The position numbers and the translations under genes were made by a program. A DNA stretch of 64,000 bases, taken from the NCBI RefSeq assembly GCF_018362975.1, contig NZ_CP074371.1, forward strand, positions 4,464,001-4,528,000, read 5' to 3'. The notes under the pieces were generated by a model, which was not told where the DNA came from, searched no databases, and was given only the letters and a program-made list of their open reading frames with translations. This DNA is from Nocardia tengchongensis. GTDB lineage: Bacteria > Actinomycetota > Actinomycetes > Mycobacteriales > Mycobacteriaceae. Below, in pieces: positions 1 through 64,000 of the stretch; the stretch's first letter is position 1; each line of letters begins with the position of its first letter.

Positions 1-1582
<1,582 letters not shown>

Positions 1583-1667
1583 CCCGCCGCCCGGCCTCCC
1601 GTATGGCATCATCAAAGTGAAACGTGTTCCATTTCGACCGCCGCAGCGGTGTGCCGGGAGGCCTTCG

Positions 1668-2591
1668 ATGACGAACCCCAGCTTGAACCTGACCACGCCC
1701 GCCGGCGCGCAGAGCCGCGGCCGCCGCCTGTCACCGCGCATTTCCCGGCTGACCGAGGTGCCGCAGGGCGCGATGGTGGAACTACCTGGCCGTGGCTCCA
1801 CCTACGTGGTGGATCTGCCCGGCCCCGCGGCCGACTCGCCGACGGTGCTGCTGCTGCACGGCATGGCCACCACCGCCATGCTCAACTGGTTCCCGTCGCT
1901 GCGTGAACTCAATGCCCGCTACCGCGTGGTGCTGTTCGATCAGCGCTGGCACGGACACGGAATCCGTTCCGAGCGTTTCGATCTCGACGATCTGGCCGAC
2001 GACGTGATCGCGGTCGCCGACGCGGTGGGCATCGAGCGCCCCATCCTGGCGGGCTACTCCATGGGCGGGGTGGTGGCCCAGCTGGCCGCGCATCGGCACC
2101 CGGATCGGGTGGGCGGGCTGGTGCTGGCGGCGACCACCTACCGGTTCCAGGAGAAGTGGCGCGAGCGCGCCTTCCATCGGGGCTGGTCGGCGACCACCGC
2201 CCTGTTCTCGGACTGGTCGTTCCGGCGCGCGGAACTGCGCCGCGACAAGCTGCCGGTGCTGCCGGAGTCCTCGTGGCCGGTGGGCCGGATGGACCGCTGG
2301 GCGATGGCGGAATTGCGGGCCACCAGCGGCTGGGCGCTGGCACAGGCGCTCGCGGTGCTGGGGCGTTTCGATGCGTCGGAATGGCTGCCGACTTTGAAGG
2401 TGCCGACGGCGGTGGTGATCACCACGCGGGATCGGGCGCTGCCCGTGTTCCGTCAGCTGGAGATGGCGAAGGCGATTCCGGGGGCCGAGATCTTCCTGGC
2501 CCGGGCCGGTCACGCGGCCTGCGCACTCGAGGCGGACGTCTTTGTCCCGGTGTTCCTCGAGGCCGTGCAATCGGTGGTGGAGCGGGTCTAG
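1668..2591 (+). CDS. Alpha/beta hydrolase
   Basis: A 307-residue alpha/beta hydrolase fold protein. Visible features are the oxyanion-hole segment LLLHGMATTA near residues 61-71, the strand/turn VVLFDQRWHGHG, and the nucleophile elbow GYSMGG with the catalytic Ser. A late Asp (TTRDRALP) and His (RAGHAAC) complete the triad. No signal peptide is seen, so it is probably cytoplasmic. The start at 1668 follows GGGAGG at 1656-1662 and avoids an upstream in-frame start with no such site. It converges with the WS/DGAT gene 15 bases away. The neighbourhood suggests an ester or lipid substrate, but the exact substrate is not deducible. Confidence 0.85.
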   Translation: MTNPSLNLTTPAGAQSRGRRLSPRISRLTEVPQGAMVELPGRGSTYVVDLPGPAADSPTVLLLHGMATTAMLNWFPSLRELNARYRVVLFDQRWHGHGIRSERFDLDDLADDVIAVADAVGIERPILAGYSMGGVVAQLAAHRHPDRVGGLVLAATTYRFQEKWRERAFHRGWSATTALFSDWSFRRAELRRDKLPVLPESSWPVGRMDRWAMAELRATSGWALAQALAVLGRFDASEWLPTLKVPTAVVITTRDRALPVFRQLEMAKAIPGAEIFLARAGHAACALEADVFVPVFLEAVQSVVERV

Positions 2592-2606
2592 CTCAGGCGG
2601 CTGCGC

Positions 2607-4007
2607 TCACGCTTTTTCGCGGGCGGCCTTGAGTAGTTCGGTGATCACCTCGGGGACGGCGTCGGCGATCTTGTCCACGTCGGGCACCAGTTCCTTGCAG
2701 GCGATGAAGCCGAAGTCCAGGTGCCCGTTGTTGGAGATGACGGTGGCGGTGAGGCCCGCGCCGTGGAACACCGGTCCGAACGGGTACATCGACGACACCC
2801 GCACCCCGAGGAAGTACATCGGGAAGTTGGGGCCGGGCACGTTGGAGATCACCAGGTTGTGCACCACCGGGTGGTGATCGGCCAGTTTGAACGAGGAGTA
2901 GGCGCGCGCGGCGAGCTGGAAGGTGTTGGGCGGGGCGTACTTTCCCCAATCCTGGAGGAAGTCCGCGCCGATCAGGTTGTGCTCCTCCTTGGCTCCGCGG
3001 TTGTCCTCGGCGATGGCCAGCACCCGCGCGACCGGATCCTCGATCTCGGTGTAGAGCCGCGCGAAGATGGTCGACACCTTGTTGGTGCCCTCCTCGTGGC
3101 GTGAGGTGTCGTGGGTGGACACCGGAACCGAGGCCATCAGCGAGGTTTCGGGCAGTTCGTCGTGCAGTTCGAGGTAGCTGCGCAACGCGCCGCCGACCAC
3201 GGCCAGCACCACGTCGTTGACCTTGACGTTGAAGGCGGTTTTTATCTCCTTGATATCCGACAGCTCGGTCTGTTCGAAGGAGATGGCCCGATGCTGGGTG
3301 ATAGCCCGATTGAACGGCGTGCGGGGCGCGGTGAACGGCAACGGCATACCGCGGCCGCCGGATTCGCGCCGGCGCTGCACCAGACCGCCCAGAATGCCGA
3401 CCGTCTTGGGCACCATGCCGACCATGCCGAGCCGCCCCGGCAGGTTCAGCAGCGCCTCACCGGCGAGCTGGAGGTCGCTGGGGTCGGTGTCGGCCGGGGT
3501 GATGTCGGCGGGCGGGGTGTAGGACACGCCCGGCTGCATATCGCACAGGTGCATCATCATGTTGGTGCCGGTGATGCCGTCCACGATGGCGTGGTGGTAC
3601 TTGGAGACGACCGCCACCTTGCCGTGCGGCAGGCCCTCCACCACCCACATCTCCCACAGCGGTCGGCTGCGGTCGAGGGGGCGTCCGGCGATGTCGGCGG
3701 CCAGTTCCGCCAGGCCGCGGTCGCCGGCGCCGCTGGGCAGCGCCAGCCGGCGCACGTGGTAGTCGAGATCGAAGTTCGAATCCCGTACCCAGACCGGATG
3801 ATCGAGGTTGAACGGGACCGCGTGCAGGCGCCGGGTCATGGCCGGGATGAGGTGCAGCCGCCGGCCGAGTTCGGCTTTGAACGCCGCGTGCTCGTAGACG
3901 ACCCCGTCGGCGGCGGGGTCGAGTATCAGCAATGCGCAGACGTGCAGCAGCTGGGTGTCTGTTTCGAGATAGAGGAAGCTGGCGTCGAGTCCGGTAAGTC
4001 GTTCCAT
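2607..4007 (-). CDS. Wax ester synthase/diacylglycerol acyltransferase (WS/DGAT)
   Basis: A 466-residue member of the bacterial WS/DGAT family, which esterifies fatty alcohols or diacylglycerol with acyl-CoA to make wax esters or triacylglycerol. The N-terminus MERLTGLDASFLYLET is typical, the catalytic motif HHAIVDG lies near residue 139, and the C-terminal half has the SNVPGP motif and a final GxL segment usual for the family. Length fits. It probably works at the membrane/lipid-droplet surface. The fatty acyl-CoA reductase nearby at 5134-7179 could supply the alcohol. The start has no ribosome binding site but lies 6 bases after a TAGTGT hexamer, suggesting a leaderless transcript. Confidence 0.93.
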   Translation of the reverse strand: MERLTGLDASFLYLETDTQLLHVCALLILDPAADGVVYEHAAFKAELGRRLHLIPAMTRRLHAVPFNLDHPVWVRDSNFDLDYHVRRLALPSGAGDRGLAELAADIAGRPLDRSRPLWEMWVVEGLPHGKVAVVSKYHHAIVDGITGTNMMMHLCDMQPGVSYTPPADITPADTDPSDLQLAGEALLNLPGRLGMVGMVPKTVGILGGLVQRRRESGGRGMPLPFTAPRTPFNRAITQHRAISFEQTELSDIKEIKTAFNVKVNDVVLAVVGGALRSYLELHDELPETSLMASVPVSTHDTSRHEEGTNKVSTIFARLYTEIEDPVARVLAIAEDNRGAKEEHNLIGADFLQDWGKYAPPNTFQLAARAYSSFKLADHHPVVHNLVISNVPGPNFPMYFLGVRVSSMYPFGPVFHGAGLTATVISNNGHLDFGFIACKELVPDVDKIADAVPEVITELLKAAREKA

Positions 4008-4013
4008 ACCAAC

Positions 4014-4019
4014 ACACTA
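4014..4019 (-). promoter_or_regulatory. -10-like TAGTGT, leaderless start of the WS/DGAT gene
   Basis: On the minus strand TAGTGT (TAnnnT, the actinobacterial -10 pattern) is followed by six bases and then the ATG at 4007. No Shine-Dalgarno sequence is present. This is the usual geometry of a leaderless mRNA. The acyl-CoA oxidase gene at 60354 has the same hexamer and nearly the same spacing. Confidence 0.45.
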
Positions 4020-4112
4020 TGAGAACCGGTTGTATTTTGCGTGCGGTTCGCGGTGTGCTCGGGATCCGCTCCGAGGCCGTTTTGTTGCCCCAAAGTTGCA
4101 CGTAGATAACAA

Positions 4113-4127
4113 GTTTCATGATGAAAC
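4113..4127. promoter_or_regulatory. Palindrome GTTTCAT-G-ATGAAAC, candidate operator
   Basis: A perfect 7-1-7 inverted repeat in the AT-richer 268-base region between the divergent WS/DGAT and cutinase genes. The size and symmetry fit a TetR- or GntR-type operator that could control either gene. No cognate regulator lies next to it. Confidence 0.4.
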
Positions 4128-4275
4128 GGTTGGGTACCAATCAGGTGTCTCTCCAGTGGAATTCGTTGCCGCGCCTCCGAGCCGTTCCTACCTTGGGTCA
4201 CATGGTCCGGTGATCGTTCTCTAGTCAATGACAAGAGTCACCGGGCTTCTCACAACGACGTGAGAGGTGAGGACA

Positions 4276-4923
4276 ATGGGCGACCGGAAGGTGCTGCTGC
4301 CTGGAAAATGGCGTACGGCATGCGGATTCGCGATCATGCTGACGATCGCGACGGTGTTCGTGCCACAACCGAGGTCCCACGCGCAGGGATGTGCCGCCGT
4401 GGACGTCGTCGTGGCAAGGGGAACAGGAGAACCCGGCTGGCTCGGCGATCAGATCGGCGACCCGCTCTTCGACATGCTGCAGGACCGGTTACCCGTCTCG
4501 GCGACCGCCTATCGCGTGAACTATCCCGCCGACTACAGCTTCGATGTGGGCGCGGGCAGCGCGGATCTGGTGCGGCACTTGACCGCCCGCGCCGCCGCCT
4601 GCCCCGACCAGCAGTTCGTCCTGGTCGGCTATTCGCAGGGCGCCGCGGTCGTGCAGGCCGCGCTGGGCACCGGCGTCGTCTCCTGGTACCCGGGCCGCCT
4701 GCAGCTGCCGGGCTACCTCGGCGCCCGCGTCGCGGCGGTCCTGCTCTTCGGCGATCCGGTGCGCGGCCTGGGCTGGAATGTGCCCGGCGAGTACCTGTCC
4801 CGCACGGGGGACTGGTGCGTGGGCGGCGATCCGGTATGCGGCTCGGGCCTCAACGCCAACGCGCACGTCGCCTACGGCAGTGATCTGGTGGACGCGGCCA
4901 ACTTCACCGCCGGCCACCTCTGA
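4276..4923 (+). CDS. Secreted cutinase-family esterase
   Basis: A 215-residue serine esterase of the cutinase/Culp family. Residues 1-37 form a signal peptide (basic start, hydrophobic ACGFAIMLTIATVF, AQG cleavage region). The mature part begins with CAAVDVVVARGTGEPG, carries the nucleophile GYSQGAAVV, and has the Asp in a CVGGDPVC loop and a His in NAHVAYG. Two Cys pairs match the family disulfides. It is secreted and acts on lipids or esters outside the membrane. The ATG at 4276 was chosen over the GTG at 4267 because GAGG at 4264-4267 is correctly spaced for it. Confidence 0.93.
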   Translation: MGDRKVLLPGKWRTACGFAIMLTIATVFVPQPRSHAQGCAAVDVVVARGTGEPGWLGDQIGDPLFDMLQDRLPVSATAYRVNYPADYSFDVGAGSADLVRHLTARAAACPDQQFVLVGYSQGAAVVQAALGTGVVSWYPGRLQLPGYLGARVAAVLLFGDPVRGLGWNVPGEYLSRTGDWCVGGDPVCGSGLNANAHVAYGSDLVDAANFTAGHL

Positions 4924-5077
4924 CCCCGGGGAGGGGAAGGGCCCGGCTCCCGGGCGGTCTCGGCGGACCCGCCCGCGAGACCCCGGAGCGGGGCCCGGGT
5001 ACCCGCGGTTCGCGGGGCGTCAGGTGTCACGGCATCGGGGGCCCCACCCACCAGCGAGCCGCGGGTATCGCATTGAT

Positions 5078-5107
5078 CGGCCCGGTGCGCTGTCCCGCAC
5101 CGGGCCG
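5078..5107. terminator. Bidirectional hairpin between cutinase and acyl-CoA reductase genes
   Basis: A perfect 12-bp GC-rich inverted repeat (5078-5089 and 5096-5107, 6-base loop). It lies between convergent genes and just past the stop of the minus-strand reductase. No T-tract follows, which is common for actinobacterial terminators. Confidence 0.6.
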
Positions 5108-5133
5108 AACTCTGTCATGGAACAGCCCAACGC

Positions 5134-7179
5134 CTACCAGTGCAGGCCGGGAATGCGGTTGGTGAACTTGGCCGCCGGGCCGGGCAGGCCCATGAGGGGC
5201 TGCACGATCGGGGCGAGCGCCAGCAGCGGACTTCGCGATTCCGGCTTGTCCGTGGGGGTTTCGGCGGTCGCCGCCGGATCCGGCTGCGCGCCGGGGGTGG
5301 TCGGCTGCGTGCGCGCCGCCTTGGACTCCCCGAACATCCGGTAACCCTGGTGCAGGATGGCGCGTTTCACCGACGGCATGACCGTGTCCACGAACTGGGC
5401 GAAGGTGCCGATCGGGGTGTCGATGCGGCTGGGCCGGTGCTCGAGCGCCCGCACCACGATTCCGGCGGCCTGATCGGGACTGTGCACCGGGATCGACTTG
5501 TACAGATCCGTCGGCGCGATCATGGCGGTGCGCACCAGCGGCATGCGCACCGAGGTGAACGTGATTCCGGCGTCGGCGTTCTCGACCGCGGCGATCTCGC
5601 TGAAGTTGTCCAGGGCCGACTTGCTGGCCACGTACGCCGCGAAGCGCGGCACCTTGGTCTGCACCGCGATCGAGGAGATGTTCACGAAGTGCCCGAAGCG
5701 GCGCTCCCGCATGGACGGCAGCAGCGCCAGGATCAGGCGCACCGCGCCGAAGTAGTTGACCGCCATGGTCCGCTCGAAGTCGTGCATGCGGTCGGTGGAG
5801 TTGAGCACCGAACGGCGAATCGAACGCCCGGCATTGTTGACCACGTAGTCGACGTGGCCGTGGTCGGCGAGCACCTGCTTGACCAGCAACTCGACCGACT
5901 TCTCGTCGGTGATGTCGCAGATGTAGGCCTGCGCCGCACCGCTTTCGGCGCGCACCGTGGCGGCCGCGGCGTTCAGGTCCTCCTCGGTGCGCGCCACCAT
6001 GAGCACGGTGGCACCGCGCTTGGCGACCGCGTGCGCGGTGGCCAGCCCGATGCCGGTGGACGCGCCGGTGATGAGCACGATCCGGCCCCCGAGACCGTCG
6101 CGTTCGTGGCGGCGGGCGCGGTCGGGATCGAGGTGGGTGCTCCAGTACGACCACAGCTTGTCGGCGTAGGCGTCGAAGGCGGGAACCTCGATACCGCTGC
6201 CGCGCAACTGCGCCCGGGTGGACTCGGAGACGAAGGTCGACTCGAACGCGGTGTGCGGGGCCACCTCGGCGGGAATGCCGAAGCGCTCCAACAGGAAGTC
6301 GCGCACCGCGGGCACGCCCGGCAGTCCGCCCAGGGCGTGCAGCGCGGTGTGCGAGCCGGGCACGGTGCCGAGCGCGGTGGGTGCGCCGGCCGCGCGGGCC
6401 AGCGCGTTGTAGATCTCGGTGAACGGCTGCGGCTCGGGGTTGGTGAGGTGGAAGGTGCGCCCGATCAGGCCCGGCTTGGTGACCAGCTCGAGCATGGCCT
6501 CGACCACGTAGTCGACCGGAACGATATTGGTGGAGCCCAGATCCGGGATCGGCACTGGCAGCTCCGAGGGGAGCGCGCCCAGTCCGGCGATGGCGGGGAA
6601 GAAGTAGTACGGCCCGTCGATCTTGTCCATCTCGCCGGTGCGGGAATCGCCGACCACGATGGCCGGGCGGTACACCCGCCAGCGCAGGTCCGCGGCCTCG
6701 CGCACCATCTTCTCGGCCTCGAACTTGGTGCGGTGGTAGGGCGAGTGCAGGCCCTGGCCGAGATCGAAGTCGTCCTCGAAGAACTTGCCGCGGTGATCGC
6801 CGGCGACCGCGACCGAGGACACGTGGTGCAGGATCGCGCCGAGTTCGCGGGCCAGCGCGATCACCGAGCCGGTGCCCTGCACGTTGGCGGCGTAGGTGAG
6901 TTCGGCGTCGGCGGTCATGTCGTAGACCGCGCCGAGGTGGATGACGTGCTCGGCGTGCGGCGCGTCGTCGATCAGTCCCAGGCCGGGTGCGGTCAGGTCG
7001 CCGACCAGCGGGAACACCCGATCCTCGGCGCCCCATCCGATCGCCATCTCGCGCAGCTTGGCCACCGAGGCCTCACGCGTCAGTGCGTGGACCACGGCCT
7101 GCGGGTCGCGCTCCAGCAGACCGGCGATGAGCCGCCGGCCCAGGAATCCGGTTCCGCCCGTGACGATGTAGGAAACCAT
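5134..7179 (-). CDS. Two-domain fatty acyl-CoA reductase
   Basis: A 681-residue fusion of two Rossmann modules. The N-terminal extended-SDR module (about 1-370) begins MVSYIVTGGTGFLGRR and has HVSSVAV and a YHRTKFE active site; it matches the NAD-binding-4/male-sterility fatty acyl-CoA reductases. The C-terminal classical SDR module (about 385-640) has LITGASTGIG, NNAG, an ISSIAV Ser and YVASKSAL. This layout matches mycobacterial acyl-CoA reductases related to AcrA1 (Rv3391 type), which reduce acyl-CoA to aldehyde and alcohol with NADPH. A low-complexity Pro/Thr/Ala tail of about 60 residues follows. AAGGAGG lies about 5 bases before the ATG at 7179, overruling upstream in-frame starts. The product could feed the WS/DGAT. 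Confidence 0.88.
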   Translation of the reverse strand: MVSYIVTGGTGFLGRRLIAGLLERDPQAVVHALTREASVAKLREMAIGWGAEDRVFPLVGDLTAPGLGLIDDAPHAEHVIHLGAVYDMTADAELTYAANVQGTGSVIALARELGAILHHVSSVAVAGDHRGKFFEDDFDLGQGLHSPYHRTKFEAEKMVREAADLRWRVYRPAIVVGDSRTGEMDKIDGPYYFFPAIAGLGALPSELPVPIPDLGSTNIVPVDYVVEAMLELVTKPGLIGRTFHLTNPEPQPFTEIYNALARAAGAPTALGTVPGSHTALHALGGLPGVPAVRDFLLERFGIPAEVAPHTAFESTFVSESTRAQLRGSGIEVPAFDAYADKLWSYWSTHLDPDRARRHERDGLGGRIVLITGASTGIGLATAHAVAKRGATVLMVARTEEDLNAAAATVRAESGAAQAYICDITDEKSVELLVKQVLADHGHVDYVVNNAGRSIRRSVLNSTDRMHDFERTMAVNYFGAVRLILALLPSMRERRFGHFVNISSIAVQTKVPRFAAYVASKSALDNFSEIAAVENADAGITFTSVRMPLVRTAMIAPTDLYKSIPVHSPDQAAGIVVRALEHRPSRIDTPIGTFAQFVDTVMPSVKRAILHQGYRMFGESKAARTQPTTPGAQPDPAATAETPTDKPESRSPLLALAPIVQPLMGLPGPAAKFTNRIPGLHW

Positions 7180-7374
7180 CGTCCCCTCCTTAATGTACGA
7201 ACCTGTTGATGCCCAACGGGATTCGTCCGACATGCGTCGGTGGATGCGGACGGTGAGTGATTGGCCCCCTAGCAGAATGTCGGGCCGAGGTAGGAACACC
7301 CTTGTGCCTAACTAGTGAGTAACTTAAATGATTCGTGGTTGGGCATTCAACCTGAATGGCCGTAATGGGCTTGT

Positions 7375-7386
7375 GTGACTGGTCAC
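7375..7386. promoter_or_regulatory. Inverted repeat GTGAC-TG-GTCAC
   Basis: A perfect 5-2-5 inverted repeat in the long leader region of the acyl-CoA reductase gene, about 200 bases upstream of its start. Candidate regulator site; no cognate protein is known. Confidence 0.3.
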
Positions 7387-7465
7387 CCCGGAGCTATTCG
7401 AGTTGGTATGTGTAACAAGCGGTTTGATGTAACTCCGCGGGCCGGTTGGCAATTCATCGGCAACT

Positions 7466-7477
7466 GGTCAATTGACC
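7466..7477. promoter_or_regulatory. Perfect palindrome GGTCAATTGACC
   Basis: A 12-base perfect palindrome about 290 bases upstream of the acyl-CoA reductase start. Together with the inverted repeat at 7375 it makes the region a probable control site for lipid-reductase expression. The regulator is unknown. Confidence 0.35.
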
Positions 7478-7613
7478 TGAGCGGGCGCTCACTTGTTTTG
7501 ACATTCGGGATTCTTCTCGAGCAGCCGTGTATTCGTTGTGAATTCGACAGCGACAAAGACGGCTGCCGGTCGATACCTCTCCGGCAGCGGATTCGCGAGC
7601 GGCGACTACGAAC

Positions 7614-7865
7614 TCACCGGCTGACGCAGCGGACGTCGCCGTCCACGGCCTGATCGACCACGGTGAACGGCGGGCACTGGCGCAGGTTGCCCCACTCGCC
7701 GGCGATACAGGAGTCGTAGGTGTTCGGATCCGAGGTCGGTACGCGGGTGCCGGAGTGGCAGCCCTCGCTCGCCGGTGCGGCCGCCGCGAAGCCCGCGCCT
7801 GCGACGGGGGCGCTCAACGCGAGACCGGTGACAACGATCCCGATTGCCACTCGACGGTGATTCAT
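7614..7865 (-). CDS. Small secreted four-cysteine protein
   Basis: An 83-residue protein with a clear Sec signal peptide: MNHRR, then a hydrophobic Ala/Gly/Val run to about residue 30 with AAA-P cleavage. The mature peptide is about 50 residues with four Cys. The pattern DPxxYxxC, a Gly-Glu-Trp, CPP and a terminal Cys recalls the chitin-binding peritrophin-A (CBM14) layout. That similarity is a visual impression, not a search result. Purine-rich GGAGAGG/GGAAGG precedes the start. It is probably exported and disulfide-bonded, with unknown function. Confidence 0.7.
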   Translation of the reverse strand: MNHRRVAIGIVVTGLALSAPVAGAGFAAAAPASEGCHSGTRVPTSDPNTYDSCIAGEWGNLRQCPPFTVVDQAVDGDVRCVSR

Positions 7866-8026
7866 CGACCTTCCACCTCTCCTCGGCGCGACTCGTCCTG
7901 AGCACTTCGCTCAGTATGACGATCGGTCTACCTAGGAGTGAAGCCGACAAGTGTCACACTTGCCCCGACCGGCGGTCGGTAGCCGTCGAGCCATGATTCG
8001 AGTCACAGCGGGGAGGTCCCGGCAGG

Positions 8027-9361
8027 TCAGCGGCAGCGGCCGCGGAAGGCGCTCAGGTCGACGGCCTCGGCCATGGCCCGGTATCCGGCGGGGTTGGGGT
8101 GCAGATTGTCGGCGCCGGCGTAGCGGGGTGCGAGGACCTCGGGGTCGGCGGGATCGCGGAGTGCGGCATCGAATTCGATGACGCTGTCGGAGCGGGTCTG
8201 GCTGCGGATCCACGCGTTGACCCGCTGCCGGACCGGTGCGGCCAGCGGGAGGGTGGCGATGCCGTCGGAGAGCGCGTTGCCCGCGGGCAGCAGCGTGCCG
8301 AGGTGGACCGCGAGCCCGGCGGCGTGCAGTTGCGCGATCAGATCGGTGTAGCCGGCCACGAGTTGGTCGTAGTCGACGCCGATCGGGACGCCGAGATCGT
8401 TGATGCCCTCGAGCACGATGACGTCGCTGACGCCGGCGCGGTCGATGGCGTCGCGCTGCAGGCGGGCCACGCCCGCCGGGCCGAACTGCGGGATCAATCC
8501 GTCTCGGGTGACGCGGTTTCCACTGATGCCGGCGTCGACCACGGTGAAGGGCAGGCCCGCCTCGTCCAGGCGGTGTTGCAGGAAGTCGGGGTAGCGCGCA
8601 TTCCGGTCGACCACGGCGGGGTCCTGCGGGATGCTCAGATATGTTCCGCCGACGTAGCCGTCGGTGATCGAATCACCGAACGCGACAATGGTCGACACGG
8701 TCGCGGGGGCGCGAACATCGAGGCCGGACAGGAACGGCATCGAGGTGGTGCTCAGCGGCAACGCCGCGCCCGACGGATCGGCGGCGGCATCACCGGCCAG
8801 CGGAAGGCTGTAGTAGCTGGTCGCATTCGCGTTGAAATGCTCGGTCGGCAGCACTGCCAGGCCCGGCGCGTACGCACTCACCGCCAGCGGCTGGAATGCC
8901 TCGAACGACAACGCGATCGGATCGCTGACCACCTCGCCGCCCGCGGGAACGGTGACCCCCGAACTCCCGTCGAAACTCACCTCTCGCACGGTGTCCGCCC
9001 GCACCGTCGCCCCCGCGGCCTGCTCGGCAATGGTGACGTGCGCGAATTCGACCGGCACCGGCCGATTCTGGTTGCTCAGGTGAATCCGAACCTCCGACCC
9101 GCCCCGATGCGGGGTCGCGATCAACCGGAAGGTCTGCCCGCCGACGACCACCTGCGGCACCATCGACGGATCCGCCACGCCGAAAGTGTCCGACGGCGCC
9201 GCCATCCATCCGCTCACCCACTGCGGCCCCTCGCATCCCGCCGTCTCGGCGCCGGCCGTCCCGACCGGCCCCCCGACCGCCATGGCCGCCATTACTGCCA
9301 CCGACACCGCGGCGCCGGAATTGCGCACACCCCACCCACGAGAAGCCATAGCGACCACCAT
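8027..9361 (-). CDS. Secreted SGNH/GDSL-family esterase
   Basis: About 444 residues. A signal peptide (about 1-38, ending near AGAETAGCEG) precedes a beta-rich N-terminal domain of about 150 residues. The SGNH hydrolase domain follows with all four blocks: FGDSITDG (catalytic Ser), GISGN (Gly), GINDLG (Asn) and NLHPNPAGY (Asp/His). This matches secreted GDSL lipases/esterases of the SGNH clan that act on acylated or acetylated glycans and lipids. Three in-frame starts lie within 15 bases (GTG 9364, ATG 9361, ATG 9349). None has a clear ribosome binding site, so the exact N-terminus is open. Confidence 0.88.
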   Translation of the reverse strand: MVVAMASRGWGVRNSGAAVSVAVMAAMAVGGPVGTAGAETAGCEGPQWVSGWMAAPSDTFGVADPSMVPQVVVGGQTFRLIATPHRGGSEVRIHLSNQNRPVPVEFAHVTIAEQAAGATVRADTVREVSFDGSSGVTVPAGGEVVSDPIALSFEAFQPLAVSAYAPGLAVLPTEHFNANATSYYSLPLAGDAAADPSGAALPLSTTSMPFLSGLDVRAPATVSTIVAFGDSITDGYVGGTYLSIPQDPAVVDRNARYPDFLQHRLDEAGLPFTVVDAGISGNRVTRDGLIPQFGPAGVARLQRDAIDRAGVSDVIVLEGINDLGVPIGVDYDQLVAGYTDLIAQLHAAGLAVHLGTLLPAGNALSDGIATLPLAAPVRQRVNAWIRSQTRSDSVIEFDAALRDPADPEVLAPRYAGADNLHPNPAGYRAMAEAVDLSAFRGRCR

Positions 9362-9437
9362 CACCCAACTGATCTGGACATTCCGGCCAACGTAACCGCC
9401 GATGATCGACGCTGCGGGCGATTCCAGGCAATTGCTC

Positions 9438-10346
9438 TCAGCCGACGGTCACCCAGCAGGGGAGTGGTTCGCGCGCCGCCACCCATTCCTCCGGGACGCC
9501 GCGAATACCCCCGCGTTCCCCGATTCCGGTGTGAGCCGCCACGATTCCACCGACGATGGCCGCGGTGGTATCCGCATCCCCGCCCGCCTCGACACACGCC
9601 GTCACCGCGGCCGGGTAATCATCGAGGAAGGTGGCCGCCGCCCACAGCGTGAAGGGAACCGTGTCCTGCGCGGTGACCTGTGCGCCGTTGCCGAGTTCGT
9701 ACGCGGCCTCGGCGACCGACCGGCCCAGCAGCCCGCGGGCCCGCCGCACGCCGTCGGCGGTCCGGCTGTCGACGAGATACGGCTCGACAGCCGCGAGTAA
9801 TTCCTCTGGCCCACAGCTGCTTTCGCGCGCCGCCGCGGCGCGGCTCGCGGCGGCCGCGACCACCATGGCCCCGATGATCGCCTCGGCATTGCGATGCGTC
9901 ACCTCCGCCGACAGCGCGGCCTGCGCCGCCACCCGATCCAGTTCTCCGGGAAACGCGGCTCCCAGCGGAGCGACCCGCATCGCCGCGCCGTTCCCCCACG
10001 ACCCACGCCCGTCGAACAGGGCTCCGGCCGCCTCGGCCCACGGCCGCCCGTCCCGAATCTGGTGCAACAGTGCGACGGTGCCGCCGCTGTACCCGCGATA
10101 GGGCTCGCACCGATCCGCGAACGCCGCCGCCAGCGCATCCCGATCGATGCACCCGCGGCCGCGGATCTCCTCGAACACCGTGCAGGCCATCTCGGTGTCG
10201 TCGGTCCATTCCCACGGGGGAGCGGGTGGTTTTCCGGCGATCAGATCAGGGAGGGAACGACCGGGCACAAAGAATTGCGCCCCCAGCGCATCACCGACGG
10301 ACAGTCCTTCGAGGCTGTCCCGGGCAGTATCGAGTTGCAATGACAT
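9438..10346 (-). CDS. ADP-ribosylglycohydrolase family protein
   Basis: About 302 residues of the DraG/ARH fold, which hydrolyses ADP-ribose from modified proteins, nucleic acids or small molecules. Metal-binding motifs are present: an early GLSVGDALGAQFF, WTDDTEMA near residue 52, and the C-terminal GGDADTTAAIVGG. A SWGNGAAMR segment typical of the family lies between. It is cytoplasmic. The start at 10346 gives the family N-terminus (LDTARDSLEGLSVGDALG); in-frame ATGs at 10358 and upstream cannot be excluded because no ribosome binding site stands out. No partner ADP-ribosyltransferase is seen in the window. Confidence 0.88.
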   Translation of the reverse strand: MSLQLDTARDSLEGLSVGDALGAQFFVPGRSLPDLIAGKPPAPPWEWTDDTEMACTVFEEIRGRGCIDRDALAAAFADRCEPYRGYSGGTVALLHQIRDGRPWAEAAGALFDGRGSWGNGAAMRVAPLGAAFPGELDRVAAQAALSAEVTHRNAEAIIGAMVVAAAASRAAAARESSCGPEELLAAVEPYLVDSRTADGVRRARGLLGRSVAEAAYELGNGAQVTAQDTVPFTLWAAATFLDDYPAAVTACVEAGGDADTTAAIVGGIVAAHTGIGERGGIRGVPEEWVAAREPLPCWVTVG

Positions 10347-10427
10347 ACGGGCCGACATCCTGCCGATCACCGTGGTCTGCCGCAACCGAGGTCCCATGGG
10401 GCGGAGTTATGGCAGGTAGAAAAATGA

Positions 10428-10458
10428 TTGGCCGGTGTCCGGCGGGGTCTGTTAGCGT
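10428..10458 (+). promoter_or_regulatory. Predicted promoter of the leader/GNAT/IF-1 operon
   Basis: TTGGCC at 10428-10433 and TAGCGT at 10453-10458 are separated by 19 bases (18 if TTAGCG is used). An A-rich tract (10418-10425) lies immediately upstream of the -35. Promoters of the WhiB7/WblC antibiotic-response regulator have an AT-rich tract just upstream of the -35, so this layout is compatible with WhiB7 control, but that is inference. The predicted transcript would begin about 30 bases before the leader ORF. Confidence 0.45.
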
Positions 10459-10495
10459 GCTGACTACCGTGACATCAGGCGAGGAGGTGAGACCC

Positions 10496-10555
10496 GTGCA
10501 CACAGTATCGATGTGGGGGCTCCCCCTCGTGGTCGCGGAGAGGCGTACGAAGTAG
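10496..10555 (+). CDS. 19-codon leader peptide ending Arg-Thr-Lys
   Basis: GTG start with an exceptionally strong ribosome binding site (GAGGAGGTGA, 10481-10490, about 6-9 bases upstream) and a TAG stop at 10553. The peptide reads VHTVSMWGLPLVVAERRTK. Such a site for so short an ORF implies that translation itself is the function. Residues 17-19, Arg-Thr-Lys, form an Arg/Lys-X-Arg/Lys motif, the known context for macrolide-dependent ribosome arrest. The stop is immediately followed by the arm of a hairpin that pairs with the ribosome binding site of the GNAT gene 52 bases downstream. The likely role is a cis-acting stalling leader. Confidence 0.7.
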   Translation: MHTVSMWGLPLVVAERRTK

Positions 10556-10604
10556 TCGTCGCCGGGAGCGCCTGTACGAGTAGGCAATCCCGAAAGGTGA
10601 CGAC
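10555..10604 (+). promoter_or_regulatory. Attenuator hairpin sequestering the GNAT ribosome binding site
   Basis: Bases 10555-10563 (gtcgtcgcc) pair with 10596-10604 (ggtgacgac), nine pairs with one G-U, burying the AAAGGTGA ribosome binding site of the GNAT gene. Inner pairs 10564-10567/10588-10591 and 10570-10572/10583-10585 extend the structure. A competing pairing of 10544-10549 with 10573-10578 is mutually exclusive with the outer stem. A ribosome stalled with the Thr codon (10547) in its P site would cover the first arm and free the site. Confidence 0.6.
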
Positions 10605-10606
10605 CG

Positions 10607-11377
10607 ATGAATACGAATTCTGTAGATATCAGCCGAGTCGAATCGACTCGATGGGAAGCCGTGGAGAACGACCTGGTGGTCGGGCACGGCGAAGTCTCGC
10701 AACGGCCCGACGGGCGGCTGTTCGTCAGCATCGATGCCTGGCACGACCAGGTCTTCGATCAGATCGCGGCGGCGATGCTCGCCACGTTGCGCAGGCCACT
10801 GCACACCGTGGTCGACGAGGCCGATGGCGGACTGCTGTCCTGCTGGGGGCGAGCGGGTTTCGTGACCCGGCGGCGGGAGTCGGAGTACCTGGTGTCCACC
10901 GATCCCGGCGCCACCGGGTTGGGGGCCGTGACACCGCCGCCGGACATCACCGTGGTGCCGGCGGGCAGCGCTGAGGAGGGACCGCTGCGCTTAGTCGACC
11001 GGGTCATTCGCGACGAAGTCGAATCGACGATCGGGTGGCAGGAGATGCCCGCCGAAATCCTGCGCGGGCCCGGCGGTGACACCGTGATGAATCCCTCGCT
11101 GTACGTGGCTGCGGCACAGGCCGATCGCTATGTCGGACTGCTGCGTGTCGCGCAGGTGACTCGCCTGCCGCGCCTCGGTCTGATCGCGGTGCGGGCCGAT
11201 CAGCGGCGTCGCGGCATCGGCCGGGCCATGCTGGCCCAGTCGCTGGGCGCGTTGCACGGTCGCGGAATACCCACCGCGACAGCCGAAGTCAACGAATCCA
11301 ACGCGGCGGCCATGGCGCTGTTCGAGAGTATCGGTGCGCGTCGTGTGGCCGGCAATCTGGAACTGGTGCTGCGATGA
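10607..11377 (+). CDS. GNAT-family N-acetyltransferase
   Basis: A 256-residue acetyltransferase. The C-terminal half is a clear GNAT domain: acceptor region [15 protein letters not shown], the acetyl-CoA pyrophosphate loop [15 protein letters not shown] near residues 196-210, then [17 protein letters not shown]. The N-terminal half (about 1-125) looks like a degenerate second GNAT domain, common in actinobacterial tandem GNATs. The start at 10607 has AAAGGTGA at 10593-10600. It is preceded by a leader peptide and attenuator, and overlaps the IF-1 gene by 4 bases, so both are co-translated. The context suggests a response to translation inhibitors, but the substrate is unknown. Confidence 0.88.
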
Positions 11378-11607
11378 CCAATCCCGGGAAGAAGAGCAAG
11401 GGCATCGAGATCGAGGGCACCGTCGTCGAGTGCCTGCGCAACGCCAGCTTCACCGTGGAGCTGCCGAACGGCCACCAGGTGCTGGCCCATATCAGCGGCA
11501 AGATCCGCAAGAACTACATCAAGATCTTGCCGCAGGATCGGGTGCTGGTGGAGCTGAGTCCCTACGACCTCACCCGGGGCCGGATCCTGTTCCGGTACCG
11601 GAACTGA
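11374..11607 (+). CDS. infA: Translation initiation factor IF-1, second type
   Basis: A 77-residue S1/OB-fold protein with the full IF-1 signature: [47 protein letters not shown]. The canonical actinobacterial infA lies with rpmJ and the ribosomal operon and has a different N-terminus. This copy starts with a basic GKKSKG stretch, has KNYIKI in the middle (closer to proteobacterial IF-1), and sits alone behind a GNAT gene with ATGA overlap. It is therefore probably a paralog used in special conditions. IF-1 binds the 30S A site and modulates initiation. Whether the host also has the canonical copy cannot be seen here. Confidence 0.9.
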
Positions 11608-11612
11608 CGGCC

Positions 11613-11639
11613 GCGGGGGCGGCGATTCGCCGCCCCCGC
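11613..11639. terminator. Bidirectional terminator hairpin after IF-1
   Basis: A perfect 12-bp stem (11613-11624 with 11628-11639) with a three-base loop, between the convergent IF-1 and amidohydrolase genes. It starts 5 bases after the IF-1 stop. No T-tract follows on either side. Confidence 0.7.
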
Positions 11640-11647
11640 ACCGGGAT

Positions 11648-12508
11648 TCAGCTCAACCGGTAGGTGTCGAGGGCGTTGGTGCGGTAGAAGTACTCCGCTT
11701 CCTGCTCGGTGGCGTCGGTGGCGACCGCCTGGTCGACGGTGGCGACCAGGTCGGTGTAGCTGCCGGCCATCGAGTCCACCGGCATGTTGGAAGCGAACAT
11801 CAACCGCCGCCAGCCCCACAGCGCCACACTCGATTCCAGCCAGTATTCGACCGTCGGCCAGGACAGATCCCGGCAGATCAGTCCGAAGCCGGACAGCTTG
11901 CACAGCCACTGGGTCTCCTTGGCCGCCAGCGAGATCGCGTTGTGCCAGGCGGTGCGCGCCTCGGCGGAACGCCCCTGCGGGAAGCCCAGGTGCTCGAGGA
12001 CGACGCGCAGCTCGGGGTAGCCGGCCAGGAAGTCGATCCAGTCGAGGATCTCGCCGGGCTTGGCGACCAGGTCGAAGACCACGTCGTGTTCCTGCAGCCA
12101 GCCCGCGATGGTGTCGGCGGCGGGAGTGTTCGGTGACAGGCCCGCGAAGGCCCGCACGCCGCGCAGGCGCGGGCTGCGCGCCTGCTGGTCGAGGTGGTCG
12201 ATCAGGTCGGCGGCGGGCAGGGCCGGGTCGATGCCGCCCACGATTGCGAACGGCCGCGGGTCGGCGTCGGCGATGCCGTCCACCCAACGGGTTTCGGCCA
12301 GATAGGCGTGCGGCGCGGTGGTCGCGGACACGTGCACGAGCCCGTCCACCTGGACCGCGCCCAGGCCGCGGTCGTAATCGGCCGGTAGAAAGTTCTGCGC
12401 GATCTCGGGTTTTCCGGCATCGACGAACCTCGCCAGACTCGGGTACCAGGCGTGTGCGCTGGTGTCCCACAGATGCATGTGGGCGTCGACGAGGGGGACG
12501 GTGGGCAT
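11648..12508 (-). CDS. Amidohydrolase-2 family lactonase-like enzyme
   Basis: A 286-residue TIM-barrel metal-dependent hydrolase. The N-terminal LVDAHMHLWD contains the HxH metal motif. An RGVRAF segment (about 117-122), VLEHLGFP with a His, and a C-terminal MFASNMPVD at the position of the usual Asp follow the pattern of PF04909 proteins such as L-fuconolactonases and sulfolactonases. AGGAG lies about 9 bases before the start at 12508. It is the last gene of the minus-strand polysaccharide operon, separated from the GT4 gene by 83 bases containing a hairpin. A sugar lactone is a reasonable substrate guess, no more. Confidence 0.8.
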   Translation of the reverse strand: MPTVPLVDAHMHLWDTSAHAWYPSLARFVDAGKPEIAQNFLPADYDRGLGAVQVDGLVHVSATTAPHAYLAETRWVDGIADADPRPFAIVGGIDPALPAADLIDHLDQQARSPRLRGVRAFAGLSPNTPAADTIAGWLQEHDVVFDLVAKPGEILDWIDFLAGYPELRVVLEHLGFPQGRSAEARTAWHNAISLAAKETQWLCKLSGFGLICRDLSWPTVEYWLESSVALWGWRRLMFASNMPVDSMAGSYTDLVATVDQAVATDATEQEAEYFYRTNALDTYRLS

Positions 12509-12537
12509 GTTGGCTACTCCTGGACCATGGTGATGCG

Positions 12538-12562
12538 CCCGGCGCCGCTCGCGTGCGCCGGG
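12538..12562 (-). terminator. Intercistronic hairpin between GT4 and amidohydrolase genes
   Basis: An 8-bp GC stem (12538-12545 with 12555-12562, 9-base loop) in the 83-base gap before the amidohydrolase. It may reduce read-through or protect the mRNA end of the upstream operon. Confidence 0.35.
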
Positions 12563-12591
12563 ATGGCTTTTCCAGATCCATGAATAGTCGG

Positions 12592-13743
12592 TCAGCGGGA
12601 ATTGTGCGACACAATGTCGGCGATTCGGGTGCGGAACGCCTCCGGGGAGAAGGTCGCGGCGTGCTTGCGAATGGTTTCGGCGTGGTAGGCGGCAGGGTCG
12701 AAATCGCGCATGGCGCGCGCGAATCCGGCGGTCACCGCCGCGTCGGAGCCGGCCGGGACGTGCGCGCCGGAGATGCCGGGGACCACGGTGTCCAACGCGC
12801 CGCCCTCGCCGACCGCGAGCACCGGTGCGCCGCAGGCCATGGCCTCCACGGGGACGATGCCGAAGTCCTCGACGCCGGGCATGAGCAGCGCGCGGCAGCG
12901 GCGGTACATGTCCTGCAGCACGTCGTCGGAGGCCGCGCCCAGGAAGGTGGTCTCGGGGCCGGCGAGGGCTTCGAGCTGCTGGCGGTAGCGGCCGTCGCCG
13001 AGGATGACCAGGCGCACCCCGGCCTGCTGTGCCGCGCGAATCGCGAGATCGGGGCGCTTGTAGGGGACCAGGCGGCCCGCGAACAGGAAGAAGTCCTCCC
13101 GCTCGACGCTGGGGTCGGGGGCGAAACGGGCCACCCGCACCGGCGGATTCACCACCGAGGCGGGCAGTCCCCACCACTCGCGGACCCGGTCGGCGACGGC
13201 CTGGGAATTGGCCACCACGTGCGCCAGCCGCGGCGCGGCCCGCAACTCGTTGCGCCGTGCCAGGGCGCCCAGGGCTATCAGCGCCGCCTGCCCGGCGCGC
13301 CCGCCGGCCTCACGCTCGCGGAACGCCTTGTCCCACGCCCACCGTGCCGGGCTGTGCACGTAGGCGATCACCGGTGCGGTGGTGGCGAACGCCGCCTGGG
13401 TCGCGAAGGCGTGATGGCTGACGACCACCGCGTCGTAGGAGTCGCGCAGCGGCAGCGTGCGAAACGCGCGCGGCGCGAACGGTAGCAGCGGTGCGTGCGA
13501 ACGTCGCCCGCTCGCCGCGTAGGCCCGCGACAGCCAGGTATCGCGCACCGGTTCCGCCGCCGGGTCACCGGCCTCGGGATCGAGTCCCGCGGCGGTGAGC
13601 AGCGCGCCGGTGCACTGCGGGTCGGTGATGGGTGCGAAAACCGGTGCGCCGGGCCAGGTCTTCATGAACTCCGCGACCACGGCCTCGGAGCCGCCGTACT
13701 CGGTGAATCGCTCGTGGACCAGGGCGATCCGGGGTTCCGACAT
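12592..13743 (-). CDS. Glycosyltransferase family 4
   Basis: A 383-residue GT-B fold glycosyltransferase. The N-terminus IALVHERFTEYGGSE shows the acceptor-domain Gly-Gly loop. The C-terminal donor domain has FLFAGRLVPYKRPDLAI (about 220-237), VILGDGRYR, and the family-4 EX7E-like element MPGVEDFGIVPVEAMACG. It transfers a sugar from a nucleotide donor with retention. The start codon overlaps the stop of the upstream aminotransferase by one base (TGATG), indicating translational coupling. Its role in repeat-unit assembly follows from the operon; sugar specificity is unknown. Confidence 0.92.
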   Translation of the reverse strand: MSEPRIALVHERFTEYGGSEAVVAEFMKTWPGAPVFAPITDPQCTGALLTAAGLDPEAGDPAAEPVRDTWLSRAYAASGRRSHAPLLPFAPRAFRTLPLRDSYDAVVVSHHAFATQAAFATTAPVIAYVHSPARWAWDKAFREREAGGRAGQAALIALGALARRNELRAAPRLAHVVANSQAVADRVREWWGLPASVVNPPVRVARFAPDPSVEREDFFLFAGRLVPYKRPDLAIRAAQQAGVRLVILGDGRYRQQLEALAGPETTFLGAASDDVLQDMYRRCRALLMPGVEDFGIVPVEAMACGAPVLAVGEGGALDTVVPGISGAHVPAGSDAAVTAGFARAMRDFDPAAYHAETIRKHAATFSPEAFRTRIADIVSHNSR

Positions 13744-15080
13744 CAGCAGACTCTCCTCGGTCGATCCGCCAGGCGGCGCGGTGCGGCGGTGCGCCGCAGC
13801 GCCGGAGCCACCGGCCGCCCCGCGAGCAGGCCCGCGACCGTGCCCTGTTCGAGGGCCTTGCGGTAGGTCTTGGCCGCCGACTGGCAGGCGTCGATGGTGT
13901 GGTCGATATCGGCGTCGGTGTGCGCCGCCGAGTTCACGAACGACTGGCCCAGCACGCCGCGATCGAGCAGCTCCTGCAGGAACAGCGTCCGGAAAGACTG
14001 GGAGGCAACGCCTTCGGGATCCCGGGTGAGGAACACCAGACACGACGGACGGCCCGCCACCTCCAGATGCTCGGCGATCCCCAGGTCCGCGGCGATGGCA
14101 TTGACCCCCGCGGCCAGGCGGCGGCCCGCCGCCTCCATGCGCGCCACCGGATCGCTGCTCCGGTAGGTCTGCACGACCGCCCGGAAGGCGGCCAGCGACG
14201 CGGTCTCCGGCCCGTGCGTGGTGGACAGCAGGAAGACGCGGTCGGCGTCGGTGCGCAGCCCGCCGAGCTCCATGTACTCCCGCTTCCCGGCCAGCGCCGA
14301 GAGCGGGAAACCGTTGGCCATGGCCTTGCCCCAGCACGACAGGTCGGGGACCACGCCGTAGAGCTGTTGCGCCCCACCGGCCGACCAGCGGAACCCGGTG
14401 ATCATCTCGTCGAAGATCAGCAGAGTACCGTGCCGATCACACAGTGCGCGTACGCCTTCGAGGAAGCCGGGGGCGGGATCGGCCAGGGCCGTGGCCTGTT
14501 CGAGGATCACGCAGGCGATATCGTCGCCGCGCAACGCGTCTTCGAGGGACTCCAGGTCGTTGTAGCGGAATTTCACCGTGGCGGCGGCCGGGATTCCCGC
14601 GTTCATCTCGGTGACCCCGATGAACCAGTCGTCGACCGAGAAGAACGGTTGATCGCAGATCGCCACCGTCTCGCGCCCGGTCACCGCCCGCGCCAGCCGC
14701 ACCGCCGCGGTCGTGGTGTCGGAGCCGTTCTTGGCGAACTTCACCATGCCCGCGCCCGGCACCAGGCTCAGGAAGTCCTCGGCCGCCAGCAGTTCCAGCT
14801 CGGTGGGGCGGGAGAAGTTGACGCCGTCGGCGATGGTGCGCGCAACCGCGTCCACCACCGGCGCGAACCCGTGGCCCAGCGTCACCGAGCGCAGGCCCAT
14901 GCCGTATTCGACGTACTCGTTGCCGTCGGCGTCCCAGACCCGGGCGCCGTTGCCGCGCACCAGGATCGGGGCCATCTGTTCCGGATACTGGTCCGCGCCG
15001 CGGGCGTAGGTGTGCGCGCCGCCGGGCACCAGGTCGTGCAGGCGTGCCTGCAGGTCGTTGCTGCGCCGGTAGTCACGCAT
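13743..15080 (-). CDS. Class III PLP aminotransferase, glutamate-1-semialdehyde aminomutase-like
   Basis: A 445-residue fold-type I PLP enzyme. Features in order: LVPGGAHTYARGADQYP, the substrate/PLP segment KNGSDTTTAAVRLARA (about 115-130), the LLIFDEMITGFR Asp, and the Schiff-base Lys in SCWGKAMANGFP (about 264). This is the HemL-like branch of class III aminotransferases. A haem role is unlikely, since it lies inside a polysaccharide operon and overlaps its neighbours by 1 and 8 bases. Related enzymes act as sugar or small-molecule aminotransferases in glycan clusters. Possible product: an amino-sugar or an amino-acid substituent used by the adjacent tandem GNAT. Confidence 0.85.
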   Translation of the reverse strand: MRDYRRSNDLQARLHDLVPGGAHTYARGADQYPEQMAPILVRGNGARVWDADGNEYVEYGMGLRSVTLGHGFAPVVDAVARTIADGVNFSRPTELELLAAEDFLSLVPGAGMVKFAKNGSDTTTAAVRLARAVTGRETVAICDQPFFSVDDWFIGVTEMNAGIPAAATVKFRYNDLESLEDALRGDDIACVILEQATALADPAPGFLEGVRALCDRHGTLLIFDEMITGFRWSAGGAQQLYGVVPDLSCWGKAMANGFPLSALAGKREYMELGGLRTDADRVFLLSTTHGPETASLAAFRAVVQTYRSSDPVARMEAAGRRLAAGVNAIAADLGIAEHLEVAGRPSCLVFLTRDPEGVASQSFRTLFLQELLDRGVLGQSFVNSAAHTDADIDHTIDACQSAAKTYRKALEQGTVAGLLAGRPVAPALRRTAAPRRLADRPRRVC

Positions 15081-16398
15081 GCTGATCGCCGCCGGCGGTG
15101 ATGGCCCACAGCTCGTGGTCGCCGCGCTGTCCGTCGAGTCCGGTGTAGCTGCGCATGGTTCCCTCCTGATGCAGTCCCGCCGCGGCGGCGACCGCGGCCG
15201 ATGCGGTGTCTCCGGCCGCCACGGCCGTGTAGACGCGGAACAGTCCGAGCTGTTCGAAGGCGTAGGTCAGCAGGGCCCGGGTGGCCGCCGTCCGGACGTC
15301 GTCGCCGGCACGGGCGGGATCGGCCCAGAGCTGGATGCGGGCATTGCGATCGAACAGGTCCAGATCGAAGAGCCGGGCGGTGCCGGCGTAGACGCCCGCG
15401 GCATCGAGGACGAACAGCAGACCGGCGGGAGAGCGGACACCCGCTGCGCTGAGGGCGATTTCGCGCAGCCACGCCGTTCCGCTGCTACCGATTCCGTCGG
15501 CCGGGAGCGGCCCGGCGTTACGCACCGCGGCGGTCCGGGCGGCGCCGTCGGCGGGCCGGGCGGAGCGCAGCACCACCCGGTCGTGGCCGGGCAGCCGTAA
15601 CAGCACCGGCCGGGCGGGCAGCAGCTGCCGCGCGGCCCGCCACAGCTGCCCGCATCGATAGCGGGCCAGGACGCCGAATACCGTTGCGGTATCGGGGATA
15701 TGGTCGTCCTTGGAGACTTCCGTGGAAGCGCCGGGGGTCGTCGTGGAACCGGCCGGGGGCGGCGGCGCGATCCGGTGTTGCAGGGTCCGCTCGAGCCACA
15801 TCTCGGTGAATCCCTTGGGCGGGATCTCCGCCCGCGTCATCGACCACAGATCGTGATCGGCGCGCGCCCCGCCCACGTCGAAGTGCAGCCGCATGCGCCC
15901 CTCCCGCACGAACCCGATCTGCACCGCGCCGCTGGTGGCCGCCGCGTTCCCGGGGGAGATGGGTGCGTTGACGCGTTCCAGACCCAGTGCGTCGAAAGCG
16001 AAGTCGAGGATCAGTCCCGCCGCGATGCCGCCGAAGCCGTGCCGGCCCAGGCGCGCGTCGATCCAGATCCCCATCTCGCCCTGTCTGGCCCGGACGTCGA
16101 TATTGCCGATCTCCACCTGCCCGGCGAAGCGGCCGTCGATCTCGATGACGGTGGCGATCCGCCGCCCGGTGCGGGCATTGGTGGCCGCCTCCAGACACTC
16201 ACGCACCCAGGCCTTCTCGGTGTGGCGCTCGGCCCAGCTCAGGGCTGAGGTGTGCCAGAACGGTTCCAGGCAGGCCCGATCGCGCAGCCGCAGCTCCCGC
16301 CACTGCGGAAAGTCGCTGTAGCGCGGCAGCCGCAGCAGCAGGGTGCTGCCGTGCAGTCGCGCCGGGCCCAGTCGCAGCGCGGTCGGTGTCCCCCTCAC
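15073..16398 (-). CDS. Tandem GNAT acetyltransferase (two RimJ/RimL-type domains)
   Basis: A 441-residue protein made of two consecutive GNAT domains. The first (about 1-200) has LRLRDRACLEPFWHTSALSW, GEMGIWIDARLGRHGFGGIA (acetyl-CoA loop) and GRMRLHFDVGGARADHDLWSM. The second (about 235-441) repeats the pattern in a weaker form with WLREIALSAAG and GTMRSYTGLDGQRGDHELWAI. The two ends are clearly homologous, so this is an internal duplication. Domain 2 keeps the fold but its acetyl-CoA loop (ARAGDDVRTAATRALL) lacks the usual Gly-x-Gly, so it may be structural. The GTG start overlaps the upstream stop (GTGA). Probable role: N-acylation of an amino sugar. Confidence 0.85.
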   Translation of the reverse strand: MRGTPTALRLGPARLHGSTLLLRLPRYSDFPQWRELRLRDRACLEPFWHTSALSWAERHTEKAWVRECLEAATNARTGRRIATVIEIDGRFAGQVEIGNIDVRARQGEMGIWIDARLGRHGFGGIAAGLILDFAFDALGLERVNAPISPGNAAATSGAVQIGFVREGRMRLHFDVGGARADHDLWSMTRAEIPPKGFTEMWLERTLQHRIAPPPPAGSTTTPGASTEVSKDDHIPDTATVFGVLARYRCGQLWRAARQLLPARPVLLRLPGHDRVVLRSARPADGAARTAAVRNAGPLPADGIGSSGTAWLREIALSAAGVRSPAGLLFVLDAAGVYAGTARLFDLDLFDRNARIQLWADPARAGDDVRTAATRALLTYAFEQLGLFRVYTAVAAGDTASAAVAAAAGLHQEGTMRSYTGLDGQRGDHELWAITAGGDQHA

Positions 16399-17837
16399 GA
16401 GTGCGGCCGCTGCTTCCCCAGCGAGGTGGTCTTGACCGCGCCGTCGGTGCCCACCGACATGCGCCAGTACACCCCGGCCGAATCCTTCAACACGATTCCC
16501 CCTTCGCTGCGGTCGGACAGGTAGGCCCCGCTGTTCAACACGGCCGACAGCACCGACCCGTCGCGGTCCTGCACCTGGAAGATGTCGGCGCCGGGCGTAT
16601 AGGCCTGCGCCACCGTGGTTCCGGCGAAGCGCGCCCCGTGAATGGCGCCGCGGCCGATCACATGCCAGCCGTCCGGGAACGACTTGGGATCCACGTCGTC
16701 GAACGAGCCGGAGATCAGGTTGATCGCGGTGCCCTCGGCCACGCCCTTGGGATCGACCCGCACCTCGATCGGCGGCGCGTCGAGATCCGGGTCGAACTGC
16801 ACATTGGCCAGATACGGCTGGCGGCAATGGATCAGGTCCAGGCACACCTTGCGCGCGGCCACCTTGCAGTTGACCAGACCGAACTGGGCGGGCCCGCCCG
16901 CCGGACCGCCGATCGCGAGCGCGGTGTCGGCACCCTCGAACCACACGTTGGTCAGCCACCAGTCATTGGCGGGACCGTCGACGAGCACGTGCTTGTCGGT
17001 GGTGCGGGGATCGTTGTCGGAGACGAATTCCACATTGGCCAAGGCCAATCCGGCATTGTGATCGCCGCCGGTGCCCAGCACCCCGATGCGGTTGTTGGTG
17101 AGCTTGGACGAGGTCACGTAGTTCTGGATGCAGGAGGTGACGATGCCGAAGCCGAAATTGTTGATGTCGGAGTTGATGACGGTGGTGCCGCCGGTATTGC
17201 GGTCCAGCACCAGCCCCCGCTGTTCCTGGAATCGGGGCGCGTTGTCGCTGAGGTGATTGCCGCGCAGCACTACCGAGTCGAAGGTGCAGCGGAAGCATTC
17301 CGAGAGCCGGACCGCGGTCGCCTTCGCTCCGGAGAAGTAGAAACCCAGGCGGGAGAAGCGGACCCGCTGCTTGCGTTGCAGGGTGATGAAGGTGTCGTCA
17401 CCGTCGTAGTTGATGGTGGTGACGTCGGCCCCGTCCCCGAGCACGGTCGCGTAGTCCGCGAGCGCGGGGAAGCGGGTCAGCGTGTACTGCCCGGCCGGGA
17501 TGTAGAGCACCAGCGGCTTGTCGGTGACGGCCGCGGCGCGGGCGAACGCCTCGGTGTCGTCGGCCTTGCCGTCCCCGACCGCGCCGAAATCCTTGACGTT
17601 GCGCGCCGCGGGCTGATCGGTCACGTGCGGGGAGCGGAATTCCGTTCCCTCGGAATCGTTCTTGGAGCACGCGGCCGCGACCGGCAGAACGGCCGCGGCG
17701 CCCAGCCCGGCCAGGAGCAGCCGCCGCCGTCGCACGGCGGCGTCCCGGAGGTCCTGCGGCGTCCCCGTGTCGCCGCTCGTCTTCGCGTCCTCGCCCGTCC
17801 CCGTGCCGGCGTCGTGTCCCCCGCGCCCGTCGATCAC
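16395..17837 (-). CDS. Exported beta-helix protein (pectate lyase 3-like) with Tat/lipobox signal
   Basis: 480 residues. About 35 disordered residues precede a twin-Arg-like RRRRLLLAGLGAAAVLPVAAAC, which combines a Tat-type motif with a lipobox Cys near residue 57. The mature part opens with NVKDFGAVGDGKADDTEAF, the hallmark of pectate-lyase-3/glycosyl-hydrolase-28-type right-handed beta-helices. Repeated Asn/Asp-rich turns typical of the helix follow. Such proteins in EPS operons usually cut or bind the polymer made by the operon. It is predicted to be a lipoprotein facing outward. The stop overlaps the tandem-GNAT start and the start overlaps the Wzz stop. Confidence 0.85.
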   Translation of the reverse strand: MIDGRGGHDAGTGTGEDAKTSGDTGTPQDLRDAAVRRRRLLLAGLGAAAVLPVAAACSKNDSEGTEFRSPHVTDQPAARNVKDFGAVGDGKADDTEAFARAAAVTDKPLVLYIPAGQYTLTRFPALADYATVLGDGADVTTINYDGDDTFITLQRKQRVRFSRLGFYFSGAKATAVRLSECFRCTFDSVVLRGNHLSDNAPRFQEQRGLVLDRNTGGTTVINSDINNFGFGIVTSCIQNYVTSSKLTNNRIGVLGTGGDHNAGLALANVEFVSDNDPRTTDKHVLVDGPANDWWLTNVWFEGADTALAIGGPAGGPAQFGLVNCKVAARKVCLDLIHCRQPYLANVQFDPDLDAPPIEVRVDPKGVAEGTAINLISGSFDDVDPKSFPDGWHVIGRGAIHGARFAGTTVAQAYTPGADIFQVQDRDGSVLSAVLNSGAYLSDRSEGGIVLKDSAGVYWRMSVGTDGAVKTTSLGKQRPHS

Positions 17838-19135
17838 CGCTTCACCAGGTCGAGCGGATGTCTCACCATGTCGCCCACGCTGCGGTGCGGCCGCGAGAAG
17901 ACGACGGTGCCGATCATCCGCTTGTTGTCGACACCGAATGTCGCGACCGCGCCGCGCACCTGATTGGAGGTGGTCTGGCCGAGCTCGATGATGCCGATGG
18001 TGGCGTCACAGCGCCGGGCCAGCGCGATGGCGTCGGCCGCCGCGGTGACCGGCGCGCACTCCACCAGGATGTGGTCGAATTCGCTGCGCAGCTTGGATAT
18101 GATGTCGGAGAACCGCTCCGAGTCGAGCAGGTCGGGGGTGCGGAAGTCCATGCCGCCCAGCGGAAGCACGTTGATGCCCACCTCCGGCCAGGCCATCACC
18201 GCCGACGACGGAGTCGCGCTGTTGCGCAACAGTTCCGCGAGCCCGGCCGACGTGGCCGCCGGACTGCGGCGGGTGGAGCCCTGCCCGGTGGTGTCGGCGT
18301 CCACCAGCACCACGCGCGCGCCGGTGTCGGCGAAGGTGCGGGCCAGCCCGATCGCCACGTCAGGTTCCGAATGCGGGGACAGCGAGGTCATCAGCAGGCT
18401 GACCAGCTCGGGATCCTCGGTGAGCCGGGTGCGCAGCCGCCGCAGCTCCCCGGCCGCGCCGGGCCGCCCGTCGTCCACGATGCCCAGGATCGGCATCGGC
18501 AGAAAGGCTTCCAGCTCGGTCGAGGTGCGCACCCGCTTGTCGAGCTTGTCGCGCACGATGGCCGCACCGAGGCCCAGCGCCAGTCCGGCCAGCAGGCCGA
18601 GGATGTAGAACCGCTTCTTCTGCGGGGCGCTGGGCTGGGTCGGGGTCTGCGCCTTGTCGATGACCTCGGCGCGGGCGGCGGGGGCGGCGTCGGTCTGGGT
18701 GACCTCGAGTTTCGAGACCAGCGCCCGGAACTGGGAGACCACCTCGTCGGCGAGGACGCGCGCGCCGGCCGCGGTCGAGTCCTTCACCGTGATGATGATG
18801 ATCGTGGTCGCGGGCGGCGAGACCGCGACGATCCGGCCGCGCAGGTCGTTCACCGAGGACTTCAGACCCAGCTGGTCGTGCACGAAGGTGGCGACGGTGA
18901 CGCTGTTGGCGAGATCCACATACGAGCGCACCCGCTGCTGCGCGGCCAGCCCGCCCTGATAGGAGTCGTTGACCGAGGTTCCGGTCGCCATGGACACGTA
19001 CACCGAACTCGACGCCGTGTACTCGGTCGGCAGGGTGCTCGCGTAGCCGTAGGCCGCCCCCGTGCAGATCACCACCGCGGCAACGATTATCGGCCAGCGC
19101 CGCCGCAGCAGCCGCCAGTAGTCGATCAAACCCAT
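17834..19135 (-). CDS. Wzz/BY-kinase-like polysaccharide co-polymerase with degenerate P-loop
   Basis: 433 residues. TM1 is at about 14-33 (RWPIIVAAVVICTGAAYGYA), a Wzz periplasmic domain follows, and TM2 (FYILGLLAGLALGLGAAI) is near 175-193. The cytoplasmic ParA/MinD-like domain then resembles bacterial tyrosine kinases. Walker A' is intact (VVLVDADT), but at the Walker A position the usual GEGKST is replaced by Pro-His-Ser-Glu-Pro-Asp. The C-terminus (DMVRHPLDLVKR) lacks the Tyr cluster that BY-kinases phosphorylate. It probably sets chain length without kinase activity. Overlaps both neighbours by 4-10 bases in the operon. Confidence 0.88.
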   Translation of the reverse strand: MGLIDYWRLLRRRWPIIVAAVVICTGAAYGYASTLPTEYTASSSVYVSMATGTSVNDSYQGGLAAQQRVRSYVDLANSVTVATFVHDQLGLKSSVNDLRGRIVAVSPPATTIIIITVKDSTAAGARVLADEVVSQFRALVSKLEVTQTDAAPAARAEVIDKAQTPTQPSAPQKKRFYILGLLAGLALGLGAAIVRDKLDKRVRTSTELEAFLPMPILGIVDDGRPGAAGELRRLRTRLTEDPELVSLLMTSLSPHSEPDVAIGLARTFADTGARVVLVDADTTGQGSTRRSPAATSAGLAELLRNSATPSSAVMAWPEVGINVLPLGGMDFRTPDLLDSERFSDIISKLRSEFDHILVECAPVTAAADAIALARRCDATIGIIELGQTTSNQVRGAVATFGVDNKRMIGTVVFSRPHRSVGDMVRHPLDLVKR

Positions 19136-20502
19136 TGCGCCGTCCTCGTTTTCCCGGATGGAACCGGAGCCCCCGGCAGCTGTTCCATTCGTCTTCGGAA
19201 TTCACCAACAACCAGATACGCCAGCCACGCCAGCACCACGGCCTGCAAGTACTTGCCGAGCATCTCGACCGTGCCCAGCACGCCGCGCTCGAACAGCACC
19301 GGCACCTCGATCACCGACAGGCCCAGGATGGCCATGGCCAGGTACCGGCTGTAGAGGGCCCGGATCCAGATCAGCAGCAGCACGAAGGTGATCGTGACCC
19401 CCACCGCGACCCCGATGTAGCCGCCCAGCACGTAGCCCTCGTTGATATTGCCCTCGGCCAGCGACACCTCCACTGTCGACATGTCCACCGACCGGCCGCG
19501 CACCTGCTCGGCCCAGGCGGCACCGGATCGGAACTTCTCCGCGCCCAGCAGCTGGGTGGGGATCAGGCTCTGGAAGGCGTGCAGCGCGACTTGGGGCGGG
19601 GTGAGCCAGGAATCGGGGCCCGCGAACCACGAGTCGGTGGCGGCCTCGAGCAGATCGAAGCGGCGCAGCATGCTGAGGAACGGCTGCACCACGGCCGGAT
19701 ACTGCGCATCCACTTGCGCCGCTTCGGCTTTGGCGGCGGTATCGGTCTTGAGTGATTGCAGCCAGCCGAAGCCGCCCAGGGCCAGGGCGATGATGCTGAG
19801 CACGCCGACCACATTGCGCCGGGTCCAGCCGGTCATGGCGAACCGCACGGCGATGGCCAGGGCCGCGCCCATGATCGGGGTCTTGGACTGCACGGTCGCG
19901 GTCCACACCAGTTCGCCGCCGACCAGCGCGCCCACCACCAGCGCGGTGCCGCGGCCGGATTCGTTGCGGTAGAACACGATCAGGCCGACAGCGCCCAGGG
20001 TGGCCAGAATGGTGACCAGGTTGATGAGCGGGTTCGGGCTCTCCAGCTCGCCGGCCTTGCCGGTGGAACCGGTGGCATAGGCGGCCAGCCGGCCCAGGGT
20101 GCCGATGCCGTAGAGCAGGAACAGGGTCTGGGTGAAGACCGGGTCGCCCGCGAAAGGCGCTGTGCGCGGGGTGGACTCGCGCGGTCGCAGGCGCACCCAC
20201 AGCACGTAGGCGATGATCAGCCCGGTGTAGAACCACAGCCCGAAGATCACCGGCTGCAGCACCGCGGCGATGCCCTCGTCGTATCCGTACTCGTAGAGCC
20301 GCGGATCGGGCACGTTGTCGCCGAAACCGGGGACGGGTTTGACCCACAGCAGCACCACCGGCCGCGCGATGTAGGACAGCGACCAGTGCGCGGTCTGCGC
20401 GATGAGGAACACCCGGGCCACGCCGGGCAGGAACATCGCGGCCACGACGATCGTCGCCAGGGCTGCGGCGACGAGGAACACGGCGAACTGAGCGGAGGCC
20501 AT
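19126..20502 (-). CDS. Polytopic membrane protein, Wzy-like O-antigen/EPS polymerase
   Basis: A 458-residue integral membrane protein with about ten hydrophobic segments and a large extracytoplasmic loop between about residues 255 and 350 (SLKTDTAAKAEAAQ to VSLAEGNINEGYV). This is the usual topology of Wzy/WaaL-type polymerases, which are poorly conserved in sequence. Position between the CgeB-like GT and the Wzz gene, with the flippase nearby, supports the call strongly. The ATG at 20502 has GGGAGAG directly upstream; a GTG lies just before it. Function is inferred from topology and operon context. Confidence 0.75.
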   Translation of the reverse strand: MASAQFAVFLVAAALATIVVAAMFLPGVARVFLIAQTAHWSLSYIARPVVLLWVKPVPGFGDNVPDPRLYEYGYDEGIAAVLQPVIFGLWFYTGLIIAYVLWVRLRPRESTPRTAPFAGDPVFTQTLFLLYGIGTLGRLAAYATGSTGKAGELESPNPLINLVTILATLGAVGLIVFYRNESGRGTALVVGALVGGELVWTATVQSKTPIMGAALAIAVRFAMTGWTRRNVVGVLSIIALALGGFGWLQSLKTDTAAKAEAAQVDAQYPAVVQPFLSMLRRFDLLEAATDSWFAGPDSWLTPPQVALHAFQSLIPTQLLGAEKFRSGAAWAEQVRGRSVDMSTVEVSLAEGNINEGYVLGGYIGVAVGVTITFVLLLIWIRALYSRYLAMAILGLSVIEVPVLFERGVLGTVEMLGKYLQAVVLAWLAYLVVGEFRRRMEQLPGAPVPSGKTRTAQWV

Positions 20503-20579
20503 CACTCTCCCATCACCCCCTTATGTCCGACGGGGCGGCCGCGGTGTTACCCGCTTGCAGGGCTGATCTTTTCGGCCGT

Positions 20580-21584
20580 TCATGCCAGGGCGCCGAGGAT
20601 TTCGCGGGCCCGATCGGCGTAGGAGTGCGCGCCGGTGACGATGCGGTGATGTCCGGCCTCGGCGACCTTGGCGGCCTGGTCCGGGTACTTGGTGCAGCGG
20701 CGCAGGATGTCGCGCAGTTCGGCGGGGCCGGAGAACAGGTAGCACTCGGCGCCGTCCTGCAGCAGTTCGGCGTGCTCGTCGGTGCGTTCACCGACGAAAA
20801 GTCCGCCGGCCGCCGGAACTTCGAAGGTGCGGCAGGTGTGGGTATCGCGGTTGTCGGAGTTGAGCAGCACCAGGTTGGCGGTGACCGCGGCGACGGCGGC
20901 GGAGAAGTGCTCGCCGTAGACCGCGCCGCCGACATCGGCGCCGGTCTGCCACAGCGCGCGCACGCGCCGCCAGCCGGGACCGCGCAACAGCATGTCCCCG
21001 TGATGCTCTCGGGCCAGGGAGACCAAGAGGTCTTGACGGTCGGGGCGCACCGCGCCGACGAATCCGACCAGATAGCGGCGCACGGTGCGGCGGGCGGTGA
21101 TGTGATGCAACGCCGGATCATAAGCGCTACGAACGAATTTCACGTGCTGTGCGCCGCGGGCGGTGAGCTCGGGAACGTTGTGCCACTTGGTGGTGACGAT
21201 CAGGTCCCAGGCGGACTCGTGTGCCAAGTATTCCGGGCTGGTGTTGTACGGATTGGATACGTCATCGGGGCTGTAGTGCACATGCAGACCGGCCGGGGCG
21301 CTCAACAGCCGCTGCTGATCCAGGTGCACGGACTTGAACGCGAACAGCAGATCCGGCTTGAACGTGTGAGCGGCGCTGTCGATCTCGCGGTGCAGCGCCT
21401 CGATATCCCACGGTGCCCGCCGATGCGCGAACTTCGAATACACCCACGGCGGGGACAGTCGCGGCGGCAGGGTCACCGAGGTCGTGTCGATCACCACCAC
21501 CTCGTGCCCGGCCTGCCGGAATCCGTCGGCGAGGGAGCGCGCGTTGCTGCCCACCCAGTCGTCCCCGACGAAGAGCACCTTCAC
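20580..21584 (-). CDS. CgeB-like glycosyltransferase
   Basis: A 334-residue GT-B type protein. It begins VKVLFVGDDWVGSNARSLADGF, has PDLLFAFKSVHL in the N-terminal domain, and carries in the C-terminal domain NLVLLNSDNRDTHTCRTFEVPAAGGLFV. This last block is the classic CgeB/DUF3880 and glycosyl-transferase-1-2 signature (RTFE-x-PA-x-G). The GTG start overlaps the flippase stop (GTGA). A 77-base gap follows before the polymerase gene, the widest gap in the first nine genes of the operon. Probably adds one sugar of the repeat unit on the cytoplasmic side. Confidence 0.85.
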   Translation of the reverse strand: MKVLFVGDDWVGSNARSLADGFRQAGHEVVVIDTTSVTLPPRLSPPWVYSKFAHRRAPWDIEALHREIDSAAHTFKPDLLFAFKSVHLDQQRLLSAPAGLHVHYSPDDVSNPYNTSPEYLAHESAWDLIVTTKWHNVPELTARGAQHVKFVRSAYDPALHHITARRTVRRYLVGFVGAVRPDRQDLLVSLAREHHGDMLLRGPGWRRVRALWQTGADVGGAVYGEHFSAAVAAVTANLVLLNSDNRDTHTCRTFEVPAAGGLFVGERTDEHAELLQDGAECYLFSGPAELRDILRRCTKYPDQAAKVAEAGHHRIVTGAHSYADRAREILGALA

Positions 21585-23320
21585 GCCACATCCCCCTTGG
21601 TCAGCAGTGCCGTGGCCGGTTCCACCGGCCCGGCCCGCCGGGCCCGTTCCCGGACCATGAGCCACCGCACCCGGATGATGTACCACAGCGCGACACCGAT
21701 TTCCGCGGAAACGGTGCCATAGACCAGGCTCCAGACCGATCCGGTGCGCATCGCCACGACCAGGGCGGTCGCCGCCACACAGGTGCCGATGATCGCGCCG
21801 ATCAGCACGCCGATGGTGTCCTGTTTGACCGGCAGCACGGCGGTGGTGACATACGAGGTGATGGTGGTGGCGGGCAGAATCAGGATCTCGACGCGCAGCA
21901 TGCCGATCGCGCCGTTGAAATCATCGGTGTAGATCAGGTGGATCAGAGTCGGGGCCATGATCCAGACCGAGACCACCGCCAGGCACGCCAGGGTCACGGC
22001 GCCGATCAGCATCTGAATCTGATTGCGCCAGAAGTGATCATCGGCGCTGCGCCGGGCCATGCGGGGCAGCAGCGCGAAACCGATCGGGTCCAGGGTGGAC
22101 TGGATCGCGCGAACCAGGCGGTCGCCCGCGGAGTACAGGCCCAGCGAGGCGGCCTCGAGCACCGCGCCGTACACCGCGGCCGAACCCTGGCCGTAGCCGG
22201 TGACCAGCAGCCGGGAGGTGAAAATCGGTGCGGCCATCCGCAGTACGGCCCCCACGCCGTACGGTCTGGCCGGCGGGCCGAACTTGCGGAACGAATCCCA
22301 CCAGGTCAGCGCGACCGTCGCGATCGACGAGATGAGCAGGCACAGCACGGCCATGGACGCGCTCGGGAATCGGGGTAGGAGCCCGACGAGCAGCGCGAGA
22401 TAGCCGATGCGCCCGACACCTTGATACATGGTGGAGGTGCCGAACCTGCCCTGCCCGATGAGCAGCCAGTCCTCCGACACCGACCAGAAGCCGCCGGCGA
22501 ACAGGCCCAGCAGCACCATGTGCAGTTTGGGGGACACCCCGACGATGAGCGTCGCGAGCAGCGTCGCGCCGATGATGGTCAAGGTGGTGGCGCGAATGGC
22601 CAGGTAGGTGCCGCGCAGGCGGTTCACCTCGCGGTGGCCCGGATCGTCCTCGGGCACTTTGGCGGCCAGGAACGAGGTGACGCCGAGATCCACCACCAAA
22701 GATCCGATGAAGTACGAGGACATGCCGATGGCCAGCAGGCCGGTTCCGTGCGGGCCGAGCATGCGGGCCAGCAGCGGCACGGTGACCAGGGTGATGACGT
22801 ATTGGCCGTACTTGCCGAACGTGACCAGGCCGATGTCGCGAATGATGCCGCCGACACCGCCCAGGCTCGACGAGGATTGCTTCCGGTGTTTGCCATTGGC
22901 GGCGGAATGGTCTGTGGCGGAACCGGACTCGTCCTCCGCCGGTTGGTACGCGCCGGAGGCGTCGCGCTGCGGGGCGACCACGGGCAGCCGCACGGTCGGC
23001 GGCTCGACCGGGTCGCCGTAGAAGGTGGGCAGCACCGGACCCCGCGACGGCGCGGCGTAGCGGGCGGCCCGCGATTCCTCGTACGAGGGCCTGCTGAAGG
23101 CTGGGCTCCGATCCGAGCCGGCGGGGGTGCGGTTCGGGTGGTGGGTGGCCGGGCCGTGGTCGCGCCGCGAGTGATCGTGCTCGTAGGCGGCGGCCTGCTG
23201 GTCTACCTCGGGAAGGCCGTGCCGCATATGGCGGCGCTGCCGCAACCGGCCCAGGGTGCCGAGGCTCTCCATCCGGACGGTCGGCGGGTCGTAGGGGAGC
23301 GGGTCGGTCGGATCATCCAC
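21581..23320 (-). CDS. Wzx-type polysaccharide flippase with long N-terminal extension
   Basis: 579 residues. The C-terminal 430 residues carry about 12-14 hydrophobic helices of the MOP/MATE superfamily, starting near GGIIRDIGLVTFGKYGQYVITLVTVPLLARMLGPHGTG, which is typical of polysaccharide flippases. It would turn undecaprenyl-linked repeat units across the membrane for the Wzy-like polymerase. The first 150 residues are charged, His/Pro-rich and predicted disordered, an unusual cytoplasmic extension. A later start was considered, but the 8-base overlap with the upstream GT4 supports the long form. Confidence 0.88.
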   Translation of the reverse strand: MDDPTDPLPYDPPTVRMESLGTLGRLRQRRHMRHGLPEVDQQAAAYEHDHSRRDHGPATHHPNRTPAGSDRSPAFSRPSYEESRAARYAAPSRGPVLPTFYGDPVEPPTVRLPVVAPQRDASGAYQPAEDESGSATDHSAANGKHRKQSSSSLGGVGGIIRDIGLVTFGKYGQYVITLVTVPLLARMLGPHGTGLLAIGMSSYFIGSLVVDLGVTSFLAAKVPEDDPGHREVNRLRGTYLAIRATTLTIIGATLLATLIVGVSPKLHMVLLGLFAGGFWSVSEDWLLIGQGRFGTSTMYQGVGRIGYLALLVGLLPRFPSASMAVLCLLISSIATVALTWWDSFRKFGPPARPYGVGAVLRMAAPIFTSRLLVTGYGQGSAAVYGAVLEAASLGLYSAGDRLVRAIQSTLDPIGFALLPRMARRSADDHFWRNQIQMLIGAVTLACLAVVSVWIMAPTLIHLIYTDDFNGAIGMLRVEILILPATTITSYVTTAVLPVKQDTIGVLIGAIIGTCVAATALVVAMRTGSVWSLVYGTVSAEIGVALWYIIRVRWLMVRERARRAGPVEPATALLTKGDVA

Positions 23321-24506
23321 GGCGCCACCGGCTTCCGGGCAACCCGGCCAGGAAGGCGGTCACGATCCGGCCCGACTCGGCCACGTCGAAATCCCGGGAC
23401 CGGAGCTGCGCGGCATCGGCCAGCTTGGTGCGCAGCTCCTGATCGGCGATGAGGGTGTCCAGGGCGCGGGTGAGTTCGGTGCGGTCGCCGGCGGTCACCA
23501 GCAGGCCGTCGACACCCGGCTGGACGATCTCCTCCGGACCGCCGGGCCGGGTCGCGATGACCGCGCAGCCCGCCCGCATGCCCTCGACCACGACCTGACC
23601 GAAGGGCTCGGGCAGCACCGAGCAGTGTACGAGGATATCGGCGTGGCGCAGATAGGTTTCCGGGTCGTCGACATGGCCGGTGAAGGTGACCGGGAGACCG
23701 AGGGCGGTGGCGTGCACCTCCAGTTCGGTGCGATAGGACTGCTCGTCGAAGAACGTGCCGCCGACCAGGAGTACCTCGCGCGGAAGGGTTTTCACATCGG
23801 CGAGGGCGCGCAGGAACAGGTCCTGGCCCTTCCACGGGGCGAGGCGGCCCACCACGGCGATGACGGTCTCGTTCGCGGGACGCTGCTGCTGTGGCCGAGT
23901 GTCGCCGAGGATCGCCGAATCCGGCTGGGACTGCGCCGATTCGACCTCGGCCGGGAACTCGACGCCCGGGTAGGCGACGACGGCCTGTCGCTGCCACGTG
24001 GAGAGCGAGGCCAGGGTGCCGCGGCTGTTGGCGATGACGCCGCGGGCCACCACCCAGCCCAGCAGGCGGATGATCAATGCCAGGGCGCGGCCGAAGTACT
24101 CGCGCGAAACCCGGTCGTGCACATGCCAGACCAGCGGAACGCGCGCCCGTCGGGCCGCCACCGCGCCCATGAGCAGCGCCTTGGTGCTGCCCGCGACGAG
24201 CACGGTGGCGTCGAGTTCGCGGACCGTCGCGCCCAGCGTCCAGCCCAGCCGCAGCAGGCCGGTCGCGCCGACCAGCAGGCTGCGGACCCCGGCCTTGTCG
24301 ATGGTCATCGCTCGCGAGTCGAAACTGTTGCCCACGACGCGGGTTTCGATGCCGCGCTCGGCCATCAGGCGCAGCATCGGCCCGTCCTCGGTGTACACCA
24401 CCGCGGTGCGACCGGCCGGCATGGCCGAGACCAGGCGCAGCGTCGCGAGTTCGGCGCCGGAGGGTGCCGCCGTGTGCGCGAGGAAAACAGCCTTCAGCGG
24501 GGTCAT
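23313..24506 (-). CDS. Glycosyltransferase family 4
   Basis: A 397-residue GT-B enzyme: N-terminal LKAVFLAHTAAPSGAELATLRL with the Gly-rich acceptor loop, donor-domain motif VIAVVGRLAPWKGQDLFLRAL (about 240-260), then HCSVLPEPFGQVVVEGMRAGCAVIAT (EX7E). The start at 24506 overlaps the upstream GT4 stop (ATGA). A retaining sugar transfer in repeat-unit assembly is likely; donor and acceptor are unknown. Confidence 0.92.
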   Translation of the reverse strand: MTPLKAVFLAHTAAPSGAELATLRLVSAMPAGRTAVVYTEDGPMLRLMAERGIETRVVGNSFDSRAMTIDKAGVRSLLVGATGLLRLGWTLGATVRELDATVLVAGSTKALLMGAVAARRARVPLVWHVHDRVSREYFGRALALIIRLLGWVVARGVIANSRGTLASLSTWQRQAVVAYPGVEFPAEVESAQSQPDSAILGDTRPQQQRPANETVIAVVGRLAPWKGQDLFLRALADVKTLPREVLLVGGTFFDEQSYRTELEVHATALGLPVTFTGHVDDPETYLRHADILVHCSVLPEPFGQVVVEGMRAGCAVIATRPGGPEEIVQPGVDGLLVTAGDRTELTRALDTLIADQELRTKLADAAQLRSRDFDVAESGRIVTAFLAGLPGSRWRRG

Positions 24507-25618
24507 CGGCCGAGAAGCTCCATATAGAGGTCTCGATGGCGTCGGGCCGCGACCGCCCAGGAGAACGTCTCGGCGTGCGCGCGGCACTGTTTCGCGTCGG
24601 GCCGGGCACCGTCGAGTGCGGCGACGAGCCGGGCGGCGAGCGCCTCGGCATCACCCGGGGGCACGATGAGCGATGAATCGAGATCCCTGACCGAATCCGG
24701 TAATCCACCGCAATCGGAGACGATGGGCGGGCGACCGGCGGCGAGCGATTCCAGGGCGATGAGGCCGAAACCCTCGAGGGCCAGCGACGGCACCACGGTG
24801 AGATCTGCTCGGGTGTAGAGGTCGGTGAGTTCCTCGTCCGAGACCGTGCCGGTGAAATGGATCGAGGACTGTCGCTCGTCTCTGCACAAGGTGGCTGCCA
24901 GTCGGCGCAATTCGGCCTCCGCGGTGCCGGTTCCGACGATCACCAGGCGGGCGTCGGGATGCCGCGTTACCACGCCCTGCCAGGCGCGGATGAGTACATC
25001 GATGCCCATGCGCTTCTCCAGGCGGCGTACGCACAGCACGATGCCGGAGTCTTCTGCTTGGTCGGCTGGAGTGAACCGGTCCAGATCCACGCCTGGCGGA
25101 ATCACCTGTACCTTCTCCGACCGGATGCCGTAGTCGCCTACCAGCAAACTCTTGAAATGGTCGGACAGGACCACGAATCGGTCGGCTCGGGCGTACCTCA
25201 GGCGCTCGACCAGGAACTTGGCTCGGACTGCTCTGGAGTGCTCTCCGGCCATCTGGCTTTCGGCTGCCCATGGGCCGTGGAAGTGCACTACCAGTGGGCT
25301 TCTGATCGCTGCGGGGCCGTACAGGCAGAAGTGGCGATCGATGACGGTGTCTTGTGTCAGGGCGTTTCGGTCCAGGAACGCGGTGCGGGCGCGGGCCAGC
25401 GTGGAGCCGCCGGTTGGGCCCCAGGAGCCCGCACCGACCGGTGGGTCTCCGAAAGCTCTTGCGTTGACTGTGATTCCGTTGTCGCGAGCCAGCGCCTGGT
25501 ATAGATCGGTGAAGTACCGATTCAGGCCCCCATGAGCGGCAGTGAACCACTCCGACCCCGTCATGAAAACCCGAATGGGCCGTGCCAAAACCCTCACCCC
25601 CGGGTCCGTCACCCACAT
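24503..25618 (-). CDS. Glycosyltransferase family 4, first gene of the EPS operon
   Basis: A 371-residue GT-B enzyme. MTGSEWFTAAHGGLNRYFTDL lies near the N-terminus (Gly-Gly acceptor loop). The donor domain has GIVLCVRRLEKRMGIDVLIRAW, VIVGTGTAEAEL and SLALEGFGLIALESLAAGRPPI (EX7E). It opens the minus-strand operon of eleven genes. Start choice is weak: ATG 25618 has only a partial AGG upstream, and GTG starts a few codons further in (VRVLARPIRVF) are equally plausible. Confidence 0.9.
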   Translation of the reverse strand: MWVTDPGVRVLARPIRVFMTGSEWFTAAHGGLNRYFTDLYQALARDNGITVNARAFGDPPVGAGSWGPTGGSTLARARTAFLDRNALTQDTVIDRHFCLYGPAAIRSPLVVHFHGPWAAESQMAGEHSRAVRAKFLVERLRYARADRFVVLSDHFKSLLVGDYGIRSEKVQVIPPGVDLDRFTPADQAEDSGIVLCVRRLEKRMGIDVLIRAWQGVVTRHPDARLVIVGTGTAEAELRRLAATLCRDERQSSIHFTGTVSDEELTDLYTRADLTVVPSLALEGFGLIALESLAAGRPPIVSDCGGLPDSVRDLDSSLIVPPGDAEALAARLVAALDGARPDAKQCRAHAETFSWAVAARRHRDLYMELLGR

Positions 25619-26079
25619 TCGGACCTACATCCCGATCCGAACACCCTTGCAGCGCAAGTGTATGCCAATCTGAAGTGGGAGGAGGGCTATCAGGTGGCAA
25701 TCATCCGACCGGCCAGTTCTCTAGGCGCAAAAGATCAAGATAGAACGAGAATGAGGACTAAAAGATAAAAGACGCCTGGATAAGGGAGAGGGTGGCCAAG
25801 CTTGCGAGGCCCCCTCACGTACCAGCCCCGCTCACGGTCCGGCCGCGCAGCATCCCGTGGAAGACGAAGGGATGGGGCTCGGGTTTCTGTAGAAGGTGAT
25901 CCGTGCAGTCCGTGGGCTGGGATCGGCGGGATACGGCTCCCGGCTTGGCGTCAGCCCAGGTCCGGTAGGGCAGGCGACTCAGCCACACTCTGTGTAGTTT
26001 TGCGGACGCGCTTGCCACGCGAGCAGCCGTGACGCACGCAGCCCGAAGGGCCCCACCTGTGGTGAGGCTCGGGTTTGGG
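25619..26079. other. 461-base non-coding region upstream of the EPS operon
   Basis: No credible gene is seen on either strand. The first 150 bases next to the operon are AT-richer, with an A/G-rich stretch at about 25728-25790, and probably contain the promoter of the minus-strand EPS operon, though no convincing -35/-10 pair could be picked. The remainder is the 3' flank of the HNH gene. Confidence 0.5.
26050..26068 (-). terminator. Short hairpin after the HNH gene
   Basis: An 8-bp stem with one mismatch and a three-base loop (26050-26057 with 26061-26068), 12 bases past the stop of the minus-strand HNH gene. A plausible but weak terminator. Confidence 0.35.
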
Positions 26080-27471
26080 TTAGGGGCGTGACCACCATTT
26101 GACTGGTGGGCGCGTGCGATCCCGCAGTCGCGCCAGGGACGCGGCCATCAACTCCCCGGCATGGTGGCGTTCGTTGACCTGCGGGGTCCCGGTCGGGTCG
26201 ATGTGGTGTGGTGCGATCCACCCGGTCCGGCCCGCGTGTTCTGAATCTTTTGGCATGGCAATGGTTTTCCAGCCACCGGGCCCGTCATGGATCAGCGCAT
26301 GGCAGGCGTCGCAGGCCAAGGTCAAGTTTTCGATGTCGGTGGCCCCGCCCTTGGCGTACTCGGTCACGTGGTGGACCTGCGTCAAGGTTGCGGGGGCGCT
26401 GCATCCCGGGCGGGTGCAGCCACGTTCGGTGGCTATCAACGCCAGTCGTTGTGCCGAGTTTGCGAGGCGCTTGGTTCGGCCCAGGTGTAAGGGGCGGCCG
26501 GCGTGGTCGAAGATCGCCAGGAACGGCTTGGACTTCTGGGCCAGCTGCAACGCCTGGTCGAGCGGCATGGTCCCACCGGAGGCGGTGGTGGCGACACCGG
26601 CGGCGGCCTCGACCTCGGCCAGCGACATGGTGATGATCGTGGAGACGGGCAGGCCCCGGTGCTGGCCCGGGTTCGAGAGCCCCATCTCCGGGCGCAGGAA
26701 CGCCACCAACGCATCATGGTTGCGCTGCGCGGAGGTGCGCGTGTCACGCTGCGCGGCACGCTCCAAGCCGGCGAGGGCCTCGTCGTCGAGTCCGTCTGTG
26801 GTCCAAGGGCTTTCAACATCCTCGGCGTTGCACATGCCCGGTCGGGCCAGGCTGGCGAAGATCGGATCCAGCAGCGCCCGCAGGGTCGGGGTGAGTTCGG
26901 CGGTCATGGTGGACATTCCGTCCACGCCTTGCTTGCCGATGGTGAGCCCGCGGCGGCGCTGCCGGTCGCTGTCGTCGGTGAGACGCCCGTCGGGGTCGAG
27001 GTAGCCGAGGAGTCGGTCGCCGACCTTGCCGGGGATCCGGTTCACGATCTTGGCGATCACCCGCGCGGAATCGGCTGACACCAAACCCATTTCCTGGAAC
27101 GCGGCCGTCCACGACAGCCATGGCTCCACGATCCGTCCGGCTTCCTGCCGCAGCCCGAGCAGTTCCGCGGCACGCACGCGTGCGCAGGCGTCGGCGTGCC
27201 CGATCCGCAAAGTCTGTTCCAGGTACTTCGAGGTCCTTTTCGCCCCGGCCTTCTCTGGCAACCCCCGGTTCTCAACCTCGCGAATCAGTTTGTGTTCGAA
27301 GCTGGCCATCCGCCGCCGCGTCGATTCCCACTCCCGCATCATCTCCACGAGATCGTCATCGGTCAGCGAGTCCAAAGAATCCTGAACAAGCACGCCCACG
27401 GCATCGGAAGCGAGCCCGGTGGCATCTGCCACCGTGACTTCGTCGCCGAGTACCTGACCGCCCCAATTCAT
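26080..27471 (-). CDS. DUF222/HNH endonuclease domain protein (13E12 family)
   Basis: 463 residues. The N-terminal two thirds is the DUF222 domain found in mycobacterial 13E12 repeat proteins (LVEMMREWESTRRRMASFEHKLIREVENRG, ARVRAAELLG, RVIAKIVNRIPG). The C-terminal HNH nuclease has RGCTRPGCSAP, then VHHVTEYAKGGATDIENLTLACDACHALIH, giving the HNH residues and a CxxC-type zinc site. The family occurs in many copies in mycolate genomes, often tied to REP13E12 and phage integration sites, and its biology is unresolved. The reading frame is intact. It has no ribosome binding site; the ATG lies six bases after TAGAAT, so a leaderless transcript is likely. Confidence 0.9.
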   Translation of the reverse strand: MNWGGQVLGDEVTVADATGLASDAVGVLVQDSLDSLTDDDLVEMMREWESTRRRMASFEHKLIREVENRGLPEKAGAKRTSKYLEQTLRIGHADACARVRAAELLGLRQEAGRIVEPWLSWTAAFQEMGLVSADSARVIAKIVNRIPGKVGDRLLGYLDPDGRLTDDSDRQRRRGLTIGKQGVDGMSTMTAELTPTLRALLDPIFASLARPGMCNAEDVESPWTTDGLDDEALAGLERAAQRDTRTSAQRNHDALVAFLRPEMGLSNPGQHRGLPVSTIITMSLAEVEAAAGVATTASGGTMPLDQALQLAQKSKPFLAIFDHAGRPLHLGRTKRLANSAQRLALIATERGCTRPGCSAPATLTQVHHVTEYAKGGATDIENLTLACDACHALIHDGPGGWKTIAMPKDSEHAGRTGWIAPHHIDPTGTPQVNERHHAGELMAASLARLRDRTRPPVKWWSRP

Positions 27472-27477
27472 GCTTCC

Positions 27478-27483
27478 ATTCTA
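27478..27483 (-). promoter_or_regulatory. -10-like TAGAAT, leaderless start of the HNH gene
   Basis: On the minus strand TAGAAT is followed by six bases and the ATG at 27471, with no Shine-Dalgarno sequence. The fit to the TAnnnT consensus and the spacing indicate a leaderless transcript. Confidence 0.5.
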
Positions 27484-27685
27484 CCTCGAATTGCGACACA
27501 ATTCGATCGAATTCAATTGTGGCATAAAGATATTCACTTTCCTTTTGTTGACGGCCCTAACGTGTGATGGTCCCGGCAGATCGCCGACCTATGTTCCTGG
27601 TCGTCCGCGATTAACACCCAGCCCCTCGTACGGGATCTGGGTTACGGTGGGCGGCGGAAACGACGTGGTCGGAGGTGGGCAGCCG

Positions 27686-29389
27686 GTGGGGCGGACACTC
27701 GCGCAGGGGCAGGTATTCGCTGGGTACACCGTCGAACGGCTGCTCGGTGTGGGCGGGATGGGGGAGGTGTACCTCGCCAAGGACCGGGACCTGCCCCGGT
27801 CTGTCGCATTGAAGGTCCTGGCGTCGGGGAAGGCTGATGATCCCGAGGTGCGGGCACGTTTCCTGCGGGAGGCCGATACTGCCGCGCGGCTGGCGCATCC
27901 GAATATCGTTGCGGTATACGCGCGGGGGAACGACGAGCATCGGCTGTGGATGGCCATGCAATACGTCGAGGGGACAGACGTGGCCGCGACCCTGCGGGAC
28001 GGGCCGGTGCGACCCGATCACGCGGTGCGAATCATCGGGGAGGCCGCGCGAGCGCTCGATCACGCGCATCGCGCCGGCGTCCTGCACCGGGATGTGAAGC
28101 CGGCCAATATTCTGCTGGCATGGGGGCCCGATCAGCGGGTGTATCTGGCCGACTTCGGGATTGCCAAGGCGATCGATCACACCAGTGCGCTCACGCGAAC
28201 CGGCGAAATGTACGCGAGTTTTCAATACGCCGCCCCCGAACAATTCGAAATGCGCAGTGACACCGATCATCGCGCGGACGTTTACGCCTTGGGCTGCACC
28301 CTCTTTCATATGCTCACCGGGCAATTGCCCTATCCGGGCGAGAGCACCGCGCAACTCGTCGCGGCCCATCTCGGGGCACCGATTCCGCGGCCGAGTCGGA
28401 TTCGCGGCGCTGTGCCGCCCTCCTTCGACACGGTGATCGAGCGCGCACTGGCCAAGAATCGCGATCACCGCTTCAGCAGCTGCGGTGAACTGGCAGCCGC
28501 GGCCGCACAGGCACTCACCGCGACCACCGGTGCGCCCGGGCCGTGGTCGCAACACGAGGGGTCGGATGGAACGCAGAGTCCTGGCGCACCGCTGAATACC
28601 GGTGCAGCACAGAACTCGGGGGAACCCCGCCCGCGGATGGGCTTCGATCCCAGCGCCTTCACCGGTGCGACCACGCAGCCCAGCATTCCCACCAGCTCCG
28701 GGCTGACGCCCCTGCAACGCGAGCAGTTGCCGACGCAGGTGGGTCGGTTCCCTTCCGTGCCGCACTACCCGGCGGTGACGCACACCGGATCGCATCTCGT
28801 CGATGCCCATGCCAATCAGCTCGCCGTACCGGGCCAGGCCACCGCGGCCGCGCCGTCTCGGCGTGGGCGCAAGCGGTTGATCGCGGCGTTCGTCGTTGCG
28901 CTCGTGGCGGCGGGTGGTGTGGGCATCGGATTCGGAACCGGCGCATTCCGTTCGGTCACCGGGGGCGGGGGACAGTCGATCGGGCAGCCGCCCGTCGCCG
29001 CGGCGGCGTCGAAGGAGGCCGCGATTCAGGCGGCCTGCGACTACGGCAAGCTCATGAGCTCCTACGACTACAGCAATGGTGACGGCTGGCAGGCCAAGGT
29101 GATCGCCGGGGCGACGGGCACCTGGAAGTCACAGGCCGAGACGCTGCTGCCCACCATTCGTATTCTGCTGGAGAGCGATTCCGAGCACACCTGGTCCGAC
29201 CAGGCTGTCTGCACCGTCAACTCGGGCGGCGGGACCCACTACGAGCTGGCGGCCGACATCACCGAGTCGACCGCGGCCACCCAGAAGAAGCCCGATACCG
29301 CCAAGCATCAGAAGATCACCATGTCCATGGATTACGTGGACGGCAAGTGGCTGTGCAGCAAGTGGGTCAGCCCTTTGTTTCCCAGCTGA
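27686..29389 (+). CDS. Membrane Ser/Thr protein kinase, PknB-like
   Basis: 567 residues. The kinase domain (about 10-270) is complete: GVGGMGEVYLAKD P-loop, VALKVL with the ATP-binding Lys, HRDVKPANIL catalytic loop, DFGIAK metal motif and APEQFE. A Pro/Thr-rich juxtamembrane linker of about 100 residues leads to one TM helix (RLIAAFVVALVAAGGVGIGF, near 397-416). An extracellular domain of about 130 residues with Cys follows, possibly NTF2-like, in place of PASTA repeats. The GTG at 27686 has GGAGG at 27671-27675; GTG 27647 and ATG 27470 are longer alternatives without such a site. The location inside the EPS locus suggests control of polymer synthesis, but this is inference. Confidence 0.92.
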   Translation: MGRTLAQGQVFAGYTVERLLGVGGMGEVYLAKDRDLPRSVALKVLASGKADDPEVRARFLREADTAARLAHPNIVAVYARGNDEHRLWMAMQYVEGTDVAATLRDGPVRPDHAVRIIGEAARALDHAHRAGVLHRDVKPANILLAWGPDQRVYLADFGIAKAIDHTSALTRTGEMYASFQYAAPEQFEMRSDTDHRADVYALGCTLFHMLTGQLPYPGESTAQLVAAHLGAPIPRPSRIRGAVPPSFDTVIERALAKNRDHRFSSCGELAAAAAQALTATTGAPGPWSQHEGSDGTQSPGAPLNTGAAQNSGEPRPRMGFDPSAFTGATTQPSIPTSSGLTPLQREQLPTQVGRFPSVPHYPAVTHTGSHLVDAHANQLAVPGQATAAAPSRRGRKRLIAAFVVALVAAGGVGIGFGTGAFRSVTGGGGQSIGQPPVAAAASKEAAIQAACDYGKLMSSYDYSNGDGWQAKVIAGATGTWKSQAETLLPTIRILLESDSEHTWSDQAVCTVNSGGGTHYELAADITESTAATQKKPDTAKHQKITMSMDYVDGKWLCSKWVSPLFPS

Positions 29390-29535
29390 CCGATGCGCCC
29401 ACCGCGCGGGTGATGATCCTGTGAGCGAAGCGATTTGGCGGCAGCGGCCCCCTGGTTCGCGTAGCGCGAAGGTCCGGTCGTGCGATAGATTCGCTGCGGA
29501 TTCGTGCTCGGAACGGGCGTTGGAAGGAATCGTGC

Positions 29536-30930
29536 GTGGGGAACTCTGGCGCGGGGGATGGTGCCGGGACTATGAAGGTGCTCGTCGACAACGGTGAGTA
29601 CTGGCTACGCAATCGTGGCGACATCGCCATGATGGTGATGACCGTCGAACGACTGCGCGAACGGTGGCCGCATGCCCGCATCGGCATGCTCACCGATGAA
29701 CCACACATTCTGCGCGGTGTGCTGCCGCAGGCCGAACCCGTGGTGGCGCACGCGGGCGGGCCGTGGGGGCGCGACGGCATCGCGGGGCGGCTCGAGGAGA
29801 CCGCCGGGGTGCACGTGATCGGGCCGGCGGCGCTGCGCTGGCGGTCGGCCACCGAAGTGCCCAAACACTATCTGCGCGGGGTGAAGAACTGGGCGCGCCA
29901 GGAAGTTCACGCCCGCACCACCGGCGCACCCGAACCCGAGCCCACCGGCATTCCCGAACTGCCGCCGGTGCCCACCGCCCTGGCCGGGGCCGACCTGGTG
30001 ATCGCCCAGGGCGGCGGCTACATGACCGATGTCGACCTCTACCAGGCGCATCGCACCCTCAACCTGCTCGAAGCCGCCCAGCGCCACGGCATTCCGAACG
30101 TCATGATCGGGCAGGGACTGGGCCCCATGCGCGATACCGAACTGCTGCGCCGCGCGGCCGAAGTGCTGCCGGGCGCGGACCTCATCGCCCTGCGCGAGGG
30201 GCTGCGCGGACCCGCACTGCTCAGCGAACTCGGCGTCCCGCGTGAGAAGATCCTGGTCACCGGTGACGACGCGGTGGAATTCGCCTACCGGCTGCGCCGC
30301 CCCGGTATCGGCTCCGATCTCGGCCTGTGCCTGCGGATCTCGGACTACTCCAAGGTGACCGACTCCGCGCGCGACACCCTCGGTGAGGTGTTGCGCCGCG
30401 AGGCCGCCGCCCTGAACACCGCGCTGGCCCCGCTCATCATCTCCGAATACGACGACGAGGACCGCCGCCACACGCTGCCGCTGCTGGTGGGCGCCGCCCG
30501 CACCCGGCCGGTCATCGGGCGCGCGGGCACCGCACAGGACGTGGCGCGGCAGGTCTCGCGCTGCCGGGTGCTGGTGACCAGCGCCTACCACCTCGCGGTC
30601 TTCGCGCTCTCGCAGGGCATTCCGGCCGTCGCTGTAACGGCCTCGCAGTACTACGACGACAAATTCTATGGGTTGGCCGACATGTTCGACGCCGACGCCG
30701 CCGCCGGACTGCGCATCGTGCACCTGGACGTGGACAATCTCGACGCCGAATTGACACGTGCGATTCGCCAGTTGTGGGAGTCCGCGCCGGAGCTGCGGGA
30801 TACCCTGCAGCAGAAGGCAGTTGAGCAGATCGACGCCGGCCGTGCGGGCCTGGATCGGGTGTTCCGGCTCGTGGCGGGAGGTGAGGGCCGACTCGGCGAA
30901 CCTGCCGAACCACTTCAGGGGGAATGGTGA
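29536..30930 (+). CDS. Polysaccharide pyruvyl transferase family protein
   Basis: 464 residues with the CsaB/PssK-type layout: MKVLVDNGEYWLRNRGDIAMM at the start, LVIAQGGGYMTD near 155-166, NVMIGQGLGPM, LIALREG with the conserved Arg-Glu, ILVTGDDAVEFAY, and SAYHLAVFALSQGIPAVAV near the end. The family adds ketal pyruvate to sugars or, in some members, transfers sugars. Start: GTG 29536 has GGAAGG at 29522-29527; ATG 29572 begins the conserved part and is an alternative. Overlaps the downstream GT2 gene by 7 bases, so the two are co-translated. It is the only plus-strand modification pair in the EPS locus. Confidence 0.85.
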   Translation: MGNSGAGDGAGTMKVLVDNGEYWLRNRGDIAMMVMTVERLRERWPHARIGMLTDEPHILRGVLPQAEPVVAHAGGPWGRDGIAGRLEETAGVHVIGPAALRWRSATEVPKHYLRGVKNWARQEVHARTTGAPEPEPTGIPELPPVPTALAGADLVIAQGGGYMTDVDLYQAHRTLNLLEAAQRHGIPNVMIGQGLGPMRDTELLRRAAEVLPGADLIALREGLRGPALLSELGVPREKILVTGDDAVEFAYRLRRPGIGSDLGLCLRISDYSKVTDSARDTLGEVLRREAAALNTALAPLIISEYDDEDRRHTLPLLVGAARTRPVIGRAGTAQDVARQVSRCRVLVTSAYHLAVFALSQGIPAVAVTASQYYDDKFYGLADMFDADAAAGLRIVHLDVDNLDAELTRAIRQLWESAPELRDTLQQKAVEQIDAGRAGLDRVFRLVAGGEGRLGEPAEPLQGEW

Positions 30931-31763
30931 AGAACCTTTCGGTGTGCGTCCCGGCCTACAATTCCGGCCGCACGCTCGAGACCACGCTGCGCTCGATCCT
31001 GGACCAGGACACCGATATCGAGGTGATCGTCCTCGACAACGCCAGCACCGACGACACCGGCGCCATCGCGAAATCCATCGACGACCCGCGCGTACGCGTA
31101 CATCGCAATCAGGAAACCCTGCCCATCGGGGAAAACTGGAACAAGGCTGTCTCGCTCACCTCGGGCCGCTTCGTCAAGGTCGTCTGCGCCGATGACATCC
31201 TGCTGCCCGGCGCGCTGACCAAGCAGCTCGACATCATGGGCGACAACGGAATCGCCATCTGCTCCTCGAAGTTCCAGGTCATCGACGAGCACGGGAAGGT
31301 CGAGGAGACCGACCTCGGACTGCCGAACCTGCTGGGTCGCCGCGACGCCCGCGCGCTCATGCGCACGATTGTGCACCGCGGTCCCGCCGACTTCGGCCCC
31401 ACCGCCGCCGCCATCTTCCGCCGGCAGGACTTCGACCGCGTCGGCGGCTTCCGCGGCGACCTGGTCTTCCCGATGGACGTGGACCTCTTCGCCCGCGTCT
31501 GCGCCTTCGGCGACTTCTACGGCATGGCGGAAATCCTGGCGGCATGGCGCAATTCGAGCTTCAACCTGTGCAGCCAGACCTCGACGGTCAGCAAGCTCAC
31601 GGAGATGCTGCGCTTCCACCACCGGCTGGGCTCGGAGTATCCGGAGTACGTCGGGCGCGGCGCCGTGCTGGGCGGGGACTGGCGGCTGGCGCGTGCCGCC
31701 GCCGAACGCTTCCGGGTGCGGACCGTCGCCACCGCGCTGCGCCGTCCCGACCTGCTGCACTGA
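30924..31763 (+). CDS. Glycosyltransferase family 2
   Basis: A 279-residue GT-A enzyme with LSVCVPAYNSGRTLETTLRSIL, VLDNASTDDT, the DxD-type metal site CADDILL near 87-93, and a C-terminal PMDVDLFARV acceptor/base region. No membrane segment. An inverting sugar transfer in the cytoplasm is expected. The ATG at 30924 has AGGGGGA just upstream and overlaps the upstream stop. Confidence 0.9.
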   Translation: MVKNLSVCVPAYNSGRTLETTLRSILDQDTDIEVIVLDNASTDDTGAIAKSIDDPRVRVHRNQETLPIGENWNKAVSLTSGRFVKVVCADDILLPGALTKQLDIMGDNGIAICSSKFQVIDEHGKVEETDLGLPNLLGRRDARALMRTIVHRGPADFGPTAAAIFRRQDFDRVGGFRGDLVFPMDVDLFARVCAFGDFYGMAEILAAWRNSSFNLCSQTSTVSKLTEMLRFHHRLGSEYPEYVGRGAVLGGDWRLARAAAERFRVRTVATALRRPDLLH

Positions 31764-31778
31764 CACATTCGACACCGC

Positions 31779-31818
31779 GGGCCCGGGCGGTCGTCGAGGC
31801 ACGAGACCGCCCGGACCC
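31779..31818. terminator. Bidirectional terminator hairpin after GT2 and porin genes
   Basis: A 14-bp GC stem with one mismatch (31779-31792 with 31805-31818, 12-base loop) between the convergent GT2 and MspA-porin genes, 15 and 6 bases from their respective stops. Confidence 0.6.
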
Positions 31819-31824
31819 GGAGAA

Positions 31825-32451
31825 TCAGATCCGCGCCAGCGGACCGTAGGCGACCACGGTGTCGCCGGAACTGCTCACCAGGCGCACGAACGGGCGAATG
31901 GTGGTGGTGCCCAGCACACCGGTCACGGTGGCGTGGAAGCCGGACATCGTGATGCAGCCGTCGGTGCCGGAGACATCGCCGCCGGCCACGTCGACCGACT
32001 GGATGCCCGGGCCGAAGCCGACATCGAGCTGAACGCCCAGCGTCGGAATCAGGTTGTAGATATCGGCCTTCGGGCCGTCCCCGCCGATCTCCAGCTCCAG
32101 ACCCGGGGTCTGATACTGGAAGGAGATCTTGCCCGAGAGCGTGGCCGGGTAACCCACCTGGTAGCCCATGGTGAGATGACCGTTCCACGGATCGCCCGCG
32201 GGCAGGGCGACCTTGAAGCAAGCCTTGCCGCTGTGGAACCACTCGCGGGTGAGCGGATTGCCGTCCAGCGGCGGCACGAAATCGATCCGGGTATCGGCGG
32301 AGAGCGCCTCGACCGTGCGACCCTGCTGATCGACGACCGAGTTGTTGCCGTCGATCGCGGCGGAGGCCGATCCACCACTCAGGACGATTCCGATGGTTCC
32401 GGCAACCGCGACCACCGCGGCGCGCGAGAGCGCAGTCTTGTTGTTGCGCAT
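31825..32451 (-). CDS. MspA-family outer-membrane porin
   Basis: 208 residues: signal peptide (about 1-32, RAAVVAVAGTIGIVLSGGSASAA) and a mature domain with the MspA signatures LTREWFHSGKACFKV, GYQVGYPATLSG, and a C-terminal Arg/Val-rich strand (RPFVRLVSSSGDTVVAYG). MspA porins form octameric channels through the mycolate outer membrane and admit small hydrophilic solutes. Presence supports a mycolate host. The ATG at 32451 has GAGGGA 13 bases upstream; an ATG at 32463 is too close to it. Confidence 0.92.
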   Translation of the reverse strand: MRNNKTALSRAAVVAVAGTIGIVLSGGSASAAIDGNNSVVDQQGRTVEALSADTRIDFVPPLDGNPLTREWFHSGKACFKVALPAGDPWNGHLTMGYQVGYPATLSGKISFQYQTPGLELEIGGDGPKADIYNLIPTLGVQLDVGFGPGIQSVDVAGGDVSGTDGCITMSGFHATVTGVLGTTTIRPFVRLVSSSGDTVVAYGPLARI

Positions 32452-32695
32452 GGTAATTACCATTCCCTCATCAGGTATAGCTGCGTAAATGCGTACGCTC
32501 GCTTGATGATTCCCCTGTGTGCTCAGGACACGGGTCACAAACCCCCCGTCCCCCGCGGCCGATGATCGGCCTCACGCTGAGACTATCCCACTCGATTGCC
32601 CTGCGTGTGGCCACAATCCCATGATCGGTATCACAAGCCGACGAGTTGCGGATGCCCGGTCCGCTGCCGCGGCCGCCGGGCGAGATTGCTGGGCT

Positions 32696-33814
32696 TCATA
32701 GCGATTCCCGCACGTCGATCACCCACTTCCCGTCGAGCTCGGGCCACCGGGACGACACCTCCGGCAGGAGGTCCGGCAGCGTCAGTAGGACCCGATCAGG
32801 CTGTGCCGCAACCAGTTCTGCGGGCGAGATGATCGGGATGTCGGTGCCGGGCATGCGGCGGCCCTGCTTGCCGGGGGAGGCGTCGGCCACCCCGGCCAGA
32901 AGTCCGCGGTGCGCGCCCGCCAGGTGCAGGAGGGAAACGGCTCGCGATGCCGCGCCGTAGGCGTAAACGGTTCTGCCCGAACAGAGTTCGGTCTCGAGCC
33001 AGGTCTGTAGCGACCGCGCCTGATGGTCGGCGGCGTGCTGGAGTTCCCGCACCGCCTCCGGGTCGGCGACGGCTGCCTCCGCGGCGCTGATGCGCGCGAT
33101 GACCGGGTCGGCGTCGGCGGGTGCACGCACCGCCGCCACCAGCACGGTGCCGCCGTAGAGGTCGAACTCCCACGCCGTCACCGCCGCCAGGCCCGCCGAA
33201 CGCAGCAGCGTCCGCGCCGCGTCCATCGAGTAGTAGGCGAAATGACCGTGCCGCAACGCGTTCCACTGCCCGTGCCGCACGATGGCGTGCAGCGAGTGGA
33301 ATTGCAGCAGCAGCACGCCACCCGGCGCGAGGGCCGCCGCGCGTCGCGCGAAAGCCGCCCGCTGATCGGGTACGTGCATGATGCCGAAACAGTCGATCAC
33401 CACGTCGGCGGGGCCCTCGACCGGGGTGTAGCCGCGCTCGGTCAGCAGCGGCAGCCAGCTGCCGCCGTGCGGGCTGCCGAACTCGCGCACGGTGCCGCCG
33501 CCGGGCAGCCACCCGACGGCCGCCACCCGCGCCACCGCGTCGGCGGCCTGATCGCGCAACGCCTGCGGCTCCACGCCCCGCGGTTCGGCGGTGACGGTGT
33601 CGTCCTCGGCCAGCTGCGCCAGCCCGCATCGAGCGCACAGGTCCATCGCCAGCGGATGCGCCGCCTCGGTCGCGCCGGATGCCGCGTCCGGGCTCGGAAA
33701 GTCGTCCGCCGCAGGCATTTTCCCGAGATCCAGCACGCGGATCAGCGGGCCCTGGCCGCAGCCGCGACAGCGGTGCGGCGCCGCGTCGATGCCGCCCGGC
33801 TCCGCGCCGCTCAT
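32696..33814 (-). CDS. SAM-dependent C-methyltransferase-like protein, atypical SAM motif
   Basis: 372 residues of the sugar C-methyltransferase layout (TylCIII/EvaC type): N-terminal zinc-binding [24 protein letters not shown] with a second CARCG pair, the [32 protein letters not shown] core, and the C-terminal [19 protein letters not shown] domain ending VIDVRESL. The SAM loop, usually VEIGSNDG, reads REFGSPHGG here, so binding may be altered. It is divergent from the epimerase-like gene with only 14 bases between starts. Likely role: 3-C-methylation of a nucleotide sugar, forming a branched sugar for the EPS. Confidence 0.82.
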
Positions 33815-33828
33815 GGCAGCATGACCTG

Positions 33829-34398
33829 GTGCGTATCGAATCGACCGACCTCGCCGACGTCCTGCTGCTGATCCCGCAACCGTTCCGCGACGACCGCGGT
33901 CTGTTCACCAGAACCTTCGACGCCGAGGAATTCGACGCCCATCTGGGCACGCCGGGCCTGTCCGCGAGCTTCGTGCAGGACTCGCAGTCGCGTTCGCGCC
34001 GCGGCGTGGTGCGCGGCCTGCACGGGCGCTCCGGCCGCGGCGAGGCCAAGCTGGTGCGGTGCGCGCACGGGGTGGTGCACGACGTGCTCGTCGACATCCG
34101 GCCCGAGTCGCCCACCTTCGGCGAACAGCGGGCTTTCCTGCTGGACGACAACGACTTCCGGCACCTGTACGTGCCGCCGGGCTTCCTGCACGGCTTCCAG
34201 GCGCTCACCGAGGTGGCCGACGTCTGCTACCGCATCGACCGACCGCACGATCCCGCCGAAGACCTCGCCGTCGCCTACGACGACCCCGACCTGGCCATCG
34301 CCTGGCCGGAACCGGTGACCGTGGTGTCGCGGCGCGACGCGGGCGCGGGGTCGTGGCCCGAACTGCTCGCCACCCATCACCTCACACCCCGGTCCTGA
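33829..34398 (+). CDS. dTDP-4-dehydrorhamnose 3,5-epimerase-like protein
   Basis: A 189-residue cupin of the RmlC family. Visible: VRGLHGRSG with the catalytic His (usually RGLHYQ), AKLVRCAHGVVHDVLVDIRPESPTFG, HLYVPPGFLHGFQALTEVADVCYRID with the Tyr of the YKxTD-type motif, and a final DDPDLAIAWP. It epimerises 4-keto-6-deoxy sugar nucleotides at C3 and/or C5. GTG 33829 lacks a ribosome binding site, and the region to the divergent methyltransferase is only 14 bases. The 3' end overlaps the convergent epimerase gene by 17 bases. Confidence 0.88.
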   Translation: MRIESTDLADVLLLIPQPFRDDRGLFTRTFDAEEFDAHLGTPGLSASFVQDSQSRSRRGVVRGLHGRSGRGEAKLVRCAHGVVHDVLVDIRPESPTFGEQRAFLLDDNDFRHLYVPPGFLHGFQALTEVADVCYRIDRPHDPAEDLAVAYDDPDLAIAWPEPVTVVSRRDAGAGSWPELLATHHLTPRS

Positions 34399-35410
34399 TC
34401 CGGCGCAGTTCGCCATCGAGCACCCCGGCCTCCCGCAGCGACGTCAGATGCGCCAGGCGCGTGAACCGCTGGAAGAAGGCCTCGGAGGTGAGGCCGCGCT
34501 CGGTGTACTCGTGATACAGCTCGGCCGCGCCGTCGGGAATGCTCCAGCGGGCCTCGAAGCCCAGTTCCTTACGGGCGTAATCGAAATCGACCCGGTAGGA
34601 ACGGGGATCCGCGCCGCTCTCGCCGGTGATGGCCAGCGTGGACTCCGGGACCACGTCGACCACCGCCTGCGCGATCTGCGCGACGGTGAGGTTGTTGGTT
34701 TCGGTGCCCACGTTGTAGGCGCGGCAGTGCACGGCTTCGAGCGGCGCCTCCAGGCAGGTGGCGAAGGCGAGCGCGATGTCCTGCGCGTGCACCAGCGGCC
34801 GCCACGGCGTGCCGTCGGAGAGCACCTTCACCTCGCCCGTCAGCACCGCGTAGCCGACCAGGTTGTTGAGCACGATGTCGGCGCGCAGACGCGGCGAGAA
34901 GCCGAACGCCGTGGCATTGCGCAGGAATACGGGGGAGAAGCCCGAATCGGCGATGGCGGCCACATCGTCCTCGACCCGCACCTTGGACTCCGCGTACGGG
35001 GTGAGCGGACGCAGCGGCGCGTCCTCGGTCACCAGGCCGTTGCCGGCCGCGCCGTACACCGAACAGGTGGAGGCGTAGAGGAACCGGCGCACCCCGGCCG
35101 CCTTGGCCAGCCGGGCCAGCCGCACCGACGCGTGATGGTTGATGTCGTAGGTGATCTCGGGGGCCAGCGCCCCCAGCGGATCATTGGACAGCGCCGCCAG
35201 GTGCACCACCGCGTCGAAACCGGCGAGCTGGTCGACGGTCACCTCGCGCAGATCCACCGGGATCGCCGGCGGCGCGGGCGGGGCCTCACCCAGTACGCAC
35301 TCGGCGAAATAGCCGATGTCCAAACCGGTGACGTCATGGCCGGCCTGTTGCAGGAACGGCACCATGACCGTCCCCAGATACCCCTGATGTCCGGTGACGA
35401 GCACCCGCAT
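34382..35410 (-). CDS. NAD-dependent sugar epimerase/dehydratase (extended SDR)
   Basis: 342 residues: MRVLVTGHQGYLGTVM (GxxGxxG), AVVHLAALSNDPLG, STCSVYGAAG, the YAESK catalytic Tyr/Lys, and RNATAFGFSPRLR. This is the nucleotide-sugar epimerase/dehydratase/reductase branch. GGAGGTGC lies about 8 bases before the ATG at 35410, and the gene follows the deacetylase gene directly. Within the sugar block it could be the 4-ketoreductase or 4-epimerase step that finishes the branched sugar. Confidence 0.88.
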   Translation of the reverse strand: MRVLVTGHQGYLGTVMVPFLQQAGHDVTGLDIGYFAECVLGEAPPAPPAIPVDLREVTVDQLAGFDAVVHLAALSNDPLGALAPEITYDINHHASVRLARLAKAAGVRRFLYASTCSVYGAAGNGLVTEDAPLRPLTPYAESKVRVEDDVAAIADSGFSPVFLRNATAFGFSPRLRADIVLNNLVGYAVLTGEVKVLSDGTPWRPLVHAQDIALAFATCLEAPLEAVHCRAYNVGTETNNLTVAQIAQAVVDVVPESTLAITGESGADPRSYRVDFDYARKELGFEARWSIPDGAAELYHEYTERGLTSEAFFQRFTRLAHLTSLREAGVLDGELRRIRTGV

Positions 35411-35412
35411 GA

Positions 35413-36063
35413 CTAAGCACCTCCGAAAGTGATGGTGGCCTTCTCGAGCAGAAACGCCTCGGCGTGCCGGGCGCGGCACTGCACCCCGCGCAGCCGGGAC
35501 AAGGCCAGGAAGGACTGCTCATCGAACCAGTCCCGATTACGTTGCGAGGGATAGTGTTTCACCAACAGCTCAGCCTTGAGCTCGGCCTGCCCCGCGGGCA
35601 GCGGATGAAACACCGCGGGTTGCGGAGTGTCGTTCTCCCACTTGAGTATCTCGTAGCCGAGCACCAGGTGATCGCGAAATTCCGTGGGCGCCAGCTCGGC
35701 CAGCAGCCGATGGTCCTGATGGGCGTCGCCGCGATGGGGCGCGAAGACCAGCTGGGGTGAACAGCTGCGGGCCAGCGCGCCCACCGCGTCCTTGACCCGG
35801 ACCCAGTGCGCGGGCAGGTAGCCGTCGGGGAGGTCCAGTACGGTCAGGTCGATATCGGCTCCGGGACAGAAGGATTCGAGGGCCGCCCGTTCCTCCTCGG
35901 CCCGCTCGGTGCCCGCGCCGGTGAGCACCAGCGCCCGCACCCGCAGCCCCGGCGCGGCCTGCGCCAAGGTCAGCAGCGTGCCGCCCAGGCCGATCGCCAG
36001 GTCGTCGCAGTGGGCGCCCAGCAGCGCGATCTCGGTGATCCCACCGGTGTCGAAACGGATCAT
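35413..36063 (-). CDS. PIG-L family deacetylase
   Basis: A 216-residue zinc-dependent N-acetyl-sugar deacetylase family protein. ALLGAHCDDLAIGLGGTL has the metal-binding H-x-D-D motif, and APHRGDAHQDHRLLAEL gives the third ligand and catalytic His. Its start overlaps the stop of the cytidylyltransferase-like gene (ATGA). It may deacetylate a sugar or other small intermediate of the same pathway; it need not act in mycothiol synthesis, for which the usual MshB context is absent. Confidence 0.85.
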   Translation of the reverse strand: MIRFDTGGITEIALLGAHCDDLAIGLGGTLLTLAQAAPGLRVRALVLTGAGTERAEEERAALESFCPGADIDLTVLDLPDGYLPAHWVRVKDAVGALARSCSPQLVFAPHRGDAHQDHRLLAELAPTEFRDHLVLGYEILKWENDTPQPAVFHPLPAGQAELKAELLVKHYPSQRNRDWFDEQSFLALSRLRGVQCRARHAEAFLLEKATITFGGA

Positions 36064-36842
36064 GCGCCGCGTCGCTCCCACACCATCCACGGGCGATCAC
36101 CCTGCTGATAGCCGGTATCGAGCTCGGCGCGCTCCTTGAAGGTGTCGGCCGGCTTCCAGAAACCGTGATGCTGATAGCCGAACAGCCGGCCCTGCGCGGC
36201 CAGCGCGCCGCACGCGTCTTCCACCAGATCCCCGCCGACCGGCAGATGATCGAAGACCTCCGGGGTCAGCACGAAGTAGCCGCCGTTCTCCCAGATCGGC
36301 AGCTGCGACACCGGCGTGATGTTCTTGACCTCGCCCGCCGAGTTCACGTCCACGCAGTGGAACGAGGACTGCGGCGGGACGATCATCATCGAGGCCGCGG
36401 CGCCGGAATCCTGGAATTGTCCGATCATTTCGTCGAGCGGGGCGTCGGTCAGCACGTCGGCGTAGTTGGCCAGGAAGTACGGCTCGCCCTCGAGGTGGCC
36501 GCGGACCCGGCGCAGCCGCTCGCCGATCGGCGACTCCACCCCGGTGTCGACGAAGGTGATGGTCCAGTCGCTGATATCGGACTGCAGCAGCTCCACCTTG
36601 CCGCCCCGGATGACGAAGTCGTTGGACACCGACTCCTGGTAGGTCAGGAAGAAGTTCTTGATGTGGGCGGCCCCGTAGCCCAGGCACAGCACGAAGTCCT
36701 TGTGCCCGAAGTGCGCGTAGTAGCGCATCACATGCCAGATCAGCGGGCGCGGGCCCACCATCTGCATGGGCTTGGGAATGATGTCCTCGGTTCCGTTGCG
36801 CATGCGCATGCCGTAACCGCCGCAGAACAGGACGACCTTCAT
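36060..36842 (-). CDS. Glucose-1-phosphate cytidylyltransferase-like nucleotidyltransferase
   Basis: A 260-residue sugar-1-phosphate nucleotidyltransferase related to RfbF. MKVVLFCGGYGMRMRNGTEDIIPKPMQMVG is the nucleotide/phosphate loop. It also has IWHVMRYYAHFGHKDFVLCLGYG, VDTGVESPIGERLRRV and FWKPADTFKERAELD, and VWE near the end. The family makes CDP-glucose from CTP and glucose-1-phosphate. The loop starts FCGG rather than LAGG, so nucleotide preference is uncertain. AAAGG lies about 9 bases upstream. It would activate the sugar that the following block converts to a branched deoxysugar. Confidence 0.88.
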   Translation of the reverse strand: MKVVLFCGGYGMRMRNGTEDIIPKPMQMVGPRPLIWHVMRYYAHFGHKDFVLCLGYGAAHIKNFFLTYQESVSNDFVIRGGKVELLQSDISDWTITFVDTGVESPIGERLRRVRGHLEGEPYFLANYADVLTDAPLDEMIGQFQDSGAAASMMIVPPQSSFHCVDVNSAGEVKNITPVSQLPIWENGGYFVLTPEVFDHLPVGGDLVEDACGALAAQGRLFGYQHHGFWKPADTFKERAELDTGYQQGDRPWMVWERRGA

Positions 36843-36847
36843 GAGCT

Positions 36848-38104
36848 TTACCTTTCGGCAGGTGTGGATGCGGCGGCGTCGTCGAGCGTCGCATGATGAA
36901 GATGGGGGAGCGGGTAGACGAGCTCGCCGCCCCACTCGAGGACATGACGCAGCTGCGCGGTGATCTCGCGCTCGAGATTCCAGGGCAGCACCAGCACCAC
37001 GTCGGGGTGATCGGCGTCGATCCGCTCCGTTTCGTGTATCGGAATCCGGGTGCCGGGCGTGAACCGTCCGTGCTTGTAGGGGTTGCGGTCGACGGTGTAC
37101 TCGAGCAGGTCGGTGCGGATGCCGCAGTAGTTGAGCAGGGTGTTGCCCTTGCCGGGGGCGCCGTAGCCGACCACCCGCTTGCCGGAGGCCTTGGCGTTCA
37201 ACAGGAATCGCAGCAGATCCTGGCGCACGCGCTCGGTGTCCGGGCGCAGTTCGAGGTAGCCCGCGACCTCGTGCAGGCCGGCGTCGGCCTCGAGCCGCAG
37301 CACCTCGGCGACTCGCTCGGTGGGTGTGCCCACGCCCTCCGGGCGGGCCCAGATGCGAAGGGAGCCACCGTGGGTGCCGATCAGCCGGCAATCCACCACC
37401 TCGAGCCCGGCGGTGGCCAGGGCGCGCTGCGCGGACAGCAGCGTGTAGTACTGGAAGTGCTCGTGGTAGATGGTGTCGAACTGGGCCAGCGCCACCAGAT
37501 TCAAGGCGTGGTGCACCTCGATCGAGAGCCAGCCGTCGGGCGCCATCAGCGCGCGCAGTGAGCGGGTGAAGCCGATCAGATCGGGGATGTGGGCATAGAC
37601 ATTATTGGCCACCACCAGGTTTGCGGGTCCGTGCTCGGCTCGCACCCGGGCGGCCAGTTGCTCGTCGAGGAAGCCGGTTTCGGTAGGAACGCCCTTGTCC
37701 CGTGCTGCCGCACCGACATTCACCGACGGCTCGATGCCCAGGCAAGGGATGCCGGCGGCCACCGCGTGCTGCAGCAGATAACCGTCGTTGCTCGCCACCT
37801 CAATTATGAAACAATTGTCGTTCAGTTTTAGCTGTCCGATTGCCTGCTCAACGAAGAGTTTCGCATGCCGAACCCAGCTGTCCGAAAAGGATGAAAAGTA
37901 GGCGTATTCGGTGAACGTCTCTTCCGGGGTGATGAGCGCCGGAATCTGCAATAGCAAACAGTTCTCGCAAAGCCGCAGATGCAGCGGATATGTCGCCTCG
38001 GGCAGGTCCAGCTCCTCGGTGGTGAGAAATTTCTCGCAGGGCGGTGTGGCGCCTAGGTCGAGAACGCTCAATAGTCGATCGGAATCGCACAGACGGCATT
38101 GCAC
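36848..38104 (-). CDS. SAM-dependent sugar C-methyltransferase
   Basis: A 418-residue protein with the full layout of NDP-hexose 3-C-methyltransferases: zinc domain with CRLCDSD and LCENC pairs, intact SAM loop FIIEVASNDGYLLQ (about 95-108), LVVANNVYAHIPDL, EHFQYYTLLSAQRAL, and a C-terminal YGAPGKGNTLLNYCGI domain. The GTG at 38104 was chosen for its AAAGGTGGGG site; longer in-frame starts lack one and extend past the zinc domain. It opens the minus-strand sugar block, with six bases to the cytidylyltransferase gene. Together with the atypical paralog at 32696 it suggests a C-branched sugar in the polymer. Confidence 0.9.
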   Translation of the reverse strand: MQCRLCDSDRLLSVLDLGATPPCEKFLTTEELDLPEATYPLHLRLCENCLLLQIPALITPEETFTEYAYFSSFSDSWVRHAKLFVEQAIGQLKLNDNCFIIEVASNDGYLLQHAVAAGIPCLGIEPSVNVGAAARDKGVPTETGFLDEQLAARVRAEHGPANLVVANNVYAHIPDLIGFTRSLRALMAPDGWLSIEVHHALNLVALAQFDTIYHEHFQYYTLLSAQRALATAGLEVVDCRLIGTHGGSLRIWARPEGVGTPTERVAEVLRLEADAGLHEVAGYLELRPDTERVRQDLLRFLLNAKASGKRVVGYGAPGKGNTLLNYCGIRTDLLEYTVDRNPYKHGRFTPGTRIPIHETERIDADHPDVVLVLPWNLEREITAQLRHVLEWGGELVYPLPHLHHATLDDAAASTPAER

Positions 38105-38621
38105 GAAGTTTCCCCACCTTTCACCGAGTCCGGGCTGCCCGCGCAGCACCGGATGACCAGTGGGTCGGCTCGGTACGGCCTTACGTTACAACAGGATTGC
38201 GACGTGCTCGGGGGCTCGACGACCGGCCGATGGTGCCCAACAACTGGATTTCTGCGACCCGCAGAACCGGGCGTACGGGCGGCAACCCGTCGAGCCTTGT
38301 GCCGCAAGGGTTTCGACCAGCTCACACGGTGTGTGTTGCGTAGAGCAACCTGCGATTTTGCGAATAGGGGAAATAGGGGGTGGGGGCGAGAAACCGGTCG
38401 TCTTACAACCCGTTACTTTCTGGAAACGTTGAGCCGGAGCAAGATTCGTCGTACATGACACCGGGGGTGTGTAACATTCGGCATCTGGCCGCCGAAAGAC
38501 TCGGCGGCATCATCGGTTGTCCTGGTCCGAAAGCCCTTGGGAAGCCGGCGTCAGCCTGGTCGTGGAACTGATCAGCGGGGATCGGAACCGAGTTCTCCCG
38601 TGGGGGAGGTGCGTTCGTTTC
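38105..38621. other. 517-base divergent promoter region
   Basis: Lower GC than its flanks, no convincing gene on either strand. It separates the minus-strand sugar block from the plus-strand priming transferase and must hold both promoters. A strong ribosome binding site (GGGGGAGG, 38602-38609) precedes the transferase. No -35/-10 pair could be assigned with confidence. Confidence 0.5.
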
Positions 38622-40131
38622 ATGTCGTACGAAACTTTTGCCGGTCGCGCCGTGCGCGTATCCCGGCCACCGCGTCCCGAGCCGCGCTCGGATCGTGAAC
38701 GCTGGCAAGCGGATTACGCGAGTCGGCTATTTATCAGCGACCTTTGCGTATTAATCCTATCCGTCGGTTTCGCTCAATGGATTCGTTTCGGCGGATCCGG
38801 TGCGGAACCGCCATTGGCCTCCCAGCTCCCGCTCGAGGTTCGCTACACCATGGTGTCCGCCGTGCTGGCGCTGGCGTGGTCGATCACGCTGACCCTCAGC
38901 GGCACCCGCTCACCACGGGTGATCGGTAGTGGCACAGAGGAATACCGACGCGTCGTGGCCGCCTCGCTGAAGCTCTTCGGCGGGATCGCTATCGTTTCGC
39001 TACTCCTTCGGATCGATATCGCCCGCGGCTATCTGGCGATCGCGCTGCCGCTCGGATGATCGTCTCATGGTGGAACGGCGCATCTGGCGGCGCTGGGTCG
39101 CGGGCCGGCGAGCCCGCGGCGCCTACCGCACCGCCATGCTCGTGGTCGGCAGTCCCGAGGCGGCGCGCGCCATGGTGGCGGCCTTCTCCCTCGACCGCGA
39201 CTCCGGCTATCAGGTCATCGGCGTGTGCACCCGCACAGAAGGACCGCTGGCGGAATCGGCGCTCGAGGTCGGCGGCCGGGAAATCCCGGTGGTCGCAAGC
39301 GATCACGACGTGATCAACGCGGTCCGGCGCACCGGGGCGGACACCGTCGCGGTGACCGCGACCGACAACCTAGGACCCGCCGACTTCCGGCGCATGGCGT
39401 GGGAACTCGACGAACTCGGGGCCGAACTCATCGTCACCCCGGGCCTGGTCGACATCGCCGGCACCCGGCTCACCCACCGGGTGGTCGCGTCCATGCCCAT
39501 GCTGCACGTGGAGAAGCCGCAATACGACCGTGCGAAGTCGATTCGCAAGGGCATGTTCGACTTCTGCTTCGCCATCGCCGCCCTGCTGGCCATCGCCCCC
39601 GCGCTGGCCATGATCGCCCTCGCGGTGAAGCTCACCAGCCGCGGCCCGATCTTCTACCTGTCCGAACGCATCGGCCGCGACGGGCAGCCCTTCCGGATGA
39701 TCAAGTTCCGCAGCATGTACGCCGACGCCGAATCGCACATCAACGCGCTCATCGAGAGCAACGGCGGCAACCCGCTGTTCTTCAAGATCCGCGACGATCC
39801 GCGAATCACCTCCGTCGGCAAGGTCATCCGCAAATACTCCCTCGACGAACTACCGCAGTTCTTCAACGTGCTGCGCGGTGAGATGAGCATCGTCGGCCCC
39901 CGGCCGCAGGTGCAGCGGGAGGTGGACTCCTACGACGGCGTGATGCGACGGCGGCTGCTGGTCAAGCCGGGCGTCACGGGCCTGTGGCAGGTGAGCGGGC
40001 GTTCCGACCTCACCCCGGAAGACGCCATGCGCCTGGACCTGTCCTACGTCGAAAACTGGTCCATGGTCCTGGATCTGCTGCTGATCGCCAAGACGATCGG
40101 CACGGTGACCCGGGGCGAGGGCGCCTACTGA
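38622..40131 (+). pseudogene. Priming polyprenyl glycosylphosphotransferase (WcaJ/WbaP type), split by a frameshift
   Basis: Two adjacent frames together make one protein of about 500 residues. The first (38622-39059, 145 residues) holds TM helices 1-3 and stops at TGA 39057 inside helix 4 (LAIALPLG). The second is in the +1 frame and continues with VERRIWRRWVAGRR, the CoA-binding-like regulatory domain and the catalytic sugar-transferase domain (KGMFDFCFAIAALLAIAP, FRMIKFRSMY, KYSLDELPQFFNVLRGEMSIVGPRP, KPGVTGLWQVSGRSDL). Adding one C after 39056 and one after 39063 would restore the helix as GLIVLMVERR. Either a real inactivation or a sequence error in GC-rich DNA. The catalytic half (ATG 39067) could be expressed alone. 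Confidence 0.8.
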
Positions 40132-40275
40132 AACAAGCGACCAGAACCGAGGGCGCGCATCGCACACGCGATGCGCGCCCTTGCGTATTTCCGGACCCCG
40201 GTTGGGAACTCGCCGCCTTCGCAACCGTGGCAGACTCTTCGCGAACAGTGTCGGACGGGGGAAGGACGAGGGCGG

Positions 40276-43200
40276 ATGGCGCTTCCTGATCCGGAAGCCG
40301 CGCGCGCGATACTCATCGGGACCGCGCACTACGCCCCGGACTCGGGCTTCGAGTCCTTCCCGGAAGTCGAACGCAGCCTGCGCGACTTCGCCGAATTCCT
40401 GCGCACCGAAACGGGATTGCCCGAGCAGCACATCGAGATGGTGCTCGATCCGCCGGACAGCCGGACCATCGCCGCCCGGGTCACCGCCGCCGCCCAGGCC
40501 GCGAGCGGCCTGCTGCTGGTCTACTACGTCGGCCACGGTGTGGCGGTCGACAATCAGCTGCACCTGACCCATGTCGGCTCCCGGGCGACCGACGCCGACG
40601 TGACGGCGCTGGGTTACCCGATCGTCCGCTCCCGAATCAAGGCCAACGCCCGCGGGCCCGTCGTCGTGATCCTCGACTGCTGTCACAGCGGAAGAGCCTT
40701 CGGGCGTGACGTTCTCGCCATCGACGGTGAGCCACTGCGCGCCGCCACCGACATCGACGGCGCGTTCGTGCTGACCGCCACCGACGAGAAGACCAAGTTC
40801 GCCCGCGCCAAAGGCGAAGGCGGGCGCACCGCGTTCACCGGGATGCTGCTCGACACCCTCCGCACCGGAACCGCGACCGACGACCGCTACCTCACGATGT
40901 CGCTGCTCTACCGCGAACTCCGGGACCGGCTGCCCGCCGCGAACCTGCCCAAACCCAAAGCCCTGGAACGCGGGACAGCCGGGCAACTGGCCCTGGCGGA
41001 GAACCCGCGTTGGACCGGCCGCAGCCATCCCGCCGGGTTGCCACCCGCGGCGACCAGCGTGTACATGGCGCAGATCCGCGACATCGCGCCCGCGGACGGA
41101 CTCGCCGATCGCGACGCCGAACTGACCGAACTCGCCGACTTCTGTCGCGGCGACGAGCCGTACGTGTGGTGGCAGGCGGGACCGTGGGCGGGCAAGACGG
41201 CTTTGATGTCCTGGTTCGCGCTGAACCCGCCGCCGGACGTTCGAGTGGTGGCGTTCTTCATCACCTCGCGCATGGCCGACCAGGACGACTACCGGGCCTT
41301 CACCGACGCTGTGCTGGAACAACTCTCGGCCCTGCTGCCCGACCAGGCCGCCACCGTCGCCAGCACGACGGGCGGTCGCGACGCGCTCCGCCGCCACCTG
41401 CTGGCGGTCGCCGCCGAACGGGCCGCGGACGCCGGGCAGCGCATCGTGCTGCTGGTGGACGGACTCGACGAGGACCGGGGTCGAACCAGCATCGCCTCGC
41501 TGCTACCGAAGAATCCCGGGCCGGGCTTGCGCGTCATCGTCGCCGGACGCCCGAATCCTGGGCTCCCGCTCGACGTCCCCGCCGCGCATCCGCTGCGGCA
41601 CTGCCGCCGCCGCGAACTCGGACCGTCCGCGAAGGCCTTCGACATTCGCGATGCCGCACAGCTCGAGCTGCGCGGGATTCTCGAGCGCTCCGACGCGGAT
41701 CAGCAGATTCTCGGACTGGTGACCGCGGCCCGCGGACTGACCGGCACCGAACTCGAGGACCTGACCGGCTGGCCGCCGTTCCGGATCGAGACCATTCTGT
41801 CGGGCGTCACCGGACGGACCTTCCGGGTGCGGACCAGTCGCTTCGGTCCCGCCCAGGTCTACCTGCTCGCCCACGAGACACTGCAACGCGAGGCCGAAAC
41901 GACCCTCGGGCGCGCGCTCATGGAGCAGTACCGGCAGCGCTTCCACGCCTGGGCCGAACGCTACCGCGACCGCGGCTGGCCGGTCGAGACACCGACATTT
42001 CTGCTCACCCGGTACTTTTCGATGCTGCGCAGGCAGGGCGACATGTCACGGATGACCGCACTCGCCCTCGACACCGCGCGCCACGATCGGCTGCTGCTGC
42101 TCTCCGGCAGCGACCAGATCGCGCGGACCGAGATCGCCACCGTGTCGGGAATCTGGTTGGAGCAACGGGATCCGGACCTGGTCGCGGTCGGCGAGCTCGC
42201 CCTGCGGCGGCACCGCTTGACCCAGCGCGGGTGGGACATCCCCCTCGAATTGCCCGCCGCCCTGGCAAACCTGGGTGAACTCGCTCGCGGACGGCGGCTT
42301 GCCGATGGCATTCTCGATCCGAGTCGCCGCTTGCGGGCGCGAATCGGTGTCGTCGCAACGCAATTGCTGCGAGGCCGTTCGCAGCACAATCAGGAGCTGG
42401 TCGACTCGCTGCGCGAGTCGGAGACCGCGGTCGTGGGCGGAGCCGACCTGCGCCGCCTGGTCGATGCCTTGATCGCCGTCCCCGACTTCGAGAGCGCGGA
42501 ACGGGTGGCCGGCGAGATCACCACGCCCGCGGATCGGGTTCGGGTGCTGGCTCGGTTGATTCCCGCCTGGACCGAGGCCGGCCGTCTCGCGGCCATCGAT
42601 GCGGCGAAGGCCGAGATCGACCGCCACGTGGTGTGGGTGAGCAGTGCCGAGCGTGACGATGTGCTGCGTTTCGCGGTGCGTGCCTACGCCGCGATCGGCG
42701 AATACGAACGCGTGGACGAGTTGTCGGGTGACTCCGAATCCGTCGTGGTGCGGATGGTGGCCCTCGCCGCGGTCGCACGGTCACTGGCGGAGCGGGGGAA
42801 CACCGACTCCGCCGAGGGCCACGTGCGGTCGATTCGGTCGGAGCTCGGGGACGTCGTCAGCCAGGTGGTCCGCGCACGGCTGTTGTCCGCAATCGCCGAT
42901 GACATGGTCGCGGCCGGATTCGGTGACATGTTGCGCGCCGAGGTCGATGCCGTGCTGGCCGGTGTCGAAGGCTGGCGGGCCGAGCTGGAGGCGGCGAACA
43001 CCGGGTACGAGGTCGCCTTCGACGACGCGATCAGCGGGATCGTCGACTACCCCTGGGGCCATATCGAGGCGGCGGTCGTGGAGCTGGCCCGGTGCCTCGT
43101 CGCGCTCGGGGACGCGGATCGCGTGGTCGCACTGGGGCACCGGTTCGCCAGGGGGACAAGCGGACTCGCGGTATCGAGCCGGGCGCTGTCCGCCTTGCTG

Positions 43201-44760
43201 GCGGCGGATCGGACCGCGGACGCCCGGCGCCTCGCCGCGGAGATCGAACTCCACGCCTATCAGCGCACCGACCCTCGTGAGCGTGATCTCGTGCTGTACG
43301 CCATGGTGCGGGCGCTGGCGGCCGCGGGGGAAAGGACCCGTGCTCTCGTGGTCGCCGAGCGGGTTGCGGGCAAGGACCATCAATTCCTGAGCTTCATCCA
43401 TCTCGGGGCGCATGCATCCGAATCCGGCCGACATATAGATGTATTCCTCGACCGAACGCTGAGCGCGATGCGCGTCGCCGCCTCCCGGGCAGGCGCGGGC
43501 TACCTGCGAACGGACAGGCTCTTTCTCACCGCGATCTTCGCCACCAACCGCCTCGGCGGTGAGCCGGTATCGGACACCCACACGCCGGTCGCCGAATTGG
43601 TCCGGATGCTGCTGGCCCGAGGCTCGGTCGACAGCGTGCGCGAACTGATCGACGAGCTCGTGACGGTGTACCACGGATCGATCGAACCAATCGACGGTCT
43701 GGCCCGGGGCCTGGCCGGTCTCGTGATGGTGCTGGCCGACGCGGAGCAGCCGGACACGGCCCGCGAACTGATCCACTGGATCGCGTTCGCTCCGGTCCGA
43801 TTGACTGCCCGGATGACCTCGGCCGGAGGGCTGTGGACCGAACCATCCGCCGTCGCAGGGCTGCTCGACGACGCCGCCCAGACCGCCGTGGCGCTGCGGA
43901 CCATCGCCGAACAAGGCGGCAGCGAGTTCACCGCCGTGGTTCTCGCGCGCGTGCGCGACGATGCCGAGCAGGCCGTGGCGGCCGGTGATTCGCCGGACGT
44001 TCTGGCCAATCGCATTGTCCGCGCGCTGTTTTCGGCGGCCGTCGGAGATGCCGAAGCCGTGACGAGGCTACTGACCTGCCAGTGGACGCCCGCACTCGCC
44101 CAGCAGCGGGTGACAGCAATGCTCGCGAGCTCGATGGCCCGCGCCGGCGCGGTCGACGAGGCGCTCACCGTCGCCGAGGACCTCACCGACGACTACGCCC
44201 TGTCCGTCACCTACCGGGAAGCCGCGGCCGCGTTGGTCCGGGCAGGTCGAGAACTCGACGCGCTGCGCCTCTGCGATCGAATTCCACTGCCCGGTCACCG
44301 AATCCGCGCCCTGGCACCGGTCATCCCGGCCCAGGCGGCGAGCGGAACGGCCGAGCGCGCAAGGTCAACGCTGTCAGCGGCAACGCCCCTGCTCGATGAG
44401 ATCACCTCATCCGATGCACACGACCGCGCGATCGCCCCACTGATCGACGCCGCCCTCGCCATCAACGCCCTCGACCACGCCCTGGAAATCGCCCGCGCCG
44501 CCGCCCCCGAGATTCGCGGCGCCATGCTGACCCGAATAGCCGACTCCTTGGTCCACGCCTACCCCGACGTGCCACCCGGCCACCAAGGCGCCACCCGCCG
44601 CACCATCCGCCGCCTCCTCGCCGAAGCCTGGAGCTCCGCCCCCTGGTACACGCTGCTCGACACAGTGGCCCATTTCGACCCGGTCCTGCTGGTCGGCATC
44701 ACCGACGAGGCCCTGCGCCTGGACTCCTTGGAACGCATGACAAATCAAACTACGCGGTAG
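40276..44760 (+). CDS. Caspase-STAND-helical repeat protein
   Basis: 1494 residues. The N-terminal caspase-like (C14) domain (about 1-240) has YYVGHG with catalytic His87 and LDCCHSG with catalytic Cys136. A STAND/NACHT-type ATPase follows (about 280-560): Walker A AGPWAGKT near 301-308 and Walker B VLLVDGLDE near 390-398. The remaining 900 residues are Ala/Leu/Arg-rich helical repeats of TPR/ARM type, the sensor part in STAND proteins. No membrane segment or signal. In bacterial caspase-STAND proteins ligand binding drives oligomerisation and protease activation. The ATG at 40276 has a GAGGGCGG site. The following hairpin and the STAND-kinase gene 180 bases on make it part of a probable conflict island. 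Confidence 0.85.
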   Translation: MALPDPEAARAILIGTAHYAPDSGFESFPEVERSLRDFAEFLRTETGLPEQHIEMVLDPPDSRTIAARVTAAAQAASGLLLVYYVGHGVAVDNQLHLTHVGSRATDADVTALGYPIVRSRIKANARGPVVVILDCCHSGRAFGRDVLAIDGEPLRAATDIDGAFVLTATDEKTKFARAKGEGGRTAFTGMLLDTLRTGTATDDRYLTMSLLYRELRDRLPAANLPKPKALERGTAGQLALAENPRWTGRSHPAGLPPAATSVYMAQIRDIAPADGLADRDAELTELADFCRGDEPYVWWQAGPWAGKTALMSWFALNPPPDVRVVAFFITSRMADQDDYRAFTDAVLEQLSALLPDQAATVASTTGGRDALRRHLLAVAAERAADAGQRIVLLVDGLDEDRGRTSIASLLPKNPGPGLRVIVAGRPNPGLPLDVPAAHPLRHCRRRELGPSAKAFDIRDAAQLELRGILERSDADQQILGLVTAARGLTGTELEDLTGWPPFRIETILSGVTGRTFRVRTSRFGPAQVYLLAHETLQREAETTLGRALMEQYRQRFHAWAERYRDRGWPVETPTFLLTRYFSMLRRQGDMSRMTALALDTARHDRLLLLSGSDQIARTEIATVSGIWLEQRDPDLVAVGELALRRHRLTQRGWDIPLELPAALANLGELARGRRLADGILDPSRRLRARIGVVATQLLRGRSQHNQELVDSLRESETAVVGGADLRRLVDALIAVPDFESAERVAGEITTPADRVRVLARLIPAWTEAGRLAAIDAAKAEIDRHVVWVSSAERDDVLRFAVRAYAAIGEYERVDELSGDSESVVVRMVALAAVARSLAERGNTDSAEGHVRSIRSELGDVVSQVVRARLLSAIADDMVAAGFGDMLRAEVDAVLAGVEGWRAELEAANTGYEVAFDDAISGIVDYPWGHIEAAVVELARCLVALGDADRVVALGHRFARGTSGLAVSSRALSALLAADRTADARRLAAEIELHAYQRTDPRERDLVLYAMVRALAAAGERTRALVVAERVAGKDHQFLSFIHLGAHASESGRHIDVFLDRTLSAMRVAASRAGAGYLRTDRLFLTAIFATNRLGGEPVSDTHTPVAELVRMLLARGSVDSVRELIDELVTVYHGSIEPIDGLARGLAGLVMVLADAEQPDTARELIHWIAFAPVRLTARMTSAGGLWTEPSAVAGLLDDAAQTAVALRTIAEQGGSEFTAVVLARVRDDAEQAVAAGDSPDVLANRIVRALFSAAVGDAEAVTRLLTCQWTPALAQQRVTAMLASSMARAGAVDEALTVAEDLTDDYALSVTYREAAAALVRAGRELDALRLCDRIPLPGHRIRALAPVIPAQAASGTAERARSTLSAATPLLDEITSSDAHDRAIAPLIDAALAINALDHALEIARAAAPEIRGAMLTRIADSLVHAYPDVPPGHQGATRRTIRRLLAEAWSSAPWYTLLDTVAHFDPVLLVGITDEALRLDSLERMTNQTTR

Positions 44761-44812
44761 CTGGACGTCGCTCACTTCGCCAGCATGATCGACAGCGAAT
44801 GCGACGGTCCAG
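44761..44812 (+). terminator. Hairpin with T-rich tail after the caspase-STAND gene
   Basis: An 11-bp stem with one bulge (44761-44771 with 44801-44812) begins right after the TAG stop and is followed by TTTGAAGTTCTT. A likely terminator, implying that the next gene has its own promoter. Confidence 0.5.
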
Positions 44813-44883
44813 TTTGAAGTTCTTGATCGTGAATGCTGTTCTGCTGAAGGCGAATTGGATCGTCGAGAACCGGCGAGCTGCCG

Positions 44884-44889
44884 TATAGT
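44884..44889 (+). promoter_or_regulatory. -10-like TATAGT upstream of the STAND-kinase gene
   Basis: TATAGT matches the -10 consensus well and lies 54 bases before the GTG start. A good -35 is not evident at normal spacing (TTGGAT is 23 bases upstream). Confidence 0.35.
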
Positions 44890-44942
44890 CGAGGTCCTAC
44901 GGTAGGCGTTGGTACACGGTCGCCGTCGGTGGGGGGTACAGG

Positions 44943-47900
44943 GTGTCCGGCTCGTCTGATCTGCGATCGCTGTTCAGCTCCGGTGGGGACGACATCGCCG
45001 CCGTGGACGTGTTCACCAATCGTCACGACGAATGGTCCGCGGTGGCCGAAAGTCTGGTCACCCACGTCAACGATCAGCGCGACGGTCACTTCCGAGTCGA
45101 TGATTTCGCGTGCCCGCGCCGGAACGTTCTGGTGTTCTATGGTGTCGGGGGGATCGGGAAGACCACCTTCTCGCAACGACTCGAAACCCACCTCGGTGTT
45201 ACCGGAGCCCGTGGCGCGGAGACCTTCTGGTCTCCCATCCCCGACCAGATCGGACGCTTGCTGCCGGCCCGCATCGACCTCGCACGCCAGGGCGGCGTCG
45301 GATTCGAGGACGCGCTGCTGGCGGTCCGGCTGGCATTGGGAAGGCTGGGGCGCCCGCTGCGGGCGTTCGACATCGCCTTGCGATGCTATTGGGAGGTCAA
45401 CCACCCCGGCGAACCGCTCGAAGGCTACCTGCATCGGCATGGGCTGCTGCGCCGACTTTCGGAGAAGGCCGCCGTCCCCGAGGATCTCCGCGCGGTGATG
45501 GAAGACCTGTCCGGCGCGGTCGAACTGCCCAGCGCGGTCGGCGCGAGCGCACTCGGATTCGTCACCGGTCTCACGAAAGCCTTGCGGGAGCGCCACGACA
45601 AGGTCCGCGCACTGTCGCGGTGCACCCGGCTACCGGACCTCCTCGATGCGCCACAAGACATCGATACGCTGTCCTATTTTCCACACTTGCTCGCCTGGGA
45701 TCTCGCGCAGATTCCCGCGAAACATGCTGCGACGCCGGTGATCCTGCTCGATACCTTCGAAGACATCACCGAACGCGGACATCGGGACGTGGAGAAGCTG
45801 TATCAGCGCATGGTGTGGTTGATGCCGAACGCCCTGTTCGTCATCACCGGCCGCAATCGGCTGCAGTGGGACGACACCCGCCTCGAAGGCCAACTCGACT
45901 GGACCGGGCCCCACCGGTGGCCGAACCTGGCGGGCGACGCCGCCACCGAACCCCGCCAGCACCTCGTCGGATACCTTTCCGACTCCGATCGCGACCACTA
46001 CCTGCGTACTCGCCTCACCCGCAGTGGCCGACCCGTCATCCCCGATAATGTGCGCGCGGAGATAGCAACTCGCTCGTACGGTCTTCCGCTGTACCTCGAC
46101 CTCGCGGTGATGCGGTTCCAGGACGTCCTCGCCCGCACCGGCGCGGCCCCCGGGCCCGAAGAATTCCAGCGCGACTTCCCGGCGCTCGTCGCCCGCATCA
46201 TGCGGGACCTGTCTCCGGACGAGCGGACCGTCCTCAGGACGGTGAGCCTGCTCGACGCGTTCTCGATCGACCTGGCTACCACCGCATCCCGACTACCCCG
46301 GGACTCCGCCGCCCTGAACCTGGTGGAGCGACCGTTCATCACCTACGACCGGGAATCGCCCTGGCCCTACCGGCTCCATGAACTGCTTCGCACCGCCGTC
46401 CGTGCCGCCGATGCCGCCACCGAAGACCGGTGGTCGCCCGCCGACTGGCGGCGTGCCGCGCAATCGACCTTCACGGCTCTCCGCGACCAAGTCCCCACAG
46501 CCTCCGGCTACCGGTCGCGGCGACAGTTGATGGCCTGCCTCACCCAAGGGTTGTGGCTGGCCTGCGAATTCGACCTCGAACCCGGCTGGCTGCTCGAAGC
46601 CGCGTGGCGTTATGTCCTGGAATCCATCTGGGAACCTCTCGAGCTTCCCGCCCCGGACAGCGACGGGGCAGCCGCAGCCATAGCGCGTACGCTGCACGCG
46701 ATCTCACTCGGACAGCGGGCACATCGCCGCGACAGTGTGGACGAGCTGTCCGCGGTGCTGTCGATCGCGGGGTTGCCGCCGAGCGTGGAAGACCTCACTC
46801 GCTACTACCTCGGCGAGAATCAACGTCACCTCGGCCTCTATCGCGAGTCCGCGGACAACATGCGCCATGTTGCCGCCGGCGACAGTCCTCTTGCCCGGCA
46901 AGCACTACGCGGACTGTCGCACATCGCCCGTCACCTCGGCGACTTCCCCGAGGCGCTGTCCACGATCGAAGCGCTCGACCACGACACCCACTACTTCCGT
47001 GCTCTGGGACACCTGTGGTGGGTTCACGGCGAAATCACCCTCGCCTGCTCCGCGTATCACGCCGCCCGGCAGGTCGCACTCGACCAGGATCAGCCCGGCC
47101 CAGCCGCCCTCGCCCAAGCCGGTCTCGCATTCGCCGCGGCGTTCGACGACCCCGCCCGTGCCACCAGCCAGATCGCGCTCGCCAACGCACTGCTCCATGG
47201 ACTCAATCAAACCTGGTCCCAGGCGCAGGTTTCCACCGCAGTCCTCCTGCAAGCGGCGGGCAGTGACAACGGGCTCGCCGGGCACGCCGCCGAACTCGAA
47301 TACTCCTACACCCGCGCAGGGCTCGGCTCCGCGCTCGCCTACCTGCGGTTCGCAGTCTGCTACCACCACGCCATCCGGGGCGAGCAGCCCGAACTCCGTG
47401 CAGCGCTGGCCTCGCTGGAGGAATCCACCAGCGACGGTGAGTACCAGTACCTCGTCGATATCGTTCGCCACCTCGCCGGCATCGAAGCCGATCCAGACCA
47501 CTCCGGCCCACAATGGATCGGCGGCACCGACAGTGTCGTCGGACGATGGCGTGGCATGGTGGCAGCTCGAAGAGCAGCGCTCGGGCTCCAACCCGTGGAC
47601 CCGGCGCGCGACAGCGATACGCTCGAACCCATGACCGGCACTACATCGTCCGCGTTCACCAGTGAATCCGCTACCCGCGCACTAAGACTCGCAGCACTCG
47701 AATCCGGTCTACCGATCGGCGACGCCCGCCTCATCCGCATCGGCGAGAATGCGATCTACGCCCTCCCCACCGCCGGCGTCATCGCCCGCATCGCCCGCAG
47801 CGACGCCAACCTCTCGCGCGTCGAGAAGGAACTCGCCGTCGCCCGCTGGCTGGCCCGCAACGATTTCCCCGCCGTCCGGATCGCGGAGAATCTTCCCCAA

Positions 47901-48524
47901 CTCGTGCGGGTCGATGGTCGCGTCGTCACCTACTGGGACCTCGCCGACACCGAGGGCACCGCGACCATCGACCAGCTCGCCACGCTACTGCGAGAATTCC
48001 ACGCGCTACCGACACCAGACTTCCCACTGCCGACATTCGACCCGTTCACCGCGGTCCCCGGTCGCTTGGCCGACCCCGGGAGCGCCGACCCCGCCGACGT
48101 CGAGTTCCTCACCGACCTCTACCACGACCTGCGCACCCGCTATCAGTCGCTCGAATTCACCGACCTCGGCGTCATTCACGGCGACGCCCACCAGGGCAAC
48201 ATCATCCCCACCTCCACCGGACCGCTGCTGTGCGACTTCGAAGTGGTCGCGTTCGGCCCGAAGGCATGGGACACAACGACAATCGCCATGACCGTCGACC
48301 GCTTCGACCTAAGCGAAGCTGACTACCAGCGGTTCACCGAAATCTACGGCGACGACGTCACCGAACAACCCCACTACCCGCTACTACGCGATATCCGGGA
48401 ACTGACCATGGTCACCTGGCTCATGCAGCTAGTAGACCTTAGCGACAGGCATGCGGCAGAGTTCCGGCACCGGGTCACGAGCATGCGAGAGGGCGACCGC
48501 CAGCAGAAGTGGAATGCCTTCTGA
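44943..48524 (+). CDS. STAND ATPase-TPR protein fused to an APH-type kinase
   Basis: 1193 residues. The NTPase domain (about 30-470) has Walker A FYGVGGIGKTTF near 64-75, VILLDTFEDI as Walker B, the sensor FVITGRNRLQW and GLPLYLDLA. These are STAND/NB-ARC-like motifs. A helical TPR-like array runs to about 880. From about 897 a complete aminoglycoside phosphotransferase-type domain follows: IGENAIYALP, GVIARIARSD (ATP-binding), HGDAHQGNII near 1079 (catalytic HGDxxxxN) and CDFEVVAFGPKAWD (metal site). The frame is uninterrupted. An internal ATG at 47631 has no ribosome binding site, so a single fused protein is expected. The kinase would be the effector, the repeats the sensor. Confidence 0.85.
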   Translation: MSGSSDLRSLFSSGGDDIAAVDVFTNRHDEWSAVAESLVTHVNDQRDGHFRVDDFACPRRNVLVFYGVGGIGKTTFSQRLETHLGVTGARGAETFWSPIPDQIGRLLPARIDLARQGGVGFEDALLAVRLALGRLGRPLRAFDIALRCYWEVNHPGEPLEGYLHRHGLLRRLSEKAAVPEDLRAVMEDLSGAVELPSAVGASALGFVTGLTKALRERHDKVRALSRCTRLPDLLDAPQDIDTLSYFPHLLAWDLAQIPAKHAATPVILLDTFEDITERGHRDVEKLYQRMVWLMPNALFVITGRNRLQWDDTRLEGQLDWTGPHRWPNLAGDAATEPRQHLVGYLSDSDRDHYLRTRLTRSGRPVIPDNVRAEIATRSYGLPLYLDLAVMRFQDVLARTGAAPGPEEFQRDFPALVARIMRDLSPDERTVLRTVSLLDAFSIDLATTASRLPRDSAALNLVERPFITYDRESPWPYRLHELLRTAVRAADAATEDRWSPADWRRAAQSTFTALRDQVPTASGYRSRRQLMACLTQGLWLACEFDLEPGWLLEAAWRYVLESIWEPLELPAPDSDGAAAAIARTLHAISLGQRAHRRDSVDELSAVLSIAGLPPSVEDLTRYYLGENQRHLGLYRESADNMRHVAAGDSPLARQALRGLSHIARHLGDFPEALSTIEALDHDTHYFRALGHLWWVHGEITLACSAYHAARQVALDQDQPGPAALAQAGLAFAAAFDDPARATSQIALANALLHGLNQTWSQAQVSTAVLLQAAGSDNGLAGHAAELEYSYTRAGLGSALAYLRFAVCYHHAIRGEQPELRAALASLEESTSDGEYQYLVDIVRHLAGIEADPDHSGPQWIGGTDSVVGRWRGMVAARRAALGLQPVDPARDSDTLEPMTGTTSSAFTSESATRALRLAALESGLPIGDARLIRIGENAIYALPTAGVIARIARSDANLSRVEKELAVARWLARNDFPAVRIAENLPQLVRVDGRVVTYWDLADTEGTATIDQLATLLREFHALPTPDFPLPTFDPFTAVPGRLADPGSADPADVEFLTDLYHDLRTRYQSLEFTDLGVIHGDAHQGNIIPTSTGPLLCDFEVVAFGPKAWDTTTIAMTVDRFDLSEADYQRFTEIYGDDVTEQPHYPLLRDIRELTMVTWLMQLVDLSDRHAAEFRHRVTSMREGDRQQKWNAF

Positions 48525-48528
48525 GTGA

Positions 48529-48708
48529 AGGTTTGCCGAGACGACAGCCGTTACTGACGACACCGAATCCTGGGCATCCGGTCGCTGGTACGCGGCCCTG
48601 GACACGGTGGCCCTCTTCGACCTGGAACTGTTGGCCGCCATCACTGATGAAGGCCTCTGGTGGGTCTGGGAGGGCGGCGCGGCAAATCAAGTGAACGCTG
48701 ATCAGTAA
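48529..48708 (+). pseudogene. Remnant of a second caspase-STAND gene (C-terminus only)
   Basis: In one frame the segment from 48550 encodes VTDDTESWASGRWYAALDTV and then ALFDLELLAAITDEG, ending at TAA 48706. The C-terminus of the caspase-STAND protein reads AEAWSSAPWYTLLDTVAHFD and then PVLLVGITDEA. WY, LDTVA, FD, LL and ITDE align without gaps, so the two are homologous. The frame is closed by TGA 48526, and no start or upstream domains remain. This is a truncated paralog left after duplication and deletion around the STAND-kinase gene. Confidence 0.8.
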
Positions 48709-48714
48709 TCGGTG
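48687..48714. repeat. 28-base element, copy 1
   Basis: Matches 53291-53318 at 23 of 28 positions (tcaagtgaacgct ... agtaat.ggtg). It covers the end of the caspase remnant and the stop of the nitroreductase-like gene. Meaning unknown; see the copy upstream of the P450. Confidence 0.5.
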
Positions 48715-49157
48715 CGCGGGGCCAGCTCGACCAGGGGAATCACTCGGGCCGTGCGCTTCTGGTAGTCCGCGTAACCGGGGTAGGCCTGGACGACTTGGGG
48801 CCAGCGGGCCTCGCGCTCAGTGGCGGGGAGAACACGGGCGGTCATGGGTTGTGAAGGGCCGTGCTGGAAGGACACTTCCACCGACGGGTCGGCGGAGAGG
48901 TTGTGGTACCAGGCGGGGGAGATGGTGTCGCCGGCGCGCGAGGCCACGATCAGGTAGCGGGGGCCGTCCACGACCGGGACGGTCAGGACGACGGTGTGCT
49001 GTCGGCCGGTGCGGCGGCCGGTGGTGGTGAGGGTCAGGGTGGGCATGTTCTTGAAGCGGGTGCCCAGGCGGCCCGCGGTGATGTCGAGCAGGCGGCGGTG
49101 CATCGTGGTCGAGGTCTTCAGGAACAGTTCGTTGGCGGTGCGGCGGATGTCGGGCAC
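48702..49157 (-). CDS. Deazaflavin (F420)-dependent nitroreductase family protein
   Basis: A 151-residue split beta-barrel protein of the Ddn/FGD-like nitroreductase family. LTLTTTGRRTGRQHTVVLTVPVVDGPRYLIVASRAG and the SPAWYHNLSADPSVEV motif are diagnostic; the family binds F420 or related flavins. The GTG at 49157 has GAGGAG 6 bases upstream, overruling the longer frame to 49283. Such enzymes reduce a range of small electrophiles and quinones in mycolates. It points toward the divergent caspase remnant; no operon partner. Confidence 0.9.
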   Translation of the reverse strand: MPDIRRTANELFLKTSTTMHRRLLDITAGRLGTRFKNMPTLTLTTTGRRTGRQHTVVLTVPVVDGPRYLIVASRAGDTISPAWYHNLSADPSVEVSFQHGPSQPMTARVLPATEREARWPQVVQAYPGYADYQKRTARVIPLVELAPRTDY

Positions 49158-49231
49158 GGCGGGCTCCTCTGTCGGGTCGGACGGTCGAGCACTACGGTCG
49201 CGCCACTCACTTGTAGACGACCAGTGACCGG

Positions 49232-52200
49232 TCAGTCGCGCAGGCGCGCCCGGGCGGCGGTGATCCACGTGGGGTTTCCGCAACCTTGCGCGATATCCAA
49301 CGCGACGCGATGGTGCTCGGCGGCGAGAACGGTCTCGCCACGCCGGGCCGCCAGATCGCCGAGCACGATATCGACGGGACCGACGACATACGCGCCGGTG
49401 TCGGCGCCGCCCAGACGACCTCGGTAGGCCAGCAGTTCGGTATAGACCGTCGCGGCCTCGTGCGGTGTGCCCAACTCCGCGACCACCATGCCGCGCAGGG
49501 TGAGGAAGAACGAGCGGAACAGGTCGTGCCGGACCGGTTGCGCTCGGCGCCAGGTCGATTCGGCGGCGGCACGGTCACCGGCGGCGAGCAGGACCAGCAC
49601 GTGGAAGTCGACAACCGCGTCCAACGACACCGCGTCGGCCTGGTCGATGAACGTGGTGAACACCGGCGCCAGCTCGGCCAGGCGCCCGCGGCCCAGATGG
49701 ACCGTGAAGATGGCCATCAGCACGATGCCGTCGGCATTGATAATGCCTGTGCCGGTGAGCAATTCACCGGCGCGCAGGTAATGGCGCTCGGCGTCGTCGG
49801 GGTCACCGGAGGCGAGCGCCAGCAGCCCGCGCGCCATCGCGTTGGCCAGCTGGGCTTGCCGCCACTGATAGCGGTCGGCCGGGACCGTGGTCGCCTCGAG
49901 ATGCGCGCGGGCCGCGGCCAGGTCCCCGGCGGAGGCGGCGGCCTGCAGCGCGATGGTGTGGCCCAGCAGCTGATACCTGTGATCGCCGGTGCGCCGGCCG
50001 ACCTCGATCAGCTCGGCGCCCAGCGCGCCGCGATCCGGGGTGTCATAGAGCGAGGACCGGGCCTGCAGCGCCGGTGCCAGCAAGGTGTCGTCGCCCAGTT
50101 CGCGGGCGATCCGCTCGGCCTCGGCCGCCGCCGGGCGCGCCTGTTCGCCTGCCTCGCCGCCGATCTCGTCGACCAGCGCCACCAGCAAACGGCAGCGGTC
50201 GGCCGGGGACAGGCCCGGAAAACGCAGCGCGTTCTCCAAGCGGGCGACGATCGGATGCTCGACCACGCCGTACTGCCGGTTCATCCACGGGGTCGGCGCG
50301 TCCCAGGCGGTGAAGGCCCGCACCACCAGATCCGGGCGATCGGCATCCTCGGCCAGCCGCACCGCGCGGTCGCGGACGGCGCGGGCGGCGAGCGTGGACC
50401 CGGCGGACAGATGATCATGACCGGCCTTGCCCAGCAACGCGACTCGTTCGTCGACGGTCTCGCCGCGGGGGAGTCGCTCCAGCGCGGCGACCGCGCGTTC
50501 GTAACCGGCCGCGGCGATGTCGTAGGCGAAGCGCCGCTCGGCTCGTTCGGCCGCGGCCACCGCGTAGCGGGCGGCCCGCCGCGCGGTCTCCGGGGTCACC
50601 GACTCGCCGAAGTGGTGGGCCAGGGCGGTCAGATCGTCCGGGGCGATCTCCTCGAGGGCGGCCCCGATCCGGCGATGCCAGCGGTCGCGGCGAATCCGCG
50701 ACAGATCCCCGAGCAAGGTGTCGCGGACCAGGACATGGGTGAAACGAGCACGGCCGCTGGCGGGTTCGTCGAGCAGTCCGGCGACACTGCCCGCCTCCAC
50801 CGCGTTGAGCACGTCCTCCTCACCCACCTCCGCGGCCCGCAGCAGCACCGCGAGATCGAACTCGCGGCCGATCACCGCCGCCAGTCGCAGCAGCGCCACG
50901 TCGGTCTCCGGCAAGCGGGACAATCTGCGGCGCAACACATCTCGCACCCCCTCGGGGACCTCGGACGCGGCGACCAGCTCGCCCTCGCTGCGCAGCAGCC
51001 GGGCGATCTCGGTGAGATAGAACGGGTTGCCGCCGGTCCGTTCGTGCAGGGTCGCGAGCACCGAGTCTGCCGGGGTGCTCCCGGTCAGCGCGGCGACGAG
51101 CCGGGCACTGTCCTTGATTTCCAAGCCGCGCAACTGGATTCGCGTACGGATCGTGGTCGCGAGACCGGCCAGGGCAGTGGTCAGCGCGGGCGGCGCCTCG
51201 TCGGGGCGGTAGCCGATCACGACGAACACCGGTGCCCGGGCGGTCACCGCGGCGAGCAAGGCGGCGGTCTCGGCATCACAGCGATGGACATCGTCGAACA
51301 GAATCGCCAGCGGCCCCTCGGCCGCCACGGCGGTGAGGTAGTCGCACACCGCCCGGTGCAGCAGGAACCGGCCGTGTGCGCGGTCGGCCTCGGGTGCGCC
51401 CGCAGCGTCGGTAAGCAGGGGAGCGAGCGCGGGCGCGAGCTCGGCGGGGTCGCGGTCGGCGGCCAGGGCCCGCAGGATCTCGACCCACGGCCACGCCGAG
51501 GGTGCGGCCTCGTCCTCGGGGCAATGACCCAGCACCACGCGATAGCCCGCGTCCCGCAGGTCGTCACGCAGGCGGCGCAGCAGCGAGGACTTGCCGCTGC
51601 CCGCCTCACCCACCACGGTCGCGGTCCGGGGACCGGGAGCCGCGGCAGCCGCGTGCAGGGCGGCGAGTTCGGTTGCGCGGCCGAGGAACTCGGGGGACGC
51701 CGGACCCGGAACCTGATCACGTGGCGGCGCGGGGACGGCGATCACCCGCTCCTGCACCGGGATTCGCTGGGCGAGGATGTCGGCTTCGAGCCTCGCCAGG
51801 GCCGGTCCCGGATCGATGCCCAACTCGTCGGCGAGCACCTCGCGGGCCTGCCGCAGCGCCGCGAGCGCGTCGGCTTGACGGCCCGCGCGATAGCGCGCAA
51901 GCGCGGTGAGCCGCCACGCCTCCTCCCGCAACGGATGCTCGCGGCACAGCACCTCGGCCGCGGCCGCCGCCAGGGCCGGTTCGTCCTGCTCGAGCAGCGC
52001 CGCGGCGAGCTGTTCGCGCGCGCCCAACCGCAGCTCCTCGAGTCGCGTGGCCTCCGCGTTCGCCCAGGACTCCTGCGCGAACGCCCCGTATGCCGGACCC
52101 TGCCAGGCGGCCAGCGCCTGTTCGAGCGCGCGTCGCCGGGCGCGTGGATCGTCCAGTCGCGCAGCCGCGTCCAGGTCGGCGCCGAACGCCCACGCGTCCA

Positions 52201-52507
52201 CCTCGGCGGTGTCGAGTCGCAGCGCGTACCCGGGAGCGCGGCTGATCAGCACCGTCGCCGGTGTGCGCGGCGCGCGATCCGGTTCCAGCAGCCGCCGCAG
52301 ATTGGAGACGTAGGCCTGCAGCGAACCCAGCGCCCGGGGCGGCGGCTCACCGCGCCACAGGTCATCGATCAGCCGATCGACCGGCACCACCTCGCCCCCG
52401 GCGACCAGCAGCCGCGCCAGCACACCGCGTTGCCGCGGCCCGCCGAGATCGAGTTCACCGCGCTCACCGGACGCGGTCAGCGCCCCGAGTACCCGAATCC
52501 GAACCAT
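49232..52507 (-). CDS. Large SARP-AAA-TPR transcriptional regulator (AfsR/BTAD type)
   Basis: 1091 residues. The N-terminal winged helix (MVRIRVLGALTASGE, QRGVLARLLVAGGEVVPVDRLID, about 1-95) is followed by the BTAD domain (about 98-240, EAWRLTALARYRAGRQADALAALRQARE, DELGIDPGPAL). An AAA/STAND ATPase comes next with Walker A VGEAGSGKSSLL near 295-306 and Walker B ILFDDVHRCD. A long TPR-like array fills the C-terminal half. This is the SARP large form that activates secondary metabolism or stress genes. A TAGAAT -10 lies 9 bases before the start. Targets could include the divergent hemerythrin-like gene. Confidence 0.9.
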   Translation of the reverse strand: MVRIRVLGALTASGERGELDLGGPRQRGVLARLLVAGGEVVPVDRLIDDLWRGEPPPRALGSLQAYVSNLRRLLEPDRAPRTPATVLISRAPGYALRLDTAEVDAWAFGADLDAAARLDDPRARRRALEQALAAWQGPAYGAFAQESWANAEATRLEELRLGAREQLAAALLEQDEPALAAAAAEVLCREHPLREEAWRLTALARYRAGRQADALAALRQAREVLADELGIDPGPALARLEADILAQRIPVQERVIAVPAPPRDQVPGPASPEFLGRATELAALHAAAAAPGPRTATVVGEAGSGKSSLLRRLRDDLRDAGYRVVLGHCPEDEAAPSAWPWVEILRALAADRDPAELAPALAPLLTDAAGAPEADRAHGRFLLHRAVCDYLTAVAAEGPLAILFDDVHRCDAETAALLAAVTARAPVFVVIGYRPDEAPPALTTALAGLATTIRTRIQLRGLEIKDSARLVAALTGSTPADSVLATLHERTGGNPFYLTEIARLLRSEGELVAASEVPEGVRDVLRRRLSRLPETDVALLRLAAVIGREFDLAVLLRAAEVGEEDVLNAVEAGSVAGLLDEPASGRARFTHVLVRDTLLGDLSRIRRDRWHRRIGAALEEIAPDDLTALAHHFGESVTPETARRAARYAVAAAERAERRFAYDIAAAGYERAVAALERLPRGETVDERVALLGKAGHDHLSAGSTLAARAVRDRAVRLAEDADRPDLVVRAFTAWDAPTPWMNRQYGVVEHPIVARLENALRFPGLSPADRCRLLVALVDEIGGEAGEQARPAAAEAERIARELGDDTLLAPALQARSSLYDTPDRGALGAELIEVGRRTGDHRYQLLGHTIALQAAASAGDLAAARAHLEATTVPADRYQWRQAQLANAMARGLLALASGDPDDAERHYLRAGELLTGTGIINADGIVLMAIFTVHLGRGRLAELAPVFTTFIDQADAVSLDAVVDFHVLVLLAAGDRAAAESTWRRAQPVRHDLFRSFFLTLRGMVVAELGTPHEAATVYTELLAYRGRLGGADTGAYVVGPVDIVLGDLAARRGETVLAAEHHRVALDIAQGCGNPTWITAARARLRD

Positions 52508-52516
52508 GATCGGGCA

Positions 52517-52522
52517 ATTCTA
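52517..52522 (-). promoter_or_regulatory. -10-like TAGAAT of the SARP regulator
   Basis: On the minus strand TAGAAT is followed by nine bases and the ATG at 52507. No Shine-Dalgarno sequence is seen, so transcription probably starts within two or three bases of the start codon. Confidence 0.45.
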
Positions 52523-52611
52523 GGACGGCCCGCCGCCAAGTCCGCCTCGAGTCGATTCCAAGCACCCCGAAGCACTCTCGTCGCAGTATCCGACCTCGAC
52601 AGGAGCAGCCC

Positions 52612-53286
52612 ATGCGCACCGACACCGCCCACGCCCGCCCCGACACCTACGACATGGTGGTCGTGCACAACGCCTTTCGCCGGCACTTCCGCGCCCTGCC
52701 CGCCCTGGTGGCCGGGGTCGCCGCGGGCGACGTCGAGCGTGCCCGCCTGCTCAGCGGCTTCCTGGAGGAATTGAACACCGGGCTGCACAGCCATCACACC
52801 GGGGAGGACGAGCTGATGTGGCCGCTGCTGCTCGAACGCGCCCCGGCGGCCTCGGCCCTGATCCTGCGTCTCGAGGAGCAGCACGAGCGCATCGCCGAAC
52901 TGTCGACGCGCGCGCTGCGCGACGCGGCCGAGTTCGCCACGGCGGCCGAGCCCGCGGCGCGCGACCGGTTCGCCGCCGCCGCGGCCGCGCTCGCGGCTGC
53001 CCTCGACGAGCATCTGGCCGAGGAGGAGACGCACATCCTGTCGGTCGTGCAGGACGTCATGACGGTGCCGGAGTGGCGGGCGCTCGGCGAACGCGGGCGC
53101 GCGCACATGCCCAAGGATCGCCAATTGGTCTTCCTCGGCTTCCTTCTGCACGCGGCCTCGGCGCCCGATCGGCACAAGGTGCTCGCCGAGCTCCCGCTGC
53201 TCGCGCGCCTGGCGTGGCGACTGCTCGGCCGCCGCACCTTCGACCGGGAATATCGCCAGGTCTACGGCACCGAACCGAACTGGTGA
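52612..53286 (+). CDS. Hemerythrin (HHE) domain protein
   Basis: A 224-residue four-helix protein of the HHE cation-binding family: VVHNAFRRHFRALPA (first His/Phe-rich helix), LNTGLHSHHTGEDELMWPLL (HxxxE metal motif), EEQHERIAEL and DEHLAEEETHILSVV (last His/Glu set). It binds a di-iron site and may sense oxygen, NO or redox state. Helix 6 is replaced by an Arg-rich tail (LARLAWRLLGRRTFDREY). Divergent from the SARP regulator with about 104 bases between starts; its promoter region is shared. Confidence 0.88.
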   Translation: MRTDTAHARPDTYDMVVVHNAFRRHFRALPALVAGVAAGDVERARLLSGFLEELNTGLHSHHTGEDELMWPLLLERAPAASALILRLEEQHERIAELSTRALRDAAEFATAAEPAARDRFAAAAAALAAALDEHLAEEETHILSVVQDVMTVPEWRALGERGRAHMPKDRQLVFLGFLLHAASAPDRHKVLAELPLLARLAWRLLGRRTFDREYRQVYGTEPNW

Positions 53287-53290
53287 CAGA

Positions 53291-53318
53291 TCAAATGAAC
53301 GCTATTTAGTAATAGGTG
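53291..53318. repeat. 28-base element, copy 2
   Basis: Second copy of the element at 48687-48714 (23 of 28 identical), here directly after the hemerythrin stop and upstream of the P450. It overlaps the inverted repeat listed next. Confidence 0.5.
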
Positions 53319-53322
53319 TTCA
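53296..53322. promoter_or_regulatory. Inverted repeat upstream of the P450, candidate TetR operator
   Basis: The inner arms CTATT and AATAG (53302-53306 and 53311-53315) flank TAGT. Outer arms TGAAC and GTTCA are offset by one base. The P450 is followed by a TetR gene, so this is a natural autoregulatory operator candidate about 60 bases before the P450 start. Confidence 0.45.
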
Positions 53323-53378
53323 CAAAGTGCCCTGTGGTGTGGTTCACTCGTCGTCGAACGTGTTCCAAAGGAGGTTCC

Positions 53379-54605
53379 GTGTCCGCGCCGTCCATTCCCC
53401 CCGGTTTCGACTTCACCGATCCCGACCTGCTGGCCTCGCGCCTGCCCGTCGAGGAATTCGCCGCTCTTCGCAAGCAGGCCGCTCCGTTCTGGGTGCCGCA
53501 GGCCGATGGCCTGACCGGCTTCGACGACGGCGGCTACTGGGCCATCTCCCAGATGGATGACATCAAGGAGATCTCCAAGAACCCCGAGCAGTTCTCCTCC
53601 GAGGAGAACACCGCGGTCATCCGCTTCTACGGCGACATCGCCCGCGAAGAGATCGAGGTGCAGCGTTACCTGCTGCTGAACATGGATCCGCCCAAGCACA
53701 CCAAGCTGCGCCGCATCATCTCCAAGGGCTTCACCCCGCGTGCCATCGAGTCGCTGCGCAACGCCCTGCGCGAGCGCGCCGAGAAGATCGTGCACGAGGC
53801 CAAGAAGAACGGCTCCGGCAACTTCGTCGAGCAGGTCGCCTGCGAGCTGCCGCTGCAGGCCATCGCCGAGCTGATCGGCATCCCGCAGGAAGACCGCGGC
53901 AAGATCTTCGACTGGTCGAACCAGATGATCGGCTACGACGACCCCGAATTCAACGGTGACCACAAGGTCGCCACCGCCGAGGTCATGGGCTACACCTACA
54001 ACCTCGCCGAGCAGCGTCGCGCCTGCCCGATGGACGACATCGCCTCCACCCTGCTGCACGCCGACCTCGACGGCGAGTCGATGGCCTCGGACGAGTTCGC
54101 CTGGTTCATGATCCTGCTCTCGGTGGCCGGCAACGAGACCACCCGCAACGCCACCACGCACGGCATGAAGGCGTTCGTGGACAACCCGGATCAGTGGGAG
54201 ATCTACAAGGAGCAGCGTCCGCGCACCGCTCCCGACGAGATCGTCCGCTGGGCCACCCCGGTCATCGCCTTCCAGCGCACCGCCACCGAGGACCTCGAGC
54301 TCTCCGGCGCCTCGATCAAGAAGGGGCAGCGCATCGGAATGTTCTACAGCGCGGCCAACTTCGACGAGAACCACTTCGAGGACCCGTACAAGTTCAACGT
54401 GCTGCGCAACCCGAACCCGCACGTCGGCTTCGGCGGCACCGGTACCCACTACTGCGTCGGCGCCAACCTGGCCCGCCTGCAGCTGGACCTGATCTTCAAC
54501 GCGATCGCCGACGTGATGCCCAACATCCGTCAGCTCTCCGAGCCGGTCCGCCTGCGTTCGAGCTGGCTCAACGGCATCAAGAGCTGGGAAGTCGCCTACG
54601 AGTGA
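53379..54605 (+). CDS. cyp125: Cytochrome P450 of the CYP125 steroid C26-hydroxylase type
   Basis: A 408-residue soluble P450. LPPGF-like IPPGFDFTDPDLLASRLP, EVQRYLLLNMDPPKHTKLRRIISKGFTPRA, the I-helix LSVAGNETTRNATTHGM, the K-helix ExxR (EIVRW) and the haem loop HVGFGGTGTHYCVGANLARLQ are all present. The agreement with mycobacterial CYP125, which oxidises C26/C27 of the cholesterol side chain, runs over the whole length. AAAGGAGG precedes the GTG at 53379. It may indicate sterol or steroid use. The TetR downstream is the likely regulator. Confidence 0.9.
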   Translation: MSAPSIPPGFDFTDPDLLASRLPVEEFAALRKQAAPFWVPQADGLTGFDDGGYWAISQMDDIKEISKNPEQFSSEENTAVIRFYGDIAREEIEVQRYLLLNMDPPKHTKLRRIISKGFTPRAIESLRNALRERAEKIVHEAKKNGSGNFVEQVACELPLQAIAELIGIPQEDRGKIFDWSNQMIGYDDPEFNGDHKVATAEVMGYTYNLAEQRRACPMDDIASTLLHADLDGESMASDEFAWFMILLSVAGNETTRNATTHGMKAFVDNPDQWEIYKEQRPRTAPDEIVRWATPVIAFQRTATEDLELSGASIKKGQRIGMFYSAANFDENHFEDPYKFNVLRNPNPHVGFGGTGTHYCVGANLARLQLDLIFNAIADVMPNIRQLSEPVRLRSSWLNGIKSWEVAYE

Positions 54606-54679
54606 GCGACTCGGCCCCGGACAAGGTAGCTTTTCGTAACCAACCTGGGGCCCCGTTCATCTCGAAATCTGGAGTCAAC

Positions 54680-55408
54680 TTGAGTGAACCTCGCCGACGC
54701 GGCCGAATGCCGGCGGTCAGTGACGCCGATATCCGGCGCGTCGCGCGGTCACTGCTGGTCGACCACGGCCCGGACGCGATCACGCTCCGGGCCATCGCGC
54801 GGGAGCTGGGCATCACCGCTCCCGCGCTCTACCGGTATTACGAATCGCGCGACGACCTGGTCGCCGCTGTCCGCACCGACGTCTGCCTCGATCTGGCGAA
54901 GGATCTGGAGGCGGCCGTCGAAGGCCTGCCCGACGACGCGGGCACCCGCTTCTTCGCCATCTGCCGCGGCTTCCGCCGCTGGGCGCTGACCCACTCGCGC
55001 GAATTCACGCTGGTCTTCGCCTCCCCGGTGACCGCCGGAATCACCAGCGCCATGCAGCAATTCGGTGAACCGGTCGGCCGCATCTTCCTCGGCGCCGCCG
55101 GCCGCCTGCTCACCGACTACGCCGTCGTCACCACCCCCACCGAGCTCATCCCGCCGGAACTCCGCGACGACCTCATCAAGTTCCAGACCGAACTGCTGCG
55201 CGTCCTGGCCGATTCGGGCCAGAAGTTCCCCGCCGAGAAACTCGACCTGGGCGTCAGCTACGTCATGATCCAGTTCTGGGCCCGGCTCTACGGCCACGTC
55301 ACCCTCGAGGTCTTCGGCAACTACCCGATCCAGATCTCGCACCCGGACGTCCTTTTCGACTCCACCCTCGCCGACATCGGCCGCGGCATAGGGCTCGTCG
55401 CGGGCTGA
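54680..55408 (+). CDS. TetR-family regulator
   Basis: 242 residues: N-terminal helix-turn-helix (AITLRAIARELGITAPALYRYYESRDDLVAAV, about 32-63) and an all-helical ligand domain related to the TetR C-terminal families with FQTELLRV and FWARLYGHVTLEVFG. TTG 54680 has GGAG at 54671-54674; a GTG overlapping the P450 stop would add about 26 residues. Position 75 bases after the P450 and the inverted repeat upstream of that gene suggest autoregulation and control of the P450, with a sterol or acyl ligand possible. Confidence 0.88.
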   Translation: MSEPRRRGRMPAVSDADIRRVARSLLVDHGPDAITLRAIARELGITAPALYRYYESRDDLVAAVRTDVCLDLAKDLEAAVEGLPDDAGTRFFAICRGFRRWALTHSREFTLVFASPVTAGITSAMQQFGEPVGRIFLGAAGRLLTDYAVVTTPTELIPPELRDDLIKFQTELLRVLADSGQKFPAEKLDLGVSYVMIQFWARLYGHVTLEVFGNYPIQISHPDVLFDSTLADIGRGIGLVAG

Positions 55409-55461
55409 GCGGCTACCGCCGGAATCGACGGAAGTCGAACCGGCGCTGTGCGATACGAATC

Positions 55462-55491
55462 GTGGCCCGCACCCGATCGGATGCGGACCAC
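55462..55491. terminator. Bidirectional terminator between TetR and phosphatase genes
   Basis: A 30-base inverted repeat (arms 55462-55476 and 55477-55491) with two mismatches, between the convergent TetR and tyrosine phosphatase genes. The folded stem would have a four-base GATC loop. Confidence 0.6.
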
Positions 55492-55508
55492 TGTGCGTCG
55501 ATCCTCGG

Positions 55509-56315
55509 TCAGGCCAGCATCTTCGCCTCGAGCGCGGCGATATCGGCGGCGGTCAGCCCGAGACCGTTGCTCACGTAGTTGGCGAAGCTGCCGTAGGTCG
55601 TATTCGCCTGGGCGAAGGCCGAATCCAGCTCGGCGGTGGTCACACCGTTGTTCACATCACCGGCGGCGGCGTTGCGGTAGTAGCTCGACAGCATGAAGTC
55701 GTAGTAGACGGTGTCCTTGTCGACCCCCAGCAGGGTCAGCAGCACCGCACCCGTCCAGCCGGTGCGGTCCTTGCCCGCGGTGCAGTGGAACAGGACGCCG
55801 CCGTTGTTGTAGGCGATGTCGCGGATCACGTCGGCGAAGCCGGCGTTCGCGCCCGGAGCGGTGATGAACTGCGGATACGCGTTCGCCGCCGACGACGCCG
55901 TGCTCAGCCCTGATAGCGGCGAGAGCCCGCCCAGGACGTCGTCATGGTGCTCGGTCGCTCCGGCGGGGATCTTGTCGGCGCCGGCGAGCAACTGCTCGTA
56001 GCCGGTGCGCAGATCGTGCACCGAGACCACGTTGTGCGTGGCCAGCGACGCGATGTCGGCGGTGGTCGCCGAACCCAGTGCGGCGGTGCGGAATACCAGA
56101 CCGGTGCGGACGACGTGACCGTCGGTGGTCCGGTAACCGCCGGCGTCGCGGGCGTTCTGCACGCCGGACAGGTTCAGCGAACGAGCTGCCGGATCCAGCA
56201 GGACACTGCCGGTCGCCACCGGCGGATCGACCGCGAGTGCGAGGCCCGGCGAGACCCCGAAGGTCAAGGCGGCGGCCAGAATCACGCTCGCGCCGATCGT
56301 GCGAGGTCGGATCAT
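55509..56315 (-). CDS. Secreted tyrosine phosphatase (PtpB-like)
   Basis: 268 residues. Signal peptide (about 1-30, ASVILAAALTFGVSPGLALA) and a DSP/PTP fold of the bacterial PtpB type: LNLSGVQNARDAGGYRT near 46-62, the P-loop FHCTAGKDRTGW near 175-187 (C-x5-R), then a helical C-terminal part ending LTAADIAALEAKMLA. Related secreted phosphatases of Mycobacterium tuberculosis act on host phosphoinositides and proteins. AAGGGAA lies 7 bases before the ATG. Host function is inference. Confidence 0.9.
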   Translation of the reverse strand: MIRPRTIGASVILAAALTFGVSPGLALAVDPPVATGSVLLDPAARSLNLSGVQNARDAGGYRTTDGHVVRTGLVFRTAALGSATTADIASLATHNVVSVHDLRTGYEQLLAGADKIPAGATEHHDDVLGGLSPLSGLSTASSAANAYPQFITAPGANAGFADVIRDIAYNNGGVLFHCTAGKDRTGWTGAVLLTLLGVDKDTVYYDFMLSSYYRNAAAGDVNNGVTTAELDSAFAQANTTYGSFANYVSNGLGLTAADIAALEAKMLA

Positions 56316-56475
56316 GGGGTGTTCCCTTCGATAGACGCCCGGCGCGCGCCGGTGCACAGAGCACCATGGCAGGACAGTCGAGCCTTTAACTAACGTTGTG
56401 TCTATCGAATAGATATACAGTCAGTGAACACCGCGTGTGGCAGGAATGAGCCGCGCTGTCGGGTGCGGCTCGAGA

Positions 56476-58719
56476 TCAGGATCGGGTGTCGACGAGTTCG
56501 CGGGGCACGGGCTGTTCGCGCTCGTCGTCGAGGATGGGTTCGCTCAGGCCGATGCGCTGCTGGATGCGCTTCATCCAGGCCGGGGCCCACCAGCACCAGT
56601 CGCCGAGCATCTTCATGACCGCGGGGACGAGCATCATGCGCAGCACGGTGGCGTCGATGACGAGCGCGGCGATCATGCCGTAGGCGATGTACTGCATGAG
56701 GACCAGGTCGGAGAAGGCGAACGCGCCTGTCACCACCAGCAGGATCAGCGCGGCGGCGGTGATGATGCGGCCGGTGTGGGCGGTGCCGGAGCGGATCGCC
56801 TCCTCGGTGGTCGCGCCGCGGGTGCGGGCCTCGACCATGCGGGACAGCAGGAATACCTCGTAGTCGGTGGACAGGCCGTAGATGATCGCGATGATCAGGA
56901 ACAGGATGTTGGCCTGGATCGGCTGTGGGGTGAAGTTCAGTAGGGTCGCGCCGTGACCCTCGGTGAAGATCCAGGTCAGGATGCCGAGGGTGGAACCCAG
57001 TCCCAGGACGCTCATGAACGCGGCCTTGAGCGGCAGGATCAGGGATCCGAAGGTGAGGAACATCAGGATCGTGGTGGCCGCCAGGACCAGCGCGATCATC
57101 AGCGGGAGCCGGTTCAGCAGGGCCGCGATGGTGTCGTGCTGGACGGTCGGGACACCGGTGACCATGAGGGTGGTGTCCTCGGAGGTCTCGAGATTGCGCA
57201 GGAAGTCGATCGTCTTGTCGTACTTACTGGAATCGACCAGATACGCCTGGGTCTTGTAGATCGTCGGATCGGTCTGCGAGCGGGTCGGGATCTCGAACCC
57301 GGACGGCAGCAGACCCGGCGCGAAACTCGCCCGTTCGACCAGCGGGCCGACCTGGGTGCTGTCGGCGGTGACGATGACCAATTCGATCGGATCGGATTTA
57401 CGCAGCGGGAAATAGGTGTCGATGTCGTGCTGGGCCACCCGCACCGCATTGTCCGGCGGCAGATACTTCTCGCTGAAACCGCCGAAGGCGATATTGCGCA
57501 CCGGCAGGATCAGCACCAGCAGCCCGAGGATCAGCACCGCGGTGATCTTGCGCGGATGCCGCATCACCCAGCCGGTCCAGCGGCCCCAGAAACCGTGCTC
57601 GACATTCGCTGCCGAATCTCCGCGGCGGAATCGTTCGATACCCAGGGCATTGACCCGCTTGCCCAGGATCGCCAGCATCGCGGGCAGGATCGTGACCGCC
57701 GTGAACGCCGCCAGCGTGACCGTGGCGATCGCGCCGTAGGCGATCGACTTCAGGAACCCCTGCGGGAACAGCAGCATGCCGGCCAGACTCGCGACGATCA
57801 TCGTCGCCGAGAACACCACCGTGCGCCCGGCCGTCGTCACCGAACGCCGCACCGCGGTCGGGGTGTCGTAGCCGGCGGCCACCTCCTCACGGAACCGGCT
57901 CACGATGAACAACGCGTAGTCGATGGCCAGGCCGAGCCCGATCATCGAAACGACCGGGGCCACGAACGAATTCACCTCGGCGAAATTCGTGATCCACCGG
58001 ACGATGCCGTTCGCGCCCAGAATGGTGAGCACACCCATCATCAGCGGCAGCGCCGCGGCGACCACACCGCCGAAGATGAAGAACAACAGCACCGCCACGG
58101 CCGGAATGGCCAGCAATTCCATGCGATGGGTGTCGGCCGAGATGGTGTCGGTCAGCGCGGTCCCGATCGGCTGCAGACCGCCGACCTGCACGTCGATCCC
58201 CGGCACATTGAACGCGTTCTTTACCGCCACATAGTGGGCCGAGAGCGCGTCGCCGGTCTCACCCTTGAGGGCGATCGAGGCGAGCGCGCGCGTCTTGTCC
58301 TTCGTCGCGAGCCCCGCCTGCGAACCCAGCGTCGAGGTCACGCCGGACCAGTAGGTGGCATTGACCGCTTCGATCTCGTTGGGGAACCGGTGCGTGAGGC
58401 TGTTGAGGCTGTCCACCACCGGCTGGTTCACGGCCGGATCGTCGACGCTCGTGCCGTCCGGAAAGCGGTAGAGGATGACCATGTCCGCGGCGTGATTGGG
58501 CCCGAACGCACCCGCCGCCAACTGCGCGGCCTGCACCGATTCCGAATTCGGATCATCCAGACCGCCCGCGCTGAGGCGTCCTTCGAAGCCCCACGCGTAG
58601 CCGCCGAGGGCCAGCAGTGCGGCCGCGACACCGGCGAGCACCAGGAAACGATGGCGGGCGACGAGTTGTCCCCATAGCGCGAAGACATCTCGTTCGCGCG
58701 GGCGGCGGCTCGTGGTCAT
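56476..58719 (-). CDS. MmpL-family RND transporter
   Basis: 747 residues with the RND/MmpL layout: N-terminal TM, a periplasmic domain (about 50-190), a TM cluster with MIGLGLAIDYALFIVSRFREE (Asp/Tyr proton relay), a second periplasmic domain (about 400-520), and a second TM cluster with IIYGLSTDYEVFLLSRMVEA. It has the typical MmpL5/MmpL-like length short of the long C-terminal extensions. The substrate is probably a lipid. The upstream region has an inverted repeat at 58760. Confidence 0.9.
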   Translation of the reverse strand: MTTSRRPRERDVFALWGQLVARHRFLVLAGVAAALLALGGYAWGFEGRLSAGGLDDPNSESVQAAQLAAGAFGPNHAADMVILYRFPDGTSVDDPAVNQPVVDSLNSLTHRFPNEIEAVNATYWSGVTSTLGSQAGLATKDKTRALASIALKGETGDALSAHYVAVKNAFNVPGIDVQVGGLQPIGTALTDTISADTHRMELLAIPAVAVLLFFIFGGVVAAALPLMMGVLTILGANGIVRWITNFAEVNSFVAPVVSMIGLGLAIDYALFIVSRFREEVAAGYDTPTAVRRSVTTAGRTVVFSATMIVASLAGMLLFPQGFLKSIAYGAIATVTLAAFTAVTILPAMLAILGKRVNALGIERFRRGDSAANVEHGFWGRWTGWVMRHPRKITAVLILGLLVLILPVRNIAFGGFSEKYLPPDNAVRVAQHDIDTYFPLRKSDPIELVIVTADSTQVGPLVERASFAPGLLPSGFEIPTRSQTDPTIYKTQAYLVDSSKYDKTIDFLRNLETSEDTTLMVTGVPTVQHDTIAALLNRLPLMIALVLAATTILMFLTFGSLILPLKAAFMSVLGLGSTLGILTWIFTEGHGATLLNFTPQPIQANILFLIIAIIYGLSTDYEVFLLSRMVEARTRGATTEEAIRSGTAHTGRIITAAALILLVVTGAFAFSDLVLMQYIAYGMIAALVIDATVLRMMLVPAVMKMLGDWCWWAPAWMKRIQQRIGLSEPILDDEREQPVPRELVDTRS

Positions 58720-58759
58720 ACTGCACGGTAACAGGGGAGCTCGGAATTAATTAAAAGCG

Positions 58760-58775
58760 TTGTATGGCAATACAA
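58760..58775. promoter_or_regulatory. Inverted repeat TTGTAT-GGCA-ATACAA upstream of mmpL
   Basis: A perfect 6-4-6 inverted repeat in AT-rich DNA about 40 bases upstream of the mmpL start and 60 bases past the stop of the convergently read ThrE-like exporter gene. Likely operator of a TetR-type repressor of this transporter; its arm could also serve as a -35 (TTGTAT). Confidence 0.5.
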
Positions 58776-58835
58776 TTAGAAAATCGATAAACGTGATTTC
58801 ATGATAGATGAATGGTATTTCACCAGGTAGCGAAA

Positions 58836-60203
58836 TCAGTGCGTGGCCATGCGTGGTCGGCGCAGCGCGCCCATGCGCTGCACGATGCGGGGACGGCGCA
58901 GGTCACGGGCTATCCATTCGCCGAGGGTGACACCCGCCGCCAGCGCGAGGCCGACCGCGAAAGCGCTGAACAACTGGTTCAGCCCGATGATCAGTTCGTC
59001 ATTGAGCAAGGCGTAGAGGCCGCGATAGACCTTCAGACCCGGAAGCAGGGGAGTGATGCCCGCGACCGCGACCACCAGCGGGGGCGTCAACGCGCGGCGC
59101 GCCAGCAGGCCACCGGCCAGGCCCACCACGGTAGCCGCCACCCCCGAGGAGATGATCGGGCCGAACCCGAAGTGCTGCACCAGCAGATACACGATGGTGG
59201 CCGCCGCGCCGCTGAACGCGGCCGCCGCCAAGGCCCGCTGCTCCGCGTAGCAGGCCAGCGCGAAGGCCCCCGCGGTGAGCGCACCGGCGAACAGCTTGAG
59301 CGGCAGATTGGTCAGGTCGCGGGTGGAGGTCATCTCGACCGTCGGGACCGTCGCCTCGAACACCTCGGCCACCCGAAGCGTCAGCGCGATGCCGGCGATG
59401 ATGCCGCCGGTCATCATGATCACCTCCAGCATCCGGGCCGACGCGGTGACCGGCGCCCCGGTGATCGCGTCCTCGACCGCGCCGACCAGTTGTAATCCGG
59501 CCAGCAGCACCGCGATTCCGGCGGCGATGATGAGCGCGGGATCCAGGTGCAGGTTCGCGGCGAAGGTCGACACCAGCACCGCGGGTGTGGCCGCGATCGC
59601 ACCACCTGCCATGTGCTGGAAGAAGAACGGCAGCCCGCGCCGGTTGAGCAGGCGGTTGGTGCGATCGATGAGGGTGGTGGTGCCGAAACTCACCAGAGCG
59701 ACGAGCCAGCCGCCGTTGAGCAGCAGTGCCACCCCCGCCGCCATCAACGCCCAGCCCAGCGTCGCCGACCAGCGCGGGTACGGGTGTGGCGCGGAGGTGA
59801 TCTCGTCCAGGGCGGCGAGTGCGTCCTGTGGCGGCACCAGTTCCGTGCGGATGCGGCGGGTGAGCCGGTCCACGGCGGCCAGTCGGGTGAAGTCGAGGGC
59901 GCGGTAATGCACGACGCGCATGGTGGTGGCGGGCGGGAGCCGGGTGCCGCGGTCGGCGGAGATACGGATCGAGTTGTAGGTGACGTCGATATCGCAGTGG
60001 GACAGACCGTAGGTGGCGGCGATGAACTCGATCTGGGTCGTGGTGTCCATCACAGCGGTGCCGGAGGCGAGCACCACCTCGCCGACTCGTTCGGCCAGAT
60101 CGAGCACCTCGGTGACGGTGGCGTCGTCGGTGAGATCGATGGGCCGCACCGGGGTGGGCATGTCCACCACGGTGTCCGCGGTCGCGCGATGGTCGGCGAC
60201 CAC
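58836..60203 (-). CDS. ThrE-type threonine/serine exporter
   Basis: 455 residues. An N-terminal DUF1212 domain (LDLAERVGEVVLASGTAVMDTTTQIEFIAATYGLSHCDIDVTYNSI, about 32-80) is followed by about ten hydrophobic helices and the ThrE-2 half, with AGGLLARR and GITPLLPGLKVYRGLYAL (the motif that starts the second half). The fused single-chain form is typical for actinobacteria. It exports Thr/Ser in Corynebacterium. The GTG at 60203 has no clear ribosome binding site; ATG 60161 is possible. Confidence 0.88.
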   Translation of the reverse strand: MVADHRATADTVVDMPTPVRPIDLTDDATVTEVLDLAERVGEVVLASGTAVMDTTTQIEFIAATYGLSHCDIDVTYNSIRISADRGTRLPPATTMRVVHYRALDFTRLAAVDRLTRRIRTELVPPQDALAALDEITSAPHPYPRWSATLGWALMAAGVALLLNGGWLVALVSFGTTTLIDRTNRLLNRRGLPFFFQHMAGGAIAATPAVLVSTFAANLHLDPALIIAAGIAVLLAGLQLVGAVEDAITGAPVTASARMLEVIMMTGGIIAGIALTLRVAEVFEATVPTVEMTSTRDLTNLPLKLFAGALTAGAFALACYAEQRALAAAAFSGAAATIVYLLVQHFGFGPIISSGVAATVVGLAGGLLARRALTPPLVVAVAGITPLLPGLKVYRGLYALLNDELIIGLNQLFSAFAVGLALAAGVTLGEWIARDLRRPRIVQRMGALRRPRMATH

Positions 60204-60340
60204 CCGGTCCGACGCCGTCGTCAGCAGCAGCCGCCACCGGGTGCGCAGCCCGCCCCACCTGCTGGGTGGCCAACTTGTTGCTCACAGTAAGAAACGTACA
60301 CGGGCGACCGAGATCACCGGGATGACCAGGTCCGTGGCAG

Positions 60341-60346
60341 TAGTGT
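60341..60346 (+). promoter_or_regulatory. -10-like TAGTGT, leaderless start of the acyl-CoA oxidase
   Basis: TAGTGT is followed by seven bases and the ATG at 60354, with no Shine-Dalgarno sequence. Same arrangement as at 4014 and 27478. Confidence 0.5.
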
Positions 60347-60353
60347 TCGAACT

Positions 60354-62261
60354 ATGGCGACGAGCGGCGTTTCGATTGCGGAAGAGCTACGCACGGCACT
60401 CGACGGCCCCTGGCGTGCGGTCCGGGAGCGGGCTCGCGCCCTGCTCGACGACGACCGGCTCTACGGCGACCCGAGTCTGGACCTGAAGGCGGCGCGCGCC
60501 CGCGTACTGGAACAGATGCGCCTGGTCGCCACCTTCGACTGGGTCGACTCCGGCTTCCGCCATCCCGACGGCACCCCGGGCGACGCGGGCGCGGTGGTCA
60601 CCGCGCTCGAGACGCTCGCCTACACCGACCTCTCGCTGTGGGTGAAAAGCGGTGTGCAGTGGGGACTTTTCGGCGGTGCGGTCGAGAACCTGGGCACCGA
60701 GCGGCACCGGAAGTACCTCGACGAGCTGATCCCGCTGCGCCTGCTCGGCTGCTTCGCCATGACCGAGACCGGGCACGGCAGTGACGTCGCCAATCTGGAG
60801 ACCACCGCCACCTACGACCCCGCCACCCGGGAGTTCTTGGTGCACAGCCCGACTCCGTCGGCGCGCAAGGACTACATCGGCGGCGCCGCCGAACACGCCC
60901 GCATGGCAGCGGTTTTCGCGCAGCTGATCACCGGCGGCGAGTCCAAGGGCGTGCACTGCTTCCTGGTGCCCATCCGCGACGAGGCCGGCGGCGACCTGCC
61001 CGGGGTCACCACCTACGACTGCGGTTACAAGGGCGGGCTGCCCGGCGTCGACAACGGCCGAATTATGTTCGACCAGGTCAGGATTCCGCGCGAGAACCTG
61101 CTCAACCGCTACGCCGACGTGGCCGAGGACGGCGCCTACAGCTCCGACATCGAGAATCCGAGCCGCCGCTTCTTCACCACCCTGGGCACCCTGGTGCGCG
61201 GGCGGGTCAGCGTGGGCGGCGCCGCCGCCGCGTCGGCGCGGGTCGCGCTCAGTATCGCCGTGCGCTACGCCGAGCAGCGGCGGCAGTTCGCCGATCCCGA
61301 CACCGGCCAGGAGACGGTGCTGCTGGACTACCGCAGCCATCAGCGCCGGCTGCTGCCGCTGGTAGCGCGTTCCTACGCACTGGCTTTCGCGCAGAACGAT
61401 CTGGTGCGCCGCATGCACCTGGTGCAGACCGGGCAGGACACCGACCCGCGGGCGCAGCGCGCGCTGGAGAACCGCGCCGCCGGGCTCAAGGTCGCGCAGA
61501 CGCGTTTCGCCACCGCCGCCATCCAGGAGTGCCGCGAAGCCTGCGGCGGCGCGGGCTATCTCACCGAGAACCGACTGGTCACCCTGAAGGCCGACACCGA
61601 TGTGTTCACCACCTTCGAAGGTGACAATGTGGTGCTCACCCAGCTGGTCGCCAAGGACCTGCTGACCGCCTACGCCGACGAGGTGCGGGACCTCGACGCA
61701 TTGGGCTGGGTCCGGTTCGCCTCCACCATGGCCCGCGATGTGGTGCGCGAGCGATCCGGTGTGCGGCAGATGATTCAGCGGCTGCGCGACCGCGCCGACG
61801 ACACCGTGGACGAGGGCGACCTGTCGCGGCGATCACTGCAGCTGCAGCTGCTGGCCGACCGCGAGGACTACATGGTCCGGACCGCGGCGCACCGGTTGCG
61901 GGCCCGCGCCAAGGAGACCGGTCCGTTCGAGGCGTTCAACAATGCCCAGGACCACATCCTCGCGGCGGGCTCCGCGCACATCGATCGCCTGGTGCTCGAG
62001 GCCTTCATCGACGGCATCGCCGGCATCGAGGACCCCGACGCGCGGGCGCTCGCCGACACGGTCTGCGACCTGTTCGTCTACTCGACCATCGAGCAGAATC
62101 AGGCCTGGTACATCATGCATCGGTTCATGTCGGTGGAGCGGGCCAAGTCGGTGCGGCGCGGGGTCAACGAACTGGTGGACCGGCTACGGCCGCAGGCGCT
62201 CACCCTGATCGAGGGATTGGGCGTACCCGAGGGCGTGCTGCGCGCCGCCATGCTGGACTGA
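60354..62261 (+). CDS. Acyl-CoA oxidase
   Basis: 635 residues, longer than acyl-CoA dehydrogenases (about 380) and matching the acyl-CoA oxidase (ACOX) branch. Features: FAMTETGHGSDVANLETTATYD (FAD site), RIPRENLLNRYADV, GRVSVGGAAAASARVALSIAVRYAEQRRQF, and the catalytic TFEGDNVVLTQLVAKDL near 422-438. Members oxidise long-chain acyl-CoA with O2, giving H2O2. Soluble. Predicted leaderless transcript. May belong to fatty-acid or sterol side-chain catabolism, consistent with the CYP125 in the region. Confidence 0.9.
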   Translation: MATSGVSIAEELRTALDGPWRAVRERARALLDDDRLYGDPSLDLKAARARVLEQMRLVATFDWVDSGFRHPDGTPGDAGAVVTALETLAYTDLSLWVKSGVQWGLFGGAVENLGTERHRKYLDELIPLRLLGCFAMTETGHGSDVANLETTATYDPATREFLVHSPTPSARKDYIGGAAEHARMAAVFAQLITGGESKGVHCFLVPIRDEAGGDLPGVTTYDCGYKGGLPGVDNGRIMFDQVRIPRENLLNRYADVAEDGAYSSDIENPSRRFFTTLGTLVRGRVSVGGAAAASARVALSIAVRYAEQRRQFADPDTGQETVLLDYRSHQRRLLPLVARSYALAFAQNDLVRRMHLVQTGQDTDPRAQRALENRAAGLKVAQTRFATAAIQECREACGGAGYLTENRLVTLKADTDVFTTFEGDNVVLTQLVAKDLLTAYADEVRDLDALGWVRFASTMARDVVRERSGVRQMIQRLRDRADDTVDEGDLSRRSLQLQLLADREDYMVRTAAHRLRARAKETGPFEAFNNAQDHILAAGSAHIDRLVLEAFIDGIAGIEDPDARALADTVCDLFVYSTIEQNQAWYIMHRFMSVERAKSVRRGVNELVDRLRPQALTLIEGLGVPEGVLRAAMLD

Positions 62262-62362
62262 GTCTGCCCGCTGCGCTGAACCGTTCGGCCGCCCTGCCTC
62301 GTTGAGTGGTTGCCCACCCGCACTTCTACCGCAAGCTGTCGCAATTCAGGATGTGACCCCGA

Positions 62363-62380
62363 CCGTCCGCCCGCGGACGG
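62363..62380. promoter_or_regulatory. Perfect palindrome CCGTCCGC-CC-GCGGACGG
   Basis: An 18-base perfect inverted repeat about 70 bases upstream of the second MmpL gene and 100 bases past the acyl-CoA oxidase stop. Candidate operator or, less likely with the short loop, terminator. Confidence 0.4.
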
Positions 62381-62451
62381 CAGATCGCAACGCTGCGAGG
62401 GGGAATCATGATCCTGGGGAGGTGCACGTCCGCGCGCCGAGGGGTCACGCG

Positions 62452-64000
62452 ATGCTCGACAAGCTGATCGCACCGGCGCTGCGCACGCCGAAACTGGTTT
62501 TGGCCCTGGTCGCCATCGCGTTCGTCGTGTGCGGGGTGATCGGCACCCAGGCCGCCGCCCGGTTGTCCAACGGCGGATTCGTCTCCACCCACTCCGAATC
62601 CGCGCAGGTCGGCCGGATCCTGGAACGTGACTACGGCATCTCCGGCATGCAGCTCGTGCTCACCGTCGAATCACCCGGCGGCGCACAGGATCCGGCGACC
62701 GCTGCCTGCGGGAAAGAGATCGCGCAACGGCTCGAGGGCGACTCGCGGGTGTCCAAGGCGGTGTCGCCGTGGACCGAACCGGCGCTGTCCAAGACTCTCA
62801 TCAGCACCGACGGCACGATCGGGCTGATCGTGGCCGAGGTGCGCGGCGACGAGAACGTCGCACCGGGCTCGGCCCGCGACCTGGCCGGCGAATTCACCGG
62901 CGCCCAGGGCGATGTCACCGTCCGCGCCGGCGGGCAGGCCATGATCTGGAATCAGACGGGGGAGCAGACCCGCAAGGACCTGGGCCTGGCCGAGGCCATC
63001 GCGCTGCCGCTGACCTTCCTGCTGCTGGTGTGGTTCCTCAGAAGCCTGGTGGCCGCGGCCATTCCGTTCGTCACCGGCGTGGTCGCCATCGCGGGGGCCA
63101 GCGCGGTGCTGTATCTGCTGACCTTTGTCGTCGAGCTGTCGGTGTTCGCGCTGAACATCACCACCGCGATCGGGCTGGCGTTGGCCGTCGACTACTCGCT
63201 GCTCATCATCGGACGGTATCGGGAGGAGATCGCCGCGGGCCGCGACCGCACCGCGGCCCTCACTGTCGCCATGCGACGCGGCGGACGGGCCGTCGCCTTC
63301 TCCGGACTCACCGTGGGCATCGCCCTGGTGGGAATGCTGTTCTTCCCCATGGCCTTCCTGCGCTCCATGGCCGCGGCCGGGCTGGCGGTGGTGGCACTGT
63401 CCATCCTGCTCGCCCTGACCCTGGTACCCGCCCTGCTGACGGTGCTCGGCGACCGCATCAACCGGAAACCGTTGCGCGAGGCCGCACCCGTCGAGGCGAG
63501 CCTGCTGTATCGGGTGGCGCGCGCGGTGCAGCGGCGGCCCGCGGTGTGCGCGCTGCCGGTGCTCGCGCTGCTGCTGATCCTCGGCGCGCCCATCGCGGGC
63601 CTGCGGCTGGGGCTACCCGACGACCGGGTGCTACCGGCGAGGCTGCAATCGCATCAGGTGGGCGATCTGCTGCGAGACCGGTTCGACGACAACGCGACCG
63701 GGGCCGTGCACATCGTCGTGCCGGGGCGGGGCGTCGACGTGAGCGCCTACGCCGCCGCGCTGTCGCGAGTGCCGGATGTGGAGGCCGTGATCGAGCCCGC
63801 GGGCACCGTCGTCCGCGCGGAGCCGGTGGGCCCGGGCGATCCGGCCGCGGCCGGACCGGATTCGGTCCACCTCACCGTCGCCACCCGCCTCGACCCGTAT
63901 TCGGAGCGGGCGCAACGCCAACTGGCGGCGCTGCACGCGATCGACGCGCCCGCGCCCGCGCTGTTCGGCGGCGCCGCCCAGCAGACCGCAGACGCGGTTC
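62452..64000 (+). CDS. MmpL-family RND transporter (3' end missing)
   Basis: 516 codons, open to the end of the window, starting MLDKLIAPALRTPKLVLAL. Signatures: first TM, then a periplasmic domain with GGAQDPAT and GGQAMIWNQTGEQ, then the TM cluster IGLALAVDYSLLIIGRYREE (Asp relay) and FSGLTVGIALVGMLFFP, followed by a second periplasmic domain. It resembles MmpL11-like short N-terminal MmpLs rather than the 747-residue gene above. GAGGGG lies 7 bases before the ATG. Substrate unknown, probably a lipid. Confidence 0.9.
   Translation, partial: MLDKLIAPALRTPKLVLALVAIAFVVCGVIGTQAAARLSNGGFVSTHSESAQVGRILERDYGISGMQLVLTVESPGGAQDPATAACGKEIAQRLEGDSRVSKAVSPWTEPALSKTLISTDGTIGLIVAEVRGDENVAPGSARDLAGEFTGAQGDVTVRAGGQAMIWNQTGEQTRKDLGLAEAIALPLTFLLLVWFLRSLVAAAIPFVTGVVAIAGASAVLYLLTFVVELSVFALNITTAIGLALAVDYSLLIIGRYREEIAAGRDRTAALTVAMRRGGRAVAFSGLTVGIALVGMLFFPMAFLRSMAAAGLAVVALSILLALTLVPALLTVLGDRINRKPLREAAPVEASLLYRVARAVQRRPAVCALPVLALLLILGAPIAGLRLGLPDDRVLPARLQSHQVGDLLRDRFDDNATGAVHIVVPGRGVDVSAYAAALSRVPDVEAVIEPAGTVVRAEPVGPGDPAAAGPDSVHLTVATRLDPYSERAQRQLAALHAIDAPAPALFGGAAQQTADAV

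Follow-up and report, generated by a model that had tools for sequence, protein, structure and literature searches.

A probable WhiB7-linked, ribosome-controlled leader family of actinomycetes, traced from a GNAT-IF-1 operon of Nocardia tengchongensis

Why do a GNAT acetyltransferase gene and a second gene for translation initiation factor IF-1 lie behind a short upstream open reading frame (uORF) and a hairpin, and what would such a leader sense? The question arises from a stretch of 64,000 nucleotides of Nocardia tengchongensis (hereafter the window), for which an earlier note had proposed that drug-stalled ribosomes, arrested at the Arg-Thr-Lys end of the uORF peptide, switch on both genes. 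The uORF, the 9-bp stem, the GNAT gene and the IF-1 gene are all present (Table 1), and a hairpin over the GNAT ribosome binding site (RBS), with the uORF 5' of it, is borne out by the predicted fold and by conserved pairing.

Table 1 Features of the leader and the operon in the window. Helices and segments are those of the predicted fold.
Feature	Position	Strand	Remarks
WhiB7/WblC-type promoter	10419..10458	+	12 of 13 consensus positions; A-rich box AAAAAT 10420-10425, 3 nt, -35 TGGCCG 10429-10434, 18 nt, -10 TAGCGT 10453-10458
Helix P1	10466..10539	+	transcript 5' end ACCGUGAC (10466-10473) with GUCGCGGA (10532-10539) inside the uORF
uORF Shine-Dalgarno	10481..10491	+	GAGGAGGTGAG; GG and GGTG invariant in alignment A1
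Helix P2	10483..10524	+	segment 1 with segment 2, GGGGGCTCCC (10515-10524)
uORF	10496..10555	+	19 codons; GTG start at 10496; peptide VHTVSMWGLPLVVAERRTK; TAG stop ends at 10555
Hairpin P3 (3:4)	10555..10604	+	9-bp lower stem, arms GTCGTCGCC (10555-10563) and GGTGACGAC (10596-10604); hides the GNAT start
Segment 3	10564..10572	+	GGGAGCGCC; alternative partner is segment 2 (2:3), with a single mismatched position in the window's copy
GAAAGG	10592..10597	+	likely GNAT Shine-Dalgarno; in P3, GG paired and GAAA bulged
Tandem GNAT acetyltransferase	10607..11377	+	256 aa; ATG at 10607 just 3' of P3; C-terminal domain carries RRRGIG
Second translation initiation factor IF-1	11374..11607	+	77 aa; TIGR00008 111.5 bits (cut-off 61.15)

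Segment 1 comprises the uORF Shine-Dalgarno sequence and the stretch upstream of the uORF start, which is enclosed by P1 in the folds (7 of 8 P1 pairs are formed in the window). Above its nine lower pairs, P3 continues in the RNA fold with four further pairs (GGGA 10564-10567 with UCCC 10588-10591) and then an inner stem; the folding energy of the hairpin corresponds to z = -2.85, and an equally stable fold was reached in 2 of 200 shuffles. No terminator-like site was found on the + strand 3' of the hairpin, and the single site found lies on the - strand (10431-10443); an intrinsic terminator behind the hairpin was therefore rejected. A known Rfam element was also rejected as the identity of the leader, since Rfam 15 gave no match at the gathering threshold in the window and none at E ≤ 1 in 10400-10700. 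Divergent from the leader, and sharing the intergenic region with it, lies an ADP-ribosylglycohydrolase gene (PF03747, 9438-10397, - strand).

The GNAT stop and the IF-1 start overlap in the ATGA at 11374-11377. The GNAT scores 41.2 bits against RimI (TIGR01575), below the cut-off of 86.4, and is therefore assigned to the GNAT superfamily only; we take the RRRGIG in its C-terminal domain to be the acetyl-CoA motif. Its best-ranked solved fold is the tandem GNAT MAB_4324 (7q3a; 18% identity), a WhiB7 target in M. abscessus according to the accessible part of PMC10727445; neither an IF-1 partner nor a uORF is mentioned for MAB_4324 in the accessible part of its sources. Relatives of the GNAT were collected by one genome-contig scan (7 loci) and among the best 120 of the 1140 proteins that a protein search gave at E ≤ 0.001.

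The claim that the IF-1 is a second copy holds, as the same genome carries another IF-1 gene (G000:C1:299100-299291). Within the window's genus, at least two IF-1 genes occur in 31 of 118 genomes and the GNAT likewise in 31/118, with 30 genomes shared; in G056 the GNAT is present but the IF-1 is broken, and in G100 leader and IF-1 are present but the GNAT is reduced to a remnant of 65 aa. The class sample contains 16 genomes out of 296 with a GNAT match, namely 11 at ≥51% identity, own genome included, and 5 at 35-39%; upstream of these five weak matches, as well as of L049 (51%, G172), no leader was found. Two IF-1 matches are present in 11/296 genomes of this sample, ten of which are shared with the 11 that carry the GNAT at ≥51%, the exceptions being G184, which has two IF-1 matches but none for the GNAT, and G172, which has a leaderless GNAT and a single IF-1. 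Among 14 hand-picked genomes, all 11 with a leader-linked GNAT have two IF-1 genes, and G172, G217 and G463, the last of which lay outside the GNAT search, have one. In these samples, the second IF-1 is thus nearly confined to this leader-GNAT operon.

At five loci, IF-1 persists while the GNAT is lost or reduced. IF-1 lies directly behind the leader at L191 and next to a GNAT remnant at L193; at L145, in a genome belonging to the same family as the window, and at L202, on a Tsukamurella tyrosinosolvens plasmid, a 152-aa protein corresponds to the N-terminal part of the GNAT only, with an intact infA behind, and a S. viridifaciens plasmid retains IF-1 next to a decayed GNAT. The 37 unique sequences of the second IF-1 are on average 86% alike and 69% alike to the housekeeping form (3 unique housekeeping sequences, all from the window's genus), and by these identities it is a distinct subfamily, whose function would lie in initiation under stress.

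A covariance model (R1) built from 41 leader sequences has matches in 124 of the 394 Actinomycetes genomes sampled and, within the window's genus, in 98 of 118. In a sample of the phylum, 11/246 genomes are matched, and all 11 belong to the class Actinomycetes. Because the uORF-hairpin arrangement recurs in 41 distinct GNAT leaders and the model reaches this share of the class, the arrangement is more than chance. The window's own genome contains three copies, i.e. the one described here and two before alpha/beta-hydrolase genes. Across 118 unique copies, the targets, defined by the best match whose start lies at most 700 nt downstream of the leader, are GNAT (41), alpha/beta-hydrolase (40), rifampin monooxygenase (rox; 24), patatin (7), IF-1 (3) and PrmC-like methyltransferase (3). 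In 40 of the 41 GNAT copies, the GNAT is followed by an IF-1 match, with a broken IF-1 gene in one case. The 118 copies are a pattern-filtered set from fetched loci with identical cores merged, biased towards GNAT relatives and hand-picked R1 matches; L155, L162-L190 and any copy no more than 80 nt away from the edge of its locus are excluded. The pattern requires the RBS, a start-like codon and GGAG, so that these three are not independent findings in this set.

For representative targets, the names given by NCBIfam and Pfam are clear for rox, patatin and the PrmC-related genes; the hydrolase owes its name to no more than a weak Hydrolase_4 match and an esterase with a solved structure (4ao6). 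The two rox loci scored, out of 24, both exceed the cut-off of 800 for rifampin monooxygenase (NF033145; L064 846.8, L079 834.9). Several leader targets are probable drug-inactivating genes. Leader copies also occur on plasmids, in Streptomyces before GNAT-infA and before alpha/beta-hydrolase and in Embleya before an RGI-predicted rox (66.88% identity). In 11 of the 24 leader-linked rox genes (rox loci among L063-L090, L116 and L197), an N-terminal extension of about 40 residues resembles the N-terminus of the alpha/beta-hydrolase, and one rox of the window's genus starts with the hydrolase-like MRFTS. This extension suggests gene replacement behind a fixed leader, and the targets seem to have been exchanged in this way. 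Many of the unrelated targets (GNAT, hydrolase, rox) have similar protein starts, with F-T-S or F-T-A a few residues in, and the cassette may include the first codons of the target. Several patatin-associated copies (L122, L128, L136, L139, L141-L143) have a P1 of GAUCGUG/CACGAUC and not ACCGUGAC/GUCACGGU. Diverged leaders stand before PrmC-related, i.e. release-factor methyltransferase-like, genes at L157-L159, which represent another translation-linked target. A search of viral contigs with one exact leader pattern gave no match.

The conservation of the structure was followed in three alignments. A1 (MAFFT) holds 41 leaders, i.e. the 40 distinct ones among 44 found by pattern (L047 extended) and L040, added by hand; eight loci lacked the pattern at this stage (L024, L040, L049-L054). 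A2 holds 88 hand-chosen loci fitted to the structure model, all of which matched, and A4 holds 76 of these 88, aligned without structure (dropped: L016, L018, L022, L023, L026, L027, L028, L075, L076, L086, L142 and L143). The upstream region has a mean column identity of 75% in A1, where 92.4% of the P1, P2 and P3 cells are paired, compared to 37-47% in slid versions; A1 varies little and has 3 pairs with double changes, below the 4.1 of shuffled alignments. In A2, double changes affect 12 of 31 pairs (shuffled 6.5, sd 1.2; slid versions reach 10 pairs) and 62 cells (shuffled 22.3, sd 3.5; slid versions reach 21). In the unfitted A4, 88.2% of cells are paired (35-51% slid), and double changes affect 8 of 30 pairs (shuffled 4.7, sd 1.2; slid versions reach 10 pairs) and 17 cells (shuffled 10.5, sd 2.7), the last number not being above two slid versions with 26 each. 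Both-side changes occur in 5 of 8 P1 pairs in A2 and A4 alike. P2 is paired in 99.4% of cells in A1 and 96.5% in A4, almost without covariation. From this we conclude that P1 and P3 are supported, and that P2 is conserved but not proven.

Segments 2 and 3 keep at least 8 of 9 possible pairs in 82/88 copies (96.6% of cells, 45-60% slid), and this complementarity takes in a GC/GU that P3 leaves unpaired; no compensatory change was found for the 2:3 pairing in the leader alignment.

Upstream of the leader, the promoter in the window corresponds to the published WblC motif (GAAAWY, 3 bp, TKGMNN, 16-19, TANNNT; accessible part of PMC7157823), and promoters of this type respond to translation inhibitors according to the same part of that source. 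From the published spacing of 7-8 bp, the RNA is expected to start at about 10465-10466, i.e. at P1. Within 77 nt upstream, at least 11 of the 13 consensus positions are found in 95 of 118 unique leader copies, compared to 1.1% of shuffled sequences and 0.8% of random places, and the commonest spacings, 3 and 18, match the published motif (accessible part of PMC7157823). Among the proteins of the window's genome is a member of the WhiB family that carries the AT-hook RPRGRPRK and is taken as WhiB7, and the promoter motif suggests that the leader promoter depends on it. Since the examples before patatin (L128) and PrmC-like genes (L159) score only 9 and 8, without a WhiB7 box, the leader may also work without WhiB7. 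With this promoter, the operon fits a translation-stress response, which supports in outline the resistance or ribosome-rescue operon of the earlier note; its Arg-Thr-Lys stall is not supported (see below), and neither is a specificity for macrolides. The note mentions neither this promoter, nor P1, nor the leader copies before other genes.

The target genes allow a different reading, in which the uORF reports ribosome supply. Rifamycins act on RNA polymerase and not on the ribosome; many free ribosomes per mRNA, e.g. after rifamycin, would increase uORF translation and its coupling into the target without any drug stalling. The 24 rifampin monooxygenase targets and the masking of the uORF RBS by P2 are in line with this; however, a promoter type answering translation inhibitors (accessible part of PMC7157823) stands before 95 of 118 copies, and we regard this reading as improbable.

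The length of the uORF is 14-20 codons to the stop in all 118 copies. Its stop lies 6-14 nt 5' of the hairpin GGGAG in 88/88 aligned copies in whichever frame, and in the wider set at most 15 nt from GGAG in 115/118 (one at 17, two unassigned by script). In 19/118 copies, the uORF runs through segment 2 in a different frame, and 3 further copies were read by eye as main frame. The start codons are ATG (70), GTG (37), ATT (6) and ATC (5), a start-like codon being part of the selection pattern. AUU stands at L027, L028, L030, L195, L157 and L159 and AUC at L118, L146, L158, L160 and L161 (together 11/118); L027 has an in-frame GTG 9 nt upstream of its AUU, inside the Shine-Dalgarno region. Codons 2-4 show no clear third-position relaxation in 86 copies. 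The placement of RBS, start and stop suggests that the uORF is translated.

Macrolides arrest ribosomes at R/K-x-R/K motifs, and the earlier note took arrest at Arg-Thr-Lys, with the nascent peptide as the only inducer, as the switch. The uORF of the window does end in R-R-T-K, and those of L107 and L120 end in RTK, but these are the only 3 among 118; R/K-x-R/K is C-terminal in 11/118 and present anywhere in 14/118, so that no conserved motif of the macrolide arrest type exists among the 118 copies, and the other frames in 19/118 read segment 2 as a different peptide. The conservation of RTK across Actinobacteria, on which the claim was to be judged, is thus lacking, as the peptide varies while the operon persists. 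A conserved Arg-Thr-Lys arrest is rejected on these frames and C-termini, and arrest at this motif as the sole inducer seems highly improbable to us.

If the peptide does not carry the signal, the position of the ribosome may. Partial transcripts of the 88 copies, cut just past segment 3, were folded with a ribosome placed on a given uORF codon, and 2:3 was scored at P > 0.5. With the ribosome on codon 1, segment 2 gives up its pairing with the uORF RBS and binds the hairpin arm in 65/88 copies (mean P 0.70), the window's own leader reaching 0.72. The number is 45/88 for codon 2, 2/88 for codon 3 and 0/88 for codons 4-7 and 12, compared to 1/88 without a ribosome and 1/88 with a shuffled tail; a ribosome on codon 15 frees 2:3 as well (47/88). 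In full-length equilibrium folding, the mean 2:3 probability was at most 0.071 in every ribosome state tried, and the switch would therefore need kinetic trapping. It is this formation of 2:3 in partial transcripts and its loss at equilibrium that leads us to prefer a co-transcriptional start-site sensor, and the modelling favours a trigger at the uORF start codon.

The trigger could also lie at the other end of the uORF, where a ribosome held on the last codons or the stop, by slow elongation or termination of any cause, would cover the 5' arm of the hairpin. As the earlier note had stated, a ribosome with the Thr codon (codon 18) in the P site does mask this arm; in most of the eight leaders whose folds were inspected, the lower stem opens once the last uORF codons are masked, and the stop keeps its distance to GGGAG in 88/88 despite the other frames. 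However, a trigger at the uORF end leaves the complementarity of segments 2 and 3 (82/88) unexplained, and the mean accessibility of GAAAGG in full-length folding falls to 0.51-0.44 at codons 16-19, compared to 0.59 when free. We consider a trigger at the end possible, though rather unlikely. Still further from our expectation, with hardly any weight, is a protein- or ligand-binding switch, e.g. one bound by IF-1, with an incidental uORF: nucleotides are indeed conserved outside the helices as well, e.g. in the first uORF codons, but one leader precedes five unrelated target families, and in 88/88 the frame set by the start codon ends at a fixed place.

From the computed conservation, anatomy, promoter motif, target genes and complementarities, we infer a scheme that takes in uORF translation, WhiB7 dependence, switching, drug induction and the functions of the proteins: a widespread actinomycete leader that combines a WhiB7/WblC-activated promoter with a translational attenuator triggered by a ribosome at the start codon. 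At rest, segment 1, i.e. the uORF RBS, would pair with segment 2, closed by P1, while segments 3:4 hide the target RBS. Upon induction, a ribosome held at codon 1-2, on the start of the uORF, would cover segment 1 and free segment 2, which would meet the newly transcribed segment 3 to form 2:3, leaving segment 4 open and the target translated; if held near the end of the uORF instead, the ribosome could open this hairpin by itself. What is sensed would thus be the position of the ribosome, largely independent of the peptide. In the window, the switch would act on a tandem GNAT, whose substrate is probably a drug or a component of translation, and on a second IF-1 supporting initiation under ribosome stress. 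We consider this scheme somewhat better than an even proposition.

A bolder version is attractive but tentative, and we would sooner expect it to fail than to hold in full: a class-wide WhiB7-coupled cassette that senses ribosomes parked at the start codon, independently of the peptide, has spread by shuffling to positions before five or more gene families and has a dedicated stress-inducible IF-1 as one output, so that blocked initiation would call up a replacement initiation factor. Because IF-1 influences start-codon ribosomes and 11/118 uORFs begin with AUU or AUC, feedback of IF-1 on the leader is possible.

In erm leaders, induction requires that the ribosome be arrested at one particular peptide and codon; in the present family, neither the C-terminal peptide nor even the reading frame is constant, and the part of segment 1 is played by the RBS of the uORF itself. 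The two share their layout, since translational attenuation of ermC and ermB likewise sets 1:2 and 3:4 against 2:3 before a resistance gene. The closest working analogue is the toiL uORF of E. coli topAI-yjhQ, which also combines a uORF with a structure hiding the target RBS; according to the accessible part of PMC12121999, repression is relieved by at least five drug classes, and tetracycline stalls ribosomes at the toiL start codon. In contrast to the leader described here, toiL belongs to E. coli and its target is a toxin-antitoxin system, and that part of the source mentions neither a WhiB7 promoter nor a family with multiple targets. The whiB7 leader is likewise an actinobacterial uORF leader answering ribosome stress; however, the accessible part of PMC10727445 describes a terminator/antiterminator before whiB7, whereas the present leader lacks a + strand terminator-like site and its targets are effector genes.

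Searches of an open-access library, by titles and the starts of abstracts, gave no description of the leader or of a GNAT-IF-1 operon, in agreement with the claim that no described system has this pair; supplements such as WblC/WhiB7 target tables could hold such genes unremarked. The accessible parts of two RNA-motif surveys (PMC11109978, PMC8632094) contain no candidate like this leader. Attenuation by a uORF is thus known as a kind, and the leader family, the start-site logic and the IF-1 output were not found in these searches. The leader looks like a shared, undescribed stress-response control element across actinobacteria, and the true scope is wider than first proposed, namely a WhiB7-linked, probably ribosome-controlled leader family.

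If this is true, WhiB7-type stress genes, rifampin monooxygenase included, are in about a third of the sampled actinomycete genomes (124/394) under a further, post-transcriptional control that has gone unrecognised, and the second IF-1 becomes a candidate drug-tolerance factor. The uncharacterised genes behind the leader would also form a ready list of likely defences against stress on the ribosome or on transcription, and one could test directly, in harmless Streptomyces, what part initiation plays in intrinsic resistance.
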